DNA of 64,000 nucleotides, from contig KE159798.1 of NCBI GenBank assembly GCA_000403475.2, forward strand, positions 134,960 to 198,959, written 5' to 3'. The first letter of the stretch is position 1; each line of letters opens with the position of its first letter. This DNA is from Lachnospiraceae bacterium MD308. GTDB taxonomy: Bacteria > Bacillota > Clostridia > Lachnospirales > Lachnospiraceae. Below are positions 1 to 64,000 of the stretch, piece by piece. Below the pieces are notes generated by a model. The model was not told the origin of the DNA. It did no database searches and saw only the letters and a program-made list of their open reading frames with translations. A program made the translations under genes and the position numbers.

Positions 1-241
1 GAGCTTTTATGATCTCGGAATTACGGAAACGCAGTCTCCGCAGGGAGCGGTTATTCGGCTGTACGACAAAGAACGCTGCCTTTGCGATCTGATCAAAGAC
101 AGAAATCGAATCGAAAAGCAGCTGTATGTTCAGGCAATCAAGGATTATTTCAAATGCCGTCCGGATGTCCGTAAATTGATAAAGTACGGAAAAGTCTTCG
201 GAATTGAAGAGAAAATAAGGACTTATATGGAGGTGTTGTAA
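1..241 (+). CDS. AbiEi-type type IV antitoxin, C-terminal part (cut by window edge)
   Basis: Only the last 79 codons are visible, read in the frame starting at base 2 and ending in TAA at 239-241. The visible segment contains LYDKERCLCDLI, then IKDYFKCRPDVRKLIKYGKV and a final RTYMEVL. This is the usual end of AbiEi-family antitoxins (winged-helix regulator plus C-terminal domain) of AbiE abortive-infection modules. The stop overlaps the next start by one base (TAATG), the normal translational coupling of abiEi and abiEii. The partner is broken, so this is probably an orphan antitoxin. Family assignment is from recalled sequence pattern; the N-terminal DNA-binding part lies outside the window. 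Confidence 0.75.
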   Translation, partial: SFYDLGITETQSPQGAVIRLYDKERCLCDLIKDRNRIEKQLYVQAIKDYFKCRPDVRKLIKYGKVFGIEEKIRTYMEVL

Positions 242-655
242 TGAAAACACCGGAACAGCTAAAGGGAGCAATCCGAAATTTCGCAGCAAAGAATCATCTG
301 AGGGCTTTGGATGTGCAGCATATGTTTATGTTTGAGCGCATTTATTCGCAGGAATATAGGAAATACGAGAGCCAGGGATTTTTATGATTTACATATTCTC
401 TATTGTGAGCGTAAGGACAAAGTCAGGCCGGATATTTTAAAAATGGCAATCGAACATACCGCGGTCAAAAGAGGCTCTATGAATATGTTGAAAGATTGGA
501 AGGATATCATGCGGGATATGCGTGAGGAAAATGCGCTTTACAGCCTGTGGCGGAATTATGCGGCGGAGAACAGTTATGCAGAGGGATTGGAATTCCAAGT
601 GCTTTTGGATTCAGTTGAGGAGATTGCAGAGCTGATTAATATAAAAGCTAACTGA
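241..655 (+). pseudogene. Broken AbiEii-type nucleotidyltransferase toxin
   Basis: ATG at 241 opens a good AbiEii N-terminus (MKTPEQLKGAIRNFAAKNHL) that runs 48 codons and stops at 385-387. The typical AbiEii C-terminus continues in another frame, from TRARDFYDLHILY near 370 to the stop at 653-655, including KRGSMNMLKDW and AENSYAEGLEFQ. Intact AbiEii toxins are roughly 270-300 residues. Here about half is missing, including the region that should hold the nucleotidyltransferase GSxxD-type motif, and the two ends are out of frame. An internal deletion plus frameshift has therefore killed the toxin. Confidence 0.8.
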
Positions 656-675
656 ACCTACTTATAGGGATAATT

Positions 676-716
676 ACAGGGAGGCATGTGACTTGTTAGG
701 TCACATGCCTCCCTGT
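676..716 (+). terminator. Perfect 17-bp hairpin after the AbiE remnant
   Basis: Bases 676-692 and 700-716 are exact reverse complements (ACAGGGAGGCATGTGAC and its complement) around a 7-base loop, followed by TTTAT. It sits 20 bases after the toxin remnant and before the IS end, so it is most likely the rho-independent terminator of the abiE unit. The U-run is short. Confidence 0.7.
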
Positions 717-734
717 TTATGACTATCCTTAAGA

Positions 735-760
735 CTAGTGTACTGACCTGTTGATATTTA
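735..760 (+). repeat. Left inverted repeat of the IS630 element
   Basis: This 26-bp end matches the reverse complement of 1989-2014 at 25 of 26 positions (the difference is A at 746 against G). It begins with CTAGTGTACTG and contains the TA target dinucleotide at 736-737. Confidence 0.88.
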
Positions 761-777
761 GTATTACTACCGCCTCA

Positions 778-1410
778 TTAAGAGGCAGTAGTAAATACAG
801 GATACAGGGAGCTGAGCTTTATTCTGGCATCACTGGTTCTGAACTGCCAGTTGACCTTTGCCGCAGCTGTATTCCGCTTCGCTTCCCATACGGACAGTTC
901 TTTGCGTAATAGTCCTATCTCAGCAATGCGGCGGCTGAGGCATTGTCTGGTCATTACATTAAGCTCTATTTCAGCAATGTCCAGCCAGCTTCCATGCTTT
1001 GGCGTATAATGTATCTCCAGCTTTTTAATGATACGCCTTGCTTCTTCCGGCGGATACCGTTTGTACAGGGAAGCTGGTTTATGGGTGTTCAGATTATCCA
1101 TCACAAGGATAATCTTCTCGGCATCAGGGTACATGATGTCCGCCAGATACCTGATTTCTTCTGCCCAGTCGACGGCTGCGCGGTGTTCCCGGACACTCAC
1201 ATGGTGAACCCCTCCAAGTGGTTCCACAAAGGCAAAGATGCTCACAGTGCCATTACGGACATATTCCGAATCGGTTTTCCGGCTGCTTCCGGGAATCATT
1301 GGCAAAGGCTCCCTTGCCTCCCCCAGAAGCTGGTATGGTTTTTCGTCCATACACACAACCGGATATTTTTCATCATAGGGAAGTTCATAAACGTCAAGGA
1401 TATCCTCCAT
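778..1410 (-). CDS. IS630 transposase, catalytic (DDE) frame
   Basis: The first ATG in this frame gives 210 residues, but homology runs further upstream through KLRPHKNDYWCIPAKEDPEF to the A8 run at 1481-1488. The real product is therefore probably the C-terminal part of a frameshifted fusion. The RNase H-like DDE triad is visible as D22 (CMDEKPYQ), D105 (LVMDNLNTH) and E147 (HGSWLDIAEIEL), the standard IS630 motifs. It catalyses strand cleavage and transfer at TA targets. The reading frame is otherwise uninterrupted. Confidence 0.88.
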   Translation of the reverse strand: MEDILDVYELPYDEKYPVVCMDEKPYQLLGEAREPLPMIPGSSRKTDSEYVRNGTVSIFAFVEPLGGVHHVSVREHRAAVDWAEEIRYLADIMYPDAEKIILVMDNLNTHKPASLYKRYPPEEARRIIKKLEIHYTPKHGSWLDIAEIELNVMTRQCLSRRIAEIGLLRKELSVWEAKRNTAAAKVNWQFRTSDARIKLSSLYPVFTTAS

Positions 1411-1415
1411 GCAGG

Positions 1416-1925
1416 CTATGAATTCCGGGTCTTCTTTTGCCGGGATGCACCAGTAGTCGTTTTTGTGAGGTCGAAGTTTGTTTTTTTTAAGGCATTGCGG
1501 ATTGCCTCTCTGCCTACAGGAGTTTCCAGAATCACTTTTGATTCTTCCTCAAGCAGGCGGATGGTCCACCGGGAGTGTCCTTCTGGAACGGGGCCGCAGG
1601 CAAGCTCAATCAACCGGGCTTCTGTACGCCCGTCAACCTTGCGCCTTGCATTATCTGAATTTATGCTCCTTTTAAATTCGGTAACGGCATCAATGCCGCC
1701 ATTCACGTATTTCGATACAGTATTCGTGACAGTTGCCATGCAGACACCATTGGATCTTGCGCTTTGTTCGTGGGTCAAAACTTTTCCATGCGCTTCGTCC
1801 AGGTCGAGAATAATCTGACATCTGCTGCGAATAGTTTTTGAAGTTTCCTTCTTACGGATAACAGATTTCAACTTTTTAAATTCATTTTCTGTAAGATGGA
1901 TGCTATACTTTTTTGGTCTTGCCAT
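1416..1925 (-). CDS. IS630 transposase, N-terminal DNA-binding frame
   Basis: Read from ATG at 1925 (MARPKKYSIHLTENEF), which is preceded on the minus strand by a GGCGGTG ribosome site; an in-frame GTG lies 9 bases upstream. Residues about 50-130 form the helix-turn-helix region (HEQSARSNGVCMATVTNTVS), which binds the inverted repeats. The zero-frame product ends with about 20 residues unrelated to the family after AAA-AAA-ACA at the A8 run. A one-base backward shift there restores the catalytic domain. Confidence 0.85.
   Translation of the reverse strand: MARPKKYSIHLTENEFKKLKSVIRKKETSKTIRSRCQIILDLDEAHGKVLTHEQSARSNGVCMATVTNTVSKYVNGGIDAVTEFKRSINSDNARRKVDGRTEARLIELACGPVPEGHSRWTIRLLEEESKVILETPVGREAIRNALKKTNFDLTKTTTGASRQKKTRNS
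1481..1488 (-). promoter_or_regulatory. Candidate -1 ribosomal frameshift site in the IS630 transposase
   Basis: On the minus strand the codons read TTA AAA AAA ACA at a run of eight A. A -1 slip changes the reading to TTA AAA AAA AAC AAA CTT, which continues directly into the IS630 catalytic frame (NKLRPHKNDYW). A-rich heptamers of this kind are established slippery sites in insertion sequences. A simple loss-of-function indel in the run cannot be excluded from one copy. Confidence 0.6.
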
Positions 1926-1988
1926 AGAAATCACCGCCGTTTCTTTTATTATACATCAAAACAGCTGTGATTTCCATAATAATTTAGT

Positions 1989-2014
1989 TAAATATCAACA
2001 GGCCAGTACACTAG
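1989..2014 (-). repeat. Right inverted repeat of the IS630 element
   Basis: Partner of the repeat at 735-760, with one mismatch in 26 bp. The outer TA at 2012-2013 is the second copy of the presumed target-site duplication. Confidence 0.88.
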
Positions 2015-2122
2015 ATATGGAGAGCAAAATTCCATAATCTGCCAGAATTTCTGTGCCAATTTTTGTGATATATTTTTCTTGCCGGATTATCTGGCATGGC
2101 CAAATGCAGGTATGAGAGGAGT

Positions 2123-2152
2123 TTAACAAAAATTATCACAAAGTGTTATAAT
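2123..2152 (+). promoter_or_regulatory. Promoter of the sugar-uptake operon
   Basis: TTAACA at 2123-2128 and a perfect TATAAT at 2147-2152 are separated by 18 bp, followed by an 80-nt AT-rich leader and a strong AAAGGAGGAG ribosome site before ATG 2235. A second TATAAT lies at 2167-2172, so an additional start is possible. Confidence 0.6.
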
Positions 2153-2176
2153 ATGTTGAAATGTGATATAATATGT
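2145..2176 (+). promoter_or_regulatory. Candidate DeoR-family operator: direct repeat with 20-bp period
   Basis: GTTATAATATGT (2145-2156) and GATATAATATGT (2165-2176) match at 10 of 12 positions and start exactly 20 bp apart, about two helical turns. A further partial copy, GTGATAATAT, lies at 2175-2184. The first repeat covers the -10 box. DeoR-family repressors commonly bind such repeats, and the operon ends with a DeoR-family gene, so autogenous repression released by a phosphorylated sugar is the simplest reading. The assignment is inference. Confidence 0.5.
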
Positions 2177-2234
2177 GATAATATAACAACAAGTAACAAA
2201 ATATAACATACAATAAAAGAAAAGGAGGAGAAGT

Positions 2235-3260
2235 ATGAAAAAAGCATTATCATTGCTCATTACTTTGCTCATGGTAGTGGGCCTGGCAGCATGCAGCAGT
2301 TCTGGAGGTTCTGGAGACGAAGGGGATGCCGGCAAGAAAGAATCAGGGAAATCGGATGGTAAGTATGAGATCGCGGTCGTTGTTAAGGTTGTAGGCATCG
2401 ACTATTTCAGCGTGTTCGAAAAAGGCGTGGAGAAATTTGCAGAAGAACATGACGTGAATGCATACGTGACCGGGCCTTCCACAGCGGATGCCGCGGAGCA
2501 GGTAAATATCATTGAGGACTTGATCAACTCTGGCGTTGACGCAATCTGCGTTGTTCCGAACGATGCGACTGTATTGGAAAGCGTGCTCCAGTCTGCGAAG
2601 GATAAGGGCATTGTAGTGGTGACGACAGAGTCTCCGGGCCAGGTTGGCGCAGACTACGATGTGGAGATGATCATCAATGACGCATTCGCAGAGCTGATTG
2701 CAGAAGACGCGGCAAAAGCCTGCGGCGGTTCCGGAGAATACGCCCTGTACGTAGGCAGCCTGACAGTGCCGCTTCATAATGCGTGGGCGGATCATGTAGA
2801 GGAATATCTTGCAGAGAAATATCCGGACATGAAGTTATGTACTGACAGAATTGCCTGCGGGGAAGATTCCGCGCTGGCCCGTGAGACAACCTTGGACCTT
2901 CTGAAGACCTACAGCGATCTGAACTGCTTTATCTGCTTTGGCAGCCAGGGGCCGATTGGCGCTGCGGAGGCATTGACAGAGGAAGACATGATCGGCAAGG
3001 CGACGGTTGTCGGCAATATAATTCCAAGTGAGGGCGCCGCGCATCTTGAGAGCGGAGCGATCACGACGGGATACCTGTGGAACCCGGCGGATTCCGGTTA
3101 CGCGTCCTGCTATATTGCCGAGGAATTGCTGAAGGGGAACAAGATTGACAGCTCATTCTCGATTCCTGACATGGGTGATGTCGCGATTGAGGATACAACT
3201 CTTTGGATTGACAATCCGATTACGATTACAGCGGACAACTGGAAAGAATTCGGTTTCTAG
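2235..3260 (+). CDS. Sugar ABC transporter substrate-binding lipoprotein
   Basis: 341 residues. The N-terminus is a lipoprotein signal (MKKALSLLITLLMVVGLAAC) with a lipobox cysteine at residue 20, then a Ser/Gly/Asp-rich linker to about residue 42. From there follows a type I periplasmic-binding fold of the ribose/rhamnose (Peripla_BP_4) class, with paired beta-alpha units such as EIAVVVKVVGIDYFSVFEKG and DLINSGVDAICVVPND. It would capture a monosaccharide outside the membrane and deliver it to the permeases encoded downstream. The ligand cannot be read from sequence. A hairpin between this gene and the ATPase gene suggests higher expression of the binding protein. Confidence 0.88.
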   Translation: MKKALSLLITLLMVVGLAACSSSGGSGDEGDAGKKESGKSDGKYEIAVVVKVVGIDYFSVFEKGVEKFAEEHDVNAYVTGPSTADAAEQVNIIEDLINSGVDAICVVPNDATVLESVLQSAKDKGIVVVTTESPGQVGADYDVEMIINDAFAELIAEDAAKACGGSGEYALYVGSLTVPLHNAWADHVEEYLAEKYPDMKLCTDRIACGEDSALARETTLDLLKTYSDLNCFICFGSQGPIGAAEALTEEDMIGKATVVGNIIPSEGAAHLESGAITTGYLWNPADSGYASCYIAEELLKGNKIDSSFSIPDMGDVAIEDTTLWIDNPITITADNWKEFGF

Positions 3261-3290
3261 AATTAGCGAGGCGTATGTGGCTGTATAAAG

Positions 3291-3326
3291 AGGAGCGGTT
3301 GCGGAGTGGCGCGCCCGCTCCTTTTT
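3291..3326 (+). terminator. Attenuating hairpin between binding-protein and ATPase genes
   Basis: AGGAGCGG (3291-3298) pairs with CCGCTCCT (3315-3322), followed by a T run. Such intercistronic partial terminators are typical after binding-protein genes and would lower the level of the downstream transporter genes. Confidence 0.65.
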
Positions 3327-3362
3327 GGAAAAAACGATTGAACGATAGTGAGAGGGATGGAC

Positions 3363-4853
3363 ATGGAAGAAAAGATCATTGAATTAAAACATGTGAATAA
3401 ACATTACGGCGGTGTTCATGCTCTGAAAGATATTGACTTTGATTTAAACCGTGGGGAGATTCATTGCCTGATCGGGCAGAATGGCTGCGGCAAGTCGACA
3501 ATGATCAAAGTCATATCCGGTGTAATTGATGTTGATGAGGGCAGCGAAGTAATCCTGGACGGCAGGAAGAGCGGCGGAGGTTCCGCAAGGCAGGCGATGA
3601 ACAACGGCGTCCGGGTCATCTATCAGGATCTAAGCCTTTTTCCGAACTTGACGGTAGCAGAGAACATAGCATTTGACCGGCATGTGGACAAGAGTGTCAA
3701 AGGGGTCAGCTGGACGCAGATTTATCAGAAGGCGGAAGAAGTAATCGACAGGATGCATATTGAGCTTAATCTGGAAAGTCTTGCGGAAGAACTGTCGATA
3801 GCTGACCGGCAGCTTGTTGCCATTGCCCGAGCACTGGCGACCAATGCAAAGATACTGATTATGGATGAGCCAACGTCTTCGCTGACAAGAAAAGAGGTCA
3901 ATGTGCTTTTCTCGATCATCAAGAGCCTGCAGGAAAAAGGCATGACGATAATGTTCGTCAGCCACAAGCTGGACGAGATTATTGAGATTGCAGAGCGCAT
4001 TACGGTTATGCGGGACGGGCAGATGATATCAACTTTCGAGAATAAGGACGTGGACGAAACGAATCTGGCACACCTGATAAGCGGCCAGCAGATTACTTAT
4101 CAGCAGGATTTTGTAGAACATGGTGACGAAGAGGTCCTGAGGATAGAGAATCTGTCCTGCGGAAGACAGTACAGGGATGTGTCGTTCTCTGTGAAAAAGG
4201 GAGAAATCCTGGGGATCATAGGCCTTCTGGGCGCCGGGAGGACAGAACTTGCAAGTTCGATTTTTGGCATGAACCCGCCGGAATCAGGGAAGATTTTGCT
4301 GCATGGCAGGGAAGTGAACTTCAGAAACAACCGGGAGGCAATTGCAAGCAGGATTGCATATGTTCCAGAAGACCGGCTGCTCCAGGGGCTTGTTCTGAAT
4401 CAAAGCGTAGAAAATAATACGATTATATCGATTATTCAGAAACTTAAGAATAAGCTCGGGATGATAGATAAGAAGGAGTGCAGGGCGATCACGCAGAGAT
4501 GGATTGATGAGCTCCGCATTAAGAGCGCATCGCCGGAGATCAATGCATCTGCAATGTCGGGCGGCAATCAGCAGAAGATCGTCATCTCCAAGTGGCTGTC
4601 AACCGAACCGGAAGTGCTGATACTGGACCAGCCGACGAATGGAATTGACATTGCGGCCAAAAATACCATCTATGAACTGATCCGGGAACTTTCCAGGCAG
4701 GGAATGAGCATCATCATGATCTCGGATGAGGCGGCAGAGATTTACTACAACTGTCCAAGGGCGCTTGTCATGCACAAAGGCAAAATTGTAAAAGAGCTGG
4801 ATTGCAGCGCCATTACAGAAAGCGAATTCAGCCAGGAGGTGCTAAGTGACTAA
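3363..4853 (+). CDS. Sugar ABC transporter ATP-binding protein, duplicated ATPase (RbsA/XylG class)
   Basis: 496 residues from ATG 3363, chosen because AGAGGG lies 6 bases upstream; in-frame starts at 3348 and 3357 are possible. There are two ABC domains in tandem. The first has a Walker A GQNGCGKST and Walker B ILIMDEPTS but a shortened signature (EELSIADRQ). The second has a degenerate P-loop (GLLGAGRTE), a MSGGNQQK signature and LILDQPTNGID. This asymmetric pair is the hallmark of ribose/rhamnose-type CUT2 importers. The protein powers uptake from the cytoplasmic face. It overlaps the next gene by 8 bases. Confidence 0.92.
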   Translation: MEEKIIELKHVNKHYGGVHALKDIDFDLNRGEIHCLIGQNGCGKSTMIKVISGVIDVDEGSEVILDGRKSGGGSARQAMNNGVRVIYQDLSLFPNLTVAENIAFDRHVDKSVKGVSWTQIYQKAEEVIDRMHIELNLESLAEELSIADRQLVAIARALATNAKILIMDEPTSSLTRKEVNVLFSIIKSLQEKGMTIMFVSHKLDEIIEIAERITVMRDGQMISTFENKDVDETNLAHLISGQQITYQQDFVEHGDEEVLRIENLSCGRQYRDVSFSVKKGEILGIIGLLGAGRTELASSIFGMNPPESGKILLHGREVNFRNNREAIASRIAYVPEDRLLQGLVLNQSVENNTIISIIQKLKNKLGMIDKKECRAITQRWIDELRIKSASPEINASAMSGGNQQKIVISKWLSTEPEVLILDQPTNGIDIAAKNTIYELIRELSRQGMSIIMISDEAAEIYYNCPRALVMHKGKIVKELDCSAITESEFSQEVLSD

Positions 4854-5829
4854 TAAATCGGCAAAAAGTAAATATATCAAAAGTTATGAGTTCATGCTTT
4901 TATGCGTGGTCGTTATCTTGGCAGCCGTGCTTGCTGCGATCACAGGAGGCAAATCGATCAAGCCCAACAATATTGTGGATCTGCTGACGAGTTATTCCGC
5001 ATATGGCGTCATTGCCGTGGGGTGCCTGTTCGTGATCATATCCGGCGGCATTGACATATCTTTTATGGCGGTCGGGGCAGTGGCCCAGTATCTGGTGGCA
5101 TTATTCATGCTGAACATGGGCGGCAATTTTATAGCGGTTTATCTGATCTCTGCTATTGTCGGAGCTTTGCTGGGGTTCATCAATGCGGTGCTGGTCAACA
5201 GGCTGAGGGTGCCGACGCTGATCATTACAATCGCCACTATGAACATCATTTACGGATTGATGATGCGTCTGACAAGCGGCGTCAGGCTGCACGGGTTTCC
5301 GGCATGGTTCGCCCAGAAAACGAAGGTGTCGCTGTTTGCGGTATCCGTCGGAACGCTGCTGGCGGTGCTGGCTGCGGCCTGGTACATCCTGAAGAAGACG
5401 AAGATGGGGCGTAAGGTGTATGCTGTCGGCGGCAATGCAGAGGCCGCCAGGCGATGCGGAGTCAGCGTGCTCCAGGTGCACCTCTTCGTATATGGATTCG
5501 CGGGGGCAACGGCCGGGATCGGCGCACTGATCAAGTGTTACCTGTCGCAGCAGGCATCGATTGAGGCGCTCTATGGAAATGAGATGGATGTGCTGGCGAT
5601 GGTCGTTTTGGGCGGAGTAGCATTGTCAGGAGGAAAAGGCTCGGTGTCCGGAACATTTCTTGGCATTCTGCTGGTTGCGCTGCTGAGCAACGGCATGATA
5701 CTTGTGGGCGTATCCAGTTATTGGGAAGACCTGGTAATCGGCGCGGTCATCCTGATTAGTTTTTGCGTTACCGGCTGGAGGGTCCTGGCATCTAAGAGAG
5801 AAGAGCGAAAAGGGGGTGCGGCAGAATGA
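4846..5829 (+). CDS. Sugar ABC transporter permease (CUT2, first subunit)
   Basis: 327 residues from a GTG start at 4846 preceded by AGGAGGTG. About nine hydrophobic segments and the CUT2 permease core are visible: GGIDISFMAVGAVAQ near residue 66, NAEAARRCGVSV in the cytoplasmic coupling loop and VVLGGVALSGGKGSVSGT near residue 255. It belongs to the BPD_transp_2 family with RbsC/RhaP. It forms the membrane channel with the next gene and the duplicated ATPase. It overlaps both neighbours (8 and 4 bases), indicating a single transcript. Confidence 0.9.
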   Translation: MTNKSAKSKYIKSYEFMLLCVVVILAAVLAAITGGKSIKPNNIVDLLTSYSAYGVIAVGCLFVIISGGIDISFMAVGAVAQYLVALFMLNMGGNFIAVYLISAIVGALLGFINAVLVNRLRVPTLIITIATMNIIYGLMMRLTSGVRLHGFPAWFAQKTKVSLFAVSVGTLLAVLAAAWYILKKTKMGRKVYAVGGNAEAARRCGVSVLQVHLFVYGFAGATAGIGALIKCYLSQQASIEALYGNEMDVLAMVVLGGVALSGGKGSVSGTFLGILLVALLSNGMILVGVSSYWEDLVIGAVILISFCVTGWRVLASKREERKGGAAE

Positions 5830-6797
5830 GAAAGGGAAATTCAAGTATCCGCGCAAAACTGAACCATGACAGTGGAATGCTCATTATCCTGACCGTAATC
5901 TGCATTGTATTTTTCAGTATTATGAAACCGGCATTCCTGTCTGTAGACTCGTTTGCGTCTATTGCAAGGCAGATACCGGAGATCGGCCTGTTCACATTGT
6001 CTATGATGCTGCCCATGCTGGTAGGCGGGATCGACCTCTCAATTATCGCGTCTGCGAACCTGGCCTCTATACTGATGTCCATGTATATAACCTCTCATAT
6101 TGAGAGAGGGGAGGAAAATATACCGGCAATGCTTATAGCTATCGTAATCTGCATTGGCACATGTACGGCTGTCGGCTTTCTGAATGGGGTCATCGTCGCG
6201 AAGTTTAAGATTCCGGCAATGCTGGTAACGCTTGGAATGCAGATGGTGCTGACCGGGATCAGTCTTGGGATTACAAAGGGCGGAACGCTGTCCGACTACC
6301 CGGAGTCTTTCCGGTTTATCGGAAATGGCAGCATCCTGGGGATTCCGATGCAGTTTATACTCTTTGCCATAGCGGCTGCGATATTGGTCGTGATAATGCA
6401 GATGACATCTTTTGGAATGAGGCTGCAGATGTACGGCTCTAATCAGATTGCAACGCAGTATTCAGGAATCAATGAGACGGCTCTTCTGATCAAGACCCAC
6501 ATGCTGTCGGGAGTTTATGTAGGAGTTGCAGCTATCATTATGGCATCGCGCCTGAATTCGGCGTCTGCCGGAGCTGCGGCTAACTATCTGATGCGGACGA
6601 TTCTGATCGCGGTGCTGGGCGGCGTTGATCCGAACGGAGGAAAAGGAAAAGTGTCGGGCATCTTGTGGGCGGTTCTGCTGTTCCAGTGCATGGCGACAGG
6701 ACTCAACATTCTCAGGGTGAATTCTTATATTGTTATTGCGCTCTATGGCGTGATTCTGCTCCTGGCGGTAATTGTGCGGACGCGCAGATATGAATAG
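5826..6797 (+). CDS. Sugar ABC transporter permease (CUT2, second subunit)
   Basis: 323 residues starting in an ATGA overlap with the previous stop. Multi-spanning membrane protein of the same BPD_transp_2 family, with GGIDLSIIASANLASIL near residue 63, SNQIATQYSGI in the coupling loop and AVLGGVDPNGGKGKVSG near residue 263. Two different permease genes imply a heterodimeric channel, as in rhamnose and autoinducer-2 importers. It is followed after 11 bases by the kinase gene. Confidence 0.9.
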   Translation: MRKGNSSIRAKLNHDSGMLIILTVICIVFFSIMKPAFLSVDSFASIARQIPEIGLFTLSMMLPMLVGGIDLSIIASANLASILMSMYITSHIERGEENIPAMLIAIVICIGTCTAVGFLNGVIVAKFKIPAMLVTLGMQMVLTGISLGITKGGTLSDYPESFRFIGNGSILGIPMQFILFAIAAAILVVIMQMTSFGMRLQMYGSNQIATQYSGINETALLIKTHMLSGVYVGVAAIIMASRLNSASAGAAANYLMRTILIAVLGGVDPNGGKGKVSGILWAVLLFQCMATGLNILRVNSYIVIALYGVILLLAVIVRTRRYE

Positions 6798-6808
6798 GAG
6801 AGTGGAAG

Positions 6809-8248
6809 ATGGATAATAGTTTGAACCTGGTTGCGTTTGACTGCGGAAACAGCAGCATCCGCACCATATTATGCCGGTTTGACGGTAAGAAAGTGGTAAG
6901 CGAGCTGATATTGCAGGAGCCCAATGAGATGACAGTGAGCGGCGGATATTATTACTGGGATATGCCGCGGATCTTCGGGATATTAAAGAAGGGGCTTTCA
7001 ATGGCGGCCGAAAAGGCGGATAAGATTGACTCTGTCGGAATCTGCACATGGGGCGTTGACTTTCAATTGTCAGATGATGATGATTTTCTGGAGAAGGCGC
7101 TTTGCTATCGCAATACCATCGGAGAAGAACAGCTGAGCCTTCTGCCGGAGAAGACAAAAAGAGACATGTTCTACCGCACGGGAATTCTCTGCGACAAGAT
7201 TAACAGCATATATATGCTGCGCGGGATTAAGGAACATATGCCGTCGGTAATGGAGCGCGCCAAAAAGATATTTCTTGTCCCGGATATTTTTGTATACATG
7301 TTCACGGGGAAGGAAATGAACGAGCCCAGCGAATTATCGACGACGCAGATGCTTGATGTGCGGACTATGGCTATCAGCCGGGAACAATGTGAATATGCGG
7401 GGGTAAGCCCGGAGCTGTTCTCGGAAATCGGCAGGCACGGAAGGCTTATCGGCAACATTAAGAGGGAAATACTGGATGAGATTGGGATTGCGTATGATAT
7501 CCCGTTTGTCTGCGTGCCTTCCCATGATACTGCGTGTGCGGTGATGGCGATTCCGTCCGGAGAAGAGAAGTATCTTTTTGTCAGTTCGGGAACGTGGGCG
7601 CTGATCGGCGCGCAGTGCCCTGAGCCGGTTGTGAATGAGAAAGTATTGGATGCGAGGCTTACAAATGAGACGGGGGCATTCGGAAGGACAACGCTCCTGC
7701 GGAATTCGGCGGGCATGTTCATCGTTCAGAGGTTAAAGGCAGAGTATGAAAACGAAACAGGAAGTAAAATAAGCTGGAATGACTTTACGGCGCTGGCCGA
7801 TGATTATACGGGAGAGATACGTACCTTTGACGTTAATGACGGGAGGCTGTTCAATCCCGAGGTAATGGTGCGGCAAATCTGCGCTATGATCAGCCCTTCG
7901 CAGGAAGAGGAAACGGCAAAAGGCAGATATTGCTGGCCTGAGATACTGGCATCAACCTACGCGTCGCTGGGAGACAGCTATGCGGAAACGCTGAGTACAG
8001 TAAAGGAATGTACGGAAGAGACATATAGAGAAGTATATATCGTGGGCGGAGGCTCTAAAAATGCGGCAATCAACCAGCGGTGTGCAGACAGGATAAAGAT
8101 GCCGGTAGTCGCATGCGATATGGAATGCTCGTCTGTAGGGAATGCGGTCGTTCAGATTGCATATTTCCACCCGGAATACTCATATGAGAGATTGCGGGGA
8201 ATTATTGTGGATTCTTTGCAGGTAAAGAGATATGATCCGAAAGAGTAG
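6809..8248 (+). CDS. Rhamnulokinase-like FGGY-family sugar kinase
   Basis: 479 residues, the normal length for RhaB-type kinases. The N-terminal phosphate-binding motif AFDCGNSSIR is followed by the substrate loop GICTWGVDFQL, the catalytic segment SHDTAC with the presumed base D240, SSGTWALIG and the C-terminal adenosine motif YIVGGGSKNAAINQ. Together these match rhamnulokinase more closely than xylulo- or glycerol kinases. It phosphorylates an imported ketose (or isomerised sugar) with ATP in the cytoplasm, ready for the aldolase encoded next. No isomerase gene (rhaA, fucI) is present here, so the imported sugar may itself be a ketose or the isomerase may lie elsewhere. Confidence 0.85.
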   Translation: MDNSLNLVAFDCGNSSIRTILCRFDGKKVVSELILQEPNEMTVSGGYYYWDMPRIFGILKKGLSMAAEKADKIDSVGICTWGVDFQLSDDDDFLEKALCYRNTIGEEQLSLLPEKTKRDMFYRTGILCDKINSIYMLRGIKEHMPSVMERAKKIFLVPDIFVYMFTGKEMNEPSELSTTQMLDVRTMAISREQCEYAGVSPELFSEIGRHGRLIGNIKREILDEIGIAYDIPFVCVPSHDTACAVMAIPSGEEKYLFVSSGTWALIGAQCPEPVVNEKVLDARLTNETGAFGRTTLLRNSAGMFIVQRLKAEYENETGSKISWNDFTALADDYTGEIRTFDVNDGRLFNPEVMVRQICAMISPSQEEETAKGRYCWPEILASTYASLGDSYAETLSTVKECTEETYREVYIVGGGSKNAAINQRCADRIKMPVVACDMECSSVGNAVVQIAYFHPEYSYERLRGIIVDSLQVKRYDPKE

Positions 8249-8286
8249 ATGAGACAGGGAACTGGAGAGGAAAAGGAGGAATATGT

Positions 8287-8928
8287 ATGGATTATAAGAA
8301 ATATCTTGTAGATTGTGGAATGAGGATGTTTAAGTCGGGGCTTACAGTAGAAACGTGGGGGAATATCAGCATAAAAGATCCCGAGACAGGTTTAATTTAT
8401 TTGACCCCATCAGGCATGGATTATGATATAATTAAACCGGATGATATAATTGTTATGGATCGTGAGATGAATATCGTAGAGGGAGAGCGCAAACCGACCA
8501 TTGAGTACGGGATGCATGTCAGGATTATGAATGCCCGCCCGGACGTGCACGCGGTAATACATACGCATCCGGTTGACTCGCAGGTGTTTGCCTGCCTGCA
8601 CAGGGATATCCCGCCGATCATTGACGAGGCGGCGCAGCTTCTTGGCGGCACGGTGAAATGTGCGGAGTATGCCCTGCCCGGCTCGGATGAACTGGCGGAC
8701 AATGTAGTCAGTGCGCTGGGAGACGGCGCGGCATGCATGATGGCGAACCACGGCGCGGTATGCGTGGGCAAAGATATGGACGCTGCATTCCGCGTGTGCA
8801 CGGTATTGGAGATGACGGCAAAAATATATCATAAAGCGCTTGCTATTGGCGAGCCTGAGGTGATTGATGATGAGAAAGTATCATTTATGAGTGATTTTGC
8901 AGCCAATCATTACGGACAGGGAAAATAA
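8287..8928 (+). CDS. Class II aldolase, L-fuculose-1-phosphate aldolase type
   Basis: 213 residues, the size of E. coli FucA (215). All four zinc ligands of that family fall at the same residue numbers: E73 (TIEYGMH), H92 and H94 (IHTHPVD) and H155 (ANHGAV). The start follows AAAGGAGGAATATGT. The enzyme would split a ketose 1-phosphate into dihydroxyacetone phosphate and an aldehyde (lactaldehyde for 6-deoxy sugars). With the kinase upstream this gives the last two steps of a deoxy-sugar or 5-deoxypentose route. The exact substrate is unknown. Confidence 0.87.
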   Translation: MDYKKYLVDCGMRMFKSGLTVETWGNISIKDPETGLIYLTPSGMDYDIIKPDDIIVMDREMNIVEGERKPTIEYGMHVRIMNARPDVHAVIHTHPVDSQVFACLHRDIPPIIDEAAQLLGGTVKCAEYALPGSDELADNVVSALGDGAACMMANHGAVCVGKDMDAAFRVCTVLEMTAKIYHKALAIGEPEVIDDEKVSFMSDFAANHYGQGK

Positions 8929-8971
8929 TAGCGCCTATACTCAGATTGCAGATGAATGGGAGCCTTGATAT

Positions 8972-9829
8972 ATGAAAGAGATGAAAGAATTGCCTTATAC
9001 CAGACAGCAGAAGATATTAGAACAGCTGAATAAGAGTGACTGTGTAAAGATTGAACAATTGGCGAAGGATTTTAACGTATCGAATATGACGATCTATCGG
9101 GATATTCTTCAGCTGGAAAAGTCTGGTGACGCGCTACGCGTATATGGCGGTGTAAAGGCGGTGAATAAGACGGCACAGAATGGGAGCGATGAGAGCTCGG
9201 CGCAAAGTACGATACCATCCGTGCTCAAGCCGTACTGTGACTCTACGATTGAAGAGCGTTTTCACCGGGAGATCGAGGCCAAACGTGCAATTGCAAAAGT
9301 AGCGGCAAGTTATGTGAAAGACGGTGACGTGATTGCCATTGACCCAAGTACCACGACACTGCATATGTGCCCGTATCTGCTGAATAAGAAGATTACGGTT
9401 GTTACCACGAGCATGAGCGTTGCGCTGCAATTCGCCTCTTCCAATCATGTGGATATAATTATGTGCGGAGGGAGAGTGAGGAAAAGTGCTCTTTCTATCG
9501 TTGGAGCCCTTCTGCCGAACATCCTGAAACGGATTCGGATCAATAAATGTTTCCTGTCCTCCCACGGGTTTACTTTTGAACATGGGCTGACGGACATGAC
9601 GATGGAAGAAAGCGACGGAAAAAAGCAGATTATTGACAGCTCCAATGAAGTGTACGTATTGATCGACCATACGAAGATTAATCAGTATGCGCCGTTTGTA
9701 GTCTGCGAGGTGGAAGAGGTCGGAAGGATCATTACGGATTACGAGACGCAGAAAATCAAGAAGAAAAAAGAAATCATGCAGCAATGTGCGAAGATTGGAT
9801 GTAAAGTCACATATACGAGAGAAAAATAA
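8972..9829 (+). CDS. DeoR-family transcriptional repressor of the sugar operon
   Basis: 285 residues. N-terminal winged helix-turn-helix of the DeoR type (RQQKILEQLNKSD, then FNVSNMTIYRDILQLEKSG and the wing ALRVYGG). A linker of about 30 residues rich in Ser and Gln follows, then the DeoRC effector domain (KVAASYVKDGDVIAIDPSTT, CGGRVRKSALSIVGA), which senses phosphorylated sugars. It is the last gene of the operon, 43 bases after the aldolase, and is the best candidate for binding the direct repeat at 2145-2176. Confidence 0.9.
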   Translation: MKEMKELPYTRQQKILEQLNKSDCVKIEQLAKDFNVSNMTIYRDILQLEKSGDALRVYGGVKAVNKTAQNGSDESSAQSTIPSVLKPYCDSTIEERFHREIEAKRAIAKVAASYVKDGDVIAIDPSTTTLHMCPYLLNKKITVVTTSMSVALQFASSNHVDIIMCGGRVRKSALSIVGALLPNILKRIRINKCFLSSHGFTFEHGLTDMTMEESDGKKQIIDSSNEVYVLIDHTKINQYAPFVVCEVEEVGRIITDYETQKIKKKKEIMQQCAKIGCKVTYTREK

Positions 9830-9869
9830 TCTGGGAGTGCGGGCCTAAGTAAGCTCGCACTCCCAGATT
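9828..9869. terminator. Bidirectional terminator between the convergent DeoR and GNAT genes
   Basis: A 14-bp perfect stem, AATCTGGGAGTGCG (9828-9841) and CGCACTCCCAGATT (9856-9869), lies between two convergent genes. A-rich sequence precedes it and T-rich sequence follows, so it can terminate in both directions. Confidence 0.85.
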
Positions 9870-10333
9870 TCTTGATGCATCTGCCTTGTTTCATCCCATT
9901 CGTTGAAAAACTCGCTCTTTACCAGGTGAAATCCAAATTTTCCGTAGAGGTGCCGCGCCGGCTTGAGGATGTCAAGGGTGGAGAGGGTGAGATGGACGTA
10001 CCCCTTTTCCCTGCAAAAATCCATGGCTGTGTGCAGCAGGCGGTTTCCAAGACCCTGCCCCTGTACTTTTAAGTCAACGCCGAACCACCTGAGCTTTGCG
10101 CTATCCGCCCCTTTTTTGACAACAGCGATATCCCCGACGATCTTCCCGTCAAGCTCGGCAATCCACATCTGGCTGCCGTTTAAATCGTTATAAAGCTCGG
10201 CCATGCCGCCCAGCATCTCTTTTTCATAATATCCGTTAAAATGAAACTGTTCTTCATAGAGCTTATACTGAAAGTAGCAGACAAGGCTCGGGTCTCCGGG
10301 GCGGTATGTGCGGATTGTGATTTTGTCGTTCAT
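9845..10333 (-). CDS. GNAT-family N-acetyltransferase
   Basis: 162 residues from ATG at 10333 (MNDKITIRTYRPGD), chosen for the AAAGGAG site about 10 bases upstream; an upstream in-frame start would add 14 poor residues. The acetyl-CoA-binding motif A is visible as GVDLKVQGQGLGNRLLHTAM and is followed by a beta strand (VHLTLSTL) and LYGKFGFH. It transfers an acetyl group to an unidentified small molecule or protein amine. It lies 25 bases after the MarR gene, so both are probably co-transcribed and controlled by MarR. Confidence 0.85.
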   Translation of the reverse strand: MNDKITIRTYRPGDPSLVCYFQYKLYEEQFHFNGYYEKEMLGGMAELYNDLNGSQMWIAELDGKIVGDIAVVKKGADSAKLRWFGVDLKVQGQGLGNRLLHTAMDFCREKGYVHLTLSTLDILKPARHLYGKFGFHLVKSEFFNEWDETRQMHQEIWECELT

Positions 10334-10358
10334 TGTGTGATTTCTCCTTTGATTGTTG

Positions 10359-10799
10359 TTATTTGCAAATGTCATTGCCGCGCAGAGTCTTTTCGATAAA
10401 TTCCATCGCCGCGCAGAGCTTTTCGCAGGTTTCTTCGTCCAGATCTTTTAGCTTGTCCGTAATCTGGCGGTCGCCGTTTGAATCTATTTTTCGGGCGGCT
10501 TTTATTCCGGCATTTGTAAGGAGCAGCCTTTTTAATCCCTTGCTGCCCGGAACAAGTTCGCGGGTGATGAGCCCCTGCCTTTCAAATTTGCTGAGAATTC
10601 TGCTGACATAGCTTTTGTCCATGTTAAGATTTCCGCAGATATCTGTGGCGGTGATGCCGCTGCAGAGATAGATTTCAAATAGGACTCTTGATTCCGGCCA
10701 TGCGAGGTCAGTGCCCAGGTAGCCTTTGTTCATCACATCCAGCCATGCAGTGTAGTAGCGGTTGAATTGACGGATTTTTTTGAGTGCGTGGTTGTTCAA
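10359..10799 (-). CDS. MarR-family transcriptional regulator
   Basis: 146 residues. The winged-helix core is clear: ITATDICGNLNMDKSYVSRI (recognition helix), LSKFERQGLITREL and the wing GSKGLKRLLLTNAGIK. N- and C-terminal helices (INNHALKKIRQFN-like start, KLKDLDEETCEKLCAAMEF) form the dimer interface. MarR proteins usually repress their own operon and release DNA on ligand binding or oxidation. Two palindromes in the upstream region fit this. The downstream partner is an acetyltransferase, and the divergent neighbour is a SOD-like gene. Confidence 0.88.
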   Translation of the reverse strand: MNNHALKKIRQFNRYYTAWLDVMNKGYLGTDLAWPESRVLFEIYLCSGITATDICGNLNMDKSYVSRILSKFERQGLITRELVPGSKGLKRLLLTNAGIKAARKIDSNGDRQITDKLKDLDEETCEKLCAAMEFIEKTLRGNDICK

Positions 10800-10844
10800 T
10801 GTGCCAGCCTCCTTGTGCGGTGTTTGAGATTGCTTATAATTGTC

Positions 10845-10896
10845 GAGTTGATTTTATCAACTCATATGATAGCATGAAGAGTTGAATGTGTCAACT
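10845..10896. promoter_or_regulatory. Two MarR-type palindromic operators in a divergent promoter region
   Basis: GAGTTGATTTTATCAACTC (10845-10863) is a perfect palindrome with 7-bp arms. AGTTGAATGTGTCAACT (10880-10896) repeats the AGTTGA/TCAACT arms. Their centres are 34 bp apart, on the same helix face within a few bases. On the minus strand the first operator supplies TTGATA, 16 bp upstream of TATAAG, so it covers the -35 of the marR promoter. The second faces the divergent SOD-like gene. Confidence 0.75.
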
Positions 10897-11008
10897 TATA
10901 AAAGGATATAAAAGATATTTTGTTTTTCACGTTTTGAATTTTTTCTCATACATTAGATTAGCGGGCAGATTGCGCCTGTAAATATAAGTATGAGGGAGCG
11001 TGGCGGGA

Positions 11009-11476
11009 ATGTATACAGAAAACGGGAGAATCCCTGCGGCGACAGCGCAGATAAGCGGAAGTAAAGAGTATGACACGATCAATGGAAAGGCAGACTTTTA
11101 CGATACATATGGAGGAACAATTGTCGTAGCAGAAGTACAGGGAATTCCGGAGGGACTTGGAAACGGGTTTTTCGGGTTTCACATCCATCAGGGAGGGGCA
11201 TGTACGGGAAATGAGGAGGATGCATTCGCCGATACAGGGCAGCATTACAATCCACAGGATAAGCCCCACCCGGAACATGCGGGAGATCTGCCGCCGCTGC
11301 TTAACAACAAAGGTACGGCGTGGATGGTAGTTTATACGGATCGGTTTTACCCGGAGGATGTGATTGGAAAGACGGTGGTGATTCATTCAAAGCCGGATGA
11401 CTTCCGCACCCAGCCATCCGGGGATTCGGGGAAGAAGATTGCCTGCGGGGTGATTAAGGAGCGGACGAACAGATAG
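11009..11476 (+). CDS. Cu/Zn superoxide dismutase-like protein
   Basis: 155 residues from ATG 11009; an in-frame GTG at 11000 would add MAG. The metal-site motifs of SodC are recognisable. FGFHIHQG carries the two copper histidines, QHYNP the bridging histidine, HPEHAGDLP a zinc histidine and aspartate, and VVIHSKPDD the last copper histidine. The two disulfide cysteines (GGACTG, KIACGV) are present. The arginine that normally guides superoxide, just before the final ACGV motif, is replaced by lysine (SGKKIACG). There is no signal peptide, unlike most bacterial SodC. Enzymatic activity is therefore plausible but not certain. Confidence 0.8.
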   Translation: MYTENGRIPAATAQISGSKEYDTINGKADFYDTYGGTIVVAEVQGIPEGLGNGFFGFHIHQGGACTGNEEDAFADTGQHYNPQDKPHPEHAGDLPPLLNNKGTAWMVVYTDRFYPEDVIGKTVVIHSKPDDFRTQPSGDSGKKIACGVIKERTNR

Positions 11477-11497
11477 GGATGGCAGAGGCCATCCTTT
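11477..11497. terminator. Short bidirectional terminator
   Basis: GGATGGC and GCCATCC pair around an AGAG loop between the convergent SOD-like and phosphoesterase genes, with TTT following. Confidence 0.65.
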
Positions 11498-12173
11498 AAA
11501 GTCCTAGTCTTGTAAGCATTCCGTCAATATCTATGCCGGGATGTGTCAGATACATTCGGTTAATCTGAGCGGACAAGTCTTTTGAGATGTGGTGCTTTGC
11601 TGCAATCCATTCTACGGTCTTTCCGGCATCAATCTGCCGCATGATTGCCGGGAGCATTTCTGCTATATCGGCCGGAATTTTTCCATCTGTATTCTTTTTG
11701 GGGGAACTTGTTGTTTCCGGATAAGGGATTAAAACTTTCTCTGTTTTAAAGGTTTTGTTATCTTCTATATATAAAATTGCCAGTGAGATTTCCTGGCGGA
11801 ATCTTCTTGGACCGCAGCTGCCGGGATTCAGGTAAAAGATTCCGTCGTAAGTCCGCTCTTCGTATCGATGAGAGTGTCCATAAACTACAAGCTTATTTTC
11901 AGTCATATTTTTTGGGATTGATTTTTTGTCATGAACCATAAATATCTGTATGCCAAAGACATTTAAAGTCAGTGTTTCCGGCAGATGTTCTGCCCATTTC
12001 TTGTCATTGTTGCCGCGGACTGCATGGACAGGTGCAATTTGTTCCAACTTATCTAATATTTCCTGCTTATTGATATCGCCGCTGTGCAGGATCAGCTCAC
12101 ATCCTTTTAGTGCGTCGATGACTTCCGGGCGTAGCATACCGTGAGTGTCAGATATAATTCCGATTTTATGCAT
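11496..12173 (-). CDS. YfcE/MJ0936-type metallophosphoesterase with extra C-terminal helical domain
   Basis: 225 residues. The first 155 or so form a compact calcineurin-like phosphoesterase: GIISDTHGMLRPEV (metal D and H), LILHSGDI, VRGNNDKKW, MVHDKK and VYGHSHRYEER supply the two-metal site. Family members hydrolyse phosphodiesters in vitro. The last 60 residues (DIAEMLPAIMRQIDAGKTVE to the end) are not part of the usual fold. They look like a small helical, HTH-like module (EWIAAKHHISKDLSAQINRM), reminiscent of domains that help order nucleic acid or ribosome-associated proteins. The physiological substrate is unknown. It is convergent with the SOD-like gene. Confidence 0.82.
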   Translation of the reverse strand: MHKIGIISDTHGMLRPEVIDALKGCELILHSGDINKQEILDKLEQIAPVHAVRGNNDKKWAEHLPETLTLNVFGIQIFMVHDKKSIPKNMTENKLVVYGHSHRYEERTYDGIFYLNPGSCGPRRFRQEISLAILYIEDNKTFKTEKVLIPYPETTSSPKKNTDGKIPADIAEMLPAIMRQIDAGKTVEWIAAKHHISKDLSAQINRMYLTHPGIDIDGMLTRLGL

Positions 12174-12274
12174 ATTCTCTCTCCTGTTTTAAACTATTAT
12201 AAATACACTATAGCAGGAAAGCATAAGAAATACAAAATTAAAGGGCAAATATCGCATTATTTAAGGTCAGGTGG

Positions 12275-12302
12275 TTGATTCTTCCAGGAAAAGTAGTATG
12301 AT
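12275..12302 (+). promoter_or_regulatory. Promoter of the LytTR regulator gene
   Basis: TTGATT (12275-12280) and TATGAT (12297-12302) with a 16-bp spacer, about 50 bp upstream of the TTG start of the regulator. Confidence 0.45.
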
Positions 12303-12351
12303 TTTTTTATGGGCTACCTAAATAAAAGCACATACTTTTGGAGGAAGAAGT

Positions 12352-13020
12352 TTGATTAATATTTCGATTATCGATGATGACAGAGCGATGCTGAATCTGA
12401 TGCAGAAGATTGTCCGGGAGGCGGCCGGGGCCGGAAACGGTATATCCATTGCCGGGTATGAGCGCCCGGATGTATTTCTGGAGGAAAATGAGAAAAGAAA
12501 GTGCCAGATCCTGATTTCGGACATCGACATGCCGGGCATGAGCGGGCTTGAGGCAGCGAAACGGGCAAGGGAGATGAACCCTCGGATGTTCATTGTCTTT
12601 GTGACGGCATATATGCAATATGCCATAGAAAGTTATCGGATGGATGCGTTCCAGTATGTCCTGAAATCAGAGCTTTCGGACAGGCTGCCAAGGATTTTGG
12701 GTAAACTTACGGAGATGATAGAAAAGGACAAGAAAAGTTACGGCTTTGTCGGTACGGAGAGCAACCGCAAGAAAGTATTTTATGACGACATCATCTGGCT
12801 GAAAAAGGAAAAGAACGCCAAGTATGTCACATACATTTTGAAGAATGGGCGGTACACGGAGAGGGCGAGCTTAGAGAGCGCGGTAGAAAAGCTTGACTTT
12901 ATGCAGTTCTTGAATGAAGGGGCGCAGATGGCGATAGAGCCGGAAAAAGCGGCTAAGACACGGATGGATGCAGAGCGTTTCTTGTTTCATTTTCTGCAGA
13001 ATCAAGGGATGCAGGAATAG
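12352..13020 (+). CDS. LytTR-type response regulator with damaged DNA-binding domain
   Basis: 222 residues from a TTG start placed 7 bases after GGAGG. Receiver domain: SIIDDDRAM at the N-terminus, phospho-acceptor in LISDIDMPGM near residue 63 and FVTAYMQYAIESYRMDAFQY. The LytTR domain begins normally (RKKVFYDDIIWLKKEKNAKY, ERASLESAVEKL). The conserved second half, in which the usual IHRxYIVN-type strand and the recognition strands should follow, is absent. It is replaced by about 40 unrelated residues (from MQFLNEG). No histidine kinase gene adjoins it. It is probably an orphan, inactive or dominant-negative regulator of the AgrA type. Confidence 0.75.
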   Translation: MINISIIDDDRAMLNLMQKIVREAAGAGNGISIAGYERPDVFLEENEKRKCQILISDIDMPGMSGLEAAKRAREMNPRMFIVFVTAYMQYAIESYRMDAFQYVLKSELSDRLPRILGKLTEMIEKDKKSYGFVGTESNRKKVFYDDIIWLKKEKNAKYVTYILKNGRYTERASLESAVEKLDFMQFLNEGAQMAIEPEKAAKTRMDAERFLFHFLQNQGMQE

Positions 13021-13091
13021 AAATATAAGCGAAGGAGGATTTTGGGATGTGAATGGATAGTAATCTGCCGATAAAAGATTCGATAAAAAGA

Positions 13092-13120
13092 TTGCTAAAA
13101 ACAATAAAAATTTGTATAAT
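13092..13120 (+). promoter_or_regulatory. Promoter of the molybdenum-cofactor operon
   Basis: TTGCTA (13092-13097), 17-bp spacer, perfect TATAAT (13115-13120). The predicted start near 13127 leaves an untranslated leader of about 210 nt before mobA. Confidence 0.65.
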
Positions 13121-13126
13121 ATACAC

Positions 13127-13339
13127 AAATTGTTCTTTGAGCGAAAGTATCTAAGTCACAAGGATATGATACTGAGCCGGGATAAGCTGTTTTATGTCAG
13201 GCGTTGTCCCCGGGGTTTGGATGGAAACAGACGGGCCTTCCTTTTTGAAAAAAAGAACATGAAGTGGTCGTATTGCATTGAAAAGCAGTAGGAGGGCTTT
13301 ATGTCTTTCTGCTGTTTTTTATATATGGAAGGAAATATC
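13127..13339 (+). promoter_or_regulatory. Structured 5' leader of the molybdenum operon, possible riboswitch
   Basis: The 319 bp between the regulator and mobA hold no convincing gene. Helices I can pair are AGTATC/GATACT (13146-13151 with 13168-13173), CCGGG/CCCGG (13177-13181 with 13209-13213) and GTTT/AAAC closing a GGATGG loop (13215-13228). Near the end, AGCAG/CTGCT (13284-13288 with 13309-13313) is followed by TTTTTT, a possible weak terminator just before the mobA ribosome site. A leader of this size ahead of Mo-cofactor genes suggests ligand-dependent attenuation. I could not match it to the Moco riboswitch consensus. Confidence 0.4.
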
Positions 13340-13957
13340 ATGATACAGGCAGACGGGCTTATACTGGCCGGTGGGAAGAGCAGCAGGATGGGCGGCCATC
13401 ACAAAGGAAGTCTTACATACAAAGATGAGACATTTACAAAGATATTAGTAAGAGAACTAAAAAAGGAAGTACAGACAGTGTGGCTGTCTTATGGGCGGGA
13501 GATCAAAGAGTACATGAATGGGTGCCGTATCGTCCGGGACATCTACAATAACAGCGGACCAATCGGCGGGATTCACGCGGGCCTTAAGGTGTGCGGGAGT
13601 GATATTTTGCTTGTAGCGGCCTGCGACATGCCTTTTCTCAAGATAGATTTGTATTATTATTTGTATGAAGCACTGAGCCGGGAAGAGATGGGGGACTGTT
13701 TTATAGCTCTGGCAGCCCGGTATGACGGATGTGTGCCTGTGATAGATGACAGGGTTCACCCCCTCGCCGCCATTTACAGAAAAAGTGCTGTGAAAGTATT
13801 GGAAGAACAGATCAGAGATAAAAATTATTGCTTGCGGGATGCGTTGCGAAAGCTTGATATATTGTATCTGGATGTGACGGGAGAAAGCCGTTTTATGCGG
13901 ATGCTTCAAAACATCAATACGGTGCAGGAATATAAAGCGATTGAAGGCGAAAGATAA
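13340..13957 (+). CDS. mobA: Molybdenum cofactor guanylyltransferase
   Basis: 205 residues from ATG 13340, chosen for GGAAGG 6-7 bases upstream. The nucleotidyltransferase loop LILAGGKSSRMGG binds GTP. SGPIGGIHAGLK and LVAACDMPFLK (metal aspartate) are the other MobA signatures, and HPLAAIYRKSA completes the fold. It joins GMP to molybdopterin to make the guanine-dinucleotide cofactor used by DMSO-reductase-family enzymes; related proteins load CMP. It is first in a nine-gene operon and acts in the cytoplasm. Confidence 0.85.
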   Translation: MIQADGLILAGGKSSRMGGHHKGSLTYKDETFTKILVRELKKEVQTVWLSYGREIKEYMNGCRIVRDIYNNSGPIGGIHAGLKVCGSDILLVAACDMPFLKIDLYYYLYEALSREEMGDCFIALAARYDGCVPVIDDRVHPLAAIYRKSAVKVLEEQIRDKNYCLRDALRKLDILYLDVTGESRFMRMLQNINTVQEYKAIEGER

Positions 13958-13979
13958 ATGGAAAGGATTATGGGATACG

Positions 13980-15185
13980 ATGGATGAATTAATCTTAGAG
14001 CAGGCAAGAGAGCTCCTGCTTGAGAGAGTACACAGAGTGGAAGAGAAAGAAGAGATTCTTCTATATGATGCAGTTGGCAGGGTGCTTGCAGAGGATGTCG
14101 TTGCAGAGCATGACCAGCCGCCTTTTCCGCGTTCACCTCTGGACGGTTACGCGGTTCGAAGCGAGGATATCCGGGGAGCGTCCAGGGGGTGCCCGGCAAA
14201 ACTGACGGTTATTGATGAAGTGGACGCCGGATATGTCAGTGGAAAGTGCGTGGAGAAGGGAAATGCGGTTCGGATTATGACAGGCGCGCCCATACCTGAG
14301 GGGGCTGACTGTATCGTAGGGCAGGAAGACAGCGATTACGGGGAAGATACTGTAGAAATATATGAGGAAGTCAGAGCGTATGAAAACTATTGCTTTGCGG
14401 GGGAAGATTATAAGACCGGCGCGAGACTGCTTGAAAAGGAGACACTTCTCGGGGCGGTGGAGGTTGGCGTTCTGGCAAGTCTCGGAAGGGAGACGGTAAC
14501 GGTATACCGGAGAGTGAAAGCAGCAGTACTGACTACAGGGGATGAAACGGTACTTCCCGGTGAAAGGCTTTCGGGCGGGAAGATTTATGATTCCAATCTC
14601 TACATGGCGGCAGCGAGATTATCTATGTGGGGAGTACAGATTACAAGCAGAGGGCATGAACGTGACGATGCCGGAGCGATTGCAGAGAGGATAAAAGCAA
14701 TTGCAAAAGAAGCAGACATTGTTATCACAACAGGCGGTGTTTCTGTTGGGAAAAAGGATGAGATGCATGAAGTGTTAATGCTTCTTGGCTGTAAACGGAT
14801 ATTCTGGAAAATCGCCGTGAAGCCGGGGATGCCCATCCTCTGCGCAGAATATCAGGGAAAGCTTCTTATATGCTTATCGGGAAATCCTTACGGTGCGGCG
14901 GTGAATCTGGAGCTTTTGGTACGGCCGGTTGTTGCAAAGCTTTCCGGAAGGGAAGATTTGAAGCTGCAAAGGATACAGGCAGTGTCAGAGAGTATTTTTT
15001 CAAGAAAAAGTATGGTGACAAGGTATGTTCGGGCGCATTATAGAAGCGGTAAGGTTCAGATTCCGGAGGGGTCAAATGCGTCAGGTATTTTAGGCTCTAT
15101 GTGCGGCTGTAATTGCCTGATTGAGATTCCGGCTGGAATGCCGGAGCTTTTAAAGGGGGATGCGGTATGGGTTGTCCTTCTGTAG
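13980..15185 (+). CDS. moeA: Molybdopterin molybdenumtransferase
   Basis: 401 residues from ATG 13980; an in-frame TTG at 13941 would overlap mobA. MoeA landmarks are visible in order: PPFPRSPLDGYAVRSED near residue 45, IMTGAPIPEGADCIVGQED near residue 100, the MoCF-binding core TGDETVLPGE, VITTGGVSVGKKDEMHEVL and KPGMPILCAEYQGK, LSGNPYGAAVNLELLV, and a C-terminal beta domain. It inserts molybdate into adenylated molybdopterin. Tungstate is also used by some clostridia. The final bases overlap mobB by 19. Confidence 0.9.
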   Translation: MDELILEQARELLLERVHRVEEKEEILLYDAVGRVLAEDVVAEHDQPPFPRSPLDGYAVRSEDIRGASRGCPAKLTVIDEVDAGYVSGKCVEKGNAVRIMTGAPIPEGADCIVGQEDSDYGEDTVEIYEEVRAYENYCFAGEDYKTGARLLEKETLLGAVEVGVLASLGRETVTVYRRVKAAVLTTGDETVLPGERLSGGKIYDSNLYMAAARLSMWGVQITSRGHERDDAGAIAERIKAIAKEADIVITTGGVSVGKKDEMHEVLMLLGCKRIFWKIAVKPGMPILCAEYQGKLLICLSGNPYGAAVNLELLVRPVVAKLSGREDLKLQRIQAVSESIFSRKSMVTRYVRAHYRSGKVQIPEGSNASGILGSMCGCNCLIEIPAGMPELLKGDAVWVVLL

Positions 15186-15727
15186 ATATGGCGCAAAGTG
15201 CTTTTGTGCAGAAAAAACAGATGATCATTGCCGTTTGCGGCAAAAAAAATTCCGGCAAAACTACACTTCTTGCGAAGCTGGTACGAGAGCTTTCCGGGCG
15301 AGGAGTAAAGACTGCCGTCATCAAGCATGATGGACACGATTTTGCCTGTGATATTCCGGGGACTGACAGCTACCGGCTCAAAGAAGCCGGTGCCTACGGT
15401 ACGGCGGTTTTTTCGGAGTCTCGTGTATTTGTTCACAAGACAGGAACTGGGGAGAGTGAAGAAGAGCTGATCCGGTTGTTTCCGGAGGCACAGCTTATCA
15501 TTTTTGAGGGTATGAAAGGGAGTTGCTATCAAAAGATAGAGGTTGTCCGCGAAGGGATATCAGAGGCGCCGGTATCCAATCCGAAAGGGCGGTTTCTTAT
15601 TGTGACAGATAAGAATCCGGCGGATTTTGCGGAAAGGACAGCCGGATTTGATGATATTGGATTGATTGCGGATTTGATTATGGAGCAATCAGAGAAAGAG
15701 ATGAAGAAGGGAAATGACAATAGATGA
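15167..15727 (+). CDS. mobB: Molybdopterin-guanine dinucleotide biosynthesis adaptor MobB
   Basis: 186 residues. The Walker A motif GKKNSGKTTLLAKLVREL sits near residue 26, followed by AVIKHDGHDF and DIPGTDSYRLKEAGA, the standard MobB sequence order, and LIIFEGMKGSCYQKIEVVR. MobB binds GTP and assists MobA in loading nucleotide onto the cofactor. The gene overlaps moeA at its start and the next gene at its end (ATGA), indicating coupled translation. Confidence 0.9.
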   Translation: MGCPSVDMAQSAFVQKKQMIIAVCGKKNSGKTTLLAKLVRELSGRGVKTAVIKHDGHDFACDIPGTDSYRLKEAGAYGTAVFSESRVFVHKTGTGESEEELIRLFPEAQLIIFEGMKGSCYQKIEVVREGISEAPVSNPKGRFLIVTDKNPADFAERTAGFDDIGLIADLIMEQSEKEMKKGNDNR

Positions 15728-16746
15728 GAGAGATGAAGACAACGGAGGCTGTCGGACAGGTATTATGCCATGATGTGACACAGATCATCAGAGGGGTAAC
15801 AAAGGACGCGGCATTTCGGAAGGGGCATGTAATCCGTAAGGAGGATATCCCGGTGCTGCTCAGTATGGGAAAGGATTCTGTATATATCTGGGAGAAAGAT
15901 GAGCGTATGCTGCATGAGAATGAAGCGGCGCAGATTCTTTATTCAATGTGTGCGAATGAAAATATGTGTCCCTCTGAGGTTAAGGAAGGAAAGATTGAGA
16001 TAACTGCAGAGTGTGACGGACTTTTTAAAGTAGAGAAAGAACGGCTTGATATAGTCAACGGCGCGGGGGAGATGATGATTGCTTCCAGGCATGGGAACTT
16101 CCCGGTGAAAGCCGGTGATAAGCTGGCAGGAATGAGAATCATCCCGCTGGTGATTGAGAAGAAGAAGTTAGAGGATGTAAAGGCGTCCTGCGGCAGCAAA
16201 CCTCTTTTTGAGCTTCTTCCGTTTTTACATAAAAAAGCCGGGATAGTGACTACAGGAAATGAAGTGTATCACGGGAGGATTCAGGATACGTTTACTCCTG
16301 TCATAAAAGAAAAGCTGGCAGAATACGACGTAGAAATTATCGGCCATGAAATCAGTGATGACAGTCATGAGCGTATTACAGGATGTATAAAAAAACTGCT
16401 GTCAGCAGGCGCAGAGATGATTCTTTGTACCGGCGGCATGAGTGTAGACCCGGACGACCGTACGCCTCTTGCTATCAAAAATACAGGGGCAAAGGTAGTT
16501 ACTTACGGAGCGCCGGTGCTTCCGGGAGCAATGTTTTTGCTGGCATATTATGAAGATATACCGGTGATAGGACTTCCGGGATGTGTGATGTATGCGAGAA
16601 GGACAATCTTTGACTTGGTACTTCCTCGTCTCTTGGCAGGCGAGAGATTAAGAGCAAAAGATTTTAGCAAGCTGGGGGAAGGCGGGCTGTGCCTGTCTTG
16701 TCCGGTGTGTACCTTCCCGAACTGTGGTTTTGGAAAGGGAGTGTAG
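15724..16746 (+). CDS. Second MoeA-like molybdopterin-binding protein with cysteine-rich tail
   Basis: 340 residues. The N-terminal 150 residues resemble the MoeA linker/SAF region seen in clostridial molybdopterin-binding proteins (VGQVLCHDVTQIIRGVTKDA, FRKGHVIRKEDIPVLLSMGK). The MoCF fold follows (AGIVTTGNEVYHGRIQDTF, ILCTGGMSVDPDDRTPLAI, VIGLPGCVMYARRTIFDLVL). The extreme C-terminus carries four cysteines (LCLSCPVCTFPNCGFGKG) that could hold zinc or an Fe-S cluster. Clostridia with molybdenum hydroxylases often encode such a paralogue. Its precise step is not established. It starts in an ATGA overlap with mobB. Confidence 0.75.
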   Translation: MREMKTTEAVGQVLCHDVTQIIRGVTKDAAFRKGHVIRKEDIPVLLSMGKDSVYIWEKDERMLHENEAAQILYSMCANENMCPSEVKEGKIEITAECDGLFKVEKERLDIVNGAGEMMIASRHGNFPVKAGDKLAGMRIIPLVIEKKKLEDVKASCGSKPLFELLPFLHKKAGIVTTGNEVYHGRIQDTFTPVIKEKLAEYDVEIIGHEISDDSHERITGCIKKLLSAGAEMILCTGGMSVDPDDRTPLAIKNTGAKVVTYGAPVLPGAMFLLAYYEDIPVIGLPGCVMYARRTIFDLVLPRLLAGERLRAKDFSKLGEGGLCLSCPVCTFPNCGFGKGV

Positions 16747-16749
16747 GCG

Positions 16750-17748
16750 ATGGTAAGGGCCAAGCCTTTACGGGATAACTTCGGAAGATTGATAGATTAT
16801 ATGAGAATTTCTGTTACAGACAGGTGCAATCTCAGGTGCACGTATTGTATGCCGGATGGGGTTCAGCTAGTACCGGCAAAGCAGATTCTTACTTTTGAAG
16901 AGATTGTTGATGTCTGCCGGGCGGCGGCAAAGCTTGGGATTCGAAAGATTAAGATAACGGGAGGGGAGCCGCTGGTTCGGCGGGGATGTCCTTCATTGAT
17001 TGGAAGAATCAAGGAGATAACGGGAGTGGAACAGGTCACTCTTACAACTAACGGTATTCTTTTGGGAGAATATTTAGACGCGCTTCTTGACAACGGACTG
17101 GATGCGGTAAACATAAGCCTTGATACGCTGGATGCGGATCGGTATCGAAAGATGACCGGGTGCGGAGAATTGTCTTTCGTGTTGGAAAGTTTGGACAGGG
17201 CAGTAAAGTCCCGTCTCAGGGTTAAGATAAACAGTGTTCTGCAAAAAGGTATCAACGACAGAGAGTGGGACGACCTTGCAAAACTGGCACAAAACCGTCC
17301 GGTGGATGTGCGTTTTATAGAGATCATGCCTATTGGCTGCGGGAAAAGATATGAGACGGTAAGTGGGGATGAGGTGCTTGCGGCGCTCCGGGGGAAATAT
17401 CATGCAACAGAGAGGGAGCTGTCTGTGCATGGAAACGGGCCGGCGGTTTATTATCGGATTCCCGGATTCATGGGAAGCATTGGCTTTATCAGTGCAGTGC
17501 ATGGGAAATTCTGTGATTCCTGCAATCGCATCCGTATGACAGCGGAAGGGGAGTTAAAGCCTTGTCTCTGTTACGGTGAAAGTATAGACATGAGGGAGAT
17601 ATTAAGGAGCAGTATCTCAGAAGAGGTTCGGGACGACAAAGTGTGTGAGGCAATTTGCGGAGCAGTCCGGCAGAAGCCGGCGATGCATTGTTTTGAAAGT
17701 AAAGAACAGATATCGGAAGACAGGCAGATGGTTCAGATTGGAGGATAG
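16750..17748 (+). CDS. moaA: GTP 3',8-cyclase
   Basis: 332 residues. Radical-SAM cluster motif CNLRCTYC at the N-terminus (VTDRCNLRCTYCMPDG), GGEPL-type SAM site (KITGGEPLVRRG) and the C-terminal second cluster cysteines (HGKFCDSCNRIRMTAEGELK, then CLCYG). The protein ends in the catalytic GG tail (VQIGG) required by MoaA. It converts GTP to 3',8-cyclo-7,8-dihydro-GTP, the first step of molybdopterin synthesis. Its usual partner moaC, and moaD and moaE, are not in this operon. Confidence 0.95.
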   Translation: MVRAKPLRDNFGRLIDYMRISVTDRCNLRCTYCMPDGVQLVPAKQILTFEEIVDVCRAAAKLGIRKIKITGGEPLVRRGCPSLIGRIKEITGVEQVTLTTNGILLGEYLDALLDNGLDAVNISLDTLDADRYRKMTGCGELSFVLESLDRAVKSRLRVKINSVLQKGINDREWDDLAKLAQNRPVDVRFIEIMPIGCGKRYETVSGDEVLAALRGKYHATERELSVHGNGPAVYYRIPGFMGSIGFISAVHGKFCDSCNRIRMTAEGELKPCLCYGESIDMREILRSSISEEVRDDKVCEAICGAVRQKPAMHCFESKEQISEDRQMVQIGG

Positions 17749-17752
17749 GAAG

Positions 17753-18739
17753 ATGGAGAAAAAACGAGTTTCACAGGAGGAGTGGGGCAAGGTGGCTGCG
17801 ATATGTACCAGCGAAAAAAAGGGAACCCCGAAGACAGAGGTCAATGATGCGGTGTTAAAAGAAAATTGGGGAATTGAGGGGGATGCTCATGCGGGGAACT
17901 GGCACAGGCAGGTGAGTCTTCTTGCCGCAGAACAGATTGAAGATTTTAAAAGAAGAGGAGCTGAGATTGATTTCGGAGCTTTTGGAGAAAATATTGTTAC
18001 AGAAGGCTTTGAACTGAGAAATCTTCCTGTTGGGACAAGGCTGGAGATTGGCGGGGCGGTGCTCGAGCTGACTCAGATTGGAAAGGAATGTCACAGTCAT
18101 TGTGCAATTCATCAGGTGATGGGAGACTGCATTATGCCGAGGGAAGGGGTGTTCGCGAAGGTAATAAAGGGAGGAAAAGTCTGCCCGGGGGAAAAGATAA
18201 GGCGAATCCCGCTCGTGCCGGAACGCTCGTTTACGGCTGCGGTTATAACTTTGAGTGACAAAGGATACGCGGGTGAAAGAAAGGATAAAAGCGGCCCTGA
18301 GATCTGCAGGATACTTACAGGAAAAGGGTATGAGATCATAGAGACGCTTCTACTGCCCGACAGTAAGGAGGAACTTGAAAAAGAATTGATAAGACTCGCG
18401 GATATGCGGCAGGTCAATGTGATATTTACTACAGGCGGCACAGGTTTTTCAGAAAGGGATGTCACGCCGGAGGCGACAGAGGCGGTTTGTGACAGAATGG
18501 CAATGGGAATAGCCGATGCGATTCGTATCCATTCATTGACGATTACAGATCGTGCTATGCTAAGTCGTGCAGTTTCCGGAATACGTAAGAGGACATTGAT
18601 TGTAAATCTTCCGGGAAGCCCAAAAGCCGTGAGGGAGTGCCTGGAGTATATTTTGCCGTCCTTAGAGCATGGACTTGGCATATTAAGAGGGACAGAGGGA
18701 GAGTGTGGGAATACGGATACAAAGAATGAAAAGCATTAA
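17753..18739 (+). CDS. MOSC domain - MogA/MoaB fusion protein
   Basis: 328 residues from ATG 17753, 4 bases after moaA, with GGAGGA upstream. Residues 1-150 are a MOSC domain (GIEGDAHAGNWHRQVSLLA, FGAFGENIVTEGF and a conserved cysteine in IGKECHSHC), which handles pterin-bound metal or sulfur. Residues about 160-315 form a MogA/MoaB molybdopterin adenylyltransferase (AAVITLSDKGYAGERKDKSG, VIFTTGGTGFSERDVTPEAT, LIVNLPGSPKAVRECL). MogA adenylates molybdopterin before metal insertion by MoeA. Fusing the two suggests coupling of sulfuration or release with adenylation. The end overlaps modA. Confidence 0.85.
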   Translation: MEKKRVSQEEWGKVAAICTSEKKGTPKTEVNDAVLKENWGIEGDAHAGNWHRQVSLLAAEQIEDFKRRGAEIDFGAFGENIVTEGFELRNLPVGTRLEIGGAVLELTQIGKECHSHCAIHQVMGDCIMPREGVFAKVIKGGKVCPGEKIRRIPLVPERSFTAAVITLSDKGYAGERKDKSGPEICRILTGKGYEIIETLLLPDSKEELEKELIRLADMRQVNVIFTTGGTGFSERDVTPEATEAVCDRMAMGIADAIRIHSLTITDRAMLSRAVSGIRKRTLIVNLPGSPKAVRECLEYILPSLEHGLGILRGTEGECGNTDTKNEKH

Positions 18740-19574
18740 GAAATGGGTGTGGATTTTAATTTTGTCACTTTTAGTTTCAGCGCCGGGCTGCTCTGGTGAC
18801 AGCAGCAAAAAAGCGGAAGAGACGAAGATACAGGTATTTATAGCAGCCAGCCTCAATACGGTCATGACCGACCTCTCAAAGATGTATGAAAAAGAGCATC
18901 CGAATGTAAGGATTGTATGTAATGCAGACAGTTCCGGTACCCTTTTGAACCAGATTGAAGAAGGCTATGCGTGCGATATCTTTTTTTCGGCGGCGCAGGA
19001 ACAGATGGATCAGTTAGAGGAGGGCGGCCTTTTGAAAGCCGGAACTCGTGCGGATGTAGTCAACAACCAATTGGCGGTAGTTACAGGAAAAGACAGTAAA
19101 ACTTCTGTGCAGGGACTTAACACGCTGGAACGTGCAGAGAGTATTGCACTTGCCGGGGAAAGTGTTCCGGCAGGCAGATATACGAGGCAGGCGCTTATAA
19201 CTTTAGGGATTCTTAGGGAGGCAGAAAAGGAAGCGGCGGAGATTACAACACAGGAGGTTTCGAAGGCGCTTAATAATGTAGAGATCAGTGAGCAAGATAA
19301 TGTCAGCAAAGTTTTGTTTGCAGTTGCAGAAGGCTCGTGCGAGGTTGGGACTGTGTATTATTCAGATATTTACGGGTATGAAAATAGGCTGGATATTATA
19401 GAGGCTGTAAGTCATGACCTTACAGGGGATGTAAGGTATCCTGCGGCAAGAGTGATAAATAAAGAGGCTGATAAGGCGCAAAACGATGCTGCCGATGACT
19501 TCCTGAAATATATTCTTTCAGAAGAAGCGAAAGGAGTATTTGAATCTTACTATTTTGATACGGATGTGGAGTAG
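18726..19574 (+). CDS. modA: Molybdate/tungstate ABC transporter substrate-binding lipoprotein
   Basis: 282 residues from ATG 18726; a GTG at 18705 is an alternative. The signal sequence KSIKKWVWILILSLLVSAPG ends in a lipobox-type cysteine. The ModA fold shows IQVFIAASLNTVMTDLSKMY, the oxyanion-binding serine region CNADSSGTLLNQIEEG, DIFFSAAQEQMDQL and AGRYTRQAL. It captures molybdate or tungstate at the outer membrane face. The gene overlaps the MOSC-MogA fusion by 14 bases, tying metal uptake to cofactor assembly. Confidence 0.9.
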   Translation: MKSIKKWVWILILSLLVSAPGCSGDSSKKAEETKIQVFIAASLNTVMTDLSKMYEKEHPNVRIVCNADSSGTLLNQIEEGYACDIFFSAAQEQMDQLEEGGLLKAGTRADVVNNQLAVVTGKDSKTSVQGLNTLERAESIALAGESVPAGRYTRQALITLGILREAEKEAAEITTQEVSKALNNVEISEQDNVSKVLFAVAEGSCEVGTVYYSDIYGYENRLDIIEAVSHDLTGDVRYPAARVINKEADKAQNDAADDFLKYILSEEAKGVFESYYFDTDVE

Positions 19575-20273
19575 ATGTTAAATGAAATATTGAAAAATCT
19601 GGACTGGAGTCCGCTTTTTATTTCGCTGAAGACGGGGATTGCAGCTACAGGTATTTGTTTTTTTGCGGGGCTGTATGCTGCAGGCAGGGTGATGAGAATG
19701 TCAAAGAAAAAACGGGCGTTCGTAGATGGGATTCTTACATTGCCGATGGTGCTGCCGCCGACGGTGGCAGGTTTTTTTCTGCTACTCGTTTTCAGCAGGA
19801 GAAGAGCACTTGGAATTTTTTTGTTTGACGAATTACATATAAAAGTAGTGCAGACATGGCTGGGTTGTATAATTGCTGCGACGATTATCGCGTTTCCGCT
19901 AATGTACCGGAATGCGCGCGCCGCGTTTGAGCAGGTAGATATGAATTTGATTCATGCGGGGAGGACTCTCGGGATGCCGGAATATGTAATATTCTGGAAA
20001 ATAGTGATGCCTGAGGCAAGACCGGGAATCACCTCGGGGACAATACTGACTTTTGCAAGAGCACTGGGAGAGTATGGGGCGACTTCTATGCTGGCAGGAA
20101 ATATCCCGGGGAAGACCGGGACCATATCCCAAAAGATTGCGATGGTGATTCAGGACGGCGATTATATAACGGCAGGTATCTGGGTGACAGTAGTCCTTTT
20201 GATTGCTTTTGTGTCTCTTTATTTGATTAATTTGATTGCAGGAAGAGGCAAAAGGCATATCAAGAGATGGTAG
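19575..20273 (+). CDS. modB: Molybdate ABC transporter permease
   Basis: 232 residues beginning directly after the modA stop. Five to six hydrophobic segments are present with the MetI-like permease loop EYVIFWKIVMPEARPGITSG (EAA motif) and the ModB segment TFARALGEYGATSMLAGNIP. It forms the membrane channel for molybdate or tungstate with ModC. Length is typical of ModB. Confidence 0.93.
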   Translation: MLNEILKNLDWSPLFISLKTGIAATGICFFAGLYAAGRVMRMSKKKRAFVDGILTLPMVLPPTVAGFFLLLVFSRRRALGIFLFDELHIKVVQTWLGCIIAATIIAFPLMYRNARAAFEQVDMNLIHAGRTLGMPEYVIFWKIVMPEARPGITSGTILTFARALGEYGATSMLAGNIPGKTGTISQKIAMVIQDGDYITAGIWVTVVLLIAFVSLYLINLIAGRGKRHIKRW

Positions 20274-20283
20274 AGGTGAATAT

Positions 20284-21351
20284 ATGGCAGTGTATGTAGA
20301 GCTCCGAAAAAGAATGGAAGGATTCTCATTAGACCTTCAGTTTCAAAGTAATTCAAAAAGAATCGGGATTCTGGGAGCTTCCGGCTGCGGAAAGAGTATG
20401 ACGCTTAAAAGCATAGCAGGTATTGAGACGCCGGAAGAAGGGCGGATACAGATCGGGAACAGAGTATTGTTTGATTCTGATGAGAAAATTAATATAAAGC
20501 CCCAAAGGAGAAACGCCGGATATCTTTTTCAGAATTATGCATTGTTTTCTGCGATGACGGTGGAAGGGAATATTGGGGCAGGTCTTAGAGGGAGGCGGAA
20601 AGAAAGGCAGGAGCGAGTACAGGAGATGATTCGAAAGTTCGGACTTCTGGGACTTGAAAAGAGATTTCCGGGAGAGCTTTCCGGCGGACAACAGCAGAGG
20701 ACAGCCCTCGCAAGGATTATGGCATATGAGCCGGAGATTATCCTTCTTGATGAGCCTTATGCAGCCCTTGACATGTTTTTGAGAGATCGGTTACAGCAGG
20801 AACTTTTAGATATGCTTGGAGATTATGAGGGGACAGTGATTCTTGTCTCTCATAATCGGGATGAAATATACCGGTTCAGTGACGAGCTTCTTGTTATGGA
20901 AAAAGGTCGGGCGGCATGTTTTGGAAAAAGTAAAGATATTTTTTCTAATCCTAAAAAGAAGGCGGCAGCAGGACTGACCGGCTGTAAGAATTTTTCGAAA
21001 ATACGGCGTATAGACGAACACCACCTGGAGGCGTCAGATTTTGGGATTCATCTGTGCACCAAAAGAAAGATTCCTGAGAATGCGGCGTATATTGGCTTTC
21101 GGGCCCATGAGTTTGAACCTGTATGGGGGATGCGGGAAGAAAACTGTATAAAAGTTCAGGTGGAAAGCGCAGCGCAGTTACCTTTTGAAACGCAGTATTT
21201 TCTTCGTTCAGAGAGAGGGCAGACGGGAGAACCGGGACAGGAACAGATTTGCTGGTTCGTGCAGAGGGACAGGCAGCGAGAGATAGAAAAAAAGGGGCTG
21301 CCTTCTTACCTTAAGTTTACAGAAGAACATATATTGTTTTTAGAGGGGTAA
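20284..21351 (+). CDS. modC: Molybdate ABC transporter ATP-binding protein
   Basis: 355 residues from ATG 20284, which follows GAGGTG by 7 bases. ABC ATPase motifs: Walker A GASGCGKSM, Q-loop YLFQNYALF, signature LSGGQQQRTALARIM, Walker B IILLDEPYAAL and H-loop VSHNRDE. The C-terminal 120 residues (from about NFSKIRRIDEHHLEA) form a TOBE-like regulatory domain that in ModC proteins binds oxyanion or tunes activity. It is the last gene of the molybdenum operon. Confidence 0.93.
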   Translation: MAVYVELRKRMEGFSLDLQFQSNSKRIGILGASGCGKSMTLKSIAGIETPEEGRIQIGNRVLFDSDEKINIKPQRRNAGYLFQNYALFSAMTVEGNIGAGLRGRRKERQERVQEMIRKFGLLGLEKRFPGELSGGQQQRTALARIMAYEPEIILLDEPYAALDMFLRDRLQQELLDMLGDYEGTVILVSHNRDEIYRFSDELLVMEKGRAACFGKSKDIFSNPKKKAAAGLTGCKNFSKIRRIDEHHLEASDFGIHLCTKRKIPENAAYIGFRAHEFEPVWGMREENCIKVQVESAAQLPFETQYFLRSERGQTGEPGQEQICWFVQRDRQREIEKKGLPSYLKFTEEHILFLEG

Positions 21352-21379
21352 AAGGGCATAAGAGAGTGCGTTCTGGACA

Positions 21380-21408
21380 TTGACACATGTTCCGGCACTT
21401 GGTAAAAT
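21380..21408 (+). promoter_or_regulatory. Near-consensus promoter for the hybrid sensor kinase
   Basis: TTGACA (21380-21385), 17-bp spacer, TAAAAT (21403-21408), 33 bases before the kinase start with an AGGGAGGAAAGAG ribosome site between. This separates the kinase from the molybdenum operon. Confidence 0.75.
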
Positions 21409-21441
21409 AGTAGGAGAGTAAAAAGCAGGGAGGAAAGAGAG

Positions 21442-24400
21442 ATGTATCATTGTCATGTTCATTTCTATTTAGCAGGCCATCATTGCAGAATTTTTGAGAT
21501 TATAAAGGAAATGTCCCCGCTTGAACATTTTACGCATGAGTTTGTTGAGGATGGGAGGCTGTCAGAAGAATCTGCGGCCGCGGCAGACGTGATTTTTGCC
21601 AATGTAGAAGATATGGACGAGAAAAAAGCATTGTGTTCACTGATTTCAGGAAAAGGCAAAGATACAGATTTAATATTGCTTGCAGGCGGGAACCAGATGA
21701 GTTTGACGGCAGAAGAACTTAAAGAAGTCACAGATGTGTGGAAGCTGCCGATGTTGGATGATGAGATTGGATTCCGATTTTTGCGGTGGCAGGAAAACCT
21801 GAAAATGTGCAAGGATTTTTGGCAGACCAGTCATTATCTCGAGGCAACGATTGACAATATTCCCAATCTTGTCTGGTATAAGGATAAAGACGGAATCCAT
21901 GAAAAGGTAAATGACAGCTTTTGCAAAACAGTCAATAAGACAAAAAAGCAGGTAGAAGGGCGCGGGCATGCTTATATCTGGGATGTGGAGCAAGATGACC
22001 CGGCCTGTATAGAGTCAGAGCGTGAAGTAATGGAAAAAAGAGAAACCTGCGTGTCTGAGGAAACGGTTCAGTCAGGGGACGGAACGAGACTTCTGACTAC
22101 CTACAAATCTCCCCTTTACGATTTGGACGGGAGTGTTATGGGTACAGTAGGTGTGGCTATTGATGTAACGCAGGAGCGGGCCTACGAGCAGGAAATTATA
22201 AAAAAGAATCATACGCTGGAGACGATTTTCACCACAATGGATTGTGGTGTTATGTGCCATACCCTGGATGGAAGCCGAATTATCAGCATCAACAGGGCAG
22301 CTCTTAAAATTCTGGGATATGATTCCCAGAAAGAGCTTTTGGAAGACGGATTTGATATGGTTGCGAAGTCCGTTTTGGAGGAGGATCGAACCAGTCTTCA
22401 GGAAAGAATTAAGAAGCTGAAGACAGAGGGAGACAGTATCAGCGTTGAGTACCGTATACGTCACAAAGATGGTGATATCCTTCACATTATGGGTAATGTT
22501 AAGCTTTTGAAGCAAAACGGAGAACTGGTTTACCAGAGATTTCTATTAGACTGTACTGCTCAGAAGCTTCAGGAAAAAAAGAACGAAAGACACCATATGG
22601 AGCTAATCCATGCTTTGAGTATAGAATATAATCTTGTATGCTTTTTTGACCTTGATACGGGGATGGGTATGCCGCTCAGGCTGTCTGATAAAGAGCATCA
22701 GATGTTTGATTCTGTTTTCGACACAGGGATCTCGCTGGATGAGAGTATGGAGCGGTACATACAAAAATATGTCCACGATGAAGACAAAGAGATGATGCTT
22801 GCAATCTCTAACAGAGAGAAGCTGAAAATGGAATTGACAGAAGATAGTCAGTATTATATTAATTACCGGACAATTAAAGGCGGTAAAGTAAAGTATTTCC
22901 AGATGAGAGCAGTGCGGTCTGGAAAATGGGAAGGTGGACATGGCATGGTTCTTGGTTTTCGCAGCGTAGATGAGGAAATACGCAGCGAGATGGAAAAGAA
23001 AGAACTGTTAGAGAATGCACTTATGCAGGCGAATAAGGCGAGTAAAGCAAAAAGTGTATTCCTTTCTAATATGTCACACGATATACGGACGCCGATGAAT
23101 GCCATTGTAGGATTTACATCGCTTGCTATTACCCATATTGAGAATTCGGAGCAAGTGAAGGAATATCTTGGAAAGATTATGACTTCCGGGGAACATCTGC
23201 TGAGTCTGATCAATGATGTGTTGGATATGAGCCGGATTGAGAGCGGTAAGATGCATTTGGAAGAAAAGCCATGCCGCCTGCCGGATATTCTGCATGGACT
23301 CCGCAGTATTGTACAGGCGGATATCCATGCAAAGCAGTTAGAATTGTATATTGATGCCGTGGATATTTTCGACGAGGAGATTTTCTGTGATAAGCTTCGC
23401 CTGAATCAAGTGCTTTTAAATCTTTTAAGTAATTCTGTTAAATATACAGGTGCAGGCGGCATCGTCAGTATAAGGATTATTGAAAGGCCGGGAGCACCGA
23501 TCGGTTATGCTAATTATGAATTCCATATCAAGGATACAGGCATAGGTATGAGCGAAGAATTCGTAGCGCATATTTTTGAACCCTTTGAACGGGAAAAGAA
23601 CAGTACGATCAGCGGGATTCAAGGCACCGGGCTTGGGATGGCAATTACAAAGAATATCGTGGATATGATGAACGGCACGATTGAAGTGAAGAGTGAGCAG
23701 GGGGTAGGAACAGAATTTATTGTAAGCTTTACTTTCCGTCTTAATACAGATGCAAAGGAGCCGAGGGATATACCTCAGCTTAAGAATTTGCGGGCGCTTG
23801 TGGTAGATGATGATTTCAACACGTGTGACAGCGTCTCGTACATGCTTCAGCAGATTGGTATGCGTGCAGAGTGGACATTGTCCGGCAAGGAGGCAGTGCT
23901 GCGTACCCATCAGGCAGTTACCCGGGGAGATATTTATAGTGTGTATATTATCGACTGGCTGCTTCCGGATATGAACGGCGTTGAGGTGACAAGAAGAATC
24001 CGTAAAGAGATGGGCGAGGATGTACCGGTTATCGTTTTGACTGCCTACGATTGGGCGGATATTGAGGAAGAGGCAAAGGAAGCCGGTGTGACAGCATTTT
24101 GCAGCAAGCCGCTGTTTTTGTCAGAACTCAGGAGCTGTCTGCATTCCATTGTGAATGATAAAGATGATAAAGGAAAGTCTGCTGAAGAAAGAAAGAACTT
24201 TCATGCGGGACGTATTCTGCTGGCAGAGGATAATGAATTGAATCAGGAGATTGCTACGGCGATTTTAGAAGATGCAGGCTTTAGCATTGATATAGCAGGA
24301 AATGGAAAAATTGCCGTAGATATGCTTGAAAAATCAAAGCCAGGGTATTACCAGTTGATACTCATGGATGTCCAGATGCCGGAGATGGATGGATATGAAG

Positions 24401-24582
24401 CATCAAAAAGAATTCGTGCACTAAAGGATGAGAAACTGTCATCGATACCTATCTTTGCCATGACTGCGAATGCTTTTGAGGAAGATAAGCAGGAGGCATT
24501 GAAAAGCGGAATGGACGGACATATTGCAAAGCCAATTGATATTGAGAAATTATTTGATACCTTGAGTATGGCTTTGAGCTAG
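21442..24582 (+). CDS. Hybrid sensor histidine kinase with PAS domains and two receiver domains
   Basis: 1046 residues with no transmembrane segment, so a cytoplasmic sensor. Residues 1-125 are an unassigned N-terminal domain. PAS domains follow at about 130-240 (NIPNLVWYKDKDGIHEKVND) and 250-375, with a third PAS-like region to 515. HisKA carries H546 (FLSNMSHDIRTPMNAIVGF). The HATPase domain has NLLSNSVKYT, DTGIGMSEE and GTGLGMAITK. The first receiver (about 785-915) has D838 (IIDWLLPDMNG). The second (about 930-1045) has D976 (ILMDVQMPEMDGYEA). There is no HPt or output domain, so phosphate must pass to a separate partner. Such orphan kinases are common in gut clostridia; its signal is unknown. 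Confidence 0.9.
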   Translation: MYHCHVHFYLAGHHCRIFEIIKEMSPLEHFTHEFVEDGRLSEESAAAADVIFANVEDMDEKKALCSLISGKGKDTDLILLAGGNQMSLTAEELKEVTDVWKLPMLDDEIGFRFLRWQENLKMCKDFWQTSHYLEATIDNIPNLVWYKDKDGIHEKVNDSFCKTVNKTKKQVEGRGHAYIWDVEQDDPACIESEREVMEKRETCVSEETVQSGDGTRLLTTYKSPLYDLDGSVMGTVGVAIDVTQERAYEQEIIKKNHTLETIFTTMDCGVMCHTLDGSRIISINRAALKILGYDSQKELLEDGFDMVAKSVLEEDRTSLQERIKKLKTEGDSISVEYRIRHKDGDILHIMGNVKLLKQNGELVYQRFLLDCTAQKLQEKKNERHHMELIHALSIEYNLVCFFDLDTGMGMPLRLSDKEHQMFDSVFDTGISLDESMERYIQKYVHDEDKEMMLAISNREKLKMELTEDSQYYINYRTIKGGKVKYFQMRAVRSGKWEGGHGMVLGFRSVDEEIRSEMEKKELLENALMQANKASKAKSVFLSNMSHDIRTPMNAIVGFTSLAITHIENSEQVKEYLGKIMTSGEHLLSLINDVLDMSRIESGKMHLEEKPCRLPDILHGLRSIVQADIHAKQLELYIDAVDIFDEEIFCDKLRLNQVLLNLLSNSVKYTGAGGIVSIRIIERPGAPIGYANYEFHIKDTGIGMSEEFVAHIFEPFEREKNSTISGIQGTGLGMAITKNIVDMMNGTIEVKSEQGVGTEFIVSFTFRLNTDAKEPRDIPQLKNLRALVVDDDFNTCDSVSYMLQQIGMRAEWTLSGKEAVLRTHQAVTRGDIYSVYIIDWLLPDMNGVEVTRRIRKEMGEDVPVIVLTAYDWADIEEEAKEAGVTAFCSKPLFLSELRSCLHSIVNDKDDKGKSAEERKNFHAGRILLAEDNELNQEIATAILEDAGFSIDIAGNGKIAVDMLEKSKPGYYQLILMDVQMPEMDGYEASKRIRALKDEKLSSIPIFAMTANAFEEDKQEALKSGMDGHIAKPIDIEKLFDTLSMALS

Positions 24583-24611
24583 ACAAAAATAGACTGACGG
24601 AAAAGAGGCGT

Positions 24612-26711
24612 ATGATTATGCAGAAACAAAACTTCACCCCGACAATGAACGCTGTCCATATGGAGCCTATGGACAAAATTGCAGGTTTTGAGGTAAGACC
24701 CGGGCTCTATGAGTTAAATGGCGCGGTGGCGATTCCTGTAGGAGTTAATTTTACGATACATTCTTTGGGGGCGACTTCCTGTGAACTGTTATTGTTTCGT
24801 CTGATGGAGGATGAACCTTATGCAGTACTTAAGTTCCCGGAGCATTATCGTATCGGTAATGTATATTCTATGATTGTATTTGGACTTCATATTACTGAGT
24901 TTGAATATGCATATCGGTTGGACGGCCCATACGATCCTCCCAAGGGTCTGTTGTTTAATAAGAATAATATTTTATTAGATATCTATGCGAAGGCGGTTAC
25001 AGGGCAGAGCGTATGGGGGACGAAGAACAAGAGCGGAAGCTTTTATAAGGCGAGAGTCGTTCAGGATAACTTTGACTGGGGAGCAGAGCTGAATCCGTTA
25101 ATCCCCATGGAGGATCTGATTATTTATGAGATGCATGTAAGAGGCTTTACAAGGCACAGTTCCTCTGGCGTTACCTATCCCGGCACATTCTCTGGTATTA
25201 TGGAGAAAATACCGTATTTGAAGGAGCTTGGTGTCAATGCAGTGGAGTTGATGCCGGTGTTTGAGTTTGATGAGATGAAGGACTGCCGCGAAGTAGACGG
25301 CAGGCAGCTTTTGGATTATTGGGGATATAACACGGTAAGCTTTTTCGCCCCTAACACAAGTTATGCAGGAAGTGTAGAGTATAACCGTGAGGGGAATGAG
25401 CTGAAAACGCTGATTAAGACGCTTCATGACAATGGTATTGAATGTTTTCTGGATGTAGTATTTAATCATACTGCAGAAGGAGATGACCGCGGGCCGAGCT
25501 TTTCCTTTAAAGGGTTTGACAATAATGTATATTATATGCTGACACCAGACGGATACTATTATAATTTCAGCGGCTGCGGCAATACATTGAACTGCAATCA
25601 TCCAGTAGTCCGTCAGATGATTTTGGAGTGTCTGCGTTACTGGACAACTTTTTATCATGTAGATGGTTTCCGATTTGATTTGGCAAGTATCCTTGGGCGC
25701 AATCAGGACGGCACGCCGATGAGCAATCCTCCCCTTCTTCAGAGCCTTGCTTTTGACCCGATTCTTGGGAATGTGAAGCTGATCGCAGAAGCGTGGGATG
25801 CAGGCGGACTTTATCAGGTGGGTAGTTTCCCGGCCTGGAGCCGCTGGACGGAGTGGAATGGAAAGTACAGGGATGACATGCGTGATTTCCTCAAAGGTGA
25901 TTTTGGCATAGCATCAATTGCGTCTCAGAGGATTACGGGTTCTCACGATTTGTATGACCCGAATATCAGAGGGAATAATGCATCGGTTAATTTTTTGAAC
26001 TGCCATGATGGATTTACGCTGTGGGATATGTATTCTTACAGTAGGAAACACAACGAAGCGAATGGATGGTATAACGTTGACGGCAGCGATGACAATCGAA
26101 GCTGGAATTGCGGAACAGAAGGAGAGACGGACGATGTAGAGATATTGTCGCTTCGAAGAAGACTGACCAAAAATGCTGTAGCAGTCTTACTAATGAGCCG
26201 TGGAACACCGATGTTCCTTGCAGGGGATGAATTTTTGAATACTCAGTATGGCAATAATAATGCTTACTGTCAGGATAATGAAGTATCATGGCTCAATTGG
26301 GATTTCCTTGAAAAGAATAAACGACATTTTGATTTTACCAAACACATGATTAAACTGCGTAAAGAGCATGGTGTAGTACGTAAGTTTTCGGGAGGCTGTT
26401 CCCTTGGATTCCCGGAGATACAGGTATCAGAGCCTAATGGGAATACAAAAGTCCTTCGTGTAATCTATGCAGGGCGCAATCAAGATGATACGGGGGATGA
26501 TATTGTATGTCTCGCAATTAATACGTATTGGGAAGAGCAGACATGTTTTCTGCCTGAACTGCCGTTACAATTAAAGTGGAAGTTCGAAGCGGATACATCG
26601 GGCAGATATTTGCCTGCCTATATATCCGAGGACGGAAAGATGGCAGCGCCGGACGGAAACAGGTTCACGATGGGGCCCCGTTCTGTGGCGGTATTAATAG
26701 TGACAAAATGA
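24612..26711 (+). CDS. glgX: Glycogen debranching enzyme, GlgX/isoamylase type (GH13)
   Basis: 699 residues. An N-terminal CBM48-like domain (YELNGAVAIPVGVNFTIHSL) precedes the GH13 barrel. Motif order: ECFLDVVFNHT, DGFRFDLAS with nucleophile D356, LIAEAWDAGG with acid-base E393 and NCHDGFT with D466. A C-terminal beta domain follows. The family hydrolyses alpha-1,6 branches of glycogen or limit dextrin. Sequence features such as IYEMHVRGFT and NHTAEGD fit GlgX/isoamylase rather than extracellular pullulanase, and there is no signal peptide. The gene stands alone, 29 bases after the kinase, so it may share its transcript. The symbol is by family resemblance. Confidence 0.85.
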   Translation: MIMQKQNFTPTMNAVHMEPMDKIAGFEVRPGLYELNGAVAIPVGVNFTIHSLGATSCELLLFRLMEDEPYAVLKFPEHYRIGNVYSMIVFGLHITEFEYAYRLDGPYDPPKGLLFNKNNILLDIYAKAVTGQSVWGTKNKSGSFYKARVVQDNFDWGAELNPLIPMEDLIIYEMHVRGFTRHSSSGVTYPGTFSGIMEKIPYLKELGVNAVELMPVFEFDEMKDCREVDGRQLLDYWGYNTVSFFAPNTSYAGSVEYNREGNELKTLIKTLHDNGIECFLDVVFNHTAEGDDRGPSFSFKGFDNNVYYMLTPDGYYYNFSGCGNTLNCNHPVVRQMILECLRYWTTFYHVDGFRFDLASILGRNQDGTPMSNPPLLQSLAFDPILGNVKLIAEAWDAGGLYQVGSFPAWSRWTEWNGKYRDDMRDFLKGDFGIASIASQRITGSHDLYDPNIRGNNASVNFLNCHDGFTLWDMYSYSRKHNEANGWYNVDGSDDNRSWNCGTEGETDDVEILSLRRRLTKNAVAVLLMSRGTPMFLAGDEFLNTQYGNNNAYCQDNEVSWLNWDFLEKNKRHFDFTKHMIKLRKEHGVVRKFSGGCSLGFPEIQVSEPNGNTKVLRVIYAGRNQDDTGDDIVCLAINTYWEEQTCFLPELPLQLKWKFEADTSGRYLPAYISEDGKMAAPDGNRFTMGPRSVAVLIVTK

Positions 26712-26718
26712 TTTTTAT

Positions 26719-26750
26719 AGCACATCAGAGATGGTGTGCTTTAATTATTT
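26719..26750 (+). terminator. Weak terminator after the debranching enzyme
   Basis: AGCACATC and GATGGTGTGCT form an imperfect stem (26719-26740) followed by TTTAATTATTT. Confidence 0.5.
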
Positions 26751-26769
26751 GAAATAAGGAGGAAAAAGT

Positions 26770-27246
26770 ATGTATGGATTAAGTACGTTATGTTATATAG
26801 AGAGGGATGGAAAGTATCTTATGCTTCACAGGACGGTGAAGGAAAAGGATGTAAATAAAAACAAATGGATTGGGGTGGGAGGACATTTCGAGGAAAATGA
26901 AAGCCCGGAAGAGTGTCTTTTAAGAGAAGTAAAGGAGGAGACAGGTTATACGCTGACATCCTATCGCTACAGGGGAATTGTGACATTTATTTCTGGAAAT
27001 GGTGTGACAGAATATATGTCTTTATTTACCGCAGATGAATTTTATGGTACACAGATTGAATGTGATGAAGGCCAGCTTGAGTGGGTGGATATCGATAAAG
27101 TAGAGAATCTTGAGCTATGGGAAGGAGATAAGATATTTTTGCGTCTGCTGCGGGATTCCGGAGAATTCTTTTCGTTAAAGCTTGTATATGACGGGCATGA
27201 TAAACTGATATCCGCATCTTTAAATGGGGAAAAAATTGATATATAG
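26770..27246 (+). CDS. Nudix hydrolase, MutT/8-oxo-dGTPase type
   Basis: 158 residues after an AAGGAGG site. The Nudix box is complete: GGHFEENESPEECLLREVKE with EETGY following (GX5EX7REVXEEXG). The preceding WIGVGG and the start LSTLCYIERDGKYLMLHRT are typical of MutT-like enzymes annotated as 8-oxo-dGTP diphosphatase. It would hydrolyse a damaged or excess nucleoside di- or triphosphate. The exact substrate is not determined. Confidence 0.88.
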   Translation: MYGLSTLCYIERDGKYLMLHRTVKEKDVNKNKWIGVGGHFEENESPEECLLREVKEETGYTLTSYRYRGIVTFISGNGVTEYMSLFTADEFYGTQIECDEGQLEWVDIDKVENLELWEGDKIFLRLLRDSGEFFSLKLVYDGHDKLISASLNGEKIDI

Positions 27247-27270
27247 ATAAAATCTATATAAATAATAATA

Positions 27271-27300
27271 TATTGACATTATCAATTATACAAGCATATA
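27271..27300 (+). promoter_or_regulatory. Promoter of the ArsS-type cluster
   Basis: Perfect TTGACA (27271-27276) with TATACA at 27295-27300 (18-bp spacer). It lies about 60 bases before the first gene of a long, tightly packed same-strand cluster. Confidence 0.6.
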
Positions 27301-27359
27301 CAGTGATGATATAATGGTACGAAAGTATAGCGAAACATTTAGATATCAGAGAGATTGTG

Positions 27360-28052
27360 ATGAAAAATAAGAAACTGTGGATATTTATTGGCATCATTGC
27401 TGCGATTTTAGTTTTAGACCACATTTTTAAGTGGTCTTCTTATATTGGAGATTTTGATAACCTGCGGTTTTTAAAAGATATCGTGAACGAGAATCTTTTT
27501 CTTGCAGTGTTGCTCTACATTGGCATCACAATTATAGGGTGCGTTGTGCTGGCGCTACCGGGGGTTACCTTTGCCATTGCGGCAGGGCTTTTGTTTGGGC
27601 CGGTGCTCGGGACGCTCTGCTGCTCGGCAGCGACGACCATAGGTGCGATGTTAGCGTTTGCCGTGGGCCGGTTTTTCCTGAAAGACAGTATAAAACCAAT
27701 GGCAATGAAGAATAAATATATTAAGAAATGGCTTTTCGGAGAGAACGGCGGCAATGAGGTTTTTATCCTTATGATTACGAGGCTGGTTCCGGTCTTTCCG
27801 TATAATCTTCAGAATTTTGCCTACGGGGTGACGGATATTCGTTTCGGCACCTATTCTGTCTGCTCCCTGATCTTCATGCTGCCCGGAACTGCCATGTATA
27901 CAGTGGGAACGGCGGGCCTTGCGGACAAGGAAAACCGGATCATGTATATCGGGATTGCTCTGCTTTTGGGCGTAGTGGTGATGGGGCTTGGAGCATTTTT
28001 GAAGAAACGTTACATGAAAGAGGGGCAGGATGATGGAGAAACAGAGAGGTAG
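27360..28052 (+). CDS. TVP38/TMEM64 (DedA-like) membrane protein, first copy
   Basis: 230 residues from ATG 27360. About six hydrophobic stretches flank the family core GVTFAIAAGLLFGPVLGTLC and the re-entrant motif FILMITRLVPVFPYNLQNFAYG. TVP38/TMEM64 proteins belong to the VTT/DedA group, several of which scramble or move lipids; members are frequent in arsenosugar and mercury/selenium clusters, with no settled function. The 3' end overlaps the Fe-S gene by 23 bases, marking the start of one transcription unit. A second, divergent copy is at 31538. Confidence 0.87.
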   Translation: MKNKKLWIFIGIIAAILVLDHIFKWSSYIGDFDNLRFLKDIVNENLFLAVLLYIGITIIGCVVLALPGVTFAIAAGLLFGPVLGTLCCSAATTIGAMLAFAVGRFFLKDSIKPMAMKNKYIKKWLFGENGGNEVFILMITRLVPVFPYNLQNFAYGVTDIRFGTYSVCSLIFMLPGTAMYTVGTAGLADKENRIMYIGIALLLGVVVMGLGAFLKKRYMKEGQDDGETER

Positions 28053-29016
28053 GACTATAGACACGTCGAAATGCGTGCATTGCCATATTTGCCGGAAGAA
28101 CTGTGTGTTTTTGGGGAAATATGGGATCGATATCGGGGATGCGGCGAGGCTTAATGAGCTGGCGTACCACTGTTTTCTGTGCGGGCGGTGCAGCGAGGTC
28201 TGCCCGGTAGGGATCGACGGGCGGCAGGTGGTGGCGGATATGCGCCGCAGGCAGGTAAGCGAGGATGCGGGAGCATATGTAAATAAAAAATATAAGCGGA
28301 TGATTTCGGAAAAGAAAGATTATCTGTACCGGAATTACCGGCATATTACGGAAAAAAGCGTCCTGTTTCCGGGGTGCAATTTTCCGTCGGTATATCCGAA
28401 GACGACAAAGAGGCTTGCGAAGATATTGCTGGAGCGGGCGGGAATCGGAACGGTGTATGACTGCTGTGGGAAACCTATTGCCGATATCGGTATGGCCGGG
28501 CAGGAAGAAAAGATATTGCAGGAGATAGAGGGGCGGCTTTCCGGGGCCGGGGTGACAGAGATTATCACGGTCTGCCCCAACTGTGAGGATTATATGCGCG
28601 GGCGCGTTTCCATGAGGGTCGTGAACATATATGAAAAATTAAGGGAACTGGGGATTGGCGGCAAGATACCCGGGGGATGCCGTATGTTTTGCCCCTGTCC
28701 GGACAGGGAGAAGGGCAGATGGCTTAAGGATATTGAGTTTTTCCTGGAGAGAGAATGCAGTGTCATTGGGGACATCCAGTGCTGCGGGCTCGGCGGCAAC
28801 GGCGGGGTGATGGAGCCGGAGCTTGCGAAAGGATTTGCAAAGAAGGTGAAGAAGTGCCCGGATACGGTCTATACTTACTGTGGCTCCTGCGCGGGCAACC
28901 TTACGAGAAACGGGTGCAAAAAGATGCGCCATGTGCTGCCGGAGATTCTTGGAACAGGGGAAAGGCCGGATACGGTCAAGTCACTCATTAACCGCATGAG
29001 GACAAAAAATCTGTGA
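28030..29016 (+). CDS. Fe-S oxidoreductase with two 4Fe-4S motifs and CCG domains
   Basis: 328 residues. The N-terminal ferredoxin domain has CVHCHICRKNC and CFLCGRCSEVCPVG, enough for two [4Fe-4S] clusters. It is followed by a pair of CCG-type cysteine-rich regions (DCCGKPIADIG near residue 147, QCCGLGGNGG near residue 255), as in HdrB/HdrD, GlpC and LutA. Such modules pass electrons to thiol or disulfide substrates. In this cluster it may supply electrons to a reduction step on the arsenic- or sulfur-bearing intermediate. The partner is unknown. Confidence 0.85.
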   Translation: MMEKQRGRTIDTSKCVHCHICRKNCVFLGKYGIDIGDAARLNELAYHCFLCGRCSEVCPVGIDGRQVVADMRRRQVSEDAGAYVNKKYKRMISEKKDYLYRNYRHITEKSVLFPGCNFPSVYPKTTKRLAKILLERAGIGTVYDCCGKPIADIGMAGQEEKILQEIEGRLSGAGVTEIITVCPNCEDYMRGRVSMRVVNIYEKLRELGIGGKIPGGCRMFCPCPDREKGRWLKDIEFFLERECSVIGDIQCCGLGGNGGVMEPELAKGFAKKVKKCPDTVYTYCGSCAGNLTRNGCKKMRHVLPEILGTGERPDTVKSLINRMRTKNL

Positions 29017-29079
29017 TTTTGGAAATAATGCAGTCAGATAGGGGGAAGGTATCTGCGCCAAGATGCCGGAAAGGGATGC

Positions 29080-30471
29080 ATGAGAAAAAAAGCGTTGATC
29101 ATATTTACCCGAGTGCCGGTTCCGGGGAAGACGAAGACAAGGCTGATGCCTTATTTTACGCCTGAGCAGTGTGCAAAGCTGCATTGCTGCTTTTTAAAGG
29201 ATATTGCAGCGACGTGCAAAGAAGGGCAAGCCGAGGCAGACTTGTATGTGTGTTACAGTGAACCCGCAGATGATGCCGGGGAGGAATCATTTTTTGGAAG
29301 GACGGCGGGATATCAGGGCGGTTCTGGCAGGCTCGTAAAAATATTCGGGGAGTGTGCCGGATATTTCCCACAGGAGGGAGAGACCCTGGGGCAGCGGATG
29401 TATCGTGCCATAGAGAAGGTGCTGGAAAGAGGTTATGAGTCCTGCCTGCTGATGGGAACGGATGTGCCGGAGGTGCAGTGGGGGGATATCAGGCTGGCCT
29501 ATGAGGTTCTTGAGCAGAAGGATGTGGTGCTTGGCCCTACCGCGGACGGCGGATATTATCTTGTGGGAATGAAGGCTGCCCGGAAAGAAGTTTTTGAAAA
29601 GCAGACTTACGGACACGGGAGAGTCCTTTATCATACGGTGTGTGGGCTAAAGTCAAAAGGTCTGTCTGCCGGGCTTGGAAAAGAGCGTTACGATATAGAC
29701 ACGAGAGAGGATATCGAAAGCTTTCGGGACAGGATGAGATCTTGCAAATCTCTGCAGAAAACGGAGACGGGAAAATACTTAATGAGGACAGGAAAGATTT
29801 CCGTGATTGTGCCTGTCTACAATGAAAAGAAGACGGTCGGGAGACTTCTTGAAGACCTGGAAAAGATAAAGGAGCGGTGCGAGATTATCTTTGTGGACGG
29901 GGGGAGTACGGACGGAACTCCGGAGGAGATAAGCCCTGATTTCAGACTTCTCTGTTCGAAAAAGGGAAGGGCGGCACAGATGAACCTGGGGGCGAAGGAG
30001 AGCTCGGGGGATATCCTGTTTTTCCTCCACTGCGACAGTGAGCTGCCGGAGAGACCCCTTGAGCAGATTCGCTATGTGATGAAAGATTACCGGGTGGGAT
30101 GCTTTGGGATTGCGTTTCATTCGAGGAATTTCTTTATGTATACATGCCGCGTCATCTCCAATCATAGGATTAAGGACAGGAACGTGGTGTTCGGCGACCA
30201 GGGAATCTTTATCGACCGGAGATTGTTTTTTGAGATGGGGATGTTCCCGGAGCTGCCCGTTATGGAGGATTATGAGTTCTCCCTCGGGCTTAAGGAGCGG
30301 GGGGAAAAGATTGGGATAGCGAAGAAGAGGATCTATACGTCTGACAGGAGGTTCCCGGCGGGAACGATACCGAAACTGAAAGAGATGTGGAAGATGAACC
30401 GGCTCAGGAAGAAGTATCGGGATGGGGCGGATATAGAGGAGATTGCAAGGCTGTATAAAGATGTGCGGTGA
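29080..30471 (+). CDS. DUF2064 glycosyltransferase - GT2 glycosyltransferase fusion (TIGR04282/TIGR04283 type)
   Basis: 463 residues with two enzymes fused. Residues 1-215 match the DUF2064 (TIGR04282-like) family (LIIFTRVPVPGKTKTRL, LLMGTDVPEVQ, GPTADGGYYLVGM), a nucleotidyltransferase-like fold. Residues about 238-460 are a GT2 of the TIGR04283 type (ISVIVPVYNEKKTVGRLLED, IIFVDGGSTDGT, ILFFLHCDSELP). In most arsenosugar-type loci these are two adjacent genes. Fusion argues that they act in sequence on the same sugar. NCBI annotates both families as arsenosugar biosynthesis glycosyltransferases on genomic context, not biochemistry. Cytoplasmic. Confidence 0.88.
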   Translation: MRKKALIIFTRVPVPGKTKTRLMPYFTPEQCAKLHCCFLKDIAATCKEGQAEADLYVCYSEPADDAGEESFFGRTAGYQGGSGRLVKIFGECAGYFPQEGETLGQRMYRAIEKVLERGYESCLLMGTDVPEVQWGDIRLAYEVLEQKDVVLGPTADGGYYLVGMKAARKEVFEKQTYGHGRVLYHTVCGLKSKGLSAGLGKERYDIDTREDIESFRDRMRSCKSLQKTETGKYLMRTGKISVIVPVYNEKKTVGRLLEDLEKIKERCEIIFVDGGSTDGTPEEISPDFRLLCSKKGRAAQMNLGAKESSGDILFFLHCDSELPERPLEQIRYVMKDYRVGCFGIAFHSRNFFMYTCRVISNHRIKDRNVVFGDQGIFIDRRLFFEMGMFPELPVMEDYEFSLGLKERGEKIGIAKKRIYTSDRRFPAGTIPKLKEMWKMNRLRKKYRDGADIEEIARLYKDVR

Positions 30472-31492
30472 GAGAGGTATTGATGTGGATAGGATTGCAG
30501 GGTTAAAGGAATATGTAAGGAATCCTTTTTATCGGGAGGCGATGGGGCTGCCGGGGGTGGTTTGCGAGGAGTACCGGCTGTTGGCGCAGGGGGAGTATAA
30601 TATGAATTATATTTTCACCCATCCGGTCAGCGGCAGGGAGTTTCTTTTGCGGGTGAACTGCGGGAGCCAGATGCATCTTGAAAATCAGATTGAATATGAA
30701 TATCATGCGTTGGAGCTTTTAAAGGATTCAGGAAGGACGCCGAAGGTGTTTTATGTGGACGGGAGCTTGAAAGAGTTAGGGCATGGGGTGCTGGTGATGG
30801 AATATCTTCCGGGGAAAAGTCTTGATTATCGGAAGGATATGGGGATTGCGGCGCAGTGTCTTGCGGATATCCACAGTGTTCCGGTGTCGGCGGGCGACGG
30901 GCTTTTGTCTCCAGCGGACCCTCTGAGGGCGATCCTTAACGAGTGCGAGGAGATGGTGAAGGTCTACATCGACTCTTCCCTGGGAGACAGGGAGACGAAA
31001 AGAGCCCTTCGGGAGCTTTTGGACAGGGGATGGGAGAGATCCCGGCAGACAGAGAACCGGAAAGGTTACCGGTGCTGTATTAATACGGAGCTTAATTCTA
31101 CGAATTTCCTTATCAACGGGGAGGGCAGGGAGAATTACCTGATTGACTGGGAAAAGCCGCTGTACGGGGAGCCGGCGCAGGATCTGGGGCATTTTCTTGC
31201 TCCTACAACTACGTTCTGGAAGACGGATGTGATACTTACGCCCCAGGAGACGGAGGATTTCCTGGAGAAATATATGGAGGCCGCAGACGGGAGGTTCCCG
31301 GTGGAGGGGCTTAAGGAGAGGGTCTGTACGTTTATCCCGGTTACCTGTCTGAGAGGGGTGACGTGGTGCGCCATGGCATGGGTTCAGTACCAGCAGCCGG
31401 ATAAGCTTATTTTCAACGAGTCTACATACAAAAAGCTTGAGGCGTACCTTTCCCATGATTTCCTTAAGATGCTGTCACGGGATTATTTTTAG
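30461..31492 (+). CDS. APH/choline-kinase-fold phosphotransferase with altered catalytic loop
   Basis: 343 residues from ATG 30461; GTG 30485, 7 bases after AGAGAGG, is an equally good start. The kinase fold is visible as NMNYIFTHP, LLRVNCGSQ, a middle helix with EYEYHALELL and VLVMEYLPGKSLD. The Brenner motif, normally HxDxxxxN, reads NTELNSTN (NTELNSTNFLI), with H to N and D to E. The downstream metal aspartate is kept (YLIDWEKPLYGEPAQDLGH). It may phosphorylate a sugar or lipid intermediate of the cluster, or may have become a binding protein. It overlaps the preceding gene. Confidence 0.75.
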   Translation: MCGERGIDVDRIAGLKEYVRNPFYREAMGLPGVVCEEYRLLAQGEYNMNYIFTHPVSGREFLLRVNCGSQMHLENQIEYEYHALELLKDSGRTPKVFYVDGSLKELGHGVLVMEYLPGKSLDYRKDMGIAAQCLADIHSVPVSAGDGLLSPADPLRAILNECEEMVKVYIDSSLGDRETKRALRELLDRGWERSRQTENRKGYRCCINTELNSTNFLINGEGRENYLIDWEKPLYGEPAQDLGHFLAPTTTFWKTDVILTPQETEDFLEKYMEAADGRFPVEGLKERVCTFIPVTCLRGVTWCAMAWVQYQQPDKLIFNESTYKKLEAYLSHDFLKMLSRDYF

Positions 31493-31537
31493 AGGATGAG
31501 TTTTTTGCATGAAAAATACAGACGAGAGGTAGAAATT

Positions 31538-32242
31538 ATGGACAAGAAAAAAAGGATTCGGATAGGGAGGGCGGCGGTGGTGATTGCTGCGTTGGCGGCG
31601 TTTTTGATATACTGCTTTGTTCCGTCGGTGAACCGGACGATGCATACGGTGCTGGCGGCTTTTGCCAGCGGTGATTTTACGGTGGTGAGGGATTTTGTGG
31701 AGTCTTACGGGGCGTATGCGGCGGCAGTCTCATTTTTGCTGATGATCTTACAGTCGATCGCAGCGCCTTTGCCGGCATTTCTTTTGACCTTTGCCAATGC
31801 GAATCTGTTTGGCTGGTGGAAAGGGGCTATTCTTTCCTGGTCAAGCGCCATGGCGGGGGCGGCGGTGTGCTTTTACATCGCAAGGCTCCTGGGGCGGGAC
31901 GTTGCGGAAAAGCTTACGAGCCGGGCGGGACTTAAGCAGATTGATGTGTTTTTTGAGAGGCATGGGAGGATGAGTATTCTGATCGCCAGGCTTTTGCCGT
32001 TTATGTCTTTTGATATCGTGAGCTATGCTGCGGGGCTTACTTCTATGTCTTTTGGGAGTTTCTTTATTGCTACGGGCATCGGGCAGCTCCCGGCGACGAT
32101 TATCTATTCTTATGTTGGCAGCATGCTGACGGGAGGGGCGAAACTGTTTGTGACAGGATTACTTCTTCTGTTTGCCATATCAGCTTTGATAGTTTTATTC
32201 AAGCAGCTGTATAATGAAAAACGAAAAAAGGAGGACAAGTAA
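31538..32242 (+). CDS. TVP38/TMEM64 (DedA-like) membrane protein, second copy
   Basis: 234 residues from ATG 31538, 7-8 bases after GAGAGG; an upstream ATG at 31496 lacks a good site. Multi-spanning, with LPAFLLTFANANLFGWWKGA and the arginine-proline motif ILIARLLPFMSFDIVSYAAG near residue 150. It is clearly of the same family as the protein at 27360 but diverged. Two different copies in one cluster suggest a heteromeric or two-step membrane function such as flipping or export of a lipid-linked product. Confidence 0.85.
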   Translation: MDKKKRIRIGRAAVVIAALAAFLIYCFVPSVNRTMHTVLAAFASGDFTVVRDFVESYGAYAAAVSFLLMILQSIAAPLPAFLLTFANANLFGWWKGAILSWSSAMAGAAVCFYIARLLGRDVAEKLTSRAGLKQIDVFFERHGRMSILIARLLPFMSFDIVSYAAGLTSMSFGSFFIATGIGQLPATIIYSYVGSMLTGGAKLFVTGLLLLFAISALIVLFKQLYNEKRKKEDK

Positions 32243-32575
32243 ATGAATACTTATTACAATCCGGAGGATCTGGCAAAATTTGGCACAATGGGCGAGGAGG
32301 CTCCGAAACTTTGGGAGAATTTCATGCAGTATTACGGCTCGGTATTTGCGGAGGGAGCGCTGACTGCAAGGGAGAAGTCTCTGATCGCGCTGGCGGTGGC
32401 AACTGCGGTCCAGTGCCCGTACTGCATCGACTCTTATACGCAGGACTGCCTGTCAAAGGGCGTTGACGAGGAGCAGATGACGGAGGCCGTTCATGTGGCG
32501 GCGGCGATTAAGGGCGGCGCGGCGCTGGTTCACGGAGTGCAGATGAAAAATATTGTGAAGAAACTGGAGCTTTAA
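32243..32575 (+). CDS. AhpD/carboxymuconolactone-decarboxylase-fold protein of arsenosugar clusters
   Basis: 110 residues after an AAAAGGAGGACAAG site. The redox CxxC motif is present (QCPYCIDSYTQDCLSKG) in the AhpD helical fold (ALTAREKSLIALAVATA). The length and sequence match the family that NCBI labels arsenosugar biosynthesis-associated peroxidase-like. It starts at the base after the previous stop and is followed after 2 bases by arsS. It probably reduces or traps a thiol-reactive intermediate. Confidence 0.85.
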   Translation: MNTYYNPEDLAKFGTMGEEAPKLWENFMQYYGSVFAEGALTAREKSLIALAVATAVQCPYCIDSYTQDCLSKGVDEEQMTEAVHVAAAIKGGAALVHGVQMKNIVKKLEL

Positions 32576-32577
32576 TT

Positions 32578-33555
32578 ATGGACGCGAGAGAAGAATTTAA
32601 AAAATTGGCGCAGATTCCTGATTTCCAGGATTCTGTTGAGGATAAGGAACTGCTGATGACGGATAAGATGTCGGTGCTGCAGATTAATGTGGGGAGGCTG
32701 TGCAATCTTGCCTGCAAGCACTGCCATGTGGAGGCGGGGCCGAACCGCACAGAGGTGATGGAACGGGATGTTCTGGAGGACTGCCTTAAGCTTTATAAAG
32801 AGTGGGGGTTTCAGACCATTGACATCACAGGCGGCGCGCCGGAGATGAATCCGCATTTCCGCTGGTTTGTAGAAGAGGCGGTGAAGGTGTGCCCCGACGT
32901 GATGGTGCGGAGCAATCTCACTGTCATGTTAGAGGAAGGGTATGAGGATCTCCCGGAATTTTATGCAGCGAACAAGGTGACGGTCATCTGCTCCCTGCCC
33001 CACTACAAGGCGAAGAATTCCAATAAGCAGCGGGGGGAAGGTACCTTTGAGAAATCTATCCAGGTGCTGAAAAGGCTCAATGCCCTTGGCTATGGCAAAG
33101 ACCCGGAGCTTACGCTGAATATGGTGTTCAATCCGGGGGGCGCATTTTTCCCGCCGGAGCAGTCGGCGATGGAAAAGGAATATAAGGAACATCTGGGAAG
33201 TGAGTATGGGATTGTGTTCAACCATCTCTTTACGATTACAAATAATCCAATTGGAAGATTTGGGGCATTTCTTACCCGGACGGGCAATATGGAAGGGTAT
33301 CTCACAAAGCTTTATGATGCGTTTAACCCGGGTGCGGTGGCCGGCATGATGTGCAGGAGCCAGTTATCTGTGGGATGGGACGGAAGGGTGTATGACTGCG
33401 ACTTCAACCAGGCGGTGGATCTGCCGATCGAGGGAGTGGATCATATGAAAGACCTGGTAGGAAAGCCGTATGAGAAGAGAAGGATACGCCTTGACAAGCA
33501 CTGCTACGCATGTACGGCGGGGCAGGGGTCAAGCTGCGGCGGATGTACGGCTTAA
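32578..33555 (+). CDS. arsS: ArsS-family radical SAM protein with cysteine-rich C-terminus
   Basis: 325 residues. Radical-SAM motif CNLACKHC (VGRLCNLACKHCHVEAGPN), then DITGGAPEMNPHF as the GGE-like segment and MCRSQLSVGWDGRVYDCDFN in the C-terminal half. The tail CYACTAGQGSSCGGCTA carries five cysteines; in some members one is selenocysteine, here all are TGC/TGT codons. Characterised ArsS makes a dimethylarsinoyl-deoxyadenosine from SAM and dimethylarsenite. The symbol follows the family name; the substrate in this organism is not proven. Confidence 0.87.
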   Translation: MDAREEFKKLAQIPDFQDSVEDKELLMTDKMSVLQINVGRLCNLACKHCHVEAGPNRTEVMERDVLEDCLKLYKEWGFQTIDITGGAPEMNPHFRWFVEEAVKVCPDVMVRSNLTVMLEEGYEDLPEFYAANKVTVICSLPHYKAKNSNKQRGEGTFEKSIQVLKRLNALGYGKDPELTLNMVFNPGGAFFPPEQSAMEKEYKEHLGSEYGIVFNHLFTITNNPIGRFGAFLTRTGNMEGYLTKLYDAFNPGAVAGMMCRSQLSVGWDGRVYDCDFNQAVDLPIEGVDHMKDLVGKPYEKRRIRLDKHCYACTAGQGSSCGGCTA

Positions 33556-33594
33556 GAACATAGTATTTTGGACAGAGGATATAAGGAGAGGGAT

Positions 33595-34047
33595 ATGGAT
33601 ACAAAACAGATTGCAGAACAGTTTATGGAAGGGTATGACTGCTCCCAGGTAGTCCTGAGGCATTTTGCCGGGGAACTTGGCATCAGCGAGGATGAGGCCA
33701 ACCGCGTGTCGGCGTGTTTTGGAGGCGGGATGCAGCTTGGCTCGGTGTGCGGGGCATACACAGGTGCGCTTATGGCGGTCGGCTTAAAATACGGGCACAG
33801 CAGTTTAGATGGGCTGATGGAGCAAAAAGAGGTCATGATGGCAAAGACGGCACAGCTTAAGGAGAAGTTTTTAAAGGAATTTGAGTCGTTAGAATGTAAA
33901 TGCCTCATCGGCTATGACGTATCTACGCCGGAAGGCCTTAAGGGCGCCCTTGAGAGCGGAAAACTTCTTGAATATTGCCCGGGGCTTGTGGACAAAGTAA
34001 TACAGATGACAGAAGAAGTGCTGAATGAAGGAAGAGAAGACAGATGA
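33595..34047 (+). CDS. C_GCAxxG_C_C family redox-like protein
   Basis: 150 residues from ATG 33595 after AAGGAGAGGG. The family pattern is complete: YDCSQVVL, then SACFGGGMQLGSVCGAYTGA (the GCAxxG-type core), ECKCLIGYD and EYCPGLV. These small cysteine-patterned proteins occur beside redox and selenium or sulfur genes; the function is not established, but cluster or thiol chemistry is likely. It overlaps the following rhodanese by 4 bases, so the rhodanese is part of the same operon as arsS. Confidence 0.85.
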   Translation: MDTKQIAEQFMEGYDCSQVVLRHFAGELGISEDEANRVSACFGGGMQLGSVCGAYTGALMAVGLKYGHSSLDGLMEQKEVMMAKTAQLKEKFLKEFESLECKCLIGYDVSTPEGLKGALESGKLLEYCPGLVDKVIQMTEEVLNEGREDR

Positions 34048-34988
34048 AGATGAGAGTGAAAAGAACAGGGGTGTTACTTATGGCGGCCTGCCTTCTGGCA
34101 GGGTGCCTTGCGGGATGTAAGAGCAAAGGAGTGCCGGAAGATGAGCTGGTATCCGACGCGGCATTTGAGGGAGCTTATCTTGTGACGGCGGACTATGTGA
34201 AGGAGCATGCGGGAGACGAGAATGTCCTTCTGGTGGACTGCCGGGGCGCGGACAAGGCGAAAAAAGAGACTCTTGAGGGGGCAATCGCTACCACCTGGCA
34301 GGAAATCGGAACTTGCGGGGAGAGCTACGGCAAGGAGGGAGACGAAGGCTGGGGGAAGATCCCGGAGCCTTCGGAGCTTTCCGAAAAGCTTGGCGGGCTT
34401 GGCATGAGCAAGGATAAGGAGATCATCCTGCTTGGGGAGACCCTTGGCGGATGGGGTGACGACGCGAGAGTTTTGTGGGAGCTTTCAGCGGCCGGGTACG
34501 ACAATGTGAAGATGGTGGACGGCGGGTACAGCGCTGCGAAAGCTGCGGGAGCGCCGACCCAGAAGGGGGCGTCTGAGCCGGAGCCTTCGGAGGTATCGAT
34601 TGACGCTATAGATAATACCCACGTGATGGGAACGGAGGAACTTCAGGCGCATTATGACGACTACAAGATTCTGGATGTGCGGACGGAGGAAGAGTACGAA
34701 GGCGCGGTTAAGTACAATGAGGCGAAGGGAGGCCACCTTCCGGGAGCCATTTTTATGCCTTATACGGATCTGTTCCGGGAGGGCGGCACATTGAGGTCCC
34801 AGGCGGATATTGAGCAGATGATGACGGATGCGGGAATCTCGAAAGAGGATAAGATCGTGGCTTACTGTACGGGGGGAATCCGTTCGGCATATATGCAGCT
34901 TGTGCTAGAGATGGCAGGCTATGAGAATACCTGGAACTATGACCAGTCTTTCTGGAGATGGGCGGTTGTGGGCGATGTGGAAAAGTAG
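34044..34988 (+). CDS. Exported lipoprotein with two rhodanese domains
   Basis: 314 residues. Lipoprotein signal with an unusual double cysteine region (MAACLLAGCLAGCKSKG); LAGC is the best lipobox. Domain 1 (about residues 45-160) has the rhodanese start VLLVDCRGADKA but no cysteine in its active loop (LLGETLGGWGDD). Domain 2 (about 190-314) has ILDVRTEEEYEG and an intact loop YCTGGIRSAY. One dead and one live domain is the classic thiosulfate sulfurtransferase layout. It would carry sulfane sulfur (or selenium) outside the membrane. Translationally coupled to the C_GCAxxG_C_C gene. Confidence 0.87.
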   Translation: MKMRVKRTGVLLMAACLLAGCLAGCKSKGVPEDELVSDAAFEGAYLVTADYVKEHAGDENVLLVDCRGADKAKKETLEGAIATTWQEIGTCGESYGKEGDEGWGKIPEPSELSEKLGGLGMSKDKEIILLGETLGGWGDDARVLWELSAAGYDNVKMVDGGYSAAKAAGAPTQKGASEPEPSEVSIDAIDNTHVMGTEELQAHYDDYKILDVRTEEEYEGAVKYNEAKGGHLPGAIFMPYTDLFREGGTLRSQADIEQMMTDAGISKEDKIVAYCTGGIRSAYMQLVLEMAGYENTWNYDQSFWRWAVVGDVEK

Positions 34989-35059
34989 AAGACATGGCGA
35001 TAACTGCCTGATATTTATAGAAATAATCTATAAGAATATATTATTATGAAAAAAATCAA

Positions 35060-35089
35060 TTAGACGGAGATATATATTATAAATATAAT
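35060..35089 (+). promoter_or_regulatory. Promoter of the three-domain rhodanese gene
   Basis: TTAGAC (35060-35065), 18-bp spacer, TATAAT (35084-35089) within a very AT-rich 140-bp gap. The -35 region (CAATTAGACGGAGA) resembles that of the poly-G promoters near 50041-57188 (CAATTGGACGAA, CGATTGGACGGAGA) but has no G tract. Confidence 0.6.
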
Positions 35090-35129
35090 GGTGATAATAT
35101 ACTAATATTAAATCCAAGGAGGAAAGAGT

Positions 35130-36659
35130 ATGAAAAGAAATGCAGTAATCATACTTATGCTTGCGGCTGTCTTAACGCTTGGCGGCTGCGGAAAGAGCGA
35201 GCAGAAAGCGCCGGAGGAGGAGACAAAGACAGAAGAGCCGACAAAAGAAGAAACAGCGTCAGGAGAGGCATCTGAGGAGGATGTGCTGGCGTATATCAAG
35301 GACACCGATGAGAATACGGTTCTTGTGGATGCGAGAGTTGCGGACGCTTATCAGGGATGGGCGCTTGACGGAGCAGAGAAAGGCGGGCATTTTGAGAATG
35401 CGGTCAACATTTCCGCTCAGTGGATTGACTGTGAATATGAATCAAACGAAAAGGAAAATAAGACAAGAGAAGAATCAATTCAGAAAGAGCTGGATGCCAA
35501 CAAGATGACGGCTGAGAAATCCTATATCGTCTATGATACGAACGGGAAGGACGCGGCAGCGGTTAAGGGATATCTGGAAGGGCTTGGCTACAAGAACGTT
35601 TCTACATTTAATGCGTCAGAGCTGATTAATTCCGGCTCAGAAAATCTTGTAATCTATGAAAATTATAACCTGTATATGCCGGCGGATATCGTAAAAAATA
35701 TTTCCGACCATGTGGTAAAGGGCACAGAGCTTGAGGCTCAGGCAGCAGATATCGTTAAGGATGCGAAAGTTGCGCTGCTTGACGTATCATGGGGAGACGA
35801 GACGAACAACGAAGAGACCGGCTCCGGCTATGAAGGCGGACATGTTCCGGGAAGCGTTCATGTTAATACTGACGAGTATGAGACTCCGAAGGTTTATGTG
35901 GAGGAGAAGGATGAGGACTTCAGAAGCGAGTGGCGGCTGATTCCTGATAAGGAGCTGATTGCGCTGGCTGAGGCTAAGGGCGTTACGAAGGACAGCTGCG
36001 TTGTAATCGTTGGCTACGAGCCGCTTGCAACAACACGTATGGCTGTTATCCTGAAATATTTAGGCTGTGAGAATGTCCATGTGATGAGCGAGGGCTTAGT
36101 GGGCTGGAACGCAAAGGGATATGAGATGGAGACTGGCATCAATAAGCCGGAAAAGGTAAGCTTTGGCGCGGACAAGCCGCAGAATCCTGATATGATTGAC
36201 ACGATTGATGAGGCGGCGGACAAGCTTAAGAATGACTCCAATTTCCAGCTGATCGACACACGTACCATTGAAGAATGGGAAGGCAAGGATACAGGATATG
36301 GCTACCATGACCTGGCAGGAAGGATTGACGGTACGATTCTTTCGGAGTCTGGAGTCGGATATTCCAGTTCCATGTACAATTACAGGAATCCTGACAAGTC
36401 TATGAGAAGTAAAGAAATCTTAGAGGCAATGTGGAAAGATCAGGGAATCGATACGGCAAAACACATGTCTTTCTTCTGCGGCAGCGGCTGGAGAGCGGCG
36501 GAGGAAGTATGGGATGCTATGGTTCTTGGATATGAGGACGTGTCTCTCTACAGCGATGGATGGATCGGCTGGAGCAATGAAGGACATCCGTATATTGACA
36601 AAGACGGAAATACGGTTCATTATGATAAGGAGCAGAATAAAGTGGTTCCTGTAAAATAA
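35130..36659 (+). CDS. Exported lipoprotein with three rhodanese domains, one active
   Basis: 509 residues after AAGGAGG. Lipoprotein signal ending LTLGGCGK, then a Glu/Thr-rich linker to about residue 45. Three rhodanese repeats follow. The first has VLVDARVADAYQGW with loop IVYDTNGKDAA (no Cys). The second has ALLDVSWGDE with loop VIVGYEPLATTRM (no Cys). The third has QLIDTRTIEEWEG with an intact FFCGSGWRAAE. Only the last can form a persulfide. The protein sits on the outer face of the membrane, in the same direction as the arsS cluster but with its own promoter. Confidence 0.87.
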   Translation: MKRNAVIILMLAAVLTLGGCGKSEQKAPEEETKTEEPTKEETASGEASEEDVLAYIKDTDENTVLVDARVADAYQGWALDGAEKGGHFENAVNISAQWIDCEYESNEKENKTREESIQKELDANKMTAEKSYIVYDTNGKDAAAVKGYLEGLGYKNVSTFNASELINSGSENLVIYENYNLYMPADIVKNISDHVVKGTELEAQAADIVKDAKVALLDVSWGDETNNEETGSGYEGGHVPGSVHVNTDEYETPKVYVEEKDEDFRSEWRLIPDKELIALAEAKGVTKDSCVVIVGYEPLATTRMAVILKYLGCENVHVMSEGLVGWNAKGYEMETGINKPEKVSFGADKPQNPDMIDTIDEAADKLKNDSNFQLIDTRTIEEWEGKDTGYGYHDLAGRIDGTILSESGVGYSSSMYNYRNPDKSMRSKEILEAMWKDQGIDTAKHMSFFCGSGWRAAEEVWDAMVLGYEDVSLYSDGWIGWSNEGHPYIDKDGNTVHYDKEQNKVVPVK

Positions 36660-36673
36660 ATTGCAGGAATGTG

Positions 36674-36709
36674 AACTTAAGGGGAGCATTATTTTGCTCT
36701 CCTTAAGTT
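36674..36709 (+). terminator. Hairpin after the three-domain rhodanese gene
   Basis: AACTTAAGGGGAGCA (36674-36688) pairs with TGCTCTCCTTAAGTT (36695-36709), with one G-T wobble. No T run follows, so it may be a processing site or a weak terminator. Confidence 0.5.
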
Positions 36710-36740
36710 GTTGACAGCATCATTGTGAAGGGGAAAAATT

Positions 36741-37993
36741 ATGAAGAAAATGATAAAGAAATTTGCTGTCGCACTGTTTGCAGCAGTCTTGACATTGACG
36801 GCGGCAGGCGGCAGCCTTACAGCAGAAGCAGCAGCGAAGGCACCAAAAAAGATTACGTTGAAGGTAACGACAAAAAAGATTGATATAAAAGGAAAAGCGG
36901 CGATTACTGTAAAATCAGTAAAGCCGTCCAACGCCAGCAAGGCGGTAAAATACAAGTCCAGTAATAAAAAGGTGGCCACAGTATCGTCCAAAGGGATTGT
37001 TACAGGTAAGAAAGCGGGAAAAGCGACGATTACCGTTACATCCAGGAAAAACAAAAAAGTGAAAAAGACAGTTAAGATAACAGTCAAAAATATGAAACCC
37101 ACCAGTTTGAATCTGAACCCATCAAGTCTTTCGCTGACTGTGGGAGACAAAGCAGAGACGAAGGCGGCAGTGAAGCCCGCGGGAGTATATTGCCCCATCG
37201 CTTATAGCTCCAGCAATCCGTCGGTGGCCTCTGTAGATAAAAGCGGAAAAGTAACGGCCAAGGCTCCCGGAACAGCAGTTGTCACAGCGAAGGCAAAAGA
37301 GAAAAACAGTAAGGGGAAGTATTTATCAAAGACCTGTAAGGTTACGGTTTCAAAAAAACAGCCCGTATATGGGGAGGAGTTCAAAGGAGGACTGGTGATT
37401 AGTGCCGCTGAACTGAAGGCGAAGATTGACAGGAAAGAGGCGCTGATACTTGTAGACGCCAGAAATATCAAGGTTACGGCAGATACGGCGCAGGGTGCGA
37501 TTACGATGTCATGGCAGGATATATCCGACTCTGCTTTAAGTAATCGCGGAAAGGGCCGTCAAAACCAGCGGGCAAAACTGTGAATGTAACGAATGTGAAT
37601 ACGGCAAATGAAGTGACGACGGAGGAACTTCTGGAGGATTACGCTTCATATAAGATTGTTGACGTGCGTACAGATGATGAGTTTAAAGGGATTAAAGTTG
37701 AAGAGGGAACAACCGGAGGGCATATGAAAGATGCTCTGCAGGTTCGCTTTACAGATATGTTCCGGCCTGACGGAACGCTTAAGAGCAACAGTGAACTGGT
37801 GCGGTTGTTTGAGGCGGCAGGAATTAAAAAGACAGATAAGATTGCCACATGCTGTACCGGCGGAATCCGCTCCGGATACATGCAGCTTGTGCTGCGGATG
37901 CTTGGATATGAGAACAGCTATAATTATGCGGAATCAGTCTACAGATGGTCGAATACTGCGGATGCAGGTACAGGAGACTACTGGGTACAGTAA
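36741..37993 (+). pseudogene. Broken exported BIG2-rhodanese fusion
   Basis: The first frame (36741-37583) has a signal peptide ending AEAAAK, two BIG2-like domains (KKITLKVTTKKIDIKGK; MKPTSLNLNPSSLSLTVGDK) and the start of a rhodanese domain (LILVDARNIKVTADTAQGAI). It then runs into 15 unrelated residues and stops. The second frame, open from about 37544 to 37993, holds a linker and a full second rhodanese domain with active loop CCTGGIRSGYMQ. Compared with the two-domain rhodanese at 34044, roughly 80 residues of domain 1 are missing and the frame is shifted. Both halves could still be translated separately (GTG 37580), but the fused gene is disrupted. Confidence 0.75.
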
Positions 37994-38027
37994 TTGAAAT
38001 TGAAAAAATGCACAGGCGGGGAAATGT

Positions 38028-40313
38028 ATGGACGACAGAAGAAAACTTGCAGACGGAAAAGAAATATGGGTGATAAAAGCAGGATTTCCTGATGCACCGG
38101 TTAAAAAATGGTGGTCGGAGTATGTTTTTTCTAATTCCCTCAAAAAATATCTGGAGAGATTGGGATATTATGTCGTTATCGAATCTTACGATGAATGGTA
38201 TGACGGCGGGGAGGCGGATGTCGTTATTGTACTGCGGGGACATAAGGCGTATTTTCCGGACAGGAGTAATAAAGAATGTCTGTATATTATGTGGAACTTA
38301 AGTCATCCGGCCACAATTACAGATGAGGAATATCAGTCCTATGACCTCCTGTGCATTGGCTCGCCGAAACATGCAGAAAAAGTTGCGCAAAAAGTAACTG
38401 TGCCGATAAAATATCTTCCTATGTGTGCCGATACAGAAATATTTTATCCGGATGAATCTGCTTGCGCCAGTAAGGAATATGATTGGATATTTGTCGGGAA
38501 TTCAAGATATGTCAGGCGAAAAAGTGTTTCCTGGTCGATTGCCCATGGAATTCCCTTAAAAATATGGGGGGCAAACTGGAAGAATTTTATTCCTGACAGT
38601 GAAAAATATGTGGTGGCTGATAATATCCCGAATGATGAGCTGCCTGAATTATACAGACATGCTAAAGTTACGGTGGACGATCATTATGAAGATATGATCG
38701 AAAGTGGTTTTATCAATACAAGAATCATAGAGGCATTTGCATGCGGGCTGCCTGTGATCTCGGATTATTCGGAAGTGCTTTTTGATATGTTTGGAGATGC
38801 GGTTTTATGTTATCGCGATGAAGAGGAGTTTGTCAGACAGACCGGGGCAGTTGTTGAAAACTATGATATTGTCAGGGAGAAAGTACGGGCATTATGGCCG
38901 CTGATTCGTGAACAGTATTCTTTTCATGCCCGCGCAGGACAGCTCGCTGCATACAGTAAGGAGATAAAAGAATACGGCAGAGAGTGCATCAGGCTCATCG
39001 ATGGTCTTATGTCCCCGGAAGTTAAAGGAAAACCGGAACAAATCCTTTGCCGTAGAGACAAGTTGACGGATATTAAAGTATCTGTTATTGTTGCTGTATA
39101 TAATGCCTCTGCATATTTGGCGGATTGTATGGACAGCATCACAGGGCAGACTTTGCGGGAGATAGAAATCATCTGTATCGATGACGGCTCAGAGGACGAA
39201 TCATTAGAAATATTAAAAAGCTATGCAAAGACAGACGGCAGGATATCCGTATTCACGCAGGAGAACTGCGGTCTTTCAACGGTGCGGAACCGAGGATGTA
39301 AGAAAGCTTTGGGAGAATATGTCTATTTTATTGACAGTGACGATGTGTTAGAGGAAAAAGCACTTGAGACTTTGTATCTGAAAAGCAATGAGAAGAAGCT
39401 TGACCTCCTGTGCTTTAATGGGAAGACAATATATGAAACTTCGGAAGATATGAGGAGACACTCTGAATTTCAGGACTATTATCTGCGGAAAGCGTCATAT
39501 CCGGAGTGCTGCACAGGGACGCAGATGTTGACAGAGATGAGGAGGAACGGGGAATACAGAGCAAGTGTTGTAATGCAGTTCTACCGGAGAGAATTTCTTG
39601 AGGGTGCCGGTCTTTTGTTTTACCCGGGAATCTTGCATGAAGATAATGATTTTTCGTTCCGGGCCATGCTTAAGGCAGGGCGTGCAGGATATCTTCCGGC
39701 AGATTACTACAGGCGCAGAGTACATGAAGGTTCGATTATGTCCGGGACGTGCGGGATTGCGCATACGTACGGGTATTTCCGTGTTCTGATGAACATGGTT
39801 TCTTTTGCGCAGCAAGGAGACTATGATGCGGACACGCAGGAAATGATTTGTGATATTCTAAAAGGAGTGCGCTGCAGCCTGAAAGAGAGATACCAAAGGC
39901 TGACTTATCAGGAGAGAAATGCATTTGACAGATTTCAGGGAGCGGAAAGATTTTACTTTTGGCTGTGTGTGAAGCAGGAAGAGCCTGCACCTGTCAGGAC
40001 ACAGGAGAAGGAAGATGCCGATATGAAACGGAAGCTGCAAAAGCTTGACGATAAACTTTCGCAGACATATAAAGAAAAATCCGAGATCAACGCGAAGCTT
40101 CAGCAAACATACAAAGAAAAGTCCGAGATTAACCGGAAGCTCCAGATTACTTATGGAGAAAAGTATGACAGGGGACTGAGGATAAAAAGTCTTGAAAAAG
40201 AGCTTGCATCATTGAAAAGATCCAGAAGCTACAGGCTTGCGCGGTTGATTGGGTTTCCGGTACGGTGTTTCAGGAAGCTTATAAAAGCGGTGAAGAACAG
40301 CCGGACAGAATGA
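38028..40313 (+). CDS. Bifunctional glycosyltransferase: GT-B (CgeB-like) plus GT2
   Basis: 761 residues. The N-terminal 340 residues resemble CgeB-type or GT1 transferases (WIFVGNSRYVRRKSVSW, TRIIEAFACGLPVISDYSEV). From residue 346 a GT2 domain follows (VSVIVAVYNASAYLADCMDS, IICIDDGSEDESLEIL, YVYFIDSDD with the DxD). A C-terminal coiled coil with repeated QTYKEKSEIN-type heptads follows, then a basic amphipathic end (YRLARLIGFPVRCFRKLIKA) that probably contacts the membrane. It is likely to extend a capsule or wall glycan. The start follows GGGG by about 6 bases. Confidence 0.87.
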   Translation: MDDRRKLADGKEIWVIKAGFPDAPVKKWWSEYVFSNSLKKYLERLGYYVVIESYDEWYDGGEADVVIVLRGHKAYFPDRSNKECLYIMWNLSHPATITDEEYQSYDLLCIGSPKHAEKVAQKVTVPIKYLPMCADTEIFYPDESACASKEYDWIFVGNSRYVRRKSVSWSIAHGIPLKIWGANWKNFIPDSEKYVVADNIPNDELPELYRHAKVTVDDHYEDMIESGFINTRIIEAFACGLPVISDYSEVLFDMFGDAVLCYRDEEEFVRQTGAVVENYDIVREKVRALWPLIREQYSFHARAGQLAAYSKEIKEYGRECIRLIDGLMSPEVKGKPEQILCRRDKLTDIKVSVIVAVYNASAYLADCMDSITGQTLREIEIICIDDGSEDESLEILKSYAKTDGRISVFTQENCGLSTVRNRGCKKALGEYVYFIDSDDVLEEKALETLYLKSNEKKLDLLCFNGKTIYETSEDMRRHSEFQDYYLRKASYPECCTGTQMLTEMRRNGEYRASVVMQFYRREFLEGAGLLFYPGILHEDNDFSFRAMLKAGRAGYLPADYYRRRVHEGSIMSGTCGIAHTYGYFRVLMNMVSFAQQGDYDADTQEMICDILKGVRCSLKERYQRLTYQERNAFDRFQGAERFYFWLCVKQEEPAPVRTQEKEDADMKRKLQKLDDKLSQTYKEKSEINAKLQQTYKEKSEINRKLQITYGEKYDRGLRIKSLEKELASLKRSRSYRLARLIGFPVRCFRKLIKAVKNSRTE

Positions 40314-40339
40314 CAGGAGCGGAAGGTACAAAGGAGAGC

Positions 40340-42571
40340 ATGAGATTGGAAAACAGTAAAAATATAGATATCTCTGTTATTATGCCGGTGTATAATAGCG
40401 GAAATTATCTGGAACAGTCATTATCTTCGCTGACAGGACAGACATTAGAGAATATAGAGATTATCTGTATCGATGATGGTTCGACCGACAGTTCGGCAGA
40501 GATTCTTGGCAGGTTTTCAAAGAAGGATAAAAGGATAAAGGTATTGAGCCGGAATCATACCGGAGCCGGAGGGGCGAGGAATGCAGGACTTTTTGAAGCT
40601 TCGGGAGAATATGTGATATTCCTTGATTCGGATGATTTCTTTGATATGACACTGCTTGAAAAGATTGCAGCGAAAGGAAAAAAGGCACAGGCGGATGCAC
40701 TGCTGTTCGGGGCGAAGAGATATGACGACAGAACCGGGGAAACGGTAGACGCCCCCAGATATCTGTGGAGAAAACTGATTCCTGAACAAGAGGTTTTTTC
40801 AAGGAAGGATATGGACGGGAAGCTGTTCGGACTTACAACGCCCCCGCCGTGGACAAAGGCATTTCGTAAAAGTTTTATTATAGAGCAAAACATACTTTTT
40901 CAGGAGCTTCCGAATAGTAATGATGTACGGTTTGTACTGACTGCGCTTGCAGCAGCGGAGCGGATTGCGGTAATACAAGAGGATCTCGTGTACTACCGTG
41001 TATTTCGAGAAGGAAGTCTTCAAAACAGAAAGGATGAAGCGCCGCTGTGTTTTTTAGAGGCGTACAGAGCCGCTTATGATGAACTGAACCGCAGGGGACT
41101 TTATGCAGAGGTGGAAAAAGGATTCTGCGATATGGTGCTTTCGGGATGTGTATATAATCTGAATACAGTTTACAGTGAAAAAGCACGCTGGAGTATCATG
41201 CGTGCTTTATGCAGTGAGAAATTCACAGATATGGGGCTTTTAAATCATCCGGCGGAATATTATGACATGCCGGAATATTACTATCGGATTGCGGGCCTTC
41301 CTTTTGCGGTGCAGGTAAAAGATGAGGGTGAAAGGCGTAAAGCAGGGAAGGAAAATACGGATGGTATTGGGAAGAGCAGCGTTTCGAGTCACATAAAAGT
41401 TTCTGTGATTGTTGCCGTTTACAATATGCAGCGGTACCTTGCGGAATGCATTGACAGTATTCTTTCGCAGACGTTAAAAGAGCTGGAGGTACTCTGTATC
41501 GACGACGGTTCCTCCGATCAATCTCTCGGGCTGTTACAAGACTATGCAAAGAAAGATCAAAGGGTGCGGGTATACCATCAGGAAAATGCCGGCCTGTCGG
41601 CAGTCAGGAACCGGGGGCTTTCCCTTGCTGCGGGTGAATATATCTATTTCATAGACAGTGACGATATGCTTGCCTCGGAAGGATTGGAGCAGTTATATCG
41701 GGAAAGTATGAAAATGAAGCTGGATATTCTGTATTTTAATGGAGAAGCTTTCTATGAAAATCAGGTGTTAGAAAGCAGTCATCCTGAATTCAAAGACTAC
41801 TATATGAGGAAGGGCGGCTATCCAAAGCAGTGCCCGGGGCAGGAGATGCTTATTCGGATGCGCCGCACCGGAGAATACCGGGCCAATACTGGAATGCAGT
41901 TTTTTCGCCGGGAGTTTCTTAAGAAACATGGACATTATTTTCAGCCGGGAATTTATCATGAGGATAATGATTTTACCTTTATTGCGATGCTTACGGCAGA
42001 GCGAACCGGATATACAGAAGGCGTCTATCTGAGAAGGAGAATCCGGGAAGGTTCCATTATGACGGCAAGGACAAGCTTTGCTCATAGCTATGGGTACTTC
42101 AGGAGTTTTTTAAATATGCTGTCATTTATCTCGCAGCAGGATTTTCCGGAAGAGCTGACAGGCGTGCTTTATGATTCTTTAAGAGGAGTGCTTGACAATG
42201 CAAAAAGCCGGTATAATGAACTTCCGGAGGAAGAACGATATGCATATCTTGGACTTGAAGGGACGGAGCAGACATTGTTCCGGCTTTTCATTGAAGAGGG
42301 AGCAGCCGCATATGCAAATATGAAGCGCGCCTACAGGGAAAAGTCTGAGATAAACCAGATACTTCAAAGGACATATGCAGAAAAATCAGAGATAAACCGA
42401 AAGCTTCAAATCACCTATAAAGAAAAGTATGACCGCGGCTTAAAGATCAAACGCTTAGAGCAGGAGCTTGAGGCGATTCGAGGGTCAGAGACTTACCGCC
42501 TGGCGCGGGTAATCGGGTTTCCGGTAAGGGTATTTCGGAAAATCATCAGAAAGGTACGGAAGAGTTGGTAG
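40340..42571 (+). CDS. Dual GT2 glycosyltransferase with coiled-coil tail
   Basis: 743 residues from ATG 40340 (AAGGAG 3 bases upstream); ATG 40310 in an ATGA overlap and TTG 40346 are alternatives. Two GT2 domains: the first at about 12-250 (ISVIMPVYNSGNYLEQSLSS, IFLDSDDFF), the second from residue 351 (VSVIVAVYNMQRYLAECIDS, YIYFIDSDDML). The second domain and tail closely parallel the end of the preceding protein, including EINRKLQITYKEKYDRGLKI and RLARVIGFPVRVFRKII, so these arose by duplication. Donor and acceptor sugars are unknown. Confidence 0.86.
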   Translation: MRLENSKNIDISVIMPVYNSGNYLEQSLSSLTGQTLENIEIICIDDGSTDSSAEILGRFSKKDKRIKVLSRNHTGAGGARNAGLFEASGEYVIFLDSDDFFDMTLLEKIAAKGKKAQADALLFGAKRYDDRTGETVDAPRYLWRKLIPEQEVFSRKDMDGKLFGLTTPPPWTKAFRKSFIIEQNILFQELPNSNDVRFVLTALAAAERIAVIQEDLVYYRVFREGSLQNRKDEAPLCFLEAYRAAYDELNRRGLYAEVEKGFCDMVLSGCVYNLNTVYSEKARWSIMRALCSEKFTDMGLLNHPAEYYDMPEYYYRIAGLPFAVQVKDEGERRKAGKENTDGIGKSSVSSHIKVSVIVAVYNMQRYLAECIDSILSQTLKELEVLCIDDGSSDQSLGLLQDYAKKDQRVRVYHQENAGLSAVRNRGLSLAAGEYIYFIDSDDMLASEGLEQLYRESMKMKLDILYFNGEAFYENQVLESSHPEFKDYYMRKGGYPKQCPGQEMLIRMRRTGEYRANTGMQFFRREFLKKHGHYFQPGIYHEDNDFTFIAMLTAERTGYTEGVYLRRRIREGSIMTARTSFAHSYGYFRSFLNMLSFISQQDFPEELTGVLYDSLRGVLDNAKSRYNELPEEERYAYLGLEGTEQTLFRLFIEEGAAAYANMKRAYREKSEINQILQRTYAEKSEINRKLQITYKEKYDRGLKIKRLEQELEAIRGSETYRLARVIGFPVRVFRKIIRKVRKSW

Positions 42572-42596
42572 CAGTACATGAAAACGGGAGAGCTAT

Positions 42597-43742
42597 ATGG
42601 CGAAAGTATCGATTATTATACCAGTATATAATGTAGAAAGATATCTTGCAGAATGTATGGAGAGCGTCGTCACACAGACGCTTAGAGATATAGAAATCAT
42701 CTGTGTGAATGACGGCTCTACAGATGGTTCTTTTAAGATATTAAAGGAATATGAAAAACGGGATAAAAGAGTCACGCTCATCAGTCAGGAAAACCGGGGA
42801 TATGGATATGCCATGAATCGGGGAATCATGCATGCGTCGGGGGAATATATAGGAATTGTTGAGCCGGATGATTACATCGTGCCTGACATGTATCAGGATT
42901 TATACCGGACGGCAAAAGAATATGAGCTGGATTTTGTAAAGGCAGATTTTTACCGGTTTACCACAGGCGCAGACGGGGAGCGGGAATTTGTCTATAATCA
43001 TCTGTCGCAGAAACCGGAGGACTATAACAAAGTGTTCACTCCTGCCAGATGTCCGGAGGCCCTTCGCTTTGTTATGAATACATGGAGCGGCATCTACCGC
43101 CGGGAATTTTTGGAGGAGCATAATATCCGGCATCATGAGACGCCGGGGGCGTCATTTCAGGACAACGGATTCTGGATTCAGACATTTATCTATGGAGAGC
43201 GGGCAATGATAATAGACAGGCCCTATTATAGAAACCGCCGGGATAATCCGGCGTCTTCCGTCAACAGCCGGGAAAAGGTTTACTGCATTAATATAGAATA
43301 TGACTATATCCGGGGCATTTTAACGAAGAACCCGGATATATGGGAACGGTTTAAATATATGTACTGGTTCAAAAAATACCACAACTACATGGGAACGCTT
43401 TGGAGAATCGGGGAGGAATACCAGAGAGAGTATGTCGTCAGGTTCAGTGAAGAACTGAGGCGGGGCATAGCGCTGGGAGAGGTTAAAAGAGAAGTGTTTT
43501 CCGACTTGGCCTGGAGCCATATTCAGGGCATGGCAGAAGACCCGGAGCGGTATTACGTCTGCCGGGTCTATGCAAAAAGTGCAGACGAGCGGTTGTTTGA
43601 GCGGATCAATGAGCTGGAGCTTAAGAACCAGAAACTGAAAGACGAGATTGCGAAAGTACGCAGTTCAAAGTCATTTCGGCTGGGGAGGCTGCTTTTGTAT
43701 CTGCCTGGAAAATTTAAAAAACTGATTCGGGGAAAGCTGTAA
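42597..43742 (+). CDS. GT2 family glycosyltransferase
   Basis: 381 residues after GGGAGAG. One GT2 domain: VSIIIPVYNVERYLAECMES, IICVNDGSTDGSFKIL and YIGIVEPDDYIVPDMY, where the DxD region is EPDD as in several capsular transferases. A conserved middle (TWSGIYRREFLEEHNIRHHE, FQDNGFWIQTF) follows. The C-terminus has a short coiled coil and SSKSFRLGRLLLYLPGKFKK, a shorter version of the basic tail of its neighbours. Part of the four-gene polysaccharide cluster. Confidence 0.87.
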   Translation: MAKVSIIIPVYNVERYLAECMESVVTQTLRDIEIICVNDGSTDGSFKILKEYEKRDKRVTLISQENRGYGYAMNRGIMHASGEYIGIVEPDDYIVPDMYQDLYRTAKEYELDFVKADFYRFTTGADGEREFVYNHLSQKPEDYNKVFTPARCPEALRFVMNTWSGIYRREFLEEHNIRHHETPGASFQDNGFWIQTFIYGERAMIIDRPYYRNRRDNPASSVNSREKVYCINIEYDYIRGILTKNPDIWERFKYMYWFKKYHNYMGTLWRIGEEYQREYVVRFSEELRRGIALGEVKREVFSDLAWSHIQGMAEDPERYYVCRVYAKSADERLFERINELELKNQKLKDEIAKVRSSKSFRLGRLLLYLPGKFKKLIRGKL

Positions 43743-43791
43743 GAAGGTTCTGAAATGCCGGGAGAGGTTTCAGGATGCGGCGGAGGGATGA

Positions 43792-44769
43792 ATGGGTAAC
43801 AAAGATTTGAAAGTATCGGTGATCGTGCCGATCTATAATGGGGAAAAGTATCTTGTCCGGTGCATGGACAGCATTGTGGGGCAGACACTAAAAGAGACGG
43901 AGATTATCTGTGTGGATGACGGTTCTTCGGACAGGTCGCCGGAGATACTGGATGAATATGCGCGGAGGGATAACAGAGTGCGCCTTATAAGCCAGAGAAA
44001 CGCAGGTGCAGGCGCGGCTAGGAACAGGGGGCTTTCAGAGGCGAAAGGGGAATACCTGTCTTTTTTGGATGCGGATGATTTCTTCGAGCCGGATATGCTT
44101 GAGAGAGCTTACCGGAAAGCGAAGGAGCAGAAAGCGCAGATCCTCGTGTTTGGCTCCGACCAGTACAGGAGTGACTTAGAAGAATTTCATCAGGTAGACT
44201 GGACGATCCGGAAACATGCGCTGCCGCCTTACCGTCCTATGAATTATCGGACGTTCACGGAAAATGTGTTTAAGGTGTTCGTGGGCTGGACGTGGGATAA
44301 GCTGTTTGAGAGGGAGTTCGTCCTGAAACATGGGTTCAAATTTCAGGAGCAGAGGACTTCAAATGACTTGCTTTTTGTCTTTTCAGCGCTTGTGCTGGCG
44401 GAGAGGATAGAGGTAGAAGAGGCGGTGCTGGCGCATCAGCGCCGGGATAACCCGGAGTCGCTTTCTCATACGAGGGAAAAGTCCTGGCAGTGTTTTTACC
44501 ATGCGCTGACAGCACTCAGGGAAAATCTGGTGAGATACGGGCTGTACTATGAACTGGAGCAGGACTTTATCAATTATGCACTGCATTTTTCTCTGTGGAA
44601 TTATAAGACGATACAGGGAGAAAAAAAGAAAGAGCTGTATCGGATGCTGAAAAGAAAGTGGTTTCGGGAGCTTGGGATAGCGGGGCGCGGGAAGGAGTAT
44701 TTTTATAATAAGGGGGAGTATGAAGAGTACAGGGAGATAATGAAACGACAAAATTTAGCAGAAAAATGA
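43792..44769 (+). CDS. GT2 family glycosyltransferase
   Basis: 325 residues. GT2 motifs VSVIVPIYNGEKYLVRCMDS, IICVDDGSSDRSPEIL and YLSFLDADDFFEPDML are complete, with VGWTWDKLFEREFVLKHGFK in the acceptor half. It lacks the coiled-coil and basic tail of the other three transferases and is the shortest. It is the last gene of the cluster. Start ATG 43792 follows GGAGGG. Confidence 0.87.
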   Translation: MGNKDLKVSVIVPIYNGEKYLVRCMDSIVGQTLKETEIICVDDGSSDRSPEILDEYARRDNRVRLISQRNAGAGAARNRGLSEAKGEYLSFLDADDFFEPDMLERAYRKAKEQKAQILVFGSDQYRSDLEEFHQVDWTIRKHALPPYRPMNYRTFTENVFKVFVGWTWDKLFEREFVLKHGFKFQEQRTSNDLLFVFSALVLAERIEVEEAVLAHQRRDNPESLSHTREKSWQCFYHALTALRENLVRYGLYYELEQDFINYALHFSLWNYKTIQGEKKKELYRMLKRKWFRELGIAGRGKEYFYNKGEYEEYREIMKRQNLAEK

Positions 44770-44811
44770 AGGGAAAAGAACATTTATGTAGCTGAAAAAA
44801 TTATAGTATGT

Positions 44812-44817
44812 TATAAT
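44812..44817 (+). promoter_or_regulatory. Possible -10 box of the TIGR04255/MBL unit
   Basis: TATAAT at 44812-44817, 32 bases before the first gene of the unit, with GGAGGATAG between. The -35 is poor (TAGCTG at 17 bp), so activator-dependence or a weak promoter is likely. Confidence 0.35.
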
Positions 44818-44848
44818 GTAGTCACTCTGATTTTGGAGGATAGATTCT

Positions 44849-45703
44849 ATGGAATTGTTGAGAAACCAGATTAAACATCATTTTTTGAATCAGATTGTTT
44901 TCAGATTGGATTATGAGGGGCTGCTCGAAAAAGATGTTGAAGAATGCGTATTTAATCTGCGGCAGAAATTTTATGGCGCAGGTTTTACACATATGAACAG
45001 GCGTGCGGAAAATCAAGTTGATATTCAGGTAAAGATAGATTTGAATGTATCATCTGATAATGAGTATATGGTTAGTAACACCAATGAAGGATGGGTTTAT
45101 ATTTTTTCTTCTGACAGTAATGAAGTGATAGAACTGAGTAAAAATTTTTTCACGCTTACTATAGAGGTGGATAAGGAATATAAGACATTTGATAAATATA
45201 TTTCTTTGCTTGCGGAGTCAATCGAATTTATTAAAAACTGTTCGCCGTACTTTCGTGCATTAAGGATGGGATTAAGAAAAATTAATGTCTGTTTTTTGAA
45301 AGAATTGAATTTGGCATCTTCTTTTTTCACAAAGGCAGCATTTAATGTTGAAGAAATAATGAATCAATTTTCAGGGTTTGAATGTACAGGTTCTAATATG
45401 GTGACACTGTTTGTAAAAGACGGATACTGTATTAATTATGTACGCAATATACAGAAAGGCGCAATGCAGCAGGAGGATGGCTCTCAGGAACCGGTTTATC
45501 AGATAGCTTTAGATATTGATGTCTACAGAGAGAGTGATAAAGAGATAAGACATCTCTTATCAGAAAATAAATCCATAGAAACAACTTTGAGAGAACAAAA
45601 TAAAGTTGAGTTTGAGATGTTTATAAAATCACTGACTGATGCAATGATAAAAAAAATGACAGAAGATGATTTTGAATGTACGGAAATATTAGGAGTGAAT
45701 TAA
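44849..45703 (+). CDS. TIGR04255-type family protein
   Basis: 284 residues, recognised by the overall pattern of the sporadically distributed TIGR04255 family. It has an N-terminal beta region (NQIVFRLDYEGLLEKDVEEC), a central FRALRMGLRKINVCFLKELN segment corresponding to the family RxGLRxIN core, and a C-terminal helix ending MIKKMTEDDFECTEILG. No enzymatic motif is visible. The family is patchy across bacteria and often found in defence or mobile regions. It is 1 base away from a small gene and co-directional with an MBL-fold gene. Base composition is more AT-rich than the flanking glycosyltransferase genes. Confidence 0.65.
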   Translation: MELLRNQIKHHFLNQIVFRLDYEGLLEKDVEECVFNLRQKFYGAGFTHMNRRAENQVDIQVKIDLNVSSDNEYMVSNTNEGWVYIFSSDSNEVIELSKNFFTLTIEVDKEYKTFDKYISLLAESIEFIKNCSPYFRALRMGLRKINVCFLKELNLASSFFTKAAFNVEEIMNQFSGFECTGSNMVTLFVKDGYCINYVRNIQKGAMQQEDGSQEPVYQIALDIDVYRESDKEIRHLLSENKSIETTLREQNKVEFEMFIKSLTDAMIKKMTEDDFECTEILGVN

Positions 45704-45704
45704 G

Positions 45705-45878
45705 ATGAGTAAAGTTAAGTTTGTATCTACAGGGAAAAATCCTTATGTATTAAAGCACGTCAGTGCGGAAACGAAACCAGGAGAATTTATCTCAAGCTCA
45801 AAGATGGGGAAAACTCAGATGTTTAGAAACAATACTATGAACATAACAGGGAGAAAAGTGACATTTAAACATGTATAA
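45705..45878 (+). CDS. 57-residue protein between TIGR04255 and MBL genes
   Basis: ATG 45705, GGAGTG about 10 bases upstream, stop at 45876-45878. The product starts MSKVKFVSTGKNPYVLKHVS and is basic (many Lys/Arg), with no signal or membrane segment. Its stop overlaps the next ATG by 8 bases. The 1-base gap upstream and overlap downstream indicate a real, translationally coupled gene. I do not recognise the family. By position it could be a subunit, an antitoxin-like regulator or a modifier of one of its neighbours. Confidence 0.6.
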   Translation: MSKVKFVSTGKNPYVLKHVSAETKPGEFISSSKMGKTQMFRNNTMNITGRKVTFKHV

Positions 45879-46869
45879 ACATCATATTGATGGAATTGTA
45901 AATAATTCAAATAAATATAAAAATATTGTATTTTTTCAAAAGTCTCTGCTTGTTGAAACATATATCATTGGATATAAAACTGAGGGAGAGACGATTCTCT
46001 TTTTTATCCGAGCAGATGGAGGGGTAAGCTTTTCAGGATTAGTCGATTGTTACAGAAGTAAAGATATTGATATTGTAAGTTCTATTTTAAGGGAAAGTGG
46101 CGTTAATAAATTAAACTTTATTTGTTGGACGCATCCCGACTTGGATCATTCTAAAGGGCTCAAAGAAATGATTAAGCAATATAGCTCATCAGAAACCAAT
46201 ATCTGGATTCCGGAGGGTGTGGATGCAAAAGAAATAAGTTGCAGTGAAGAGGTGAAGAATCTGTTTGCTTATCTGAAACAATGTGCCCGATCAATGGAAA
46301 CGGAATTGAATGTTTATTCAGTGTCTGATAAAAAGGACTTAACATATTATGACTCTTTGTGCTTTCAAAAGGGAATTGACGCTTTCCCTCTTAATTTAAT
46401 TTCTTATACTCCTAATTCTAAAATCATGCGAAAGCAGAATTATCTTGATAAATTTATCAGAAATGATAGGTCAATCTTTTTTGTTTTATCTTTAGGGCAG
46501 GTTCGCATATGGCTTACAGGCGATATCGAAGATGCGACAATTGAGCAGATTCCCAAAGAATTTTTTGCAGAACATATACATATCCTTAAAATTCCGCACC
46601 ATGGGTCAGGTACATCGACTAAAATCATGGAGCTTGGCTGGACAGACTGTGATGTGGCATGTTCAACAGTTTATCGGAAGGGACGCAGCCATTTGCCTGA
46701 TGAGAAAGTAATGGCTCAATATAAGAAATTAGCTGAAAACTTATATTGTACTGGAAATGAGGATAGACATAAAGAGAAACAGGAATATGGCATGGTAAAA
46801 GTGGTGACGAATGTTTTGGATAATAGCTATACTACTGTAGTACAGGGAAATGCTGAGATTTGGAATTAA
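45871..46869 (+). CDS. Metallo-beta-lactamase-fold hydrolase, ComEC-like type
   Basis: 332 residues. MBL motifs: WTHPDLDHSKGL (H88, D90, D92, H93), LTGDIED and PHHGSGTS, in the order found in the soluble ComEC/Rec2-type branch that acts on nucleic acids or nucleotides. The first half before the motif (FFIRADGGVSFSGLVDCY) has the usual substrate-proximal strands. There is no signal peptide. Overlap with the 57-residue gene shows operon membership. Such soluble MBL proteins beside TIGR04255 genes look like effector nucleases or phosphodiesterases of a defence unit; this is inference. Confidence 0.75.
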   Translation: MYKHHIDGIVNNSNKYKNIVFFQKSLLVETYIIGYKTEGETILFFIRADGGVSFSGLVDCYRSKDIDIVSSILRESGVNKLNFICWTHPDLDHSKGLKEMIKQYSSSETNIWIPEGVDAKEISCSEEVKNLFAYLKQCARSMETELNVYSVSDKKDLTYYDSLCFQKGIDAFPLNLISYTPNSKIMRKQNYLDKFIRNDRSIFFVLSLGQVRIWLTGDIEDATIEQIPKEFFAEHIHILKIPHHGSGTSTKIMELGWTDCDVACSTVYRKGRSHLPDEKVMAQYKKLAENLYCTGNEDRHKEKQEYGMVKVVTNVLDNSYTTVVQGNAEIWN

Positions 46870-46911
46870 TTTTGACAGAGCAATTGGTGATGTTTGAAAG
46901 GGCGTGGGGTT

Positions 46912-48639
46912 ATGGCAAGGACAGTTGGAATCGGCCATCAGGATTTTGAAGATTTGCGGCTGAAGGATAATTTCTATGTGGATAAAACCAATTTTATCAA
47001 AGAGTGGTGGGAGTCAGATGATGTTGTAACGCTGATTGCCCGTCCCCGAAGATTCGGAAAGACACTGAACATGAGTATGTTAGAAAAGTTCTTTTCAGTA
47101 AAATATGCTGGTCGGGGCGAACTGTTTGAAGGGCTTTCTATATGGGAGGATGAAAAATATCGGGAGATACAGGGGACCTATCCGGTGATAGCATTAAGCT
47201 TTGCCAGAGTAAAGGCAACATCTTTTTCAGATGCCAGAAAGGAAATCTGTCAAATTATCAAAGAGCTGTACAATAAAAGTGATTTTTTGCTTGAAAGCGG
47301 CTGCATGAACGAAGATGAGAAGGAGATGTTTCGCAGTGTGTCAGCCGAGATGGAAAATTATATAGCGGGAGGTTCATTGCGGGCACTGTCGGATTATTTA
47401 ATGCGGTATTACGGAAAAAAAGTGATTATTCTCCTGGATGAATATGATACGCCGATGCAGGAGGCTTATATAAGTGGGTACTGGGATGAATTGGCAGAAT
47501 TTATCAGGAGTCTGTTTAATGCCGCGTTCAAGACGAACCCCTATCTGGAACGAGCCGTTATGACAGGTATAACGAGAGTGAGCAAGGAGTCCATATTTTC
47601 AGACCTGAATAATTTGGAAGTGATCACAACAACTTCTCATCGATATGAAGATGCATTTGGATTCACGGAGAAAGAGGTGTTTTCTTCACTGGATGAATTC
47701 GGTATGTCGGAAGATAAAACAGATGTAAAAAGATGGTATGATGGTTTTACGTTTGGAGAAAGGACAGATATATATAATCCATGGTCTATCATTAATTATT
47801 TAGTTAAAGGGAAACTCGCTGCGTACTGGGCTAATACCAGTTCTAACAGTTTGATTGGGCAACTGATCCGAGAGGGAAATAAAGATGTGAAATTGTCTTT
47901 TGAAAAACTTCTTGCGGGAGAGAGTTTGGTTACAGAAATTGATGAACAGATCGTGTATAATACATTAAACGAAGATGAAACAGCAATCTGGAGCCTTTTG
48001 CTCGCCAGTGGTTATTTAAAAGTGGTTAGAGTCGGGGAGTATAAAAAAAATGAGTATGAAGACCATGTACTTGAGTATGAACTAAAGATAACGAATTTTG
48101 AGACAAGGCATATGTTTGGTAATATGGTGCGGGGGTGGTTCCGGAAAAATGCGTCTGCCTATAATGGGTTTATAAAGGCGCTGCTTTCAGATGATATAGA
48201 ATCTATGAATGCTTATATGAATAGAATTACATCTACGGTATTCAGCTATTTTGATACCGGGAAAAATCCTTCCGGGGAAGGGGCTGAAAGATTTTACCAT
48301 GGTTTTGTTCTGGGGCTTATGGTGGAGCTTAACGACCGATATATGATTACTTCTAACCGTGAGAGCGGTTTCGGAAGATATGATGTGATACTGGAACCAA
48401 AAAAGCAAATCGATGATGCTATCATACTGGAATTCAAAGTACAGAATAAAAGACGCGAGAAAGAGCTTTCGGATACGGTAAAAGCTGCTTTGCAGCAAAT
48501 TGAAGAGAAGAATTATGTTGCTGCGCTTATTGGAAGGGGTATAGAGAGAAAACGTATACGCAGGTATGGATTTGCGTTTTGTGGCAAAGAAGTGTTGATT
48601 GACGGGCAGTTGCTATTGTATTTGCAAAAGGAGGAGTGA
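46912..48639 (+). CDS. AAA-ATPase-like protein with C-terminal PD-(D/E)XK nuclease-fold domain (DUF1703 type)
   Basis: 575 residues from ATG 46912. The family start GIGHQDFEDLRLKDNFYVDK is followed by a P-loop RPRRFGKTLNMSML, Walker B IILLDEYDTPMQEAY and VMTGITRVSKESIFSDLNN. The C-terminal domain has ESGFGRYDVILEPK and AIILEFKVQN, the D...ExK pattern of the PD-(D/E)XK fold. These proteins are highly multiplied in gut anaerobes and their role is unknown; mobile-element defence has been suggested. A 321-bp part of its 3' end is repeated at 49563-49883. Confidence 0.85.
   Translation: MARTVGIGHQDFEDLRLKDNFYVDKTNFIKEWWESDDVVTLIARPRRFGKTLNMSMLEKFFSVKYAGRGELFEGLSIWEDEKYREIQGTYPVIALSFARVKATSFSDARKEICQIIKELYNKSDFLLESGCMNEDEKEMFRSVSAEMENYIAGGSLRALSDYLMRYYGKKVIILLDEYDTPMQEAYISGYWDELAEFIRSLFNAAFKTNPYLERAVMTGITRVSKESIFSDLNNLEVITTTSHRYEDAFGFTEKEVFSSLDEFGMSEDKTDVKRWYDGFTFGERTDIYNPWSIINYLVKGKLAAYWANTSSNSLIGQLIREGNKDVKLSFEKLLAGESLVTEIDEQIVYNTLNEDETAIWSLLLASGYLKVVRVGEYKKNEYEDHVLEYELKITNFETRHMFGNMVRGWFRKNASAYNGFIKALLSDDIESMNAYMNRITSTVFSYFDTGKNPSGEGAERFYHGFVLGLMVELNDRYMITSNRESGFGRYDVILEPKKQIDDAIILEFKVQNKRREKELSDTVKAALQQIEEKNYVAALIGRGIERKRIRRYGFAFCGKEVLIDGQLLLYLQKEE
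48286..48606 (+). repeat. Direct repeat, copy 1 (3' end of the ATPase gene)
   Basis: This 321-bp stretch aligns without gaps to 49563-49883 with only scattered substitutions, many silent. It encodes the nuclease-fold domain (RFYHGFVLGL to EVLIDG). Confidence 0.85.
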
Positions 48640-48907
48640 ATTTGAAAGATGAATTTTTCCTGATTATTTTCGAAGGTTCAAATTGCCGGATGGAGCAAGG
48701 GAAGAATTAATAAAAGATTATAGAGCATGTAGAAGCGGAAAAATTCTCTATCGACGTTCGGGAAACCTAGAAATGTGAAAAGATTTGCAGGTGATGATAT
48801 AGTATAAAATTATGAAGTAGCAGAAAGTATATTTTGTGTTGTGTGAGTATTTCCATATCACTCTTAACGTATATGAAATATGGATATAGTTGAAAGGATG
48901 TGTTTTT
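48640..48907 (+). other. Gap with no recognisable gene between ATPase and vapB
   Basis: 268 bp without a convincing coding frame. A short open stretch near 48690-48770 (LPDGAREELIKDYRACRSGK) has coding-like composition but neither start nor full length, and may be a worn gene remnant. ATAGTATAAAAT near 48798-48809 is a possible -10 region for vapB. Confidence 0.4.
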
Positions 48908-49138
48908 ATGGCGTATGATACGTTAGTCAGAGAAGCGAAAGACCTTCCAGAAGATATGATAGAGCAAGTAATTGATTTTATAAGATTTTTGAAATACGCT
49001 TCGAAAAAAGAGCAGACAAAGCATTCTATAAGTAATAATATTACATTTCGCAGAACGGTAAATCCGTTAGCGGATGAATTTATTTCTATGGCAGAGGATT
49101 TTGACGAAACACCAGAATGTTTTAAGGAGTATATATAA
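48908..49138 (+). CDS. VapB-like antitoxin with DUF2281-type domain
   Basis: 76 residues from ATG 48908. The N-terminal LVREAKDLPEDMIEQVIDFI and RFLKYASKKE match the DUF2281 helical segment common in antitoxins paired with PIN toxins. The C-terminal half (NPLADEFISMAEDFDETPE) is the acidic toxin-binding tail. Its stop overlaps the start of the toxin gene by one base (TAATG). The toxin is broken, so the antitoxin is probably an orphan. Confidence 0.7.
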   Translation: MAYDTLVREAKDLPEDMIEQVIDFIRFLKYASKKEQTKHSISNNITFRRTVNPLADEFISMAEDFDETPECFKEYI

Positions 49139-49495
49139 TGTATCTATTGGACACCAATGCCCTCTTATACTTTTTATATGATAGCGGAAAACTTTCAAAA
49201 AAAGCATCAGACATAATTTACCATAATGATGAAAAAATCAATGTAAGTATTGTTTCTATGTGGGAAATTGCGATTAAGTCAAGCATTGGGAAATTGGAAA
49301 TTAAAAGTTCAATTTCTAAAATTGCGGAAACTTGTGAAAACGAGCAATTTGATATTCTTCCTATAAAACTTTATGGTAAGCTGTATTTAAGGGTATATCC
49401 CTGAATGATCATGCGGTCATAACAGGTAATGATGCCGTAAATTTTATCGGCGTATTTATCCGTAAGCAACATAATCGAAATTCCCCTTTTCTTTA
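49138..49495 (+). pseudogene. Broken PIN-domain toxin (VapC-like)
   Basis: The first frame (49138-49404, 88 residues) has the PIN start YLLDTNALLYFL with the first catalytic aspartate, and SIVSMWEIAIKSSIGKLEI. It ends after LPIKLYGKLYLRVYP. The typical PIN C-terminus reappears in another frame (AVITGNDAVNFIGVF, about 49413-49457), ending at 49493-49495. The segment between, which should contain the catalytic HRDPFDRLI-type motif, is missing. A deletion with frameshift has inactivated the ribonuclease. Confidence 0.75.
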
Positions 49496-49529
49496 GAACA
49501 ACACAAAAAGGGGAAAATATAAAATAAAC

Positions 49530-49889
49530 TTTTTCGGTTTATCCGGGTTAGGGGAAGGGGAGGAAAGATTTTATCATGGCTTTGTGCTGGGGCTTATAGT
49601 AGAGCTCAACGAACGTTATACGATCACTTCTAACCGTGAGAGTGGTTTCGGAAGATATGATGTGATGCTGGAACCAAAACAGCAAAGCGATGATGCTATC
49701 ATACTGGAATTCAAAGTACAGAATAAAAGACGCGAGAAAGAGCTTTCCGATACGGTAAAAGCTGCTTTGCAGCAGATTGAAGAGAAGAATTATGCTGCTT
49801 CGCTTGTCGGAAAGGGTATAGAGAGAAAACGTATATGCAGGTACGGATTTGCGTTTTGTGGCAAAGAAGTGTTGATTGACGGGAAGTAA
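49530..49889 (+). pseudogene. 3' remnant of a second AAA-ATPase/PD-(D/E)XK gene
   Basis: An open frame reads GLSGLGEGEERFYHGFVLGL onward to a stop at 49887-49889, without any start or ATPase domain. It is a near copy of the last 110 residues of the protein at 46912, with GRYDVMLEPK and ILEFKV kept. It ends 8 codons earlier (DGK stop instead of DGQLLLYLQ). It is best explained as what is left of a tandem duplicate after deletion, with the vapBC remnant lying between the copies. Confidence 0.8.
49563..49883 (+). repeat. Direct repeat, copy 2
   Basis: Gap-free partner of 48286-48606 (321 bp each), 1277 bp apart start to start. Recombination between the two would delete the vapB/vapC remnant. 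Confidence 0.85.
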
Positions 49890-49920
49890 AGAAAAAACAT
49901 AAAGAAGAATTTGATTTTAG

Positions 49921-49970
49921 AAAATCCATGAAAAGGTGGTATTAGAAAAGCGCCTTTCCATGGATTTTTT
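49921..49970 (+). terminator. Terminator at the end of the defence-like island
   Basis: AAAATCCATGAAAAGG (49921-49936) pairs with CCTTTCCATGGATTTT (49953-49968) with one mismatch and ends in a run of T. Confidence 0.75.
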
Positions 49971-50040
49971 GTGTTATATGGCGTGTTTCTTTACATATAG
50001 GAAATATAAATATATGGTGATGATTTATCTGGTATATCAA

Positions 50041-50071
50041 TTGGACGAATACGTAGGGGGGGGGGTATAAT
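50041..50071 (+). promoter_or_regulatory. Poly-G promoter 1 (G10), upstream of the first BIG2 gene
   Basis: TTGGAC (50041-50046) and TATAAT (50066-50071) flank a 19-nt spacer, GAATACGTA followed by ten G (50056-50065). The G tract occupies the half of the spacer next to the -10 box. Gain or loss of one G would change the -35/-10 distance. The 45 bp upstream are nearly identical to those of poly-G promoter 2. Confidence 0.85.
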
Positions 50072-50107
50072 CGAAAGTATAGGAAAATTATCTGGAAGGA
50101 GGAGTAA

Positions 50108-51964
50108 ATGGGAATGTATAAAAGACGAACGCTCTTATCGATTATGGTATTTGTAATTATGTGGGGATGCTTTGCAGGAATAAATCTAACTGTAAAGGCA
50201 GCAGCATTTGATACAAACATATCACCAGATGGACAGAGGGATGATAGAGAGGAGGTGTTAGTAACTACTGCGGCTACAATACCCATATATCATTCAATTC
50301 CGCCTTATCAGCAAAAAGATTTATATGCCGGAGCAACTGTAAAGATCAAAGGATTGACTGTTGAAGAGATTGTTGATGGGAAAGCAAATGGTGAAACAAG
50401 ACCTTATACAGATGCAATCAGATTTAAGATTTATAATAGCACAAAGCAGAAAGTAGAGCAGGTTGTAGAGGCAAAAAACGGAAGGCTTCCAGATATTACA
50501 TTAGTTGACAATCATACTTATATTATATTTTCGCAGGATGCAGATTACAAAGTAGTAAGAGATGACGGGAATACACAATACAAATTATCTAAAAATGCGT
50601 ACATTTGGGTAAAGAATGGGAAAATATATGACATTAAAGAAGGGGCGGATGCGCCGTACAATTATCCGGAGTTCAAAAAGATTCAGGTTACTCAGAGAAC
50701 AGGCTCGGATTTGCCCGATGATGACAGAGTTCCTTTATATCTGCCTGTTCAGTATAAAGGGAGCGGAATCTCTCTGCGAAATGTCAAGCTTAAGCTAGTA
50801 AGCGATGTTGAAACAATTGAAACAAGTTCCGGGGATTCCGGACGGTTAAATGTTCAGGTGTTAGAAGATGTGAATTATATCATTACAGTAGATAGTGATG
50901 AGTGGGATATAGAAGCATTTCCGCTTGCAGCTAAAGACAAGTCTGAATATCGTACGGACAAAGGGCGCCCGGGTGAAAGATATTTTTATGACCATTCAGA
51001 TTGTCATCAAGTTCTTGCTATAGAATTGGTAAATAAAAAAGATGCGCATAAAAATGATAAGAAGGTAACCAGCCTGTCAGGAAATACAACTGTTTCTGGT
51101 TTTGACTTTAAAGACTTTCTCGTAATGGAGAAAAAGCTGAACAAAAATCTGGTGAAGGGATTAGAAGGGAAAGATTATGATATTTTAAATATTTCAGCTG
51201 TCAATCCGCACAGATGGGAAATATCGAAACTTGCAGCAGGGAATTTCAATATTACAGAAAAGACGGATACGGCAAAAAAGGTCAACAGTGTTTATTATAT
51301 CGACGGCGAAGGCGGACTTAGGCCGCTTGATTTCAGCGAGACGAAGGGTGCTGTGAGTTTTACTATGAACAGTATGTCTATACATCCGGTTGTAATCGTA
51401 TATGACAAGATTGTTCAGAAAGCGGAAGCCCAGAAAACGGCAGTTCAAAAAATAACTGTCAGCGGCATATCTAAATCAATTGCTGCCGGAAAAAAGATAC
51501 AGCTTAAAGCTGATATAATACCGTCGAATGCAGAAAACAAGGCTGTTGTATGGGAAAGTACTAACAGTAAATATGCATCTGTAGATTCCAACGGAAAAGT
51601 TACGGCTAAAAAAGCAGGTGGGGGAAAGAGTGTTGAAATTATTGCCACAGCAAGGGACGGCAGCGGGAAACAGGGCGTATATAAGATTAAAATTATGAAA
51701 AATGCTGTCAAGAGTATCAGTCTGAAGGCAAAAAGGACATTAAAAGCAGGGAAAAAAGTAGCAGTAAAGGCGACTGTCAAAACGACAGGAAAAAGTGCTA
51801 ACAAGAAGCTGCAGTGGCTCAGCTCTGATACGAGATATGCAACGGTTAATTCTAAGGGAAAAGTGACTGCAAAAAAAGCAGGAAAAGGAAAGAAAGTAAA
51901 GATAACCGCAAAAGCGACGGATGGAAGCGGAAAGAAAAAGACAATAACGATTAAGATTAAGTAA
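50108..51964 (+). CDS. Exported BIG2-domain surface protein 1 (phase-variable promoter)
   Basis: 618 residues after GGAAGGAGGAG. Signal peptide with GCFAGINLTVKAAA as the likely cleavage region. The central 400 residues are unassigned, mainly beta-rich, with repeated short segments such as PDITLVDNHTYIIFS and VLEDVNYIITVDS suggestive of prealbumin-like modules. Residues about 455-618 are two BIG2 domains (KITVSGISKSIAAGKKIQLK, SISLKAKRTLKAGKKVAVK) ending in TIKIK. There is no LPxTG, SLH or transmembrane anchor. The next gene starts within the same transcript. Confidence 0.8.
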   Translation: MGMYKRRTLLSIMVFVIMWGCFAGINLTVKAAAFDTNISPDGQRDDREEVLVTTAATIPIYHSIPPYQQKDLYAGATVKIKGLTVEEIVDGKANGETRPYTDAIRFKIYNSTKQKVEQVVEAKNGRLPDITLVDNHTYIIFSQDADYKVVRDDGNTQYKLSKNAYIWVKNGKIYDIKEGADAPYNYPEFKKIQVTQRTGSDLPDDDRVPLYLPVQYKGSGISLRNVKLKLVSDVETIETSSGDSGRLNVQVLEDVNYIITVDSDEWDIEAFPLAAKDKSEYRTDKGRPGERYFYDHSDCHQVLAIELVNKKDAHKNDKKVTSLSGNTTVSGFDFKDFLVMEKKLNKNLVKGLEGKDYDILNISAVNPHRWEISKLAAGNFNITEKTDTAKKVNSVYYIDGEGGLRPLDFSETKGAVSFTMNSMSIHPVVIVYDKIVQKAEAQKTAVQKITVSGISKSIAAGKKIQLKADIIPSNAENKAVVWESTNSKYASVDSNGKVTAKKAGGGKSVEIIATARDGSGKQGVYKIKIMKNAVKSISLKAKRTLKAGKKVAVKATVKTTGKSANKKLQWLSSDTRYATVNSKGKVTAKKAGKGKKVKITAKATDGSGKKKTITIKIK

Positions 51965-51987
51965 TGGATAGAAGAGAGGGACAGAAT

Positions 51988-53853
51988 ATGAAGAAATATA
52001 TTAAAAAATTATTGGCTGGTTTGATGATACTGGCTATGATCTTTGGGTGCATTTCAGGAACAGGGGTATCTGAAGTTAAAGCAGCGGCGGAAGAAGATGA
52101 AGATGGAAATTATATATCATTTGACATAAAAGTTACAGATGAAAACAATGCACCGGTTAATGGGTTGGAATTACAGTTGTATCGTAAGGACTCATATGAG
52201 GGTGAATCGATTTTAAATTTTGAAAGCCCGACAAATGGGCAAGGTGAGACAAGTTATAAGTGTAATGATGAAGAAATGTATGGAGCACAGACCATATATT
52301 ATGAATTACAGCTTAAAGCGGAAAGTGGTTATGAGATTTCACAGCCTTTGAAAGTATGGTTTGGAGAAGGTTATGAGGATGAAGATTTTAATGTACATAC
52401 ATGTATTGATTATATAAATAATACGAATTCTTATTATGATGGGGAAACAGTGCCTGTTCAAGTGAAAAAGACAGGAGGAGATGCTCCAGAACCAGTCGTA
52501 GAAGACCAGTTTTTAGAAGGAAAAGTTGCAATGGAGGACGGCAGTCCTATAGCAGAAACGATAAGCTTGCAGCTTGAAAAATCAATTATCAGCAGTGATG
52601 AGCCAGTAGTATTTGATACAGAAGAAGATGGGCGGTTTAAAGTAAAAATTAACGACCTTGATGACGCGCAATATAACTTGAAGCCAGTTGCAGGGAGTAA
52701 GTATAAATGTGTCGGCGACAAACCAATGACGATAACTTTTGACAGTCGTACAGAAGATGGGCAGAAAATAAAATATGTTTCTAAGGTAAACAATGAAGAG
52801 TATACAGACGGAGAAATCATTCTTTCTGTAGTTGATGATTCTTCTTCTACGGTTGTCAAAGCAGCGGCAGAAGTAAAATCGATAAGTGAAAAGGGAGGTA
52901 ATGTTGTTGTAACTGTTACGGGAAAGAACCTTCCGGATAAACTTTATTACAAGAAATATTACGTAAGAGATGATATGGATGGGGATTTGTCGAGCAGTTC
53001 GGAAAAGCCGCAGGAAGTCTTGGCACAGGGAAATACGGATACAGAAAAAACAATAGAAGTGTCTCTGCCAAATGCAAGGGAGTATCTGGGTGAAGAGATT
53101 TTTTTGAAAGCTGTGGCGTGGAAAATAGGCGTAGATGTGTCTGCTGACGGAATGTTTCTTGCCAATGCCAGGACAGGCAATATAGAAATTGAAAAAGAAA
53201 AGCAGCCGGATGAAGAAGACGGAAAAGAAGAAGATAATAATAAAGATGATGACAATAATAAAGAAGATAATAAAGGAGACAATAAGGTAGAAGACAACAA
53301 GGACTCTACGACGGTAAAAGAGGATATAAAAGTCGCAAAAATTACAATAAGCGGCATTTCTAAAAAAATCGCAGCAGGTAAAAAACTTCAGCTCACTGCA
53401 AAAGTAACTCCGTCAAATGCGACGAATAAAGCGGTTATATGGTCAACGTCTAACAAGAAATATGCAACTGTAGATTCCAAAGGAAAGGTTAGTGTTAAAA
53501 AAGCCGGTGCAGGTAAAACAGTTACAATTACGGCAAAAGCGGCAGATGGAAGCGGAGTGAGAGGTTCTTATAAGATTCAGATTAAAAAGGATACTGTTAA
53601 AAGTATAAAACTGAAAGCGAAAAAGTCTGTAAAAGCAGGAAAATCGTTAAAAGTAACAGCAATCGTAAAGACAACTGGAAAAAAAGCAAATAAAAACTTA
53701 AAGTGGACGAGTTCTAACACGAAATATGCTGTTGTGTCTGCAAAGGGCGTTGTAAAGACGAAAAAGGCTGGGAAAGGAAAAAAGGTAAAGATTACGGCAA
53801 AAGCAACAGACGGAAGTAACAAAAAAGCAACAATTATGATTAAAATCAAATAA
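51988..53853 (+). CDS. Exported BIG2-domain surface protein 2, in operon with protein 1
   Basis: 621 residues from ATG 51988 (MKKYIKKLLAGLMILAMIFG), preferred over an upstream ATG at 51964 because it follows GAGAGGGAC and starts a clean signal peptide (cleavage near VKAAAEE). Residues 40-400 are unassigned and contain prealbumin-like pieces (ENNAPVNGLELQLYRKD, FDTEEDGRFKVKIND). A highly acidic Asp/Glu/Asn/Lys linker of about 45 residues follows. Two BIG2 domains (KITISGISKKIAAGKKLQLT, SIKLKAKKSVKAGKSLKVT) end in MIKIK. With no promoter of its own, it should switch together with protein 1. Confidence 0.8.
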   Translation: MKKYIKKLLAGLMILAMIFGCISGTGVSEVKAAAEEDEDGNYISFDIKVTDENNAPVNGLELQLYRKDSYEGESILNFESPTNGQGETSYKCNDEEMYGAQTIYYELQLKAESGYEISQPLKVWFGEGYEDEDFNVHTCIDYINNTNSYYDGETVPVQVKKTGGDAPEPVVEDQFLEGKVAMEDGSPIAETISLQLEKSIISSDEPVVFDTEEDGRFKVKINDLDDAQYNLKPVAGSKYKCVGDKPMTITFDSRTEDGQKIKYVSKVNNEEYTDGEIILSVVDDSSSTVVKAAAEVKSISEKGGNVVVTVTGKNLPDKLYYKKYYVRDDMDGDLSSSSEKPQEVLAQGNTDTEKTIEVSLPNAREYLGEEIFLKAVAWKIGVDVSADGMFLANARTGNIEIEKEKQPDEEDGKEEDNNKDDDNNKEDNKGDNKVEDNKDSTTVKEDIKVAKITISGISKKIAAGKKLQLTAKVTPSNATNKAVIWSTSNKKYATVDSKGKVSVKKAGAGKTVTITAKAADGSGVRGSYKIQIKKDTVKSIKLKAKKSVKAGKSLKVTAIVKTTGKKANKNLKWTSSNTKYAVVSAKGVVKTKKAGKGKKVKITAKATDGSNKKATIMIKIK

Positions 53854-53862
53854 TATTTCCAA

Positions 53863-53908
53863 AAGGGTATTGCAAGGTTATCTAAATAGATGGTCATGCA
53901 ATACCCTT
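53863..53908 (+). terminator. Terminator after BIG2 proteins 1 and 2
   Basis: A 12-bp perfect stem, AAGGGTATTGCA (53863-53874) with TGCAATACCCTT (53897-53908), followed by ATTTTATT. Confidence 0.8.
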
Positions 53909-54046
53909 ATTTTATTAATGTGAAGAGATTCGGCAGTGCACTTTTTCAGAAACGCATGCCGGATTTTAGATGTAATTGAACGTTGGGCGTGCTGTTTTGC
54001 ATATAGATAATATAAATATATGAATATGATTTATCTAGTATATCAA

Positions 54047-54078
54047 TTGGACGAATACGTAGGGGGGGGGGGTATAAT
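54047..54078 (+). promoter_or_regulatory. Poly-G promoter 2 (G11), upstream of BIG2 protein 3
   Basis: TTGGAC (54047-54052) and TATAAT (54073-54078) with a 20-nt spacer, GAATACGTA plus eleven G (54062-54072). Apart from the extra G the core is identical to promoter 1, and upstream similarity extends to about 53998. Confidence 0.85.
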
Positions 54079-54132
54079 TGAGAATGATATATAATAACGC
54101 ATTCAGATAAACGCATTGAGGAGGTAAAATAT

Positions 54133-57003
54133 ATGAGAATGTGTAAAAAACGGACGCTGTCGTTGATATTGACGTTAGCGTTGATTGTGGGGTGCTTTGC
54201 GGGGACGGGGATAACCGTGAAGGCAACGGACAATTATCCAGAGTTGAACAGTATAACATTGTCCCCAGAATCATTGGAAAGTAAAGGCGGAACAGTTCAA
54301 GTAACTGTAAAAGGACAAAATATAGGAAGTCTTTATTATCGGGTGGGAAAGTTGACTTCGGAAGATCCTGGACCCCAATATGATTGGGGAGGATGGCAAA
54401 ATGTAACAGTAAGCAGTGCTACAGAGTCGACGTTTACAGTAGAGATTCCTGCAAATACAGCGAATGAAGCAGTTACATATAGAGTTCAAGTGAATACTTC
54501 TCAGGGGGCAAATGGAGCAAAAGCAAAAAATATTACAGTAGCAGCATCAGATGGTTCTGTAGAAACAGTGGACAAAACAGAGCTGGCAAATGTAATTGCG
54601 GACGCAAAGTCAAGAACAGAGCAGGATTATGAAGCGGCTGGATGGGCAGCAATGCAGGAAAAATTACAGGCAGCCGAAACTGTAAATAATAATGAACAAG
54701 CAACAGCAGCACAGGTTAAGGAAGCTCAGGATGCATTACAGACAGCGCTTGACGCACTTGTATTGAAAACAGCTACAATCACAAAGGTAACAGCTACACC
54801 GACTGAAATTCCGACGAATGGAGGTACAGTACAGCTTAAAGTTGAAGGAACAAACCTCACAAGTACTAATTGGGGGATAAAATCAGAGAGCTTTATCAGT
54901 GGAACTCAACAGTCGGCAAGTGATAAAGCCGGGCAAGTTTCTGTAAAGGAAATAACAGAAAGTGGCGCTGCAATTGAGATTTCCTCGAATGGAATGAAAA
55001 ATGATGTGGATTTTGTGCTTTCGGTAGGACCTAAAAAGGGAGAGACAATCGAGAAACAAAAAGAAGTAACCGTAAAACAGTTAGCTAAGACTTATTCTAC
55101 GACAAGCTTAACGCCGGAATCGGTTGTGCTTGCAGATGACCGGACTGTAGTTGCAGAATTTGCAGAAGATATATCAGCAGTAGAAGGGGCAGACCTGAAA
55201 AAACTTATCTATATCGCAGATACAAGCGGAGAAAACCGTCATAATCTGACAGATGACGGCAAAGTGACAATTGATAATAAGAAAGTTATTGTCGAGTATG
55301 CAGAGCCATTAAGTGATATAGGGACAACTTCCTATCTGTATATTAAAGAAGGTGCCATGACTACCGTTGTCAATAAAGAGACATTGGTAGTATCTGATAT
55401 CAAGTGGCTTATTCAGACAACTACAAGAGTATCTAGTATTACGGTAGACAAAGATTTGTTTAACCATAAAGGAGGAACAGTAACGGCAGTATTAAATGGT
55501 TATAAAGTTGAAGAGATTGATCTTGAAAAAGATTTGACCGCTGCCGTATATATTCCGGGAGAGACACAGGCGTCAGATATTGCAGTCAGCAAGACGAAAA
55601 ATGAAGATGGAAAGCCGGTTCTTACTTTTGCGGTTCCGGAGAATAAGACCGCAAATACAATGAGCTACTGGCTGAATGTTAAGTATAAAAATACTCCGGT
55701 ATATGAAAGCGCAGCAGACAGCCGCGGGCAGAGGACGGCAATCTCCGTCCTTCCGGTGGGTAAGACAGATAAGGATGTTACATTAAGTATGGTGACAATC
55801 TCCGGTAACAATAAGACAGAGGTCAACAATACAAAAGACATAGAAGTCCAGGTGTCAAATAACATTGGAGAATTAAAGACAGAACTCAGAGTATACGGTA
55901 CGAATCTGAATTCTGAACTGACAAAAGTACGTGCAGTTGATGAAAATGGAATTGTATGGCCGGTTTACCAGATTTCTGAGTGTGACGGAACATGGAGGTT
56001 TATCGCTATTGCAGGGCCTCACAGGAACGGAGTGTTTGGCGATGGCAACAGCCAGTTGATTGAATTGCTTCCTCCGAGATATGCGGGAACGAATAAGACA
56101 TACCGCATTCAGGTGGCTCTTGACGGAAAGAACTTTATAGAGGAGCCATGCGTTACTTTGAAAGTGAATAATGAGGGCATATCAGGCGAGTATGAGTTCA
56201 GAGATTGTACCTCCGCTAATTTTAAATATGTTACGGTAAAATATGTAGATGAATCAGGAAAAGAGCTTGCAGACAAGGATGTGTATAAGGGATATTGCAT
56301 CTCCATGCCGGAAAGTTTCGGTATCGCACCGAAGCAGATTGCGGGCTATAAGCTTATCAAAGAGCCGGAGCTTGATGAGTGGGTGGAAGAAGGAAGAACT
56401 TACAGCTATGTGTACAGAAGTACATCCACATCCTCAGGCACGGATATAAAGGATACAACGACAAACAAGGAGCCGATAAAAGTCAGCAGCATCAAACTCA
56501 GCGCAGCATCAAAGAAGATTGCGGCTGGGAAGAAAGTCCAGATGAAGACAGAAGTATTCCCTGCAAATGCAACAAATAAGGCTGTTACCTATAAGACGAG
56601 CAATAAAAAATATGCGACAGTCAGTGCTTCTGGTAAAGTTACGCTGAAGAAAGCAGGAGCAGGTAAGACGGTTACGATTACCGCGACGGCAGCAGACGGC
56701 AGCGGAAAGAAAGCTTCCTATAAGATTACAATTATGAAGAATGCTGTAAAGAGCGTTAAGCTCAAATCGGCAAAAACTGTGAAAGCAGGAAAGAAGCTGA
56801 AAGTGAAAGCCACCGTTAAGACAACCGGCAAGAAGGTTAATAAGAAGCTGAAATGGACAAGCTCAAATACGAAGTATGCGACAGTATCCGCCAGCGGTGT
56901 TGTGAAGACAAAGAAAGCAGGAAAAGGAAAGACGGTGAAGATTACAGCGGTGTCGACGGATGGAAGCAACAAAAAGGGCACTGTTAAGATTAAGATTAAA
57001 TAA
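54133..57003 (+). CDS. Exported BIG2-domain surface protein 3, with FIVAR and MucBP-like domains
   Basis: 956 residues after GAGGAGGTAA. Signal peptide (ILTLALIVGCFAGTGITVKA). An Ig-like region (LNSITLSPESLESKGGTVQV) comes first. A FIVAR-type helical repeat follows at about 150-215 (AAGWAAMQEKLQAAETVNNN), then several more beta-sandwich regions (KVTATPTEIPTNGGTVQLKV, SSITVDKDLFNHKGGTVTAV). Next is a MucBP-like domain at about 695-765 (VTVKYVDESGKELADKDVYK, EEGRTYSYVYR) and two BIG2 domains to the end (VKIKIK). FIVAR and MucBP suggest binding of host glycan or mucin. It lacks a sorting signal. Confidence 0.83.
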   Translation: MRMCKKRTLSLILTLALIVGCFAGTGITVKATDNYPELNSITLSPESLESKGGTVQVTVKGQNIGSLYYRVGKLTSEDPGPQYDWGGWQNVTVSSATESTFTVEIPANTANEAVTYRVQVNTSQGANGAKAKNITVAASDGSVETVDKTELANVIADAKSRTEQDYEAAGWAAMQEKLQAAETVNNNEQATAAQVKEAQDALQTALDALVLKTATITKVTATPTEIPTNGGTVQLKVEGTNLTSTNWGIKSESFISGTQQSASDKAGQVSVKEITESGAAIEISSNGMKNDVDFVLSVGPKKGETIEKQKEVTVKQLAKTYSTTSLTPESVVLADDRTVVAEFAEDISAVEGADLKKLIYIADTSGENRHNLTDDGKVTIDNKKVIVEYAEPLSDIGTTSYLYIKEGAMTTVVNKETLVVSDIKWLIQTTTRVSSITVDKDLFNHKGGTVTAVLNGYKVEEIDLEKDLTAAVYIPGETQASDIAVSKTKNEDGKPVLTFAVPENKTANTMSYWLNVKYKNTPVYESAADSRGQRTAISVLPVGKTDKDVTLSMVTISGNNKTEVNNTKDIEVQVSNNIGELKTELRVYGTNLNSELTKVRAVDENGIVWPVYQISECDGTWRFIAIAGPHRNGVFGDGNSQLIELLPPRYAGTNKTYRIQVALDGKNFIEEPCVTLKVNNEGISGEYEFRDCTSANFKYVTVKYVDESGKELADKDVYKGYCISMPESFGIAPKQIAGYKLIKEPELDEWVEEGRTYSYVYRSTSTSSGTDIKDTTTNKEPIKVSSIKLSAASKKIAAGKKVQMKTEVFPANATNKAVTYKTSNKKYATVSASGKVTLKKAGAGKTVTITATAADGSGKKASYKITIMKNAVKSVKLKSAKTVKAGKKLKVKATVKTTGKKVNKKLKWTSSNTKYATVSASGVVKTKKAGKGKTVKITAVSTDGSNKKGTVKIKIK

Positions 57004-57065
57004 TTGCATAAGTTCGGCAGTATGTTTCTATAATGTGAATTTGAGTTTTTAAAAATAATATAAGC

Positions 57066-57113
57066 AAAAAAATCAGGATGGTTAATTTTTATAATTACCG
57101 TCCTGATTTTTTT
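57066..57113 (+). terminator. Terminator after BIG2 protein 3
   Basis: AAAAAAATCAGGATGGTTAAT pairs imperfectly with ATTACCGTCCTGATTTTTTT around a short AT loop; the T run reaches 57113. A/T-rich on both sides, so possibly bidirectional. Confidence 0.75.
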
Positions 57114-57156
57114 GTTTATATATAGATTATTTGAATAAGTATATAATGTTTTTCGA

Positions 57157-57188
57157 TTGGACGGAGAAGTAGGGGGGGGGGGTATAAT
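57157..57188 (+). promoter_or_regulatory. Poly-G promoter 3 (G11), upstream of BIG2 protein 4
   Basis: TTGGAC (57157-57162) and TATAAT (57183-57188) with a 20-nt spacer, GGAGAAGTA plus eleven G (57172-57182). The upstream sequence has diverged from promoters 1 and 2 while the -35, G tract and -10 are conserved, indicating selection on that arrangement. Confidence 0.85.
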
Positions 57189-57238
57189 AATGATGACTTA
57201 TAGTACATTCAGACAAGAACGCTGAGGAGGTAAAAGAT

Positions 57239-59023
57239 ATGAGAATGTGTAAAAGACGGATGCTTTCGTTTGTATTAGCGTTAGTATTAGTAGCAGGGTG
57301 TTTTGCAGGTACGGGGATATCTGTGAAGGCAGCAGATGTGGAAGAAAATGTAGTAGTGTTAGCGACGGCTGTGTTTGAAGATGTGCCGGTAGAAGGGGTG
57401 GAATTTGAGCTAAGGGACACTACAAAGACTCCAGGGGATGAGGGATATATTGCAGCAAAAATAACATCTGATAAAGATGGCAAATTAAAATGTAACGTTA
57501 AAAATATAGCTAATGGTATGTATCGATTTATAATATCTGAATCGGCTGTGTATACTTCGTTTGACGCTTATGATTTTACCATTCAGAATGGGAATATTAT
57601 TAGGGTAGATTCAACAAACTGGACAGGCAATGAAAATTTGAAGTTTGATCTTGCGGAAAAACCTGATCCTGCAAAACAATCAATTACCATTAAACTAGTA
57701 GATGAGCCGGGTGGAGCTTTGGTGACAGATTCAGCAGTGAAATTACAAGTAATGGATTATTATTCGGATGATGATAATAATCCGTATACAAGTACAGAGG
57801 AACCTGTGAATGGAGAATACACATATACTGTTGCAAGTGACTCAGGGGTAAAGATTGTCATTGGATTAGATAAAGATGTAAAGGGATATGAAGCAAATCC
57901 AATCGAGCTCCGTTTAAGAAACAGCATGATTGATAAAGTAATTATAGATGGAGTAGAGACGGTTTATGACGGAACTCCGCAGGAAATGGTAGTAACTCCG
58001 GTTGGTTTGACAGCTAATATTACAGAAGTAATAGCTATGCCGAACGAAATCCCGGCTAATGGCGGCGAAGTACAGCTTTCTATTACAGGTACAGATACAA
58101 CAGCAGCTAATTGGGGAGTGGAAGTGCAGAGCGTAATAAGCGGGACGGAGCAGAAACCGGGCGATAAAGCAGGACAGGCAGTTGTAGAAAAGACTACAAA
58201 AAAGAATGCAGTGATAAAAATTTCTGAAAATGAAACAGAAGATAAGATTGATTTCATATTTTCTGTTGGACCAAAGGGAGAAGAGGGTAATATTACAAAA
58301 CAGGCAAGCGTAAAAGTAACTCAGGCGGGTAAAGTTCAGGATAATGATAAACCGCAGAATCCAGATGACAAACCGCAGAATCCAGATGACAAACCGCAGA
58401 ATCCGGATGACAAGCCTCAAAATCCGGATGATAAGCCTCAGACCCCGGGCAATGATAAGCCGCAGGATGATAACAAACCAGCGCTTCCGGAGACAATTAA
58501 AGTCAGCAGTATCAAACTCAGTGCAGCTTCTAAAGAAATTGCTGTAGGAAAGAAGATTAAGCTTACAACAAAAGTATTTCCGGCAAATGCAACAAATAAA
58601 TCTGTTACATATAAGAGCAGCAATACTAAGTATGCATCTGTAGATGGAACCGGTAAAGTTACAGTGAAAAAAGCAGGCGCAGGTAAGACAGTTACAATCA
58701 CGGCAACTGCAGCGGACGGCAGTGGAAAAAGTGCTTCTTATAAGATTAAGATTATGAAGAGTGCTGTAAAGAGTATAAAAGTAAAAGCTGCTAAGTCTGT
58801 AAAGGCAGGGAAGAAAGTAAAAGCAAAAGTTACGGTAAAGACAACTGGCAAAAATGCAAATAAGAAGCTGAAATGGACAAGCTCTAATACAAAATATGCG
58901 ACAGTATCCTCGAAAGGAGTAATTAAGACCAAGAAAGCTGGAAGAGGAAAAACTGTTAAAATTACAGCCGCTGCGACAGACGGAAGCGGAAAGAAGAGCA
59001 CTGTTAAGATTAAGATTAAATAG
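57239..59023 (+). CDS. Exported BIG2-domain surface protein 4, with repeat linker
   Basis: 594 residues after GAGGAGG. Signal peptide MRMCKRRMLSFVLALVLVAG, with the following residues nearly the same as in protein 3. The first 260 residues are beta-rich prealbumin-like modules (FEDVPVEGVEFELRDTTKTP). A domain at about 262-365 parallels one in protein 3 (EVIAMPNEIPANGGEVQLSI). A linker of five DKPQNPD-type heptads (about 369-403) and a charged Asn/Asp stretch lead to two BIG2 domains ending VKIKIK. The linker may vary in length through its 21-bp DNA repeats. Confidence 0.82.
   Translation: MRMCKRRMLSFVLALVLVAGCFAGTGISVKAADVEENVVVLATAVFEDVPVEGVEFELRDTTKTPGDEGYIAAKITSDKDGKLKCNVKNIANGMYRFIISESAVYTSFDAYDFTIQNGNIIRVDSTNWTGNENLKFDLAEKPDPAKQSITIKLVDEPGGALVTDSAVKLQVMDYYSDDDNNPYTSTEEPVNGEYTYTVASDSGVKIVIGLDKDVKGYEANPIELRLRNSMIDKVIIDGVETVYDGTPQEMVVTPVGLTANITEVIAMPNEIPANGGEVQLSITGTDTTAANWGVEVQSVISGTEQKPGDKAGQAVVEKTTKKNAVIKISENETEDKIDFIFSVGPKGEEGNITKQASVKVTQAGKVQDNDKPQNPDDKPQNPDDKPQNPDDKPQNPDDKPQTPGNDKPQDDNKPALPETIKVSSIKLSAASKEIAVGKKIKLTTKVFPANATNKSVTYKSSNTKYASVDGTGKVTVKKAGAGKTVTITATAADGSGKSASYKIKIMKSAVKSIKVKAAKSVKAGKKVKAKVTVKTTGKNANKKLKWTSSNTKYATVSSKGVIKTKKAGRGKTVKITAAATDGSGKKSTVKIKIK
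58343..58447 (+). repeat. Five 21-bp tandem repeats coding for DDKPQNP
   Basis: Units start at 58343, 58364, 58385, 58406 and 58427. The first three are nearly identical, the last two have silent and coding changes (CCTCAA, ACC). In-frame units of this kind change copy number by slippage or unequal recombination without breaking the frame. Confidence 0.9.
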
Positions 59024-59036
59024 CTAGTTATAAAAG

Positions 59037-59079
59037 ACCGCTGCATCTATCTGCGACGCAGGTAAGTGCAGTGGTTTTT
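59037..59079 (+). terminator. Hairpin between BIG2 protein 4 and the LRR gene
   Basis: ACCGCTGCA (59037-59045) pairs with TGCAGTGGT (59067-59075) with one G-T pair, then TTTTA. It may terminate or attenuate; the LRR gene follows after about 20 bases with no separate promoter visible in the gap. Confidence 0.65.
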
Positions 59080-59096
59080 AAGCAGAAAGGAGTAGT

Positions 59097-62000
59097 ATGA
59101 AAGCAGGAAAAGCAAAAAGGATTATAGCAGCAGCGTTAACTGCAATACTGGCGGCAACGGGAAGTATATCTTCCGCCATCACGTCTAACGCAAACAATTG
59201 CGGCGGATTGATAGAGGAAGATTTGTGGGAGCCGGGAAAAGATGAGGTCATTCAGGACCCGATTCTTCATTGGGCAATCCGGTCATCACTTAATGCGATT
59301 AAGACAGAACCCAGGATAAAGCTTACCAGCAATATTGTAGGAACAGTGAAGGAGATATCCTATTCGTTATGTGCACATCCGGATGACTTTGAAGGCTGGA
59401 GCAAGCCTTATTGGATTGACAGCTTAGAAGGATTGCAGCATGCATCTTCAATGACATCACTTGAGATAAGTTATACACAGAAAGTACAAAGTGAGGGTGG
59501 AGGGACGGAAAAACTTGATGACCTGACGCCCATATCTGATTTGACGCAGTTAACCAGACTGATAATGATGCAGGACGGTCTTAGAGACATTAGTTCACTG
59601 GAAAAACTGACAAATATGAGAGAGTTGAACCTGAGCGGCAATCATGAAATAAGTGACATCTCTGTTGTAGGAAATATGAAAAAGCTTGAAATGCTTACGC
59701 TTGACACCAATAATATTACAGATGTCAGTATGCTTGCTGATTTGGAAAAACTCGAAAATCTGAATATATCAGATAACAACATCTCTGCGTTACCTGATCT
59801 TAGTAAGCTTAATAATCTAGAGTATCTTTATGCATCGTCAAACAACTTGACTGATGAAGACGTAAAGAAGATTGGCGGGAAAAAAGATTTAAAAGAGCTG
59901 GATTTAAAAGGCAATCCTGGCATTACCGACCTAAAGCCATTAGCGGGGCTTATATTTCTTAATAAAGATAAAACATTTTTTAACGAGGAGTTAGAAGGTG
60001 AAAAAGAGAACCTGTTTGCAGCAATAGGAGTAAATAAACTGCTTAATAAGTTCAGTATTAATCACATGCAGCCCTCTGATCTTGAAAATGTTGAAAAAGC
60101 GCTTAAAGTCTATGATGAACTGAGCGCGGAGCAGAAGGCATATCTTGATGAAGGCAGGATAGAGGCGGCGCGTTCTAATAAAGAGCTGGTCAGCAATGGT
60201 GAACCGCCTAAGTTTTATGATGAATATGAAGGGGACGATGAAATCAGGCCGGTACTGGATCGTATGGAAATTACAGTTGTTGATAAAAATGGAAAACATA
60301 TGCCGGGAGTTAAGTTTGAAAGACAGGCCAGAGTCACCATAGGAGAATTTGTGACGGACGAGGATGGTGTGATGGAGATTATGCACAGGCCGGACAGTGA
60401 CCACTATACCCAGATTATAACTTTGGCGGATGAAGAGTTGATAAACCAGGGTTATGTAGCAATACCAGAAAAATTTGAATACGAAACAAGAGATTTAAAA
60501 ACATATACGGTTAATAATAAACGAGTTACAGGACTTGAACAGCATCGGATTATGCTTGTTCTTGAGAAAGAGTATGTTGATAAGACACAGTTAAAAGAAG
60601 TATTAGAAAGTGCAAAAGCGGTAGGGGAAGATTATAAGTATACAGCAGCTACTTATAATGCGTATCTTGATGCACTGAAAGCCGCACAGTCGGCTTATGA
60701 TAATACGGAAGCGTCGAAAGAAATGGTTGACGCTGTTGCAGCAAACTTGAAAAAAGCTATCAGTTCTTTAAAAATAGCGGATGAACTGACAAAATTGAAG
60801 CTGATTGTGAAAGATCAGAATGGTAATGCATTTACGAGAGCGTTTAAGTTTCAGATTTATGAAGCAGGGACGAAGAAAAATGCATGGAATGGGTTCTCGG
60901 ATGCAGAAACAGGAGTGGCATATTTAGAGCCGGGTTATATAGGAGCCGGAGAGTGGACTGTAGATGCATGCTATGAGGAACCATATAAGATTGATACTTT
61001 TAATGTGACCGTTGCGGTAAGAAATGACGGAAAGAGATATTATAAAGCGGTTGACAAAAGGGATGTTAAGGCTGATTTTGAAAAAGAAATTATCGTAAAA
61101 GCATTGCCGGGAGGAACTTCCGATAAAGATACAGAGAGAAAGCCTGACAGTACGGTATTGAGAAAACGTATAAAAGAGGCACTGGCATATAAACAGGGTA
61201 ATTATACGGATAAATCCTTTAGGAATCTACAGACGGCAATTCAAGAAGCAGAGGAGGCTGCGGCTAAGGCAGGGGCTACTCAGGAGGATTATAATGCGGC
61301 CGCGGCAAAACTTAAGAAAGCAATCGATGAGCTGGGGGAGCCGGCGAATACCGTTATGTTAGAATTAGCATTAGAAAGATATGCTGATTATGGGAAAGAT
61401 TACTATACGCCGGATACGTGGGCAAAATATCAGGCTGAATACGAGTATGCAAGAAGGGTGTACAGAGATAATGAAGCTACACAAAAGCAGGTGGATGAGG
61501 CGCTTTCAAGACTCAATGCAGCAGAGAAAGCGCTAAAAATGAACAGAACTGTGCTTCAGGAGATTTTAGAAACTGCAAAGCTTTTGAAAGAAGAAGATTA
61601 TGTAAGCGGATATGAAGAACTGCAGGAAGCTATAGCAGAAGCACAGGCAATATGTGATGATATAAACCATGCAGAAGAAACAAAAGTGAAAGCAGCATTG
61701 AAGCGATTGCAGGATGCGATTGACGCATTGCAAAAACCCACTCCGGAAAAACCAGGGCAATCAGAAAAACCAGGACAATCAGACAAGCCAGGTCAGTCGA
61801 AACCACAGACTCCGGCCGTAGAGACAATTAAAGTTACAAAAATAAACATTACCGGGTTATCGAATAAAATTGCCCAGGGTAAAAAGGTAACTTTAAAAGC
61901 AATCGTATCTCCGTCTAATGCAGAAAACAAAAAAGTTACATGGAAATCCAGCAACACAAAAGTTGCAACTGTTAATTCTAACGGCGTTGTGTCCTTGAAA

Positions 62001-62351
62001 AAGAAAACAGGCGGAAAGAAAGTGATAATTACTGCAACAGCGGCCGATGGAAGTAATGTGAAGGGAAGCTATAAAATTACTTCTATGAAAAATCCGGTAA
62101 AGAAGATAAGCATTTTGGGAAAGAAGTCTGTAAAAGCAGGCAAGAGTATAAAATTAAAAGCGAAGGTTAAAGCGTCCAAGGGTGCAAATAAAAAAGTATC
62201 GTGGACCAGCAGCAATACAAAATACGCAAAAGTATCTGCATCAGGAAAAGTAAAGACTTATAAAGCAGGTAAAGGCAAGAAAGTAGAGATTACTGCAAAG
62301 GCAACCGACGGAAGCGGGAAGAGAAAAACCGTGACAATTAAGATTAAGTAA
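59097..62351 (+). CDS. Exported leucine-rich-repeat surface protein with FIVAR repeats and BIG2 pair
   Basis: 1084 residues after AGAAAGGAG. Signal peptide (IIAAALTAILAATGSISSAI). Internalin-type LRRs span about 120-290 (DISSLEKLTNMRELNLSGNH, LEMLTLDTNNITDVSMLADL, LKELDLKGNPGITDLKPLAG). A prealbumin-like domain follows at about 390-490. Helical FIVAR-type modules lie at about 500-560 and 680-840 (YTAATYNAYLDALKAAQSAY, YTPDTWAKYQAEYEYARRVY). A linker of three EKPGQS repeats and two BIG2 domains ending TIKIK complete it. Likely a host-binding surface protein. Unlike proteins 1, 3 and 4 it has no poly-G promoter and may rely on read-through from gene 4. Confidence 0.85.
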   Translation: MKAGKAKRIIAAALTAILAATGSISSAITSNANNCGGLIEEDLWEPGKDEVIQDPILHWAIRSSLNAIKTEPRIKLTSNIVGTVKEISYSLCAHPDDFEGWSKPYWIDSLEGLQHASSMTSLEISYTQKVQSEGGGTEKLDDLTPISDLTQLTRLIMMQDGLRDISSLEKLTNMRELNLSGNHEISDISVVGNMKKLEMLTLDTNNITDVSMLADLEKLENLNISDNNISALPDLSKLNNLEYLYASSNNLTDEDVKKIGGKKDLKELDLKGNPGITDLKPLAGLIFLNKDKTFFNEELEGEKENLFAAIGVNKLLNKFSINHMQPSDLENVEKALKVYDELSAEQKAYLDEGRIEAARSNKELVSNGEPPKFYDEYEGDDEIRPVLDRMEITVVDKNGKHMPGVKFERQARVTIGEFVTDEDGVMEIMHRPDSDHYTQIITLADEELINQGYVAIPEKFEYETRDLKTYTVNNKRVTGLEQHRIMLVLEKEYVDKTQLKEVLESAKAVGEDYKYTAATYNAYLDALKAAQSAYDNTEASKEMVDAVAANLKKAISSLKIADELTKLKLIVKDQNGNAFTRAFKFQIYEAGTKKNAWNGFSDAETGVAYLEPGYIGAGEWTVDACYEEPYKIDTFNVTVAVRNDGKRYYKAVDKRDVKADFEKEIIVKALPGGTSDKDTERKPDSTVLRKRIKEALAYKQGNYTDKSFRNLQTAIQEAEEAAAKAGATQEDYNAAAAKLKKAIDELGEPANTVMLELALERYADYGKDYYTPDTWAKYQAEYEYARRVYRDNEATQKQVDEALSRLNAAEKALKMNRTVLQEILETAKLLKEEDYVSGYEELQEAIAEAQAICDDINHAEETKVKAALKRLQDAIDALQKPTPEKPGQSEKPGQSDKPGQSKPQTPAVETIKVTKINITGLSNKIAQGKKVTLKAIVSPSNAENKKVTWKSSNTKVATVNSNGVVSLKKKTGGKKVIITATAADGSNVKGSYKITSMKNPVKKISILGKKSVKAGKSIKLKAKVKASKGANKKVSWTSSNTKYAKVSASGKVKTYKAGKGKKVEITAKATDGSGKRKTVTIKIK
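61746..61799 (+). repeat. Three 18-bp tandem repeats coding for EKPGQS
   Basis: Units at 61746-61763, 61764-61781 and 61782-61799 encode EKPGQS, EKPGQS and DKPGQS in the linker before the BIG2 pair. Differences are mostly third-position. Confidence 0.85.
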
Positions 62352-62385
62352 GCTGAAATAATTTCTGATAATTGCTTAACGGCAT

Positions 62386-62438
62386 TGGAAATCCCAGGGA
62401 ATGATATATTAATTCTCTGGGATTTCCATTTGTTTTTT
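62386..62438 (+). terminator. Strong terminator after the LRR gene
   Basis: TGGAAATCCCAGGGA (62386-62400) pairs with TCTCTGGGATTTCCA (62414-62428), followed by TTTGTTTTTTT. Marks the end of the surface-protein locus. Confidence 0.85.
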
Positions 62439-62463
62439 TATTTTCATTGCAAATGATTGGATA

Positions 62464-62492
62464 TTGACAAAATTCCATCATTAAGATAAACT
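62464..62492 (+). promoter_or_regulatory. Promoter of the Panacea-domain gene
   Basis: TTGACA (62464-62469) with TAAACT (62487-62492) at 17 bp, leaving a leader of about 140 nt before the gene. No open frame of note lies in that leader. Confidence 0.45.
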
Positions 62493-62638
62493 GAATAAGA
62501 CAAAGAATAATCATAAACCTTACAGGGGATAAAGCTTTGAAGATAGATAAAATTTGCAGAGATGTAATCCTTTTGGAAAGGAATGGGACACTTATATATT
62601 ATTTTAAGTGATCAAGAGACGTAGCGGAGGTGACCATT

Positions 62639-63649
62639 ATGTCAGAGAAGGAAAGAAGGGATTTTTGTATTGAATGCAGAAAGGATACAGAATATCTTTT
62701 ACAGAAAAGGGACATTGTAAAAAATATTAGGGATAAGGAATATACTTTTAGTATCACAGTGGCAGTATGTGTGGAATGCGGTGAAGAAATGAGTATTCCT
62801 GGATTGGTTGATAAAAATGTCCGAGAGATTGATGAACAGTACAGAGCTGTGGAAGGACTTGTTTCTATTGAGGATATTGAAAAACTTATGAAAATATATA
62901 AGATTGGAAAGGCTCCGTTATCATTGGCGCTTGGATTTGGTGAAGTGACAATACCAAGATATCTGGAAGGACAGGTGCCTTCAAAAGAGTATTCAGATGT
63001 TATCAGAGCCGCGCTATCGTCTCCTGCATATATAAAGCAGAAGCTTACTGAAAACCGTGAAAAGCTTACAGATGCAGCGTATAAGAAAGCAATGGGAGCG
63101 GTTACCAGCCTGGAGGGTCTGTTTTCTGTATCAGAGAAGATGCTCGGGGTGATCGCATATGTCTTTGAGAAATTGGAAGAAGTGACACCGTTGATGTTGC
63201 AGAAGCTCCTTTATTTTACACAAGGTATCCATTTTGCTTTATACGGCGGACCAATCTTTTCAGAGGATTGTAGGGCATGGGTTCATGGGCCAGTTTATCA
63301 TGAGGTTTATGATTTGTTTCGTGACTTCAAATATAATCCGATTGATGATGCACGTTTTGCCCTGTTGGAGGGAATAGCTGATGCACTAACAGATGATGAG
63401 AAGAGAAGTGTTGAACTGGTTGTTAATACTTTTGGAATGTATAGCGGAAAAGTTCTGGAGTTGATCACGCATAATGAAGAGCCTTGGAAGGAAGCCAGAA
63501 AAGGATATGGGGACAGCATACCTTCAAACGTACTTTTGTCGAAGGAACGTATTATGAGTTATTATGAAGCGGTGAATCAGAAATATCGAATAGATACAGA
63601 AAAAGGGCTGAAAACATATATCAATGATATGCTTGACAGAGCATCTTGA
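62639..63649 (+). CDS. Zinc-finger / HTH / Panacea (DUF4065) domain protein
   Basis: 336 residues from ATG 62639, 8 bases after GGAGG. Residues 1-50 hold a CxxC pair set (FCIECRKDT, CVECGEEM) forming an MqsA-like zinc finger. Residues about 80-130 resemble an XRE-type HTH (LALGFGEVTIPRYLEGQVPS). The C-terminal 150 residues are the Panacea/SocA domain (LQKLLYFTQGIHFALYGGPI, CRAWVHGPVYHEVYDLF). Proteins of this class act as antitoxins neutralising diverse toxins, or as prophage-linked regulators. No partner toxin gene is seen within 200 bp on either side, so it may be an orphan or a single-gene regulator. Confidence 0.8.
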   Translation: MSEKERRDFCIECRKDTEYLLQKRDIVKNIRDKEYTFSITVAVCVECGEEMSIPGLVDKNVREIDEQYRAVEGLVSIEDIEKLMKIYKIGKAPLSLALGFGEVTIPRYLEGQVPSKEYSDVIRAALSSPAYIKQKLTENREKLTDAAYKKAMGAVTSLEGLFSVSEKMLGVIAYVFEKLEEVTPLMLQKLLYFTQGIHFALYGGPIFSEDCRAWVHGPVYHEVYDLFRDFKYNPIDDARFALLEGIADALTDDEKRSVELVVNTFGMYSGKVLELITHNEEPWKEARKGYGDSIPSNVLLSKERIMSYYEAVNQKYRIDTEKGLKTYINDMLDRAS

Positions 63650-63712
63650 GTTCCGGTGGTTAAAACTGGATTACAGTATCGGAGATAAGTCCATATAACC
63701 TGATAACGTAAT

Positions 63713-63752
63713 AAGACTCAGAAGAGTGAATTCATTCTTCCGAGTCTTTTTT
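63713..63752 (+). terminator. Terminator after the Panacea-domain gene
   Basis: AAGACTCAGAAGAGTGAA (63713-63730) pairs with TTCATTCTTCCGAGTCTT (63731-63748), two non-Watson-Crick positions, then TTTT. The 80 bp that follow are extremely A-rich and hold nothing I recognise. Confidence 0.85.
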
Positions 63753-63832
63753 GGTATAACAAACAAAAAACAAAATAAATAAAAATAATACAACATAAAA
63801 CAAATAAAATAGTGTACAAATAAAGAATTGTT

Positions 63833-64000
63833 ATGGGAATCGTATACCAGCCTTATACAGAAGAGCTTTTTTGGGCGCAGGAAGGAAAGGGAGCCTGGCT
63901 CAATGAGGACAGGATTTTTGTAAGTAGTACAAAGGAGCTGGGAAAAAGCCTGATAACAATTGGGACAAGTCCGTGGAAGCATGAACTTGCGGACAAAAAT
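63833..64000 (+). pseudogene. Inositol-monophosphatase-like fragment lacking its N-terminus (runs off the window)
   Basis: From ATG 63833 the frame stays open to the window end (56 codons): MGIVYQPYTEELFWAQEGKG, then AWLNEDRIFVSSTKELG and SLITIGTSPWK. This is the middle of an inositol-monophosphatase/SuhB-type protein. About 80-90 residues normally precede it, including the metal-binding GEE and DPIDGT motifs. Here an in-frame TAA sits 12 bases before the ATG in A-rich sequence. The gene is therefore probably a truncated remnant created at a recombination junction near 63825. The C-terminus is outside the window. Confidence 0.65.

Follow-up and report, generated by a model that had tools for sequence, protein, structure and literature searches.

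Three promoter-like sites on the forward strand of the window (the whole 64,000-nt stretch analysed here, from contig KE159798.1 of Lachnospiraceae bacterium MD308) carry a pure run of G that touches the -10 hexamer, and raise the question of whether the length of this run acts as a switch for the genes behind them. Read directly, the sites are TTGGACGAATACGTA-G10-TATAAT (50041-50071), TTGGACGAATACGTA-G11-TATAAT (54047-54078) and TTGGACGGAGAAGTA-G11-TATAAT (57157-57188), exactly as given in the preliminary description. Allowing up to 2 mismatches, TTGGAC-N6-GTA-G7 matched the window three times against 0.03 expected in shuffles, and the three sites were the sole matches to TTGGAC-N6-12-GTA-G6 in the 4.46-Mb genome (4,455,623 bases, 4 contigs). 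All three hold a homopolymer of at least 8 between -35 and -10 (G10, G11 and G11), as in promoters of the porA/opc/fetA type. No G tract was among the repeats reported by a tandem-repeat scan of the window.

The -10 hexamer was perfect at all three sites (TATAAT, 6/6). The letters TTGGAC, initially proposed as the -35 element, are present at each of them, but this register is probably one base off. The genome has 11 TAWAAT sites, at which the best -35 ended 8 nt before the tract in 10 cases and 7 nt before it in one; because of this 8-nt register, TTGGAC was replaced by TGGACG (4/6), giving probable spacers of 18, 19 and 19 nt instead of 19, 20 and 20, all workable for a sigma-70-type promoter. 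P1 (50042-50071) then consists of TGGACG at 50042-50047, an 8-nt constant part, G10 at 50056-50065 and TATAAT at 50066-50071. P2 (54048-54078) has the same arrangement, with TGGACG at 54048-54053, G11 at 54062-54072 and TATAAT at 54073-54078, as does P3 (57158-57188), with TGGACG at 57158-57163, G11 at 57172-57182 and TATAAT at 57183-57188. Upstream of the tract, P1 and P2 were identical at 65 of 75 positions, and their tracts are one G apart (G10 vs G11). A promoter scan called P1 promoter-like with a spacer of 18 nt, its 16-18 nt spacer limit leaving out P2 and P3. The remaining 8 TAWAAT sites of the genome have better -35 elements than P1-P3; tract length across the 11 was 10 at five sites, 11 at three, 13 at one and 14 at two. 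Several TGGACR promoters also have an apparently conserved AT-rich block on their upstream side, so other regulation is likely as well.

Five genes follow on the same strand, all with Big_2 domains (Pfam) and, by eye, signal-peptide-like starts; an export heuristic was positive for the three on which it was run (genes 1, 3 and 4), and the products of the cluster are predicted to be exported. Gene 1 (50108-51964, 618 aa, Pfam Big_2 E 2.8e-22) lies behind P1, and gene 2 (51964-53853, 629 aa, Big_2) probably belongs to the P1 operon, since its start overlaps the stop of gene 1. P2 precedes gene 3 (54133-57003, 956 aa, MucBP and Big_2 domains) and P3 precedes gene 4 (57239-59023, 594 aa, Big_2). 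An inverted-repeat search placed forward-strand terminator-like hairpins upstream of P1 (49921-49968, with a T-rich tail), in the gap between gene 2 and P2 (53863-53908) and in the gap between gene 3 and P3 (57058-57121, with a T-rich stretch), so that there are probably three units, each led by one of the promoters: genes 1 and 2, gene 3, and gene 4. The proposal that four of the five genes are controlled would apply to genes 1-4, and the number may be five. Gene 5 (59097-62351, 1084 aa, LRR/FIVAR/Big_2) starts 73 nt after the stop of gene 4, and may be read from P3 by attenuated read-through, because the gap holds only an imperfect hairpin followed by T5 (59038-59079, forward strand, read by eye), which is absent from the forward-strand calls of the terminator scan. 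A similar hairpin lies between two genes homologous to the gene 4/5 pair in the genus-mate G399 (L121).

The genome holds 35 G tracts of at least 8, all of which were read individually. This total displays no excess (about 55 expected, with P(G|G) = 0.233 as sampled over 196,507 nt of this genome); the excess is confined to long tracts, with 27 of the 35 reaching at least G10 (3.0 expected) and 14 at least G11 (0.7 expected). Promoter-type tracts, defined as abutting a -10-like hexamer (at least 5/6, starting with TA) with a -35-like hexamer (at least 4/6) at a spacing of 15-22, accounted for 14 of the 35 and ranged in length from 8 to 14. They are P1-P3 and those at L039, L040, L044, L046, L047, L049, L050 (two), L056, L059 and L060. 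All three sites of the original claim are thus real but too few, and the 2^3 combinatorial picture drawn from them understates the scale. Two further tracts, at L052, next to TA-starting hexamers, were dropped from the promoter count, since they lie inside long frames with a -35 of at most 3/6. The pattern TTGGAC-N8-20-G7-TATAAT retrieved a fourth exact-TATAAT member on another contig, TTGGACAATCAGACA-G11-TATAAT, and had no match in the other 396 family genomes searched. Two members with a looser -35 or -10 were a TATTAT site with G10 on the TTGGACAATCAGACA contig and, some 2.2 kb beyond the window end at C4:201168, a TATCAT site with G8. In G399, a genus-mate outside the 397-genome family sample, TTGGACAGAGCGGTA-G10-TACAAT lies near a contig end (L212).

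Among the products encoded behind the promoter-type tracts are exported Big_2 proteins, a glycosyltransferase, a monosaccharide-binding lipoprotein of the ChvE type (NCBIfam 473.1 bits, cut-off 460) and further long proteins that begin with a signal-peptide-like stretch. Another is a Peptidase_M64 protein (Pfam E 3.5e-22, HEIAH motif), which had no NCBIfam match and matched two PDB sequences named as peptidases (E 6e-9 and 2e-8); the Pfam family name is all that suggests IgA cleavage. A 177-aa protein (L059) appears cytoplasmic. As for the 21 non-promoter tracts, read on the G strand, 6 join two open segments in frame and 7 out of frame, some of these segments being short, while 8 have no long frame across the tract. 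A YfhO-family gene was found among the out-of-frame tracts. One pair of coding paralogues has G11 in one copy, which keeps the frame, and G10 in the other, which breaks it; the open stretches behind these tracts run for 981 and 995 codons. P1-P3 are best explained as part of a genome-wide set of putative poly-G contingency loci, both promoter and coding.

The arrangement of P1-P3 suggests a mechanism. In these sigma-A-type promoters the -10 would directly adjoin an uninterrupted run of G at the end of the spacer, and replication slippage adding or removing a G would shift the -35/-10 distance (8 + n nt, with n the tract length) as well as the helical phase of the two hexamers. The changed spacing and phase would turn transcription of the downstream Big_2 exported-protein genes up or down. 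Transcription is expected to be best near 17-18 nt (n = 9-10), so P1 as assembled (n = 10, 18 nt) is predicted to be the more active promoter, with lower activity at P2 and P3 (n = 11, 19 nt). Slipped-strand phase variation of poly-G promoter spacers is very probably what explains P1-P3 and the related sites, a reading drawn from sequence. We infer that slippage takes place in living populations, with a rate and with ON and OFF lengths of its own, and that its benefit lies in varied exported proteins.

Sites of this kind were distributed well beyond a single genome. Across 397 family genomes the motif G8TAWAAT occurred at 82 sites in 56 genomes, against 3 sites for the reversed pattern (p 5e-21, as counted from the table of matches), and the genome studied here was the richest, with 11 sites vs 0 reversed. 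Beyond the family, 17 sites in 13 genomes were found vs 4 for the control, among the 375 other genomes of a 391-genome class sample. The -35 test read 81 of the 82 family sites (one was not fetched). A perfect TTGACA at a spacing of 14-22 was present at 26 of the 81 vs 0.26% in shuffled upstream DNA, and a -35 of at least 5/6 in the same range at 45 of the 81 vs about 5.7% in shuffles; with the genome studied here excluded, the figures were 22 and 37 of 70. Among the 45 sites with a -35 of at least 5/6, the hexamer ended 8-10 nt before the tract in 35, and the total spacer was 16-20 in 41. The other 36 of the 81 sites, P1-P3 (4/6) included, have a weaker -35 or none. TAAAATG was read at 19 of the 81, and in 5 of those its ATG opens the longest downstream frame, so some members of the set are tracts ahead of a start codon and not promoters. 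A two-component regulator pair in genus-mates (L215, L218) was likewise dropped as promoter evidence, its tract lying directly before the start codon. Among viral contigs, consulted for length polymorphism, the TTGACA pattern matched 4 and the TTGGAC pattern none.

The strongest rival takes the tract as a fixed structural spacer of stable length, which would act through its stiffness or A-like form, either on promoter opening or by binding a factor, with no phase variation. Comparison of homologous promoters bears on it. The ChvE promoter could be aligned in five genus members (a sixth, G398, gave no match). It reads TTGAAA-8-G10-TATAAT in the genome studied here (spacer 18) and TTGAAA-8-G9-TATAAT in G397 (spacer 17, both counted by hand), while G367, G057 and G399 have TTGAAA, 17 non-repetitive nt and TACAAT at the aligned place. 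Because three aligned genus-mates are tract-free and two carry G9 or G10, the ordinary 17-nt spacer and the poly-G spacer are alternative states of one promoter, and G9 yields the ordinary 17-nt length. The change would have run from ordinary spacer to G tract. Relatives of the TGGACR promoters agree with such lengths by hand count: in G399 the spacer is 18 at one interrupted and at one tract-free promoter, and in the genome studied here it is 17 at a tract-free copy. From these tract-free relatives, the active lengths would be n = 9-10 (spacer 17-18 nt).

Tract lengths also differed between related promoters, G11 vs G9 for two ABC-transporter promoters (proteins 81% identical) and G11 vs G10 for two neighbouring promoters of G398; these are differences between paralogous or orthologous promoters, the species studied here being represented by one genome. 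As assembly may miscount homopolymers, single-base tract states are not to be trusted without reads. One related pair, between the genome studied here and G397, has G13 in both species though the flanks differ, as a fixed spacer would have it. A possible promoter pair, L040 of the genome studied here and L237 of G399, was aligned and left unused, the proteins being just 25% identical. The distance c between -35 and tract and the tract length n showed no significant anticorrelation (Spearman -0.24, p 0.10, N 47, and -0.11, p 0.50, N 39 when the genome studied here was excluded), so the lengths give no visible sign of tuning to a constant total, an idea that was rejected; this result too is compatible with a fixed spacer, as is the AT-rich block noted above, with the other regulation it makes likely. 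A fixed spacer is nevertheless improbable, given the tract-free or interrupted homologous promoters, the lengths of 8 to 14 among 14 promoter-type tracts of one genome, and the long tracts that break up reading frames and so cannot serve as spacers.

A second rival makes the tracts a neutral or mutational by-product, in a lineage that tolerates long G tracts and whose promoters and frames gather them by chance. Tracts do occur in coding frames and in places without an evident promoter or long frame, and each of five genus-mates has 6 to 26 tracts of at least G8 (63 in all), some of them contig-end artefacts. Chance gathering accounts poorly, however, for the orientation bias at -10 hexamers (82 vs 3) joined to -35 elements at the right spacing, for some related promoters that both have the tract despite diverged flanks, or for the nature of the downstream genes. 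Better sites, i.e., the 11 of the genome studied here and the other sites with a -35 of at least 5/6, counted where the downstream frame was at least 80 aa, were followed by exported-looking genes in 27 of 45 cases according to our own heuristic for signal peptides. The proportion was 45 of 171 among ORFs of the same other-genome loci (p 4e-5, with paralogues included, the Big_2 paralogues not being independent). It was 10 of 26 behind weaker sites, 62 of 214 among ORFs in the tract neighbourhoods of the genome studied here, and 6 of 36 among ORFs at 1-49000 of the window. A by-product thus appears very unlikely, less likely than a fixed spacer.

The idea that the tracts are sequencing or assembly artefacts of poly-G calling deserves scarcely any credence: the G50, G84 and G50 runs at genus-mate contig ends (L210, L232, L244) do resemble artefacts and were set aside as probable ones, but the tracts of the window lie within a 362-kb contig with promoter sequence on either side, and the motif G8TAWAAT was also matched in 55 further genomes of the family. 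Equally hard to credit is an invertible promoter or recombination site in place of slippage, for which C. difficile offers a model in CwpV, whose phase-variable expression depends on a genetic switch (PMC2784873, in the part available); it was rejected for P1-P3, where every inverted repeat detected (arm length 10 nt or more, in regions of 351-401 nt) is a hairpin upstream of the promoter, with none flanking it. Slipped-strand variation of the poly-G spacers is left as the preferred reading. The phase-variable promoter family first suggested is supported by the excess of long tracts, their orientation, the -35 tests, the lengths of homologous promoters and the in-frame and out-of-frame coding tracts, from all of which switching is inferred.

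At the scale of the lineage, we are inclined, with modest confidence, to think that a gut-associated family of Clostridia uses poly-G spacer promoters lineage-wide for phase-variable genes. On this view an ordinary 17-nt spacer would give way to a G tract at single loci, as at the ChvE promoter, and in one species such promoters would have become numerous, serving genes for exported Big_2 proteins, for sugar uptake, for a glycosyltransferase and for a secreted protein of the M64 'IgA peptidase' family. If so, a commensal would vary its exported proteins, and possibly an attack on host antibody, at random and on a scale so far linked with Neisseria and Campylobacter. The best-documented cases of simple-repeat phase variation come from colonisers among the Gram-negative bacteria and the mycoplasmas. 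In the Haemophilus influenzae fimbrial promoter the repeat unit is a dinucleotide. Phase variation as known in gut anaerobes is mostly by DNA inversion, and the C. difficile cwpV switch works by DNA inversion. Neisseria-like poly-G switches across a large commensal family would then be a second source of random variation, and one that is easy to read. The claim lends itself to a direct test, as amplicon data allow tract lengths to be counted. Assemblies may mis-state poly-G switches or break at them, as several genus-mate tracts sit at contig ends.

The lack of a known equivalent in Lachnospiraceae, noted at the outset, agrees with our search of the open-access literature, which found no report of poly-G spacer promoters in this family among the titles listed and by its nature cannot prove absence. 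Several systems elsewhere are comparable. Primary papers on the phase-variable promoters of Neisseria are those of van der Ende (1995) and Sarkari (1994). In C. difficile, cwpV encodes a cell-wall protein of a Clostridium-type bacterium and is phase variable, as the genes here would be (PMC2784873, in the part available), while at P1-P3 no promoter-flanking inverted repeats (arms of 10 nt or more) were found. Fimbriae of H. influenzae vary in phase by insertions and deletions in the promoter region, according to the portion of PMC9187656 that mentions them; there, unlike at P1-P3, one combined region serves two divergent genes. Closer to the present case, pilus G-tracts of Bifidobacterium breve UCC2003 undergo slippage, shown by deep sequencing, and one sentence in the available part of the same paper mentions G-tracts in promoter spacers (PMC9187656). 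B. breve thus resembles the present species as a gut Gram-positive with G-tracts, promoter spacers among them, and differs in its phylum and in that the switches described in that part are coding frameshifts. The precedent of the porA type, invoked from the start, is borne out by the accessible text of PMC2791445, in which the N. meningitidis surface-protein genes porA, opc and fetA have an unstable homopolymeric tract between -35 and -10, as P1-P3 have a homopolymeric tract in the same place. Differences are the phylum, the 14 promoter-type tracts in one genome here, and the products, which are outer-membrane proteins in Neisseria and Big_2 and other exported proteins here. By analogy, the poly-G promoters described here would belong to the same mechanism class as porA, and would stand out for their spread and for the set of genes they precede.

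The third poly-G spacer promoter of the window precedes a Big_2 protein gene (57239-59023, forward strand) that contains a 21-nt tandem repeat of 4.7 copies (window 58344-58442) encoding PQNPDDK-like units, whose copy number could vary in frame. Upstream of the promoter region, a 300-nt direct repeat of 92% identity (window 48274-48573 and 49551-49850) represents a downstream duplication of the AAA-ATPase/PDDEXK_9 gene's 3' end. A VapB-like antitoxin ORF (41.4 bits, under the cut-off of 60) and a short PIN-like ORF recognized by eye lay between the copies. Further upstream, an MBL-fold protein (window 45871-46869), adjoining a TIGR04255-family protein (window 44849-45703), resembled ComEC and anti-phage MBL proteins, both below cut-off.

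In genus-mate assemblies, G tracts were located at or near contig ends (loci L210, L232, L244, L226 and L231). Those of L210, L232 and L244 appeared as implausible runs of G50 to G84. L226 and L231, from a single genome (G057), displayed a near-identical flank at two contig ends, with tracts of G12 and G11.

G tracts were also found within reading frames of the MD308 genome. A paralogue pair carried coding tracts (L046:3997-4007, reverse strand, and L060:11945-11954), in frame with a tract of 11 and out of frame with a tract of 10. Out-of-frame coding tracts were also present at L041, L045 and L051 (YfhO), and in-frame ones at L052, in two acyltransferases and one FAD-oxidoreductase-like protein. 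In other genomes, a G8-G10 tract was immediately followed by TAAAATG, the ATG opening the longest frame (L180, L085, L072, L154 and L159; one gene flagellin-like by eye), and these tracts possibly form a second class working at the ribosome-binding site.

Elsewhere in the MD308 genome (at about 33.5 kb on contig C3), a TTGACA-7-G10-TATACT promoter immediately preceded a gene (L056:3995-6131, promoter included) whose product combines Peptidase_M64 ("IgA peptidase") and fn3 domains with an HEIAH motif and a signal-peptide-like start. This protein is possibly a phase-variable antibody protease.
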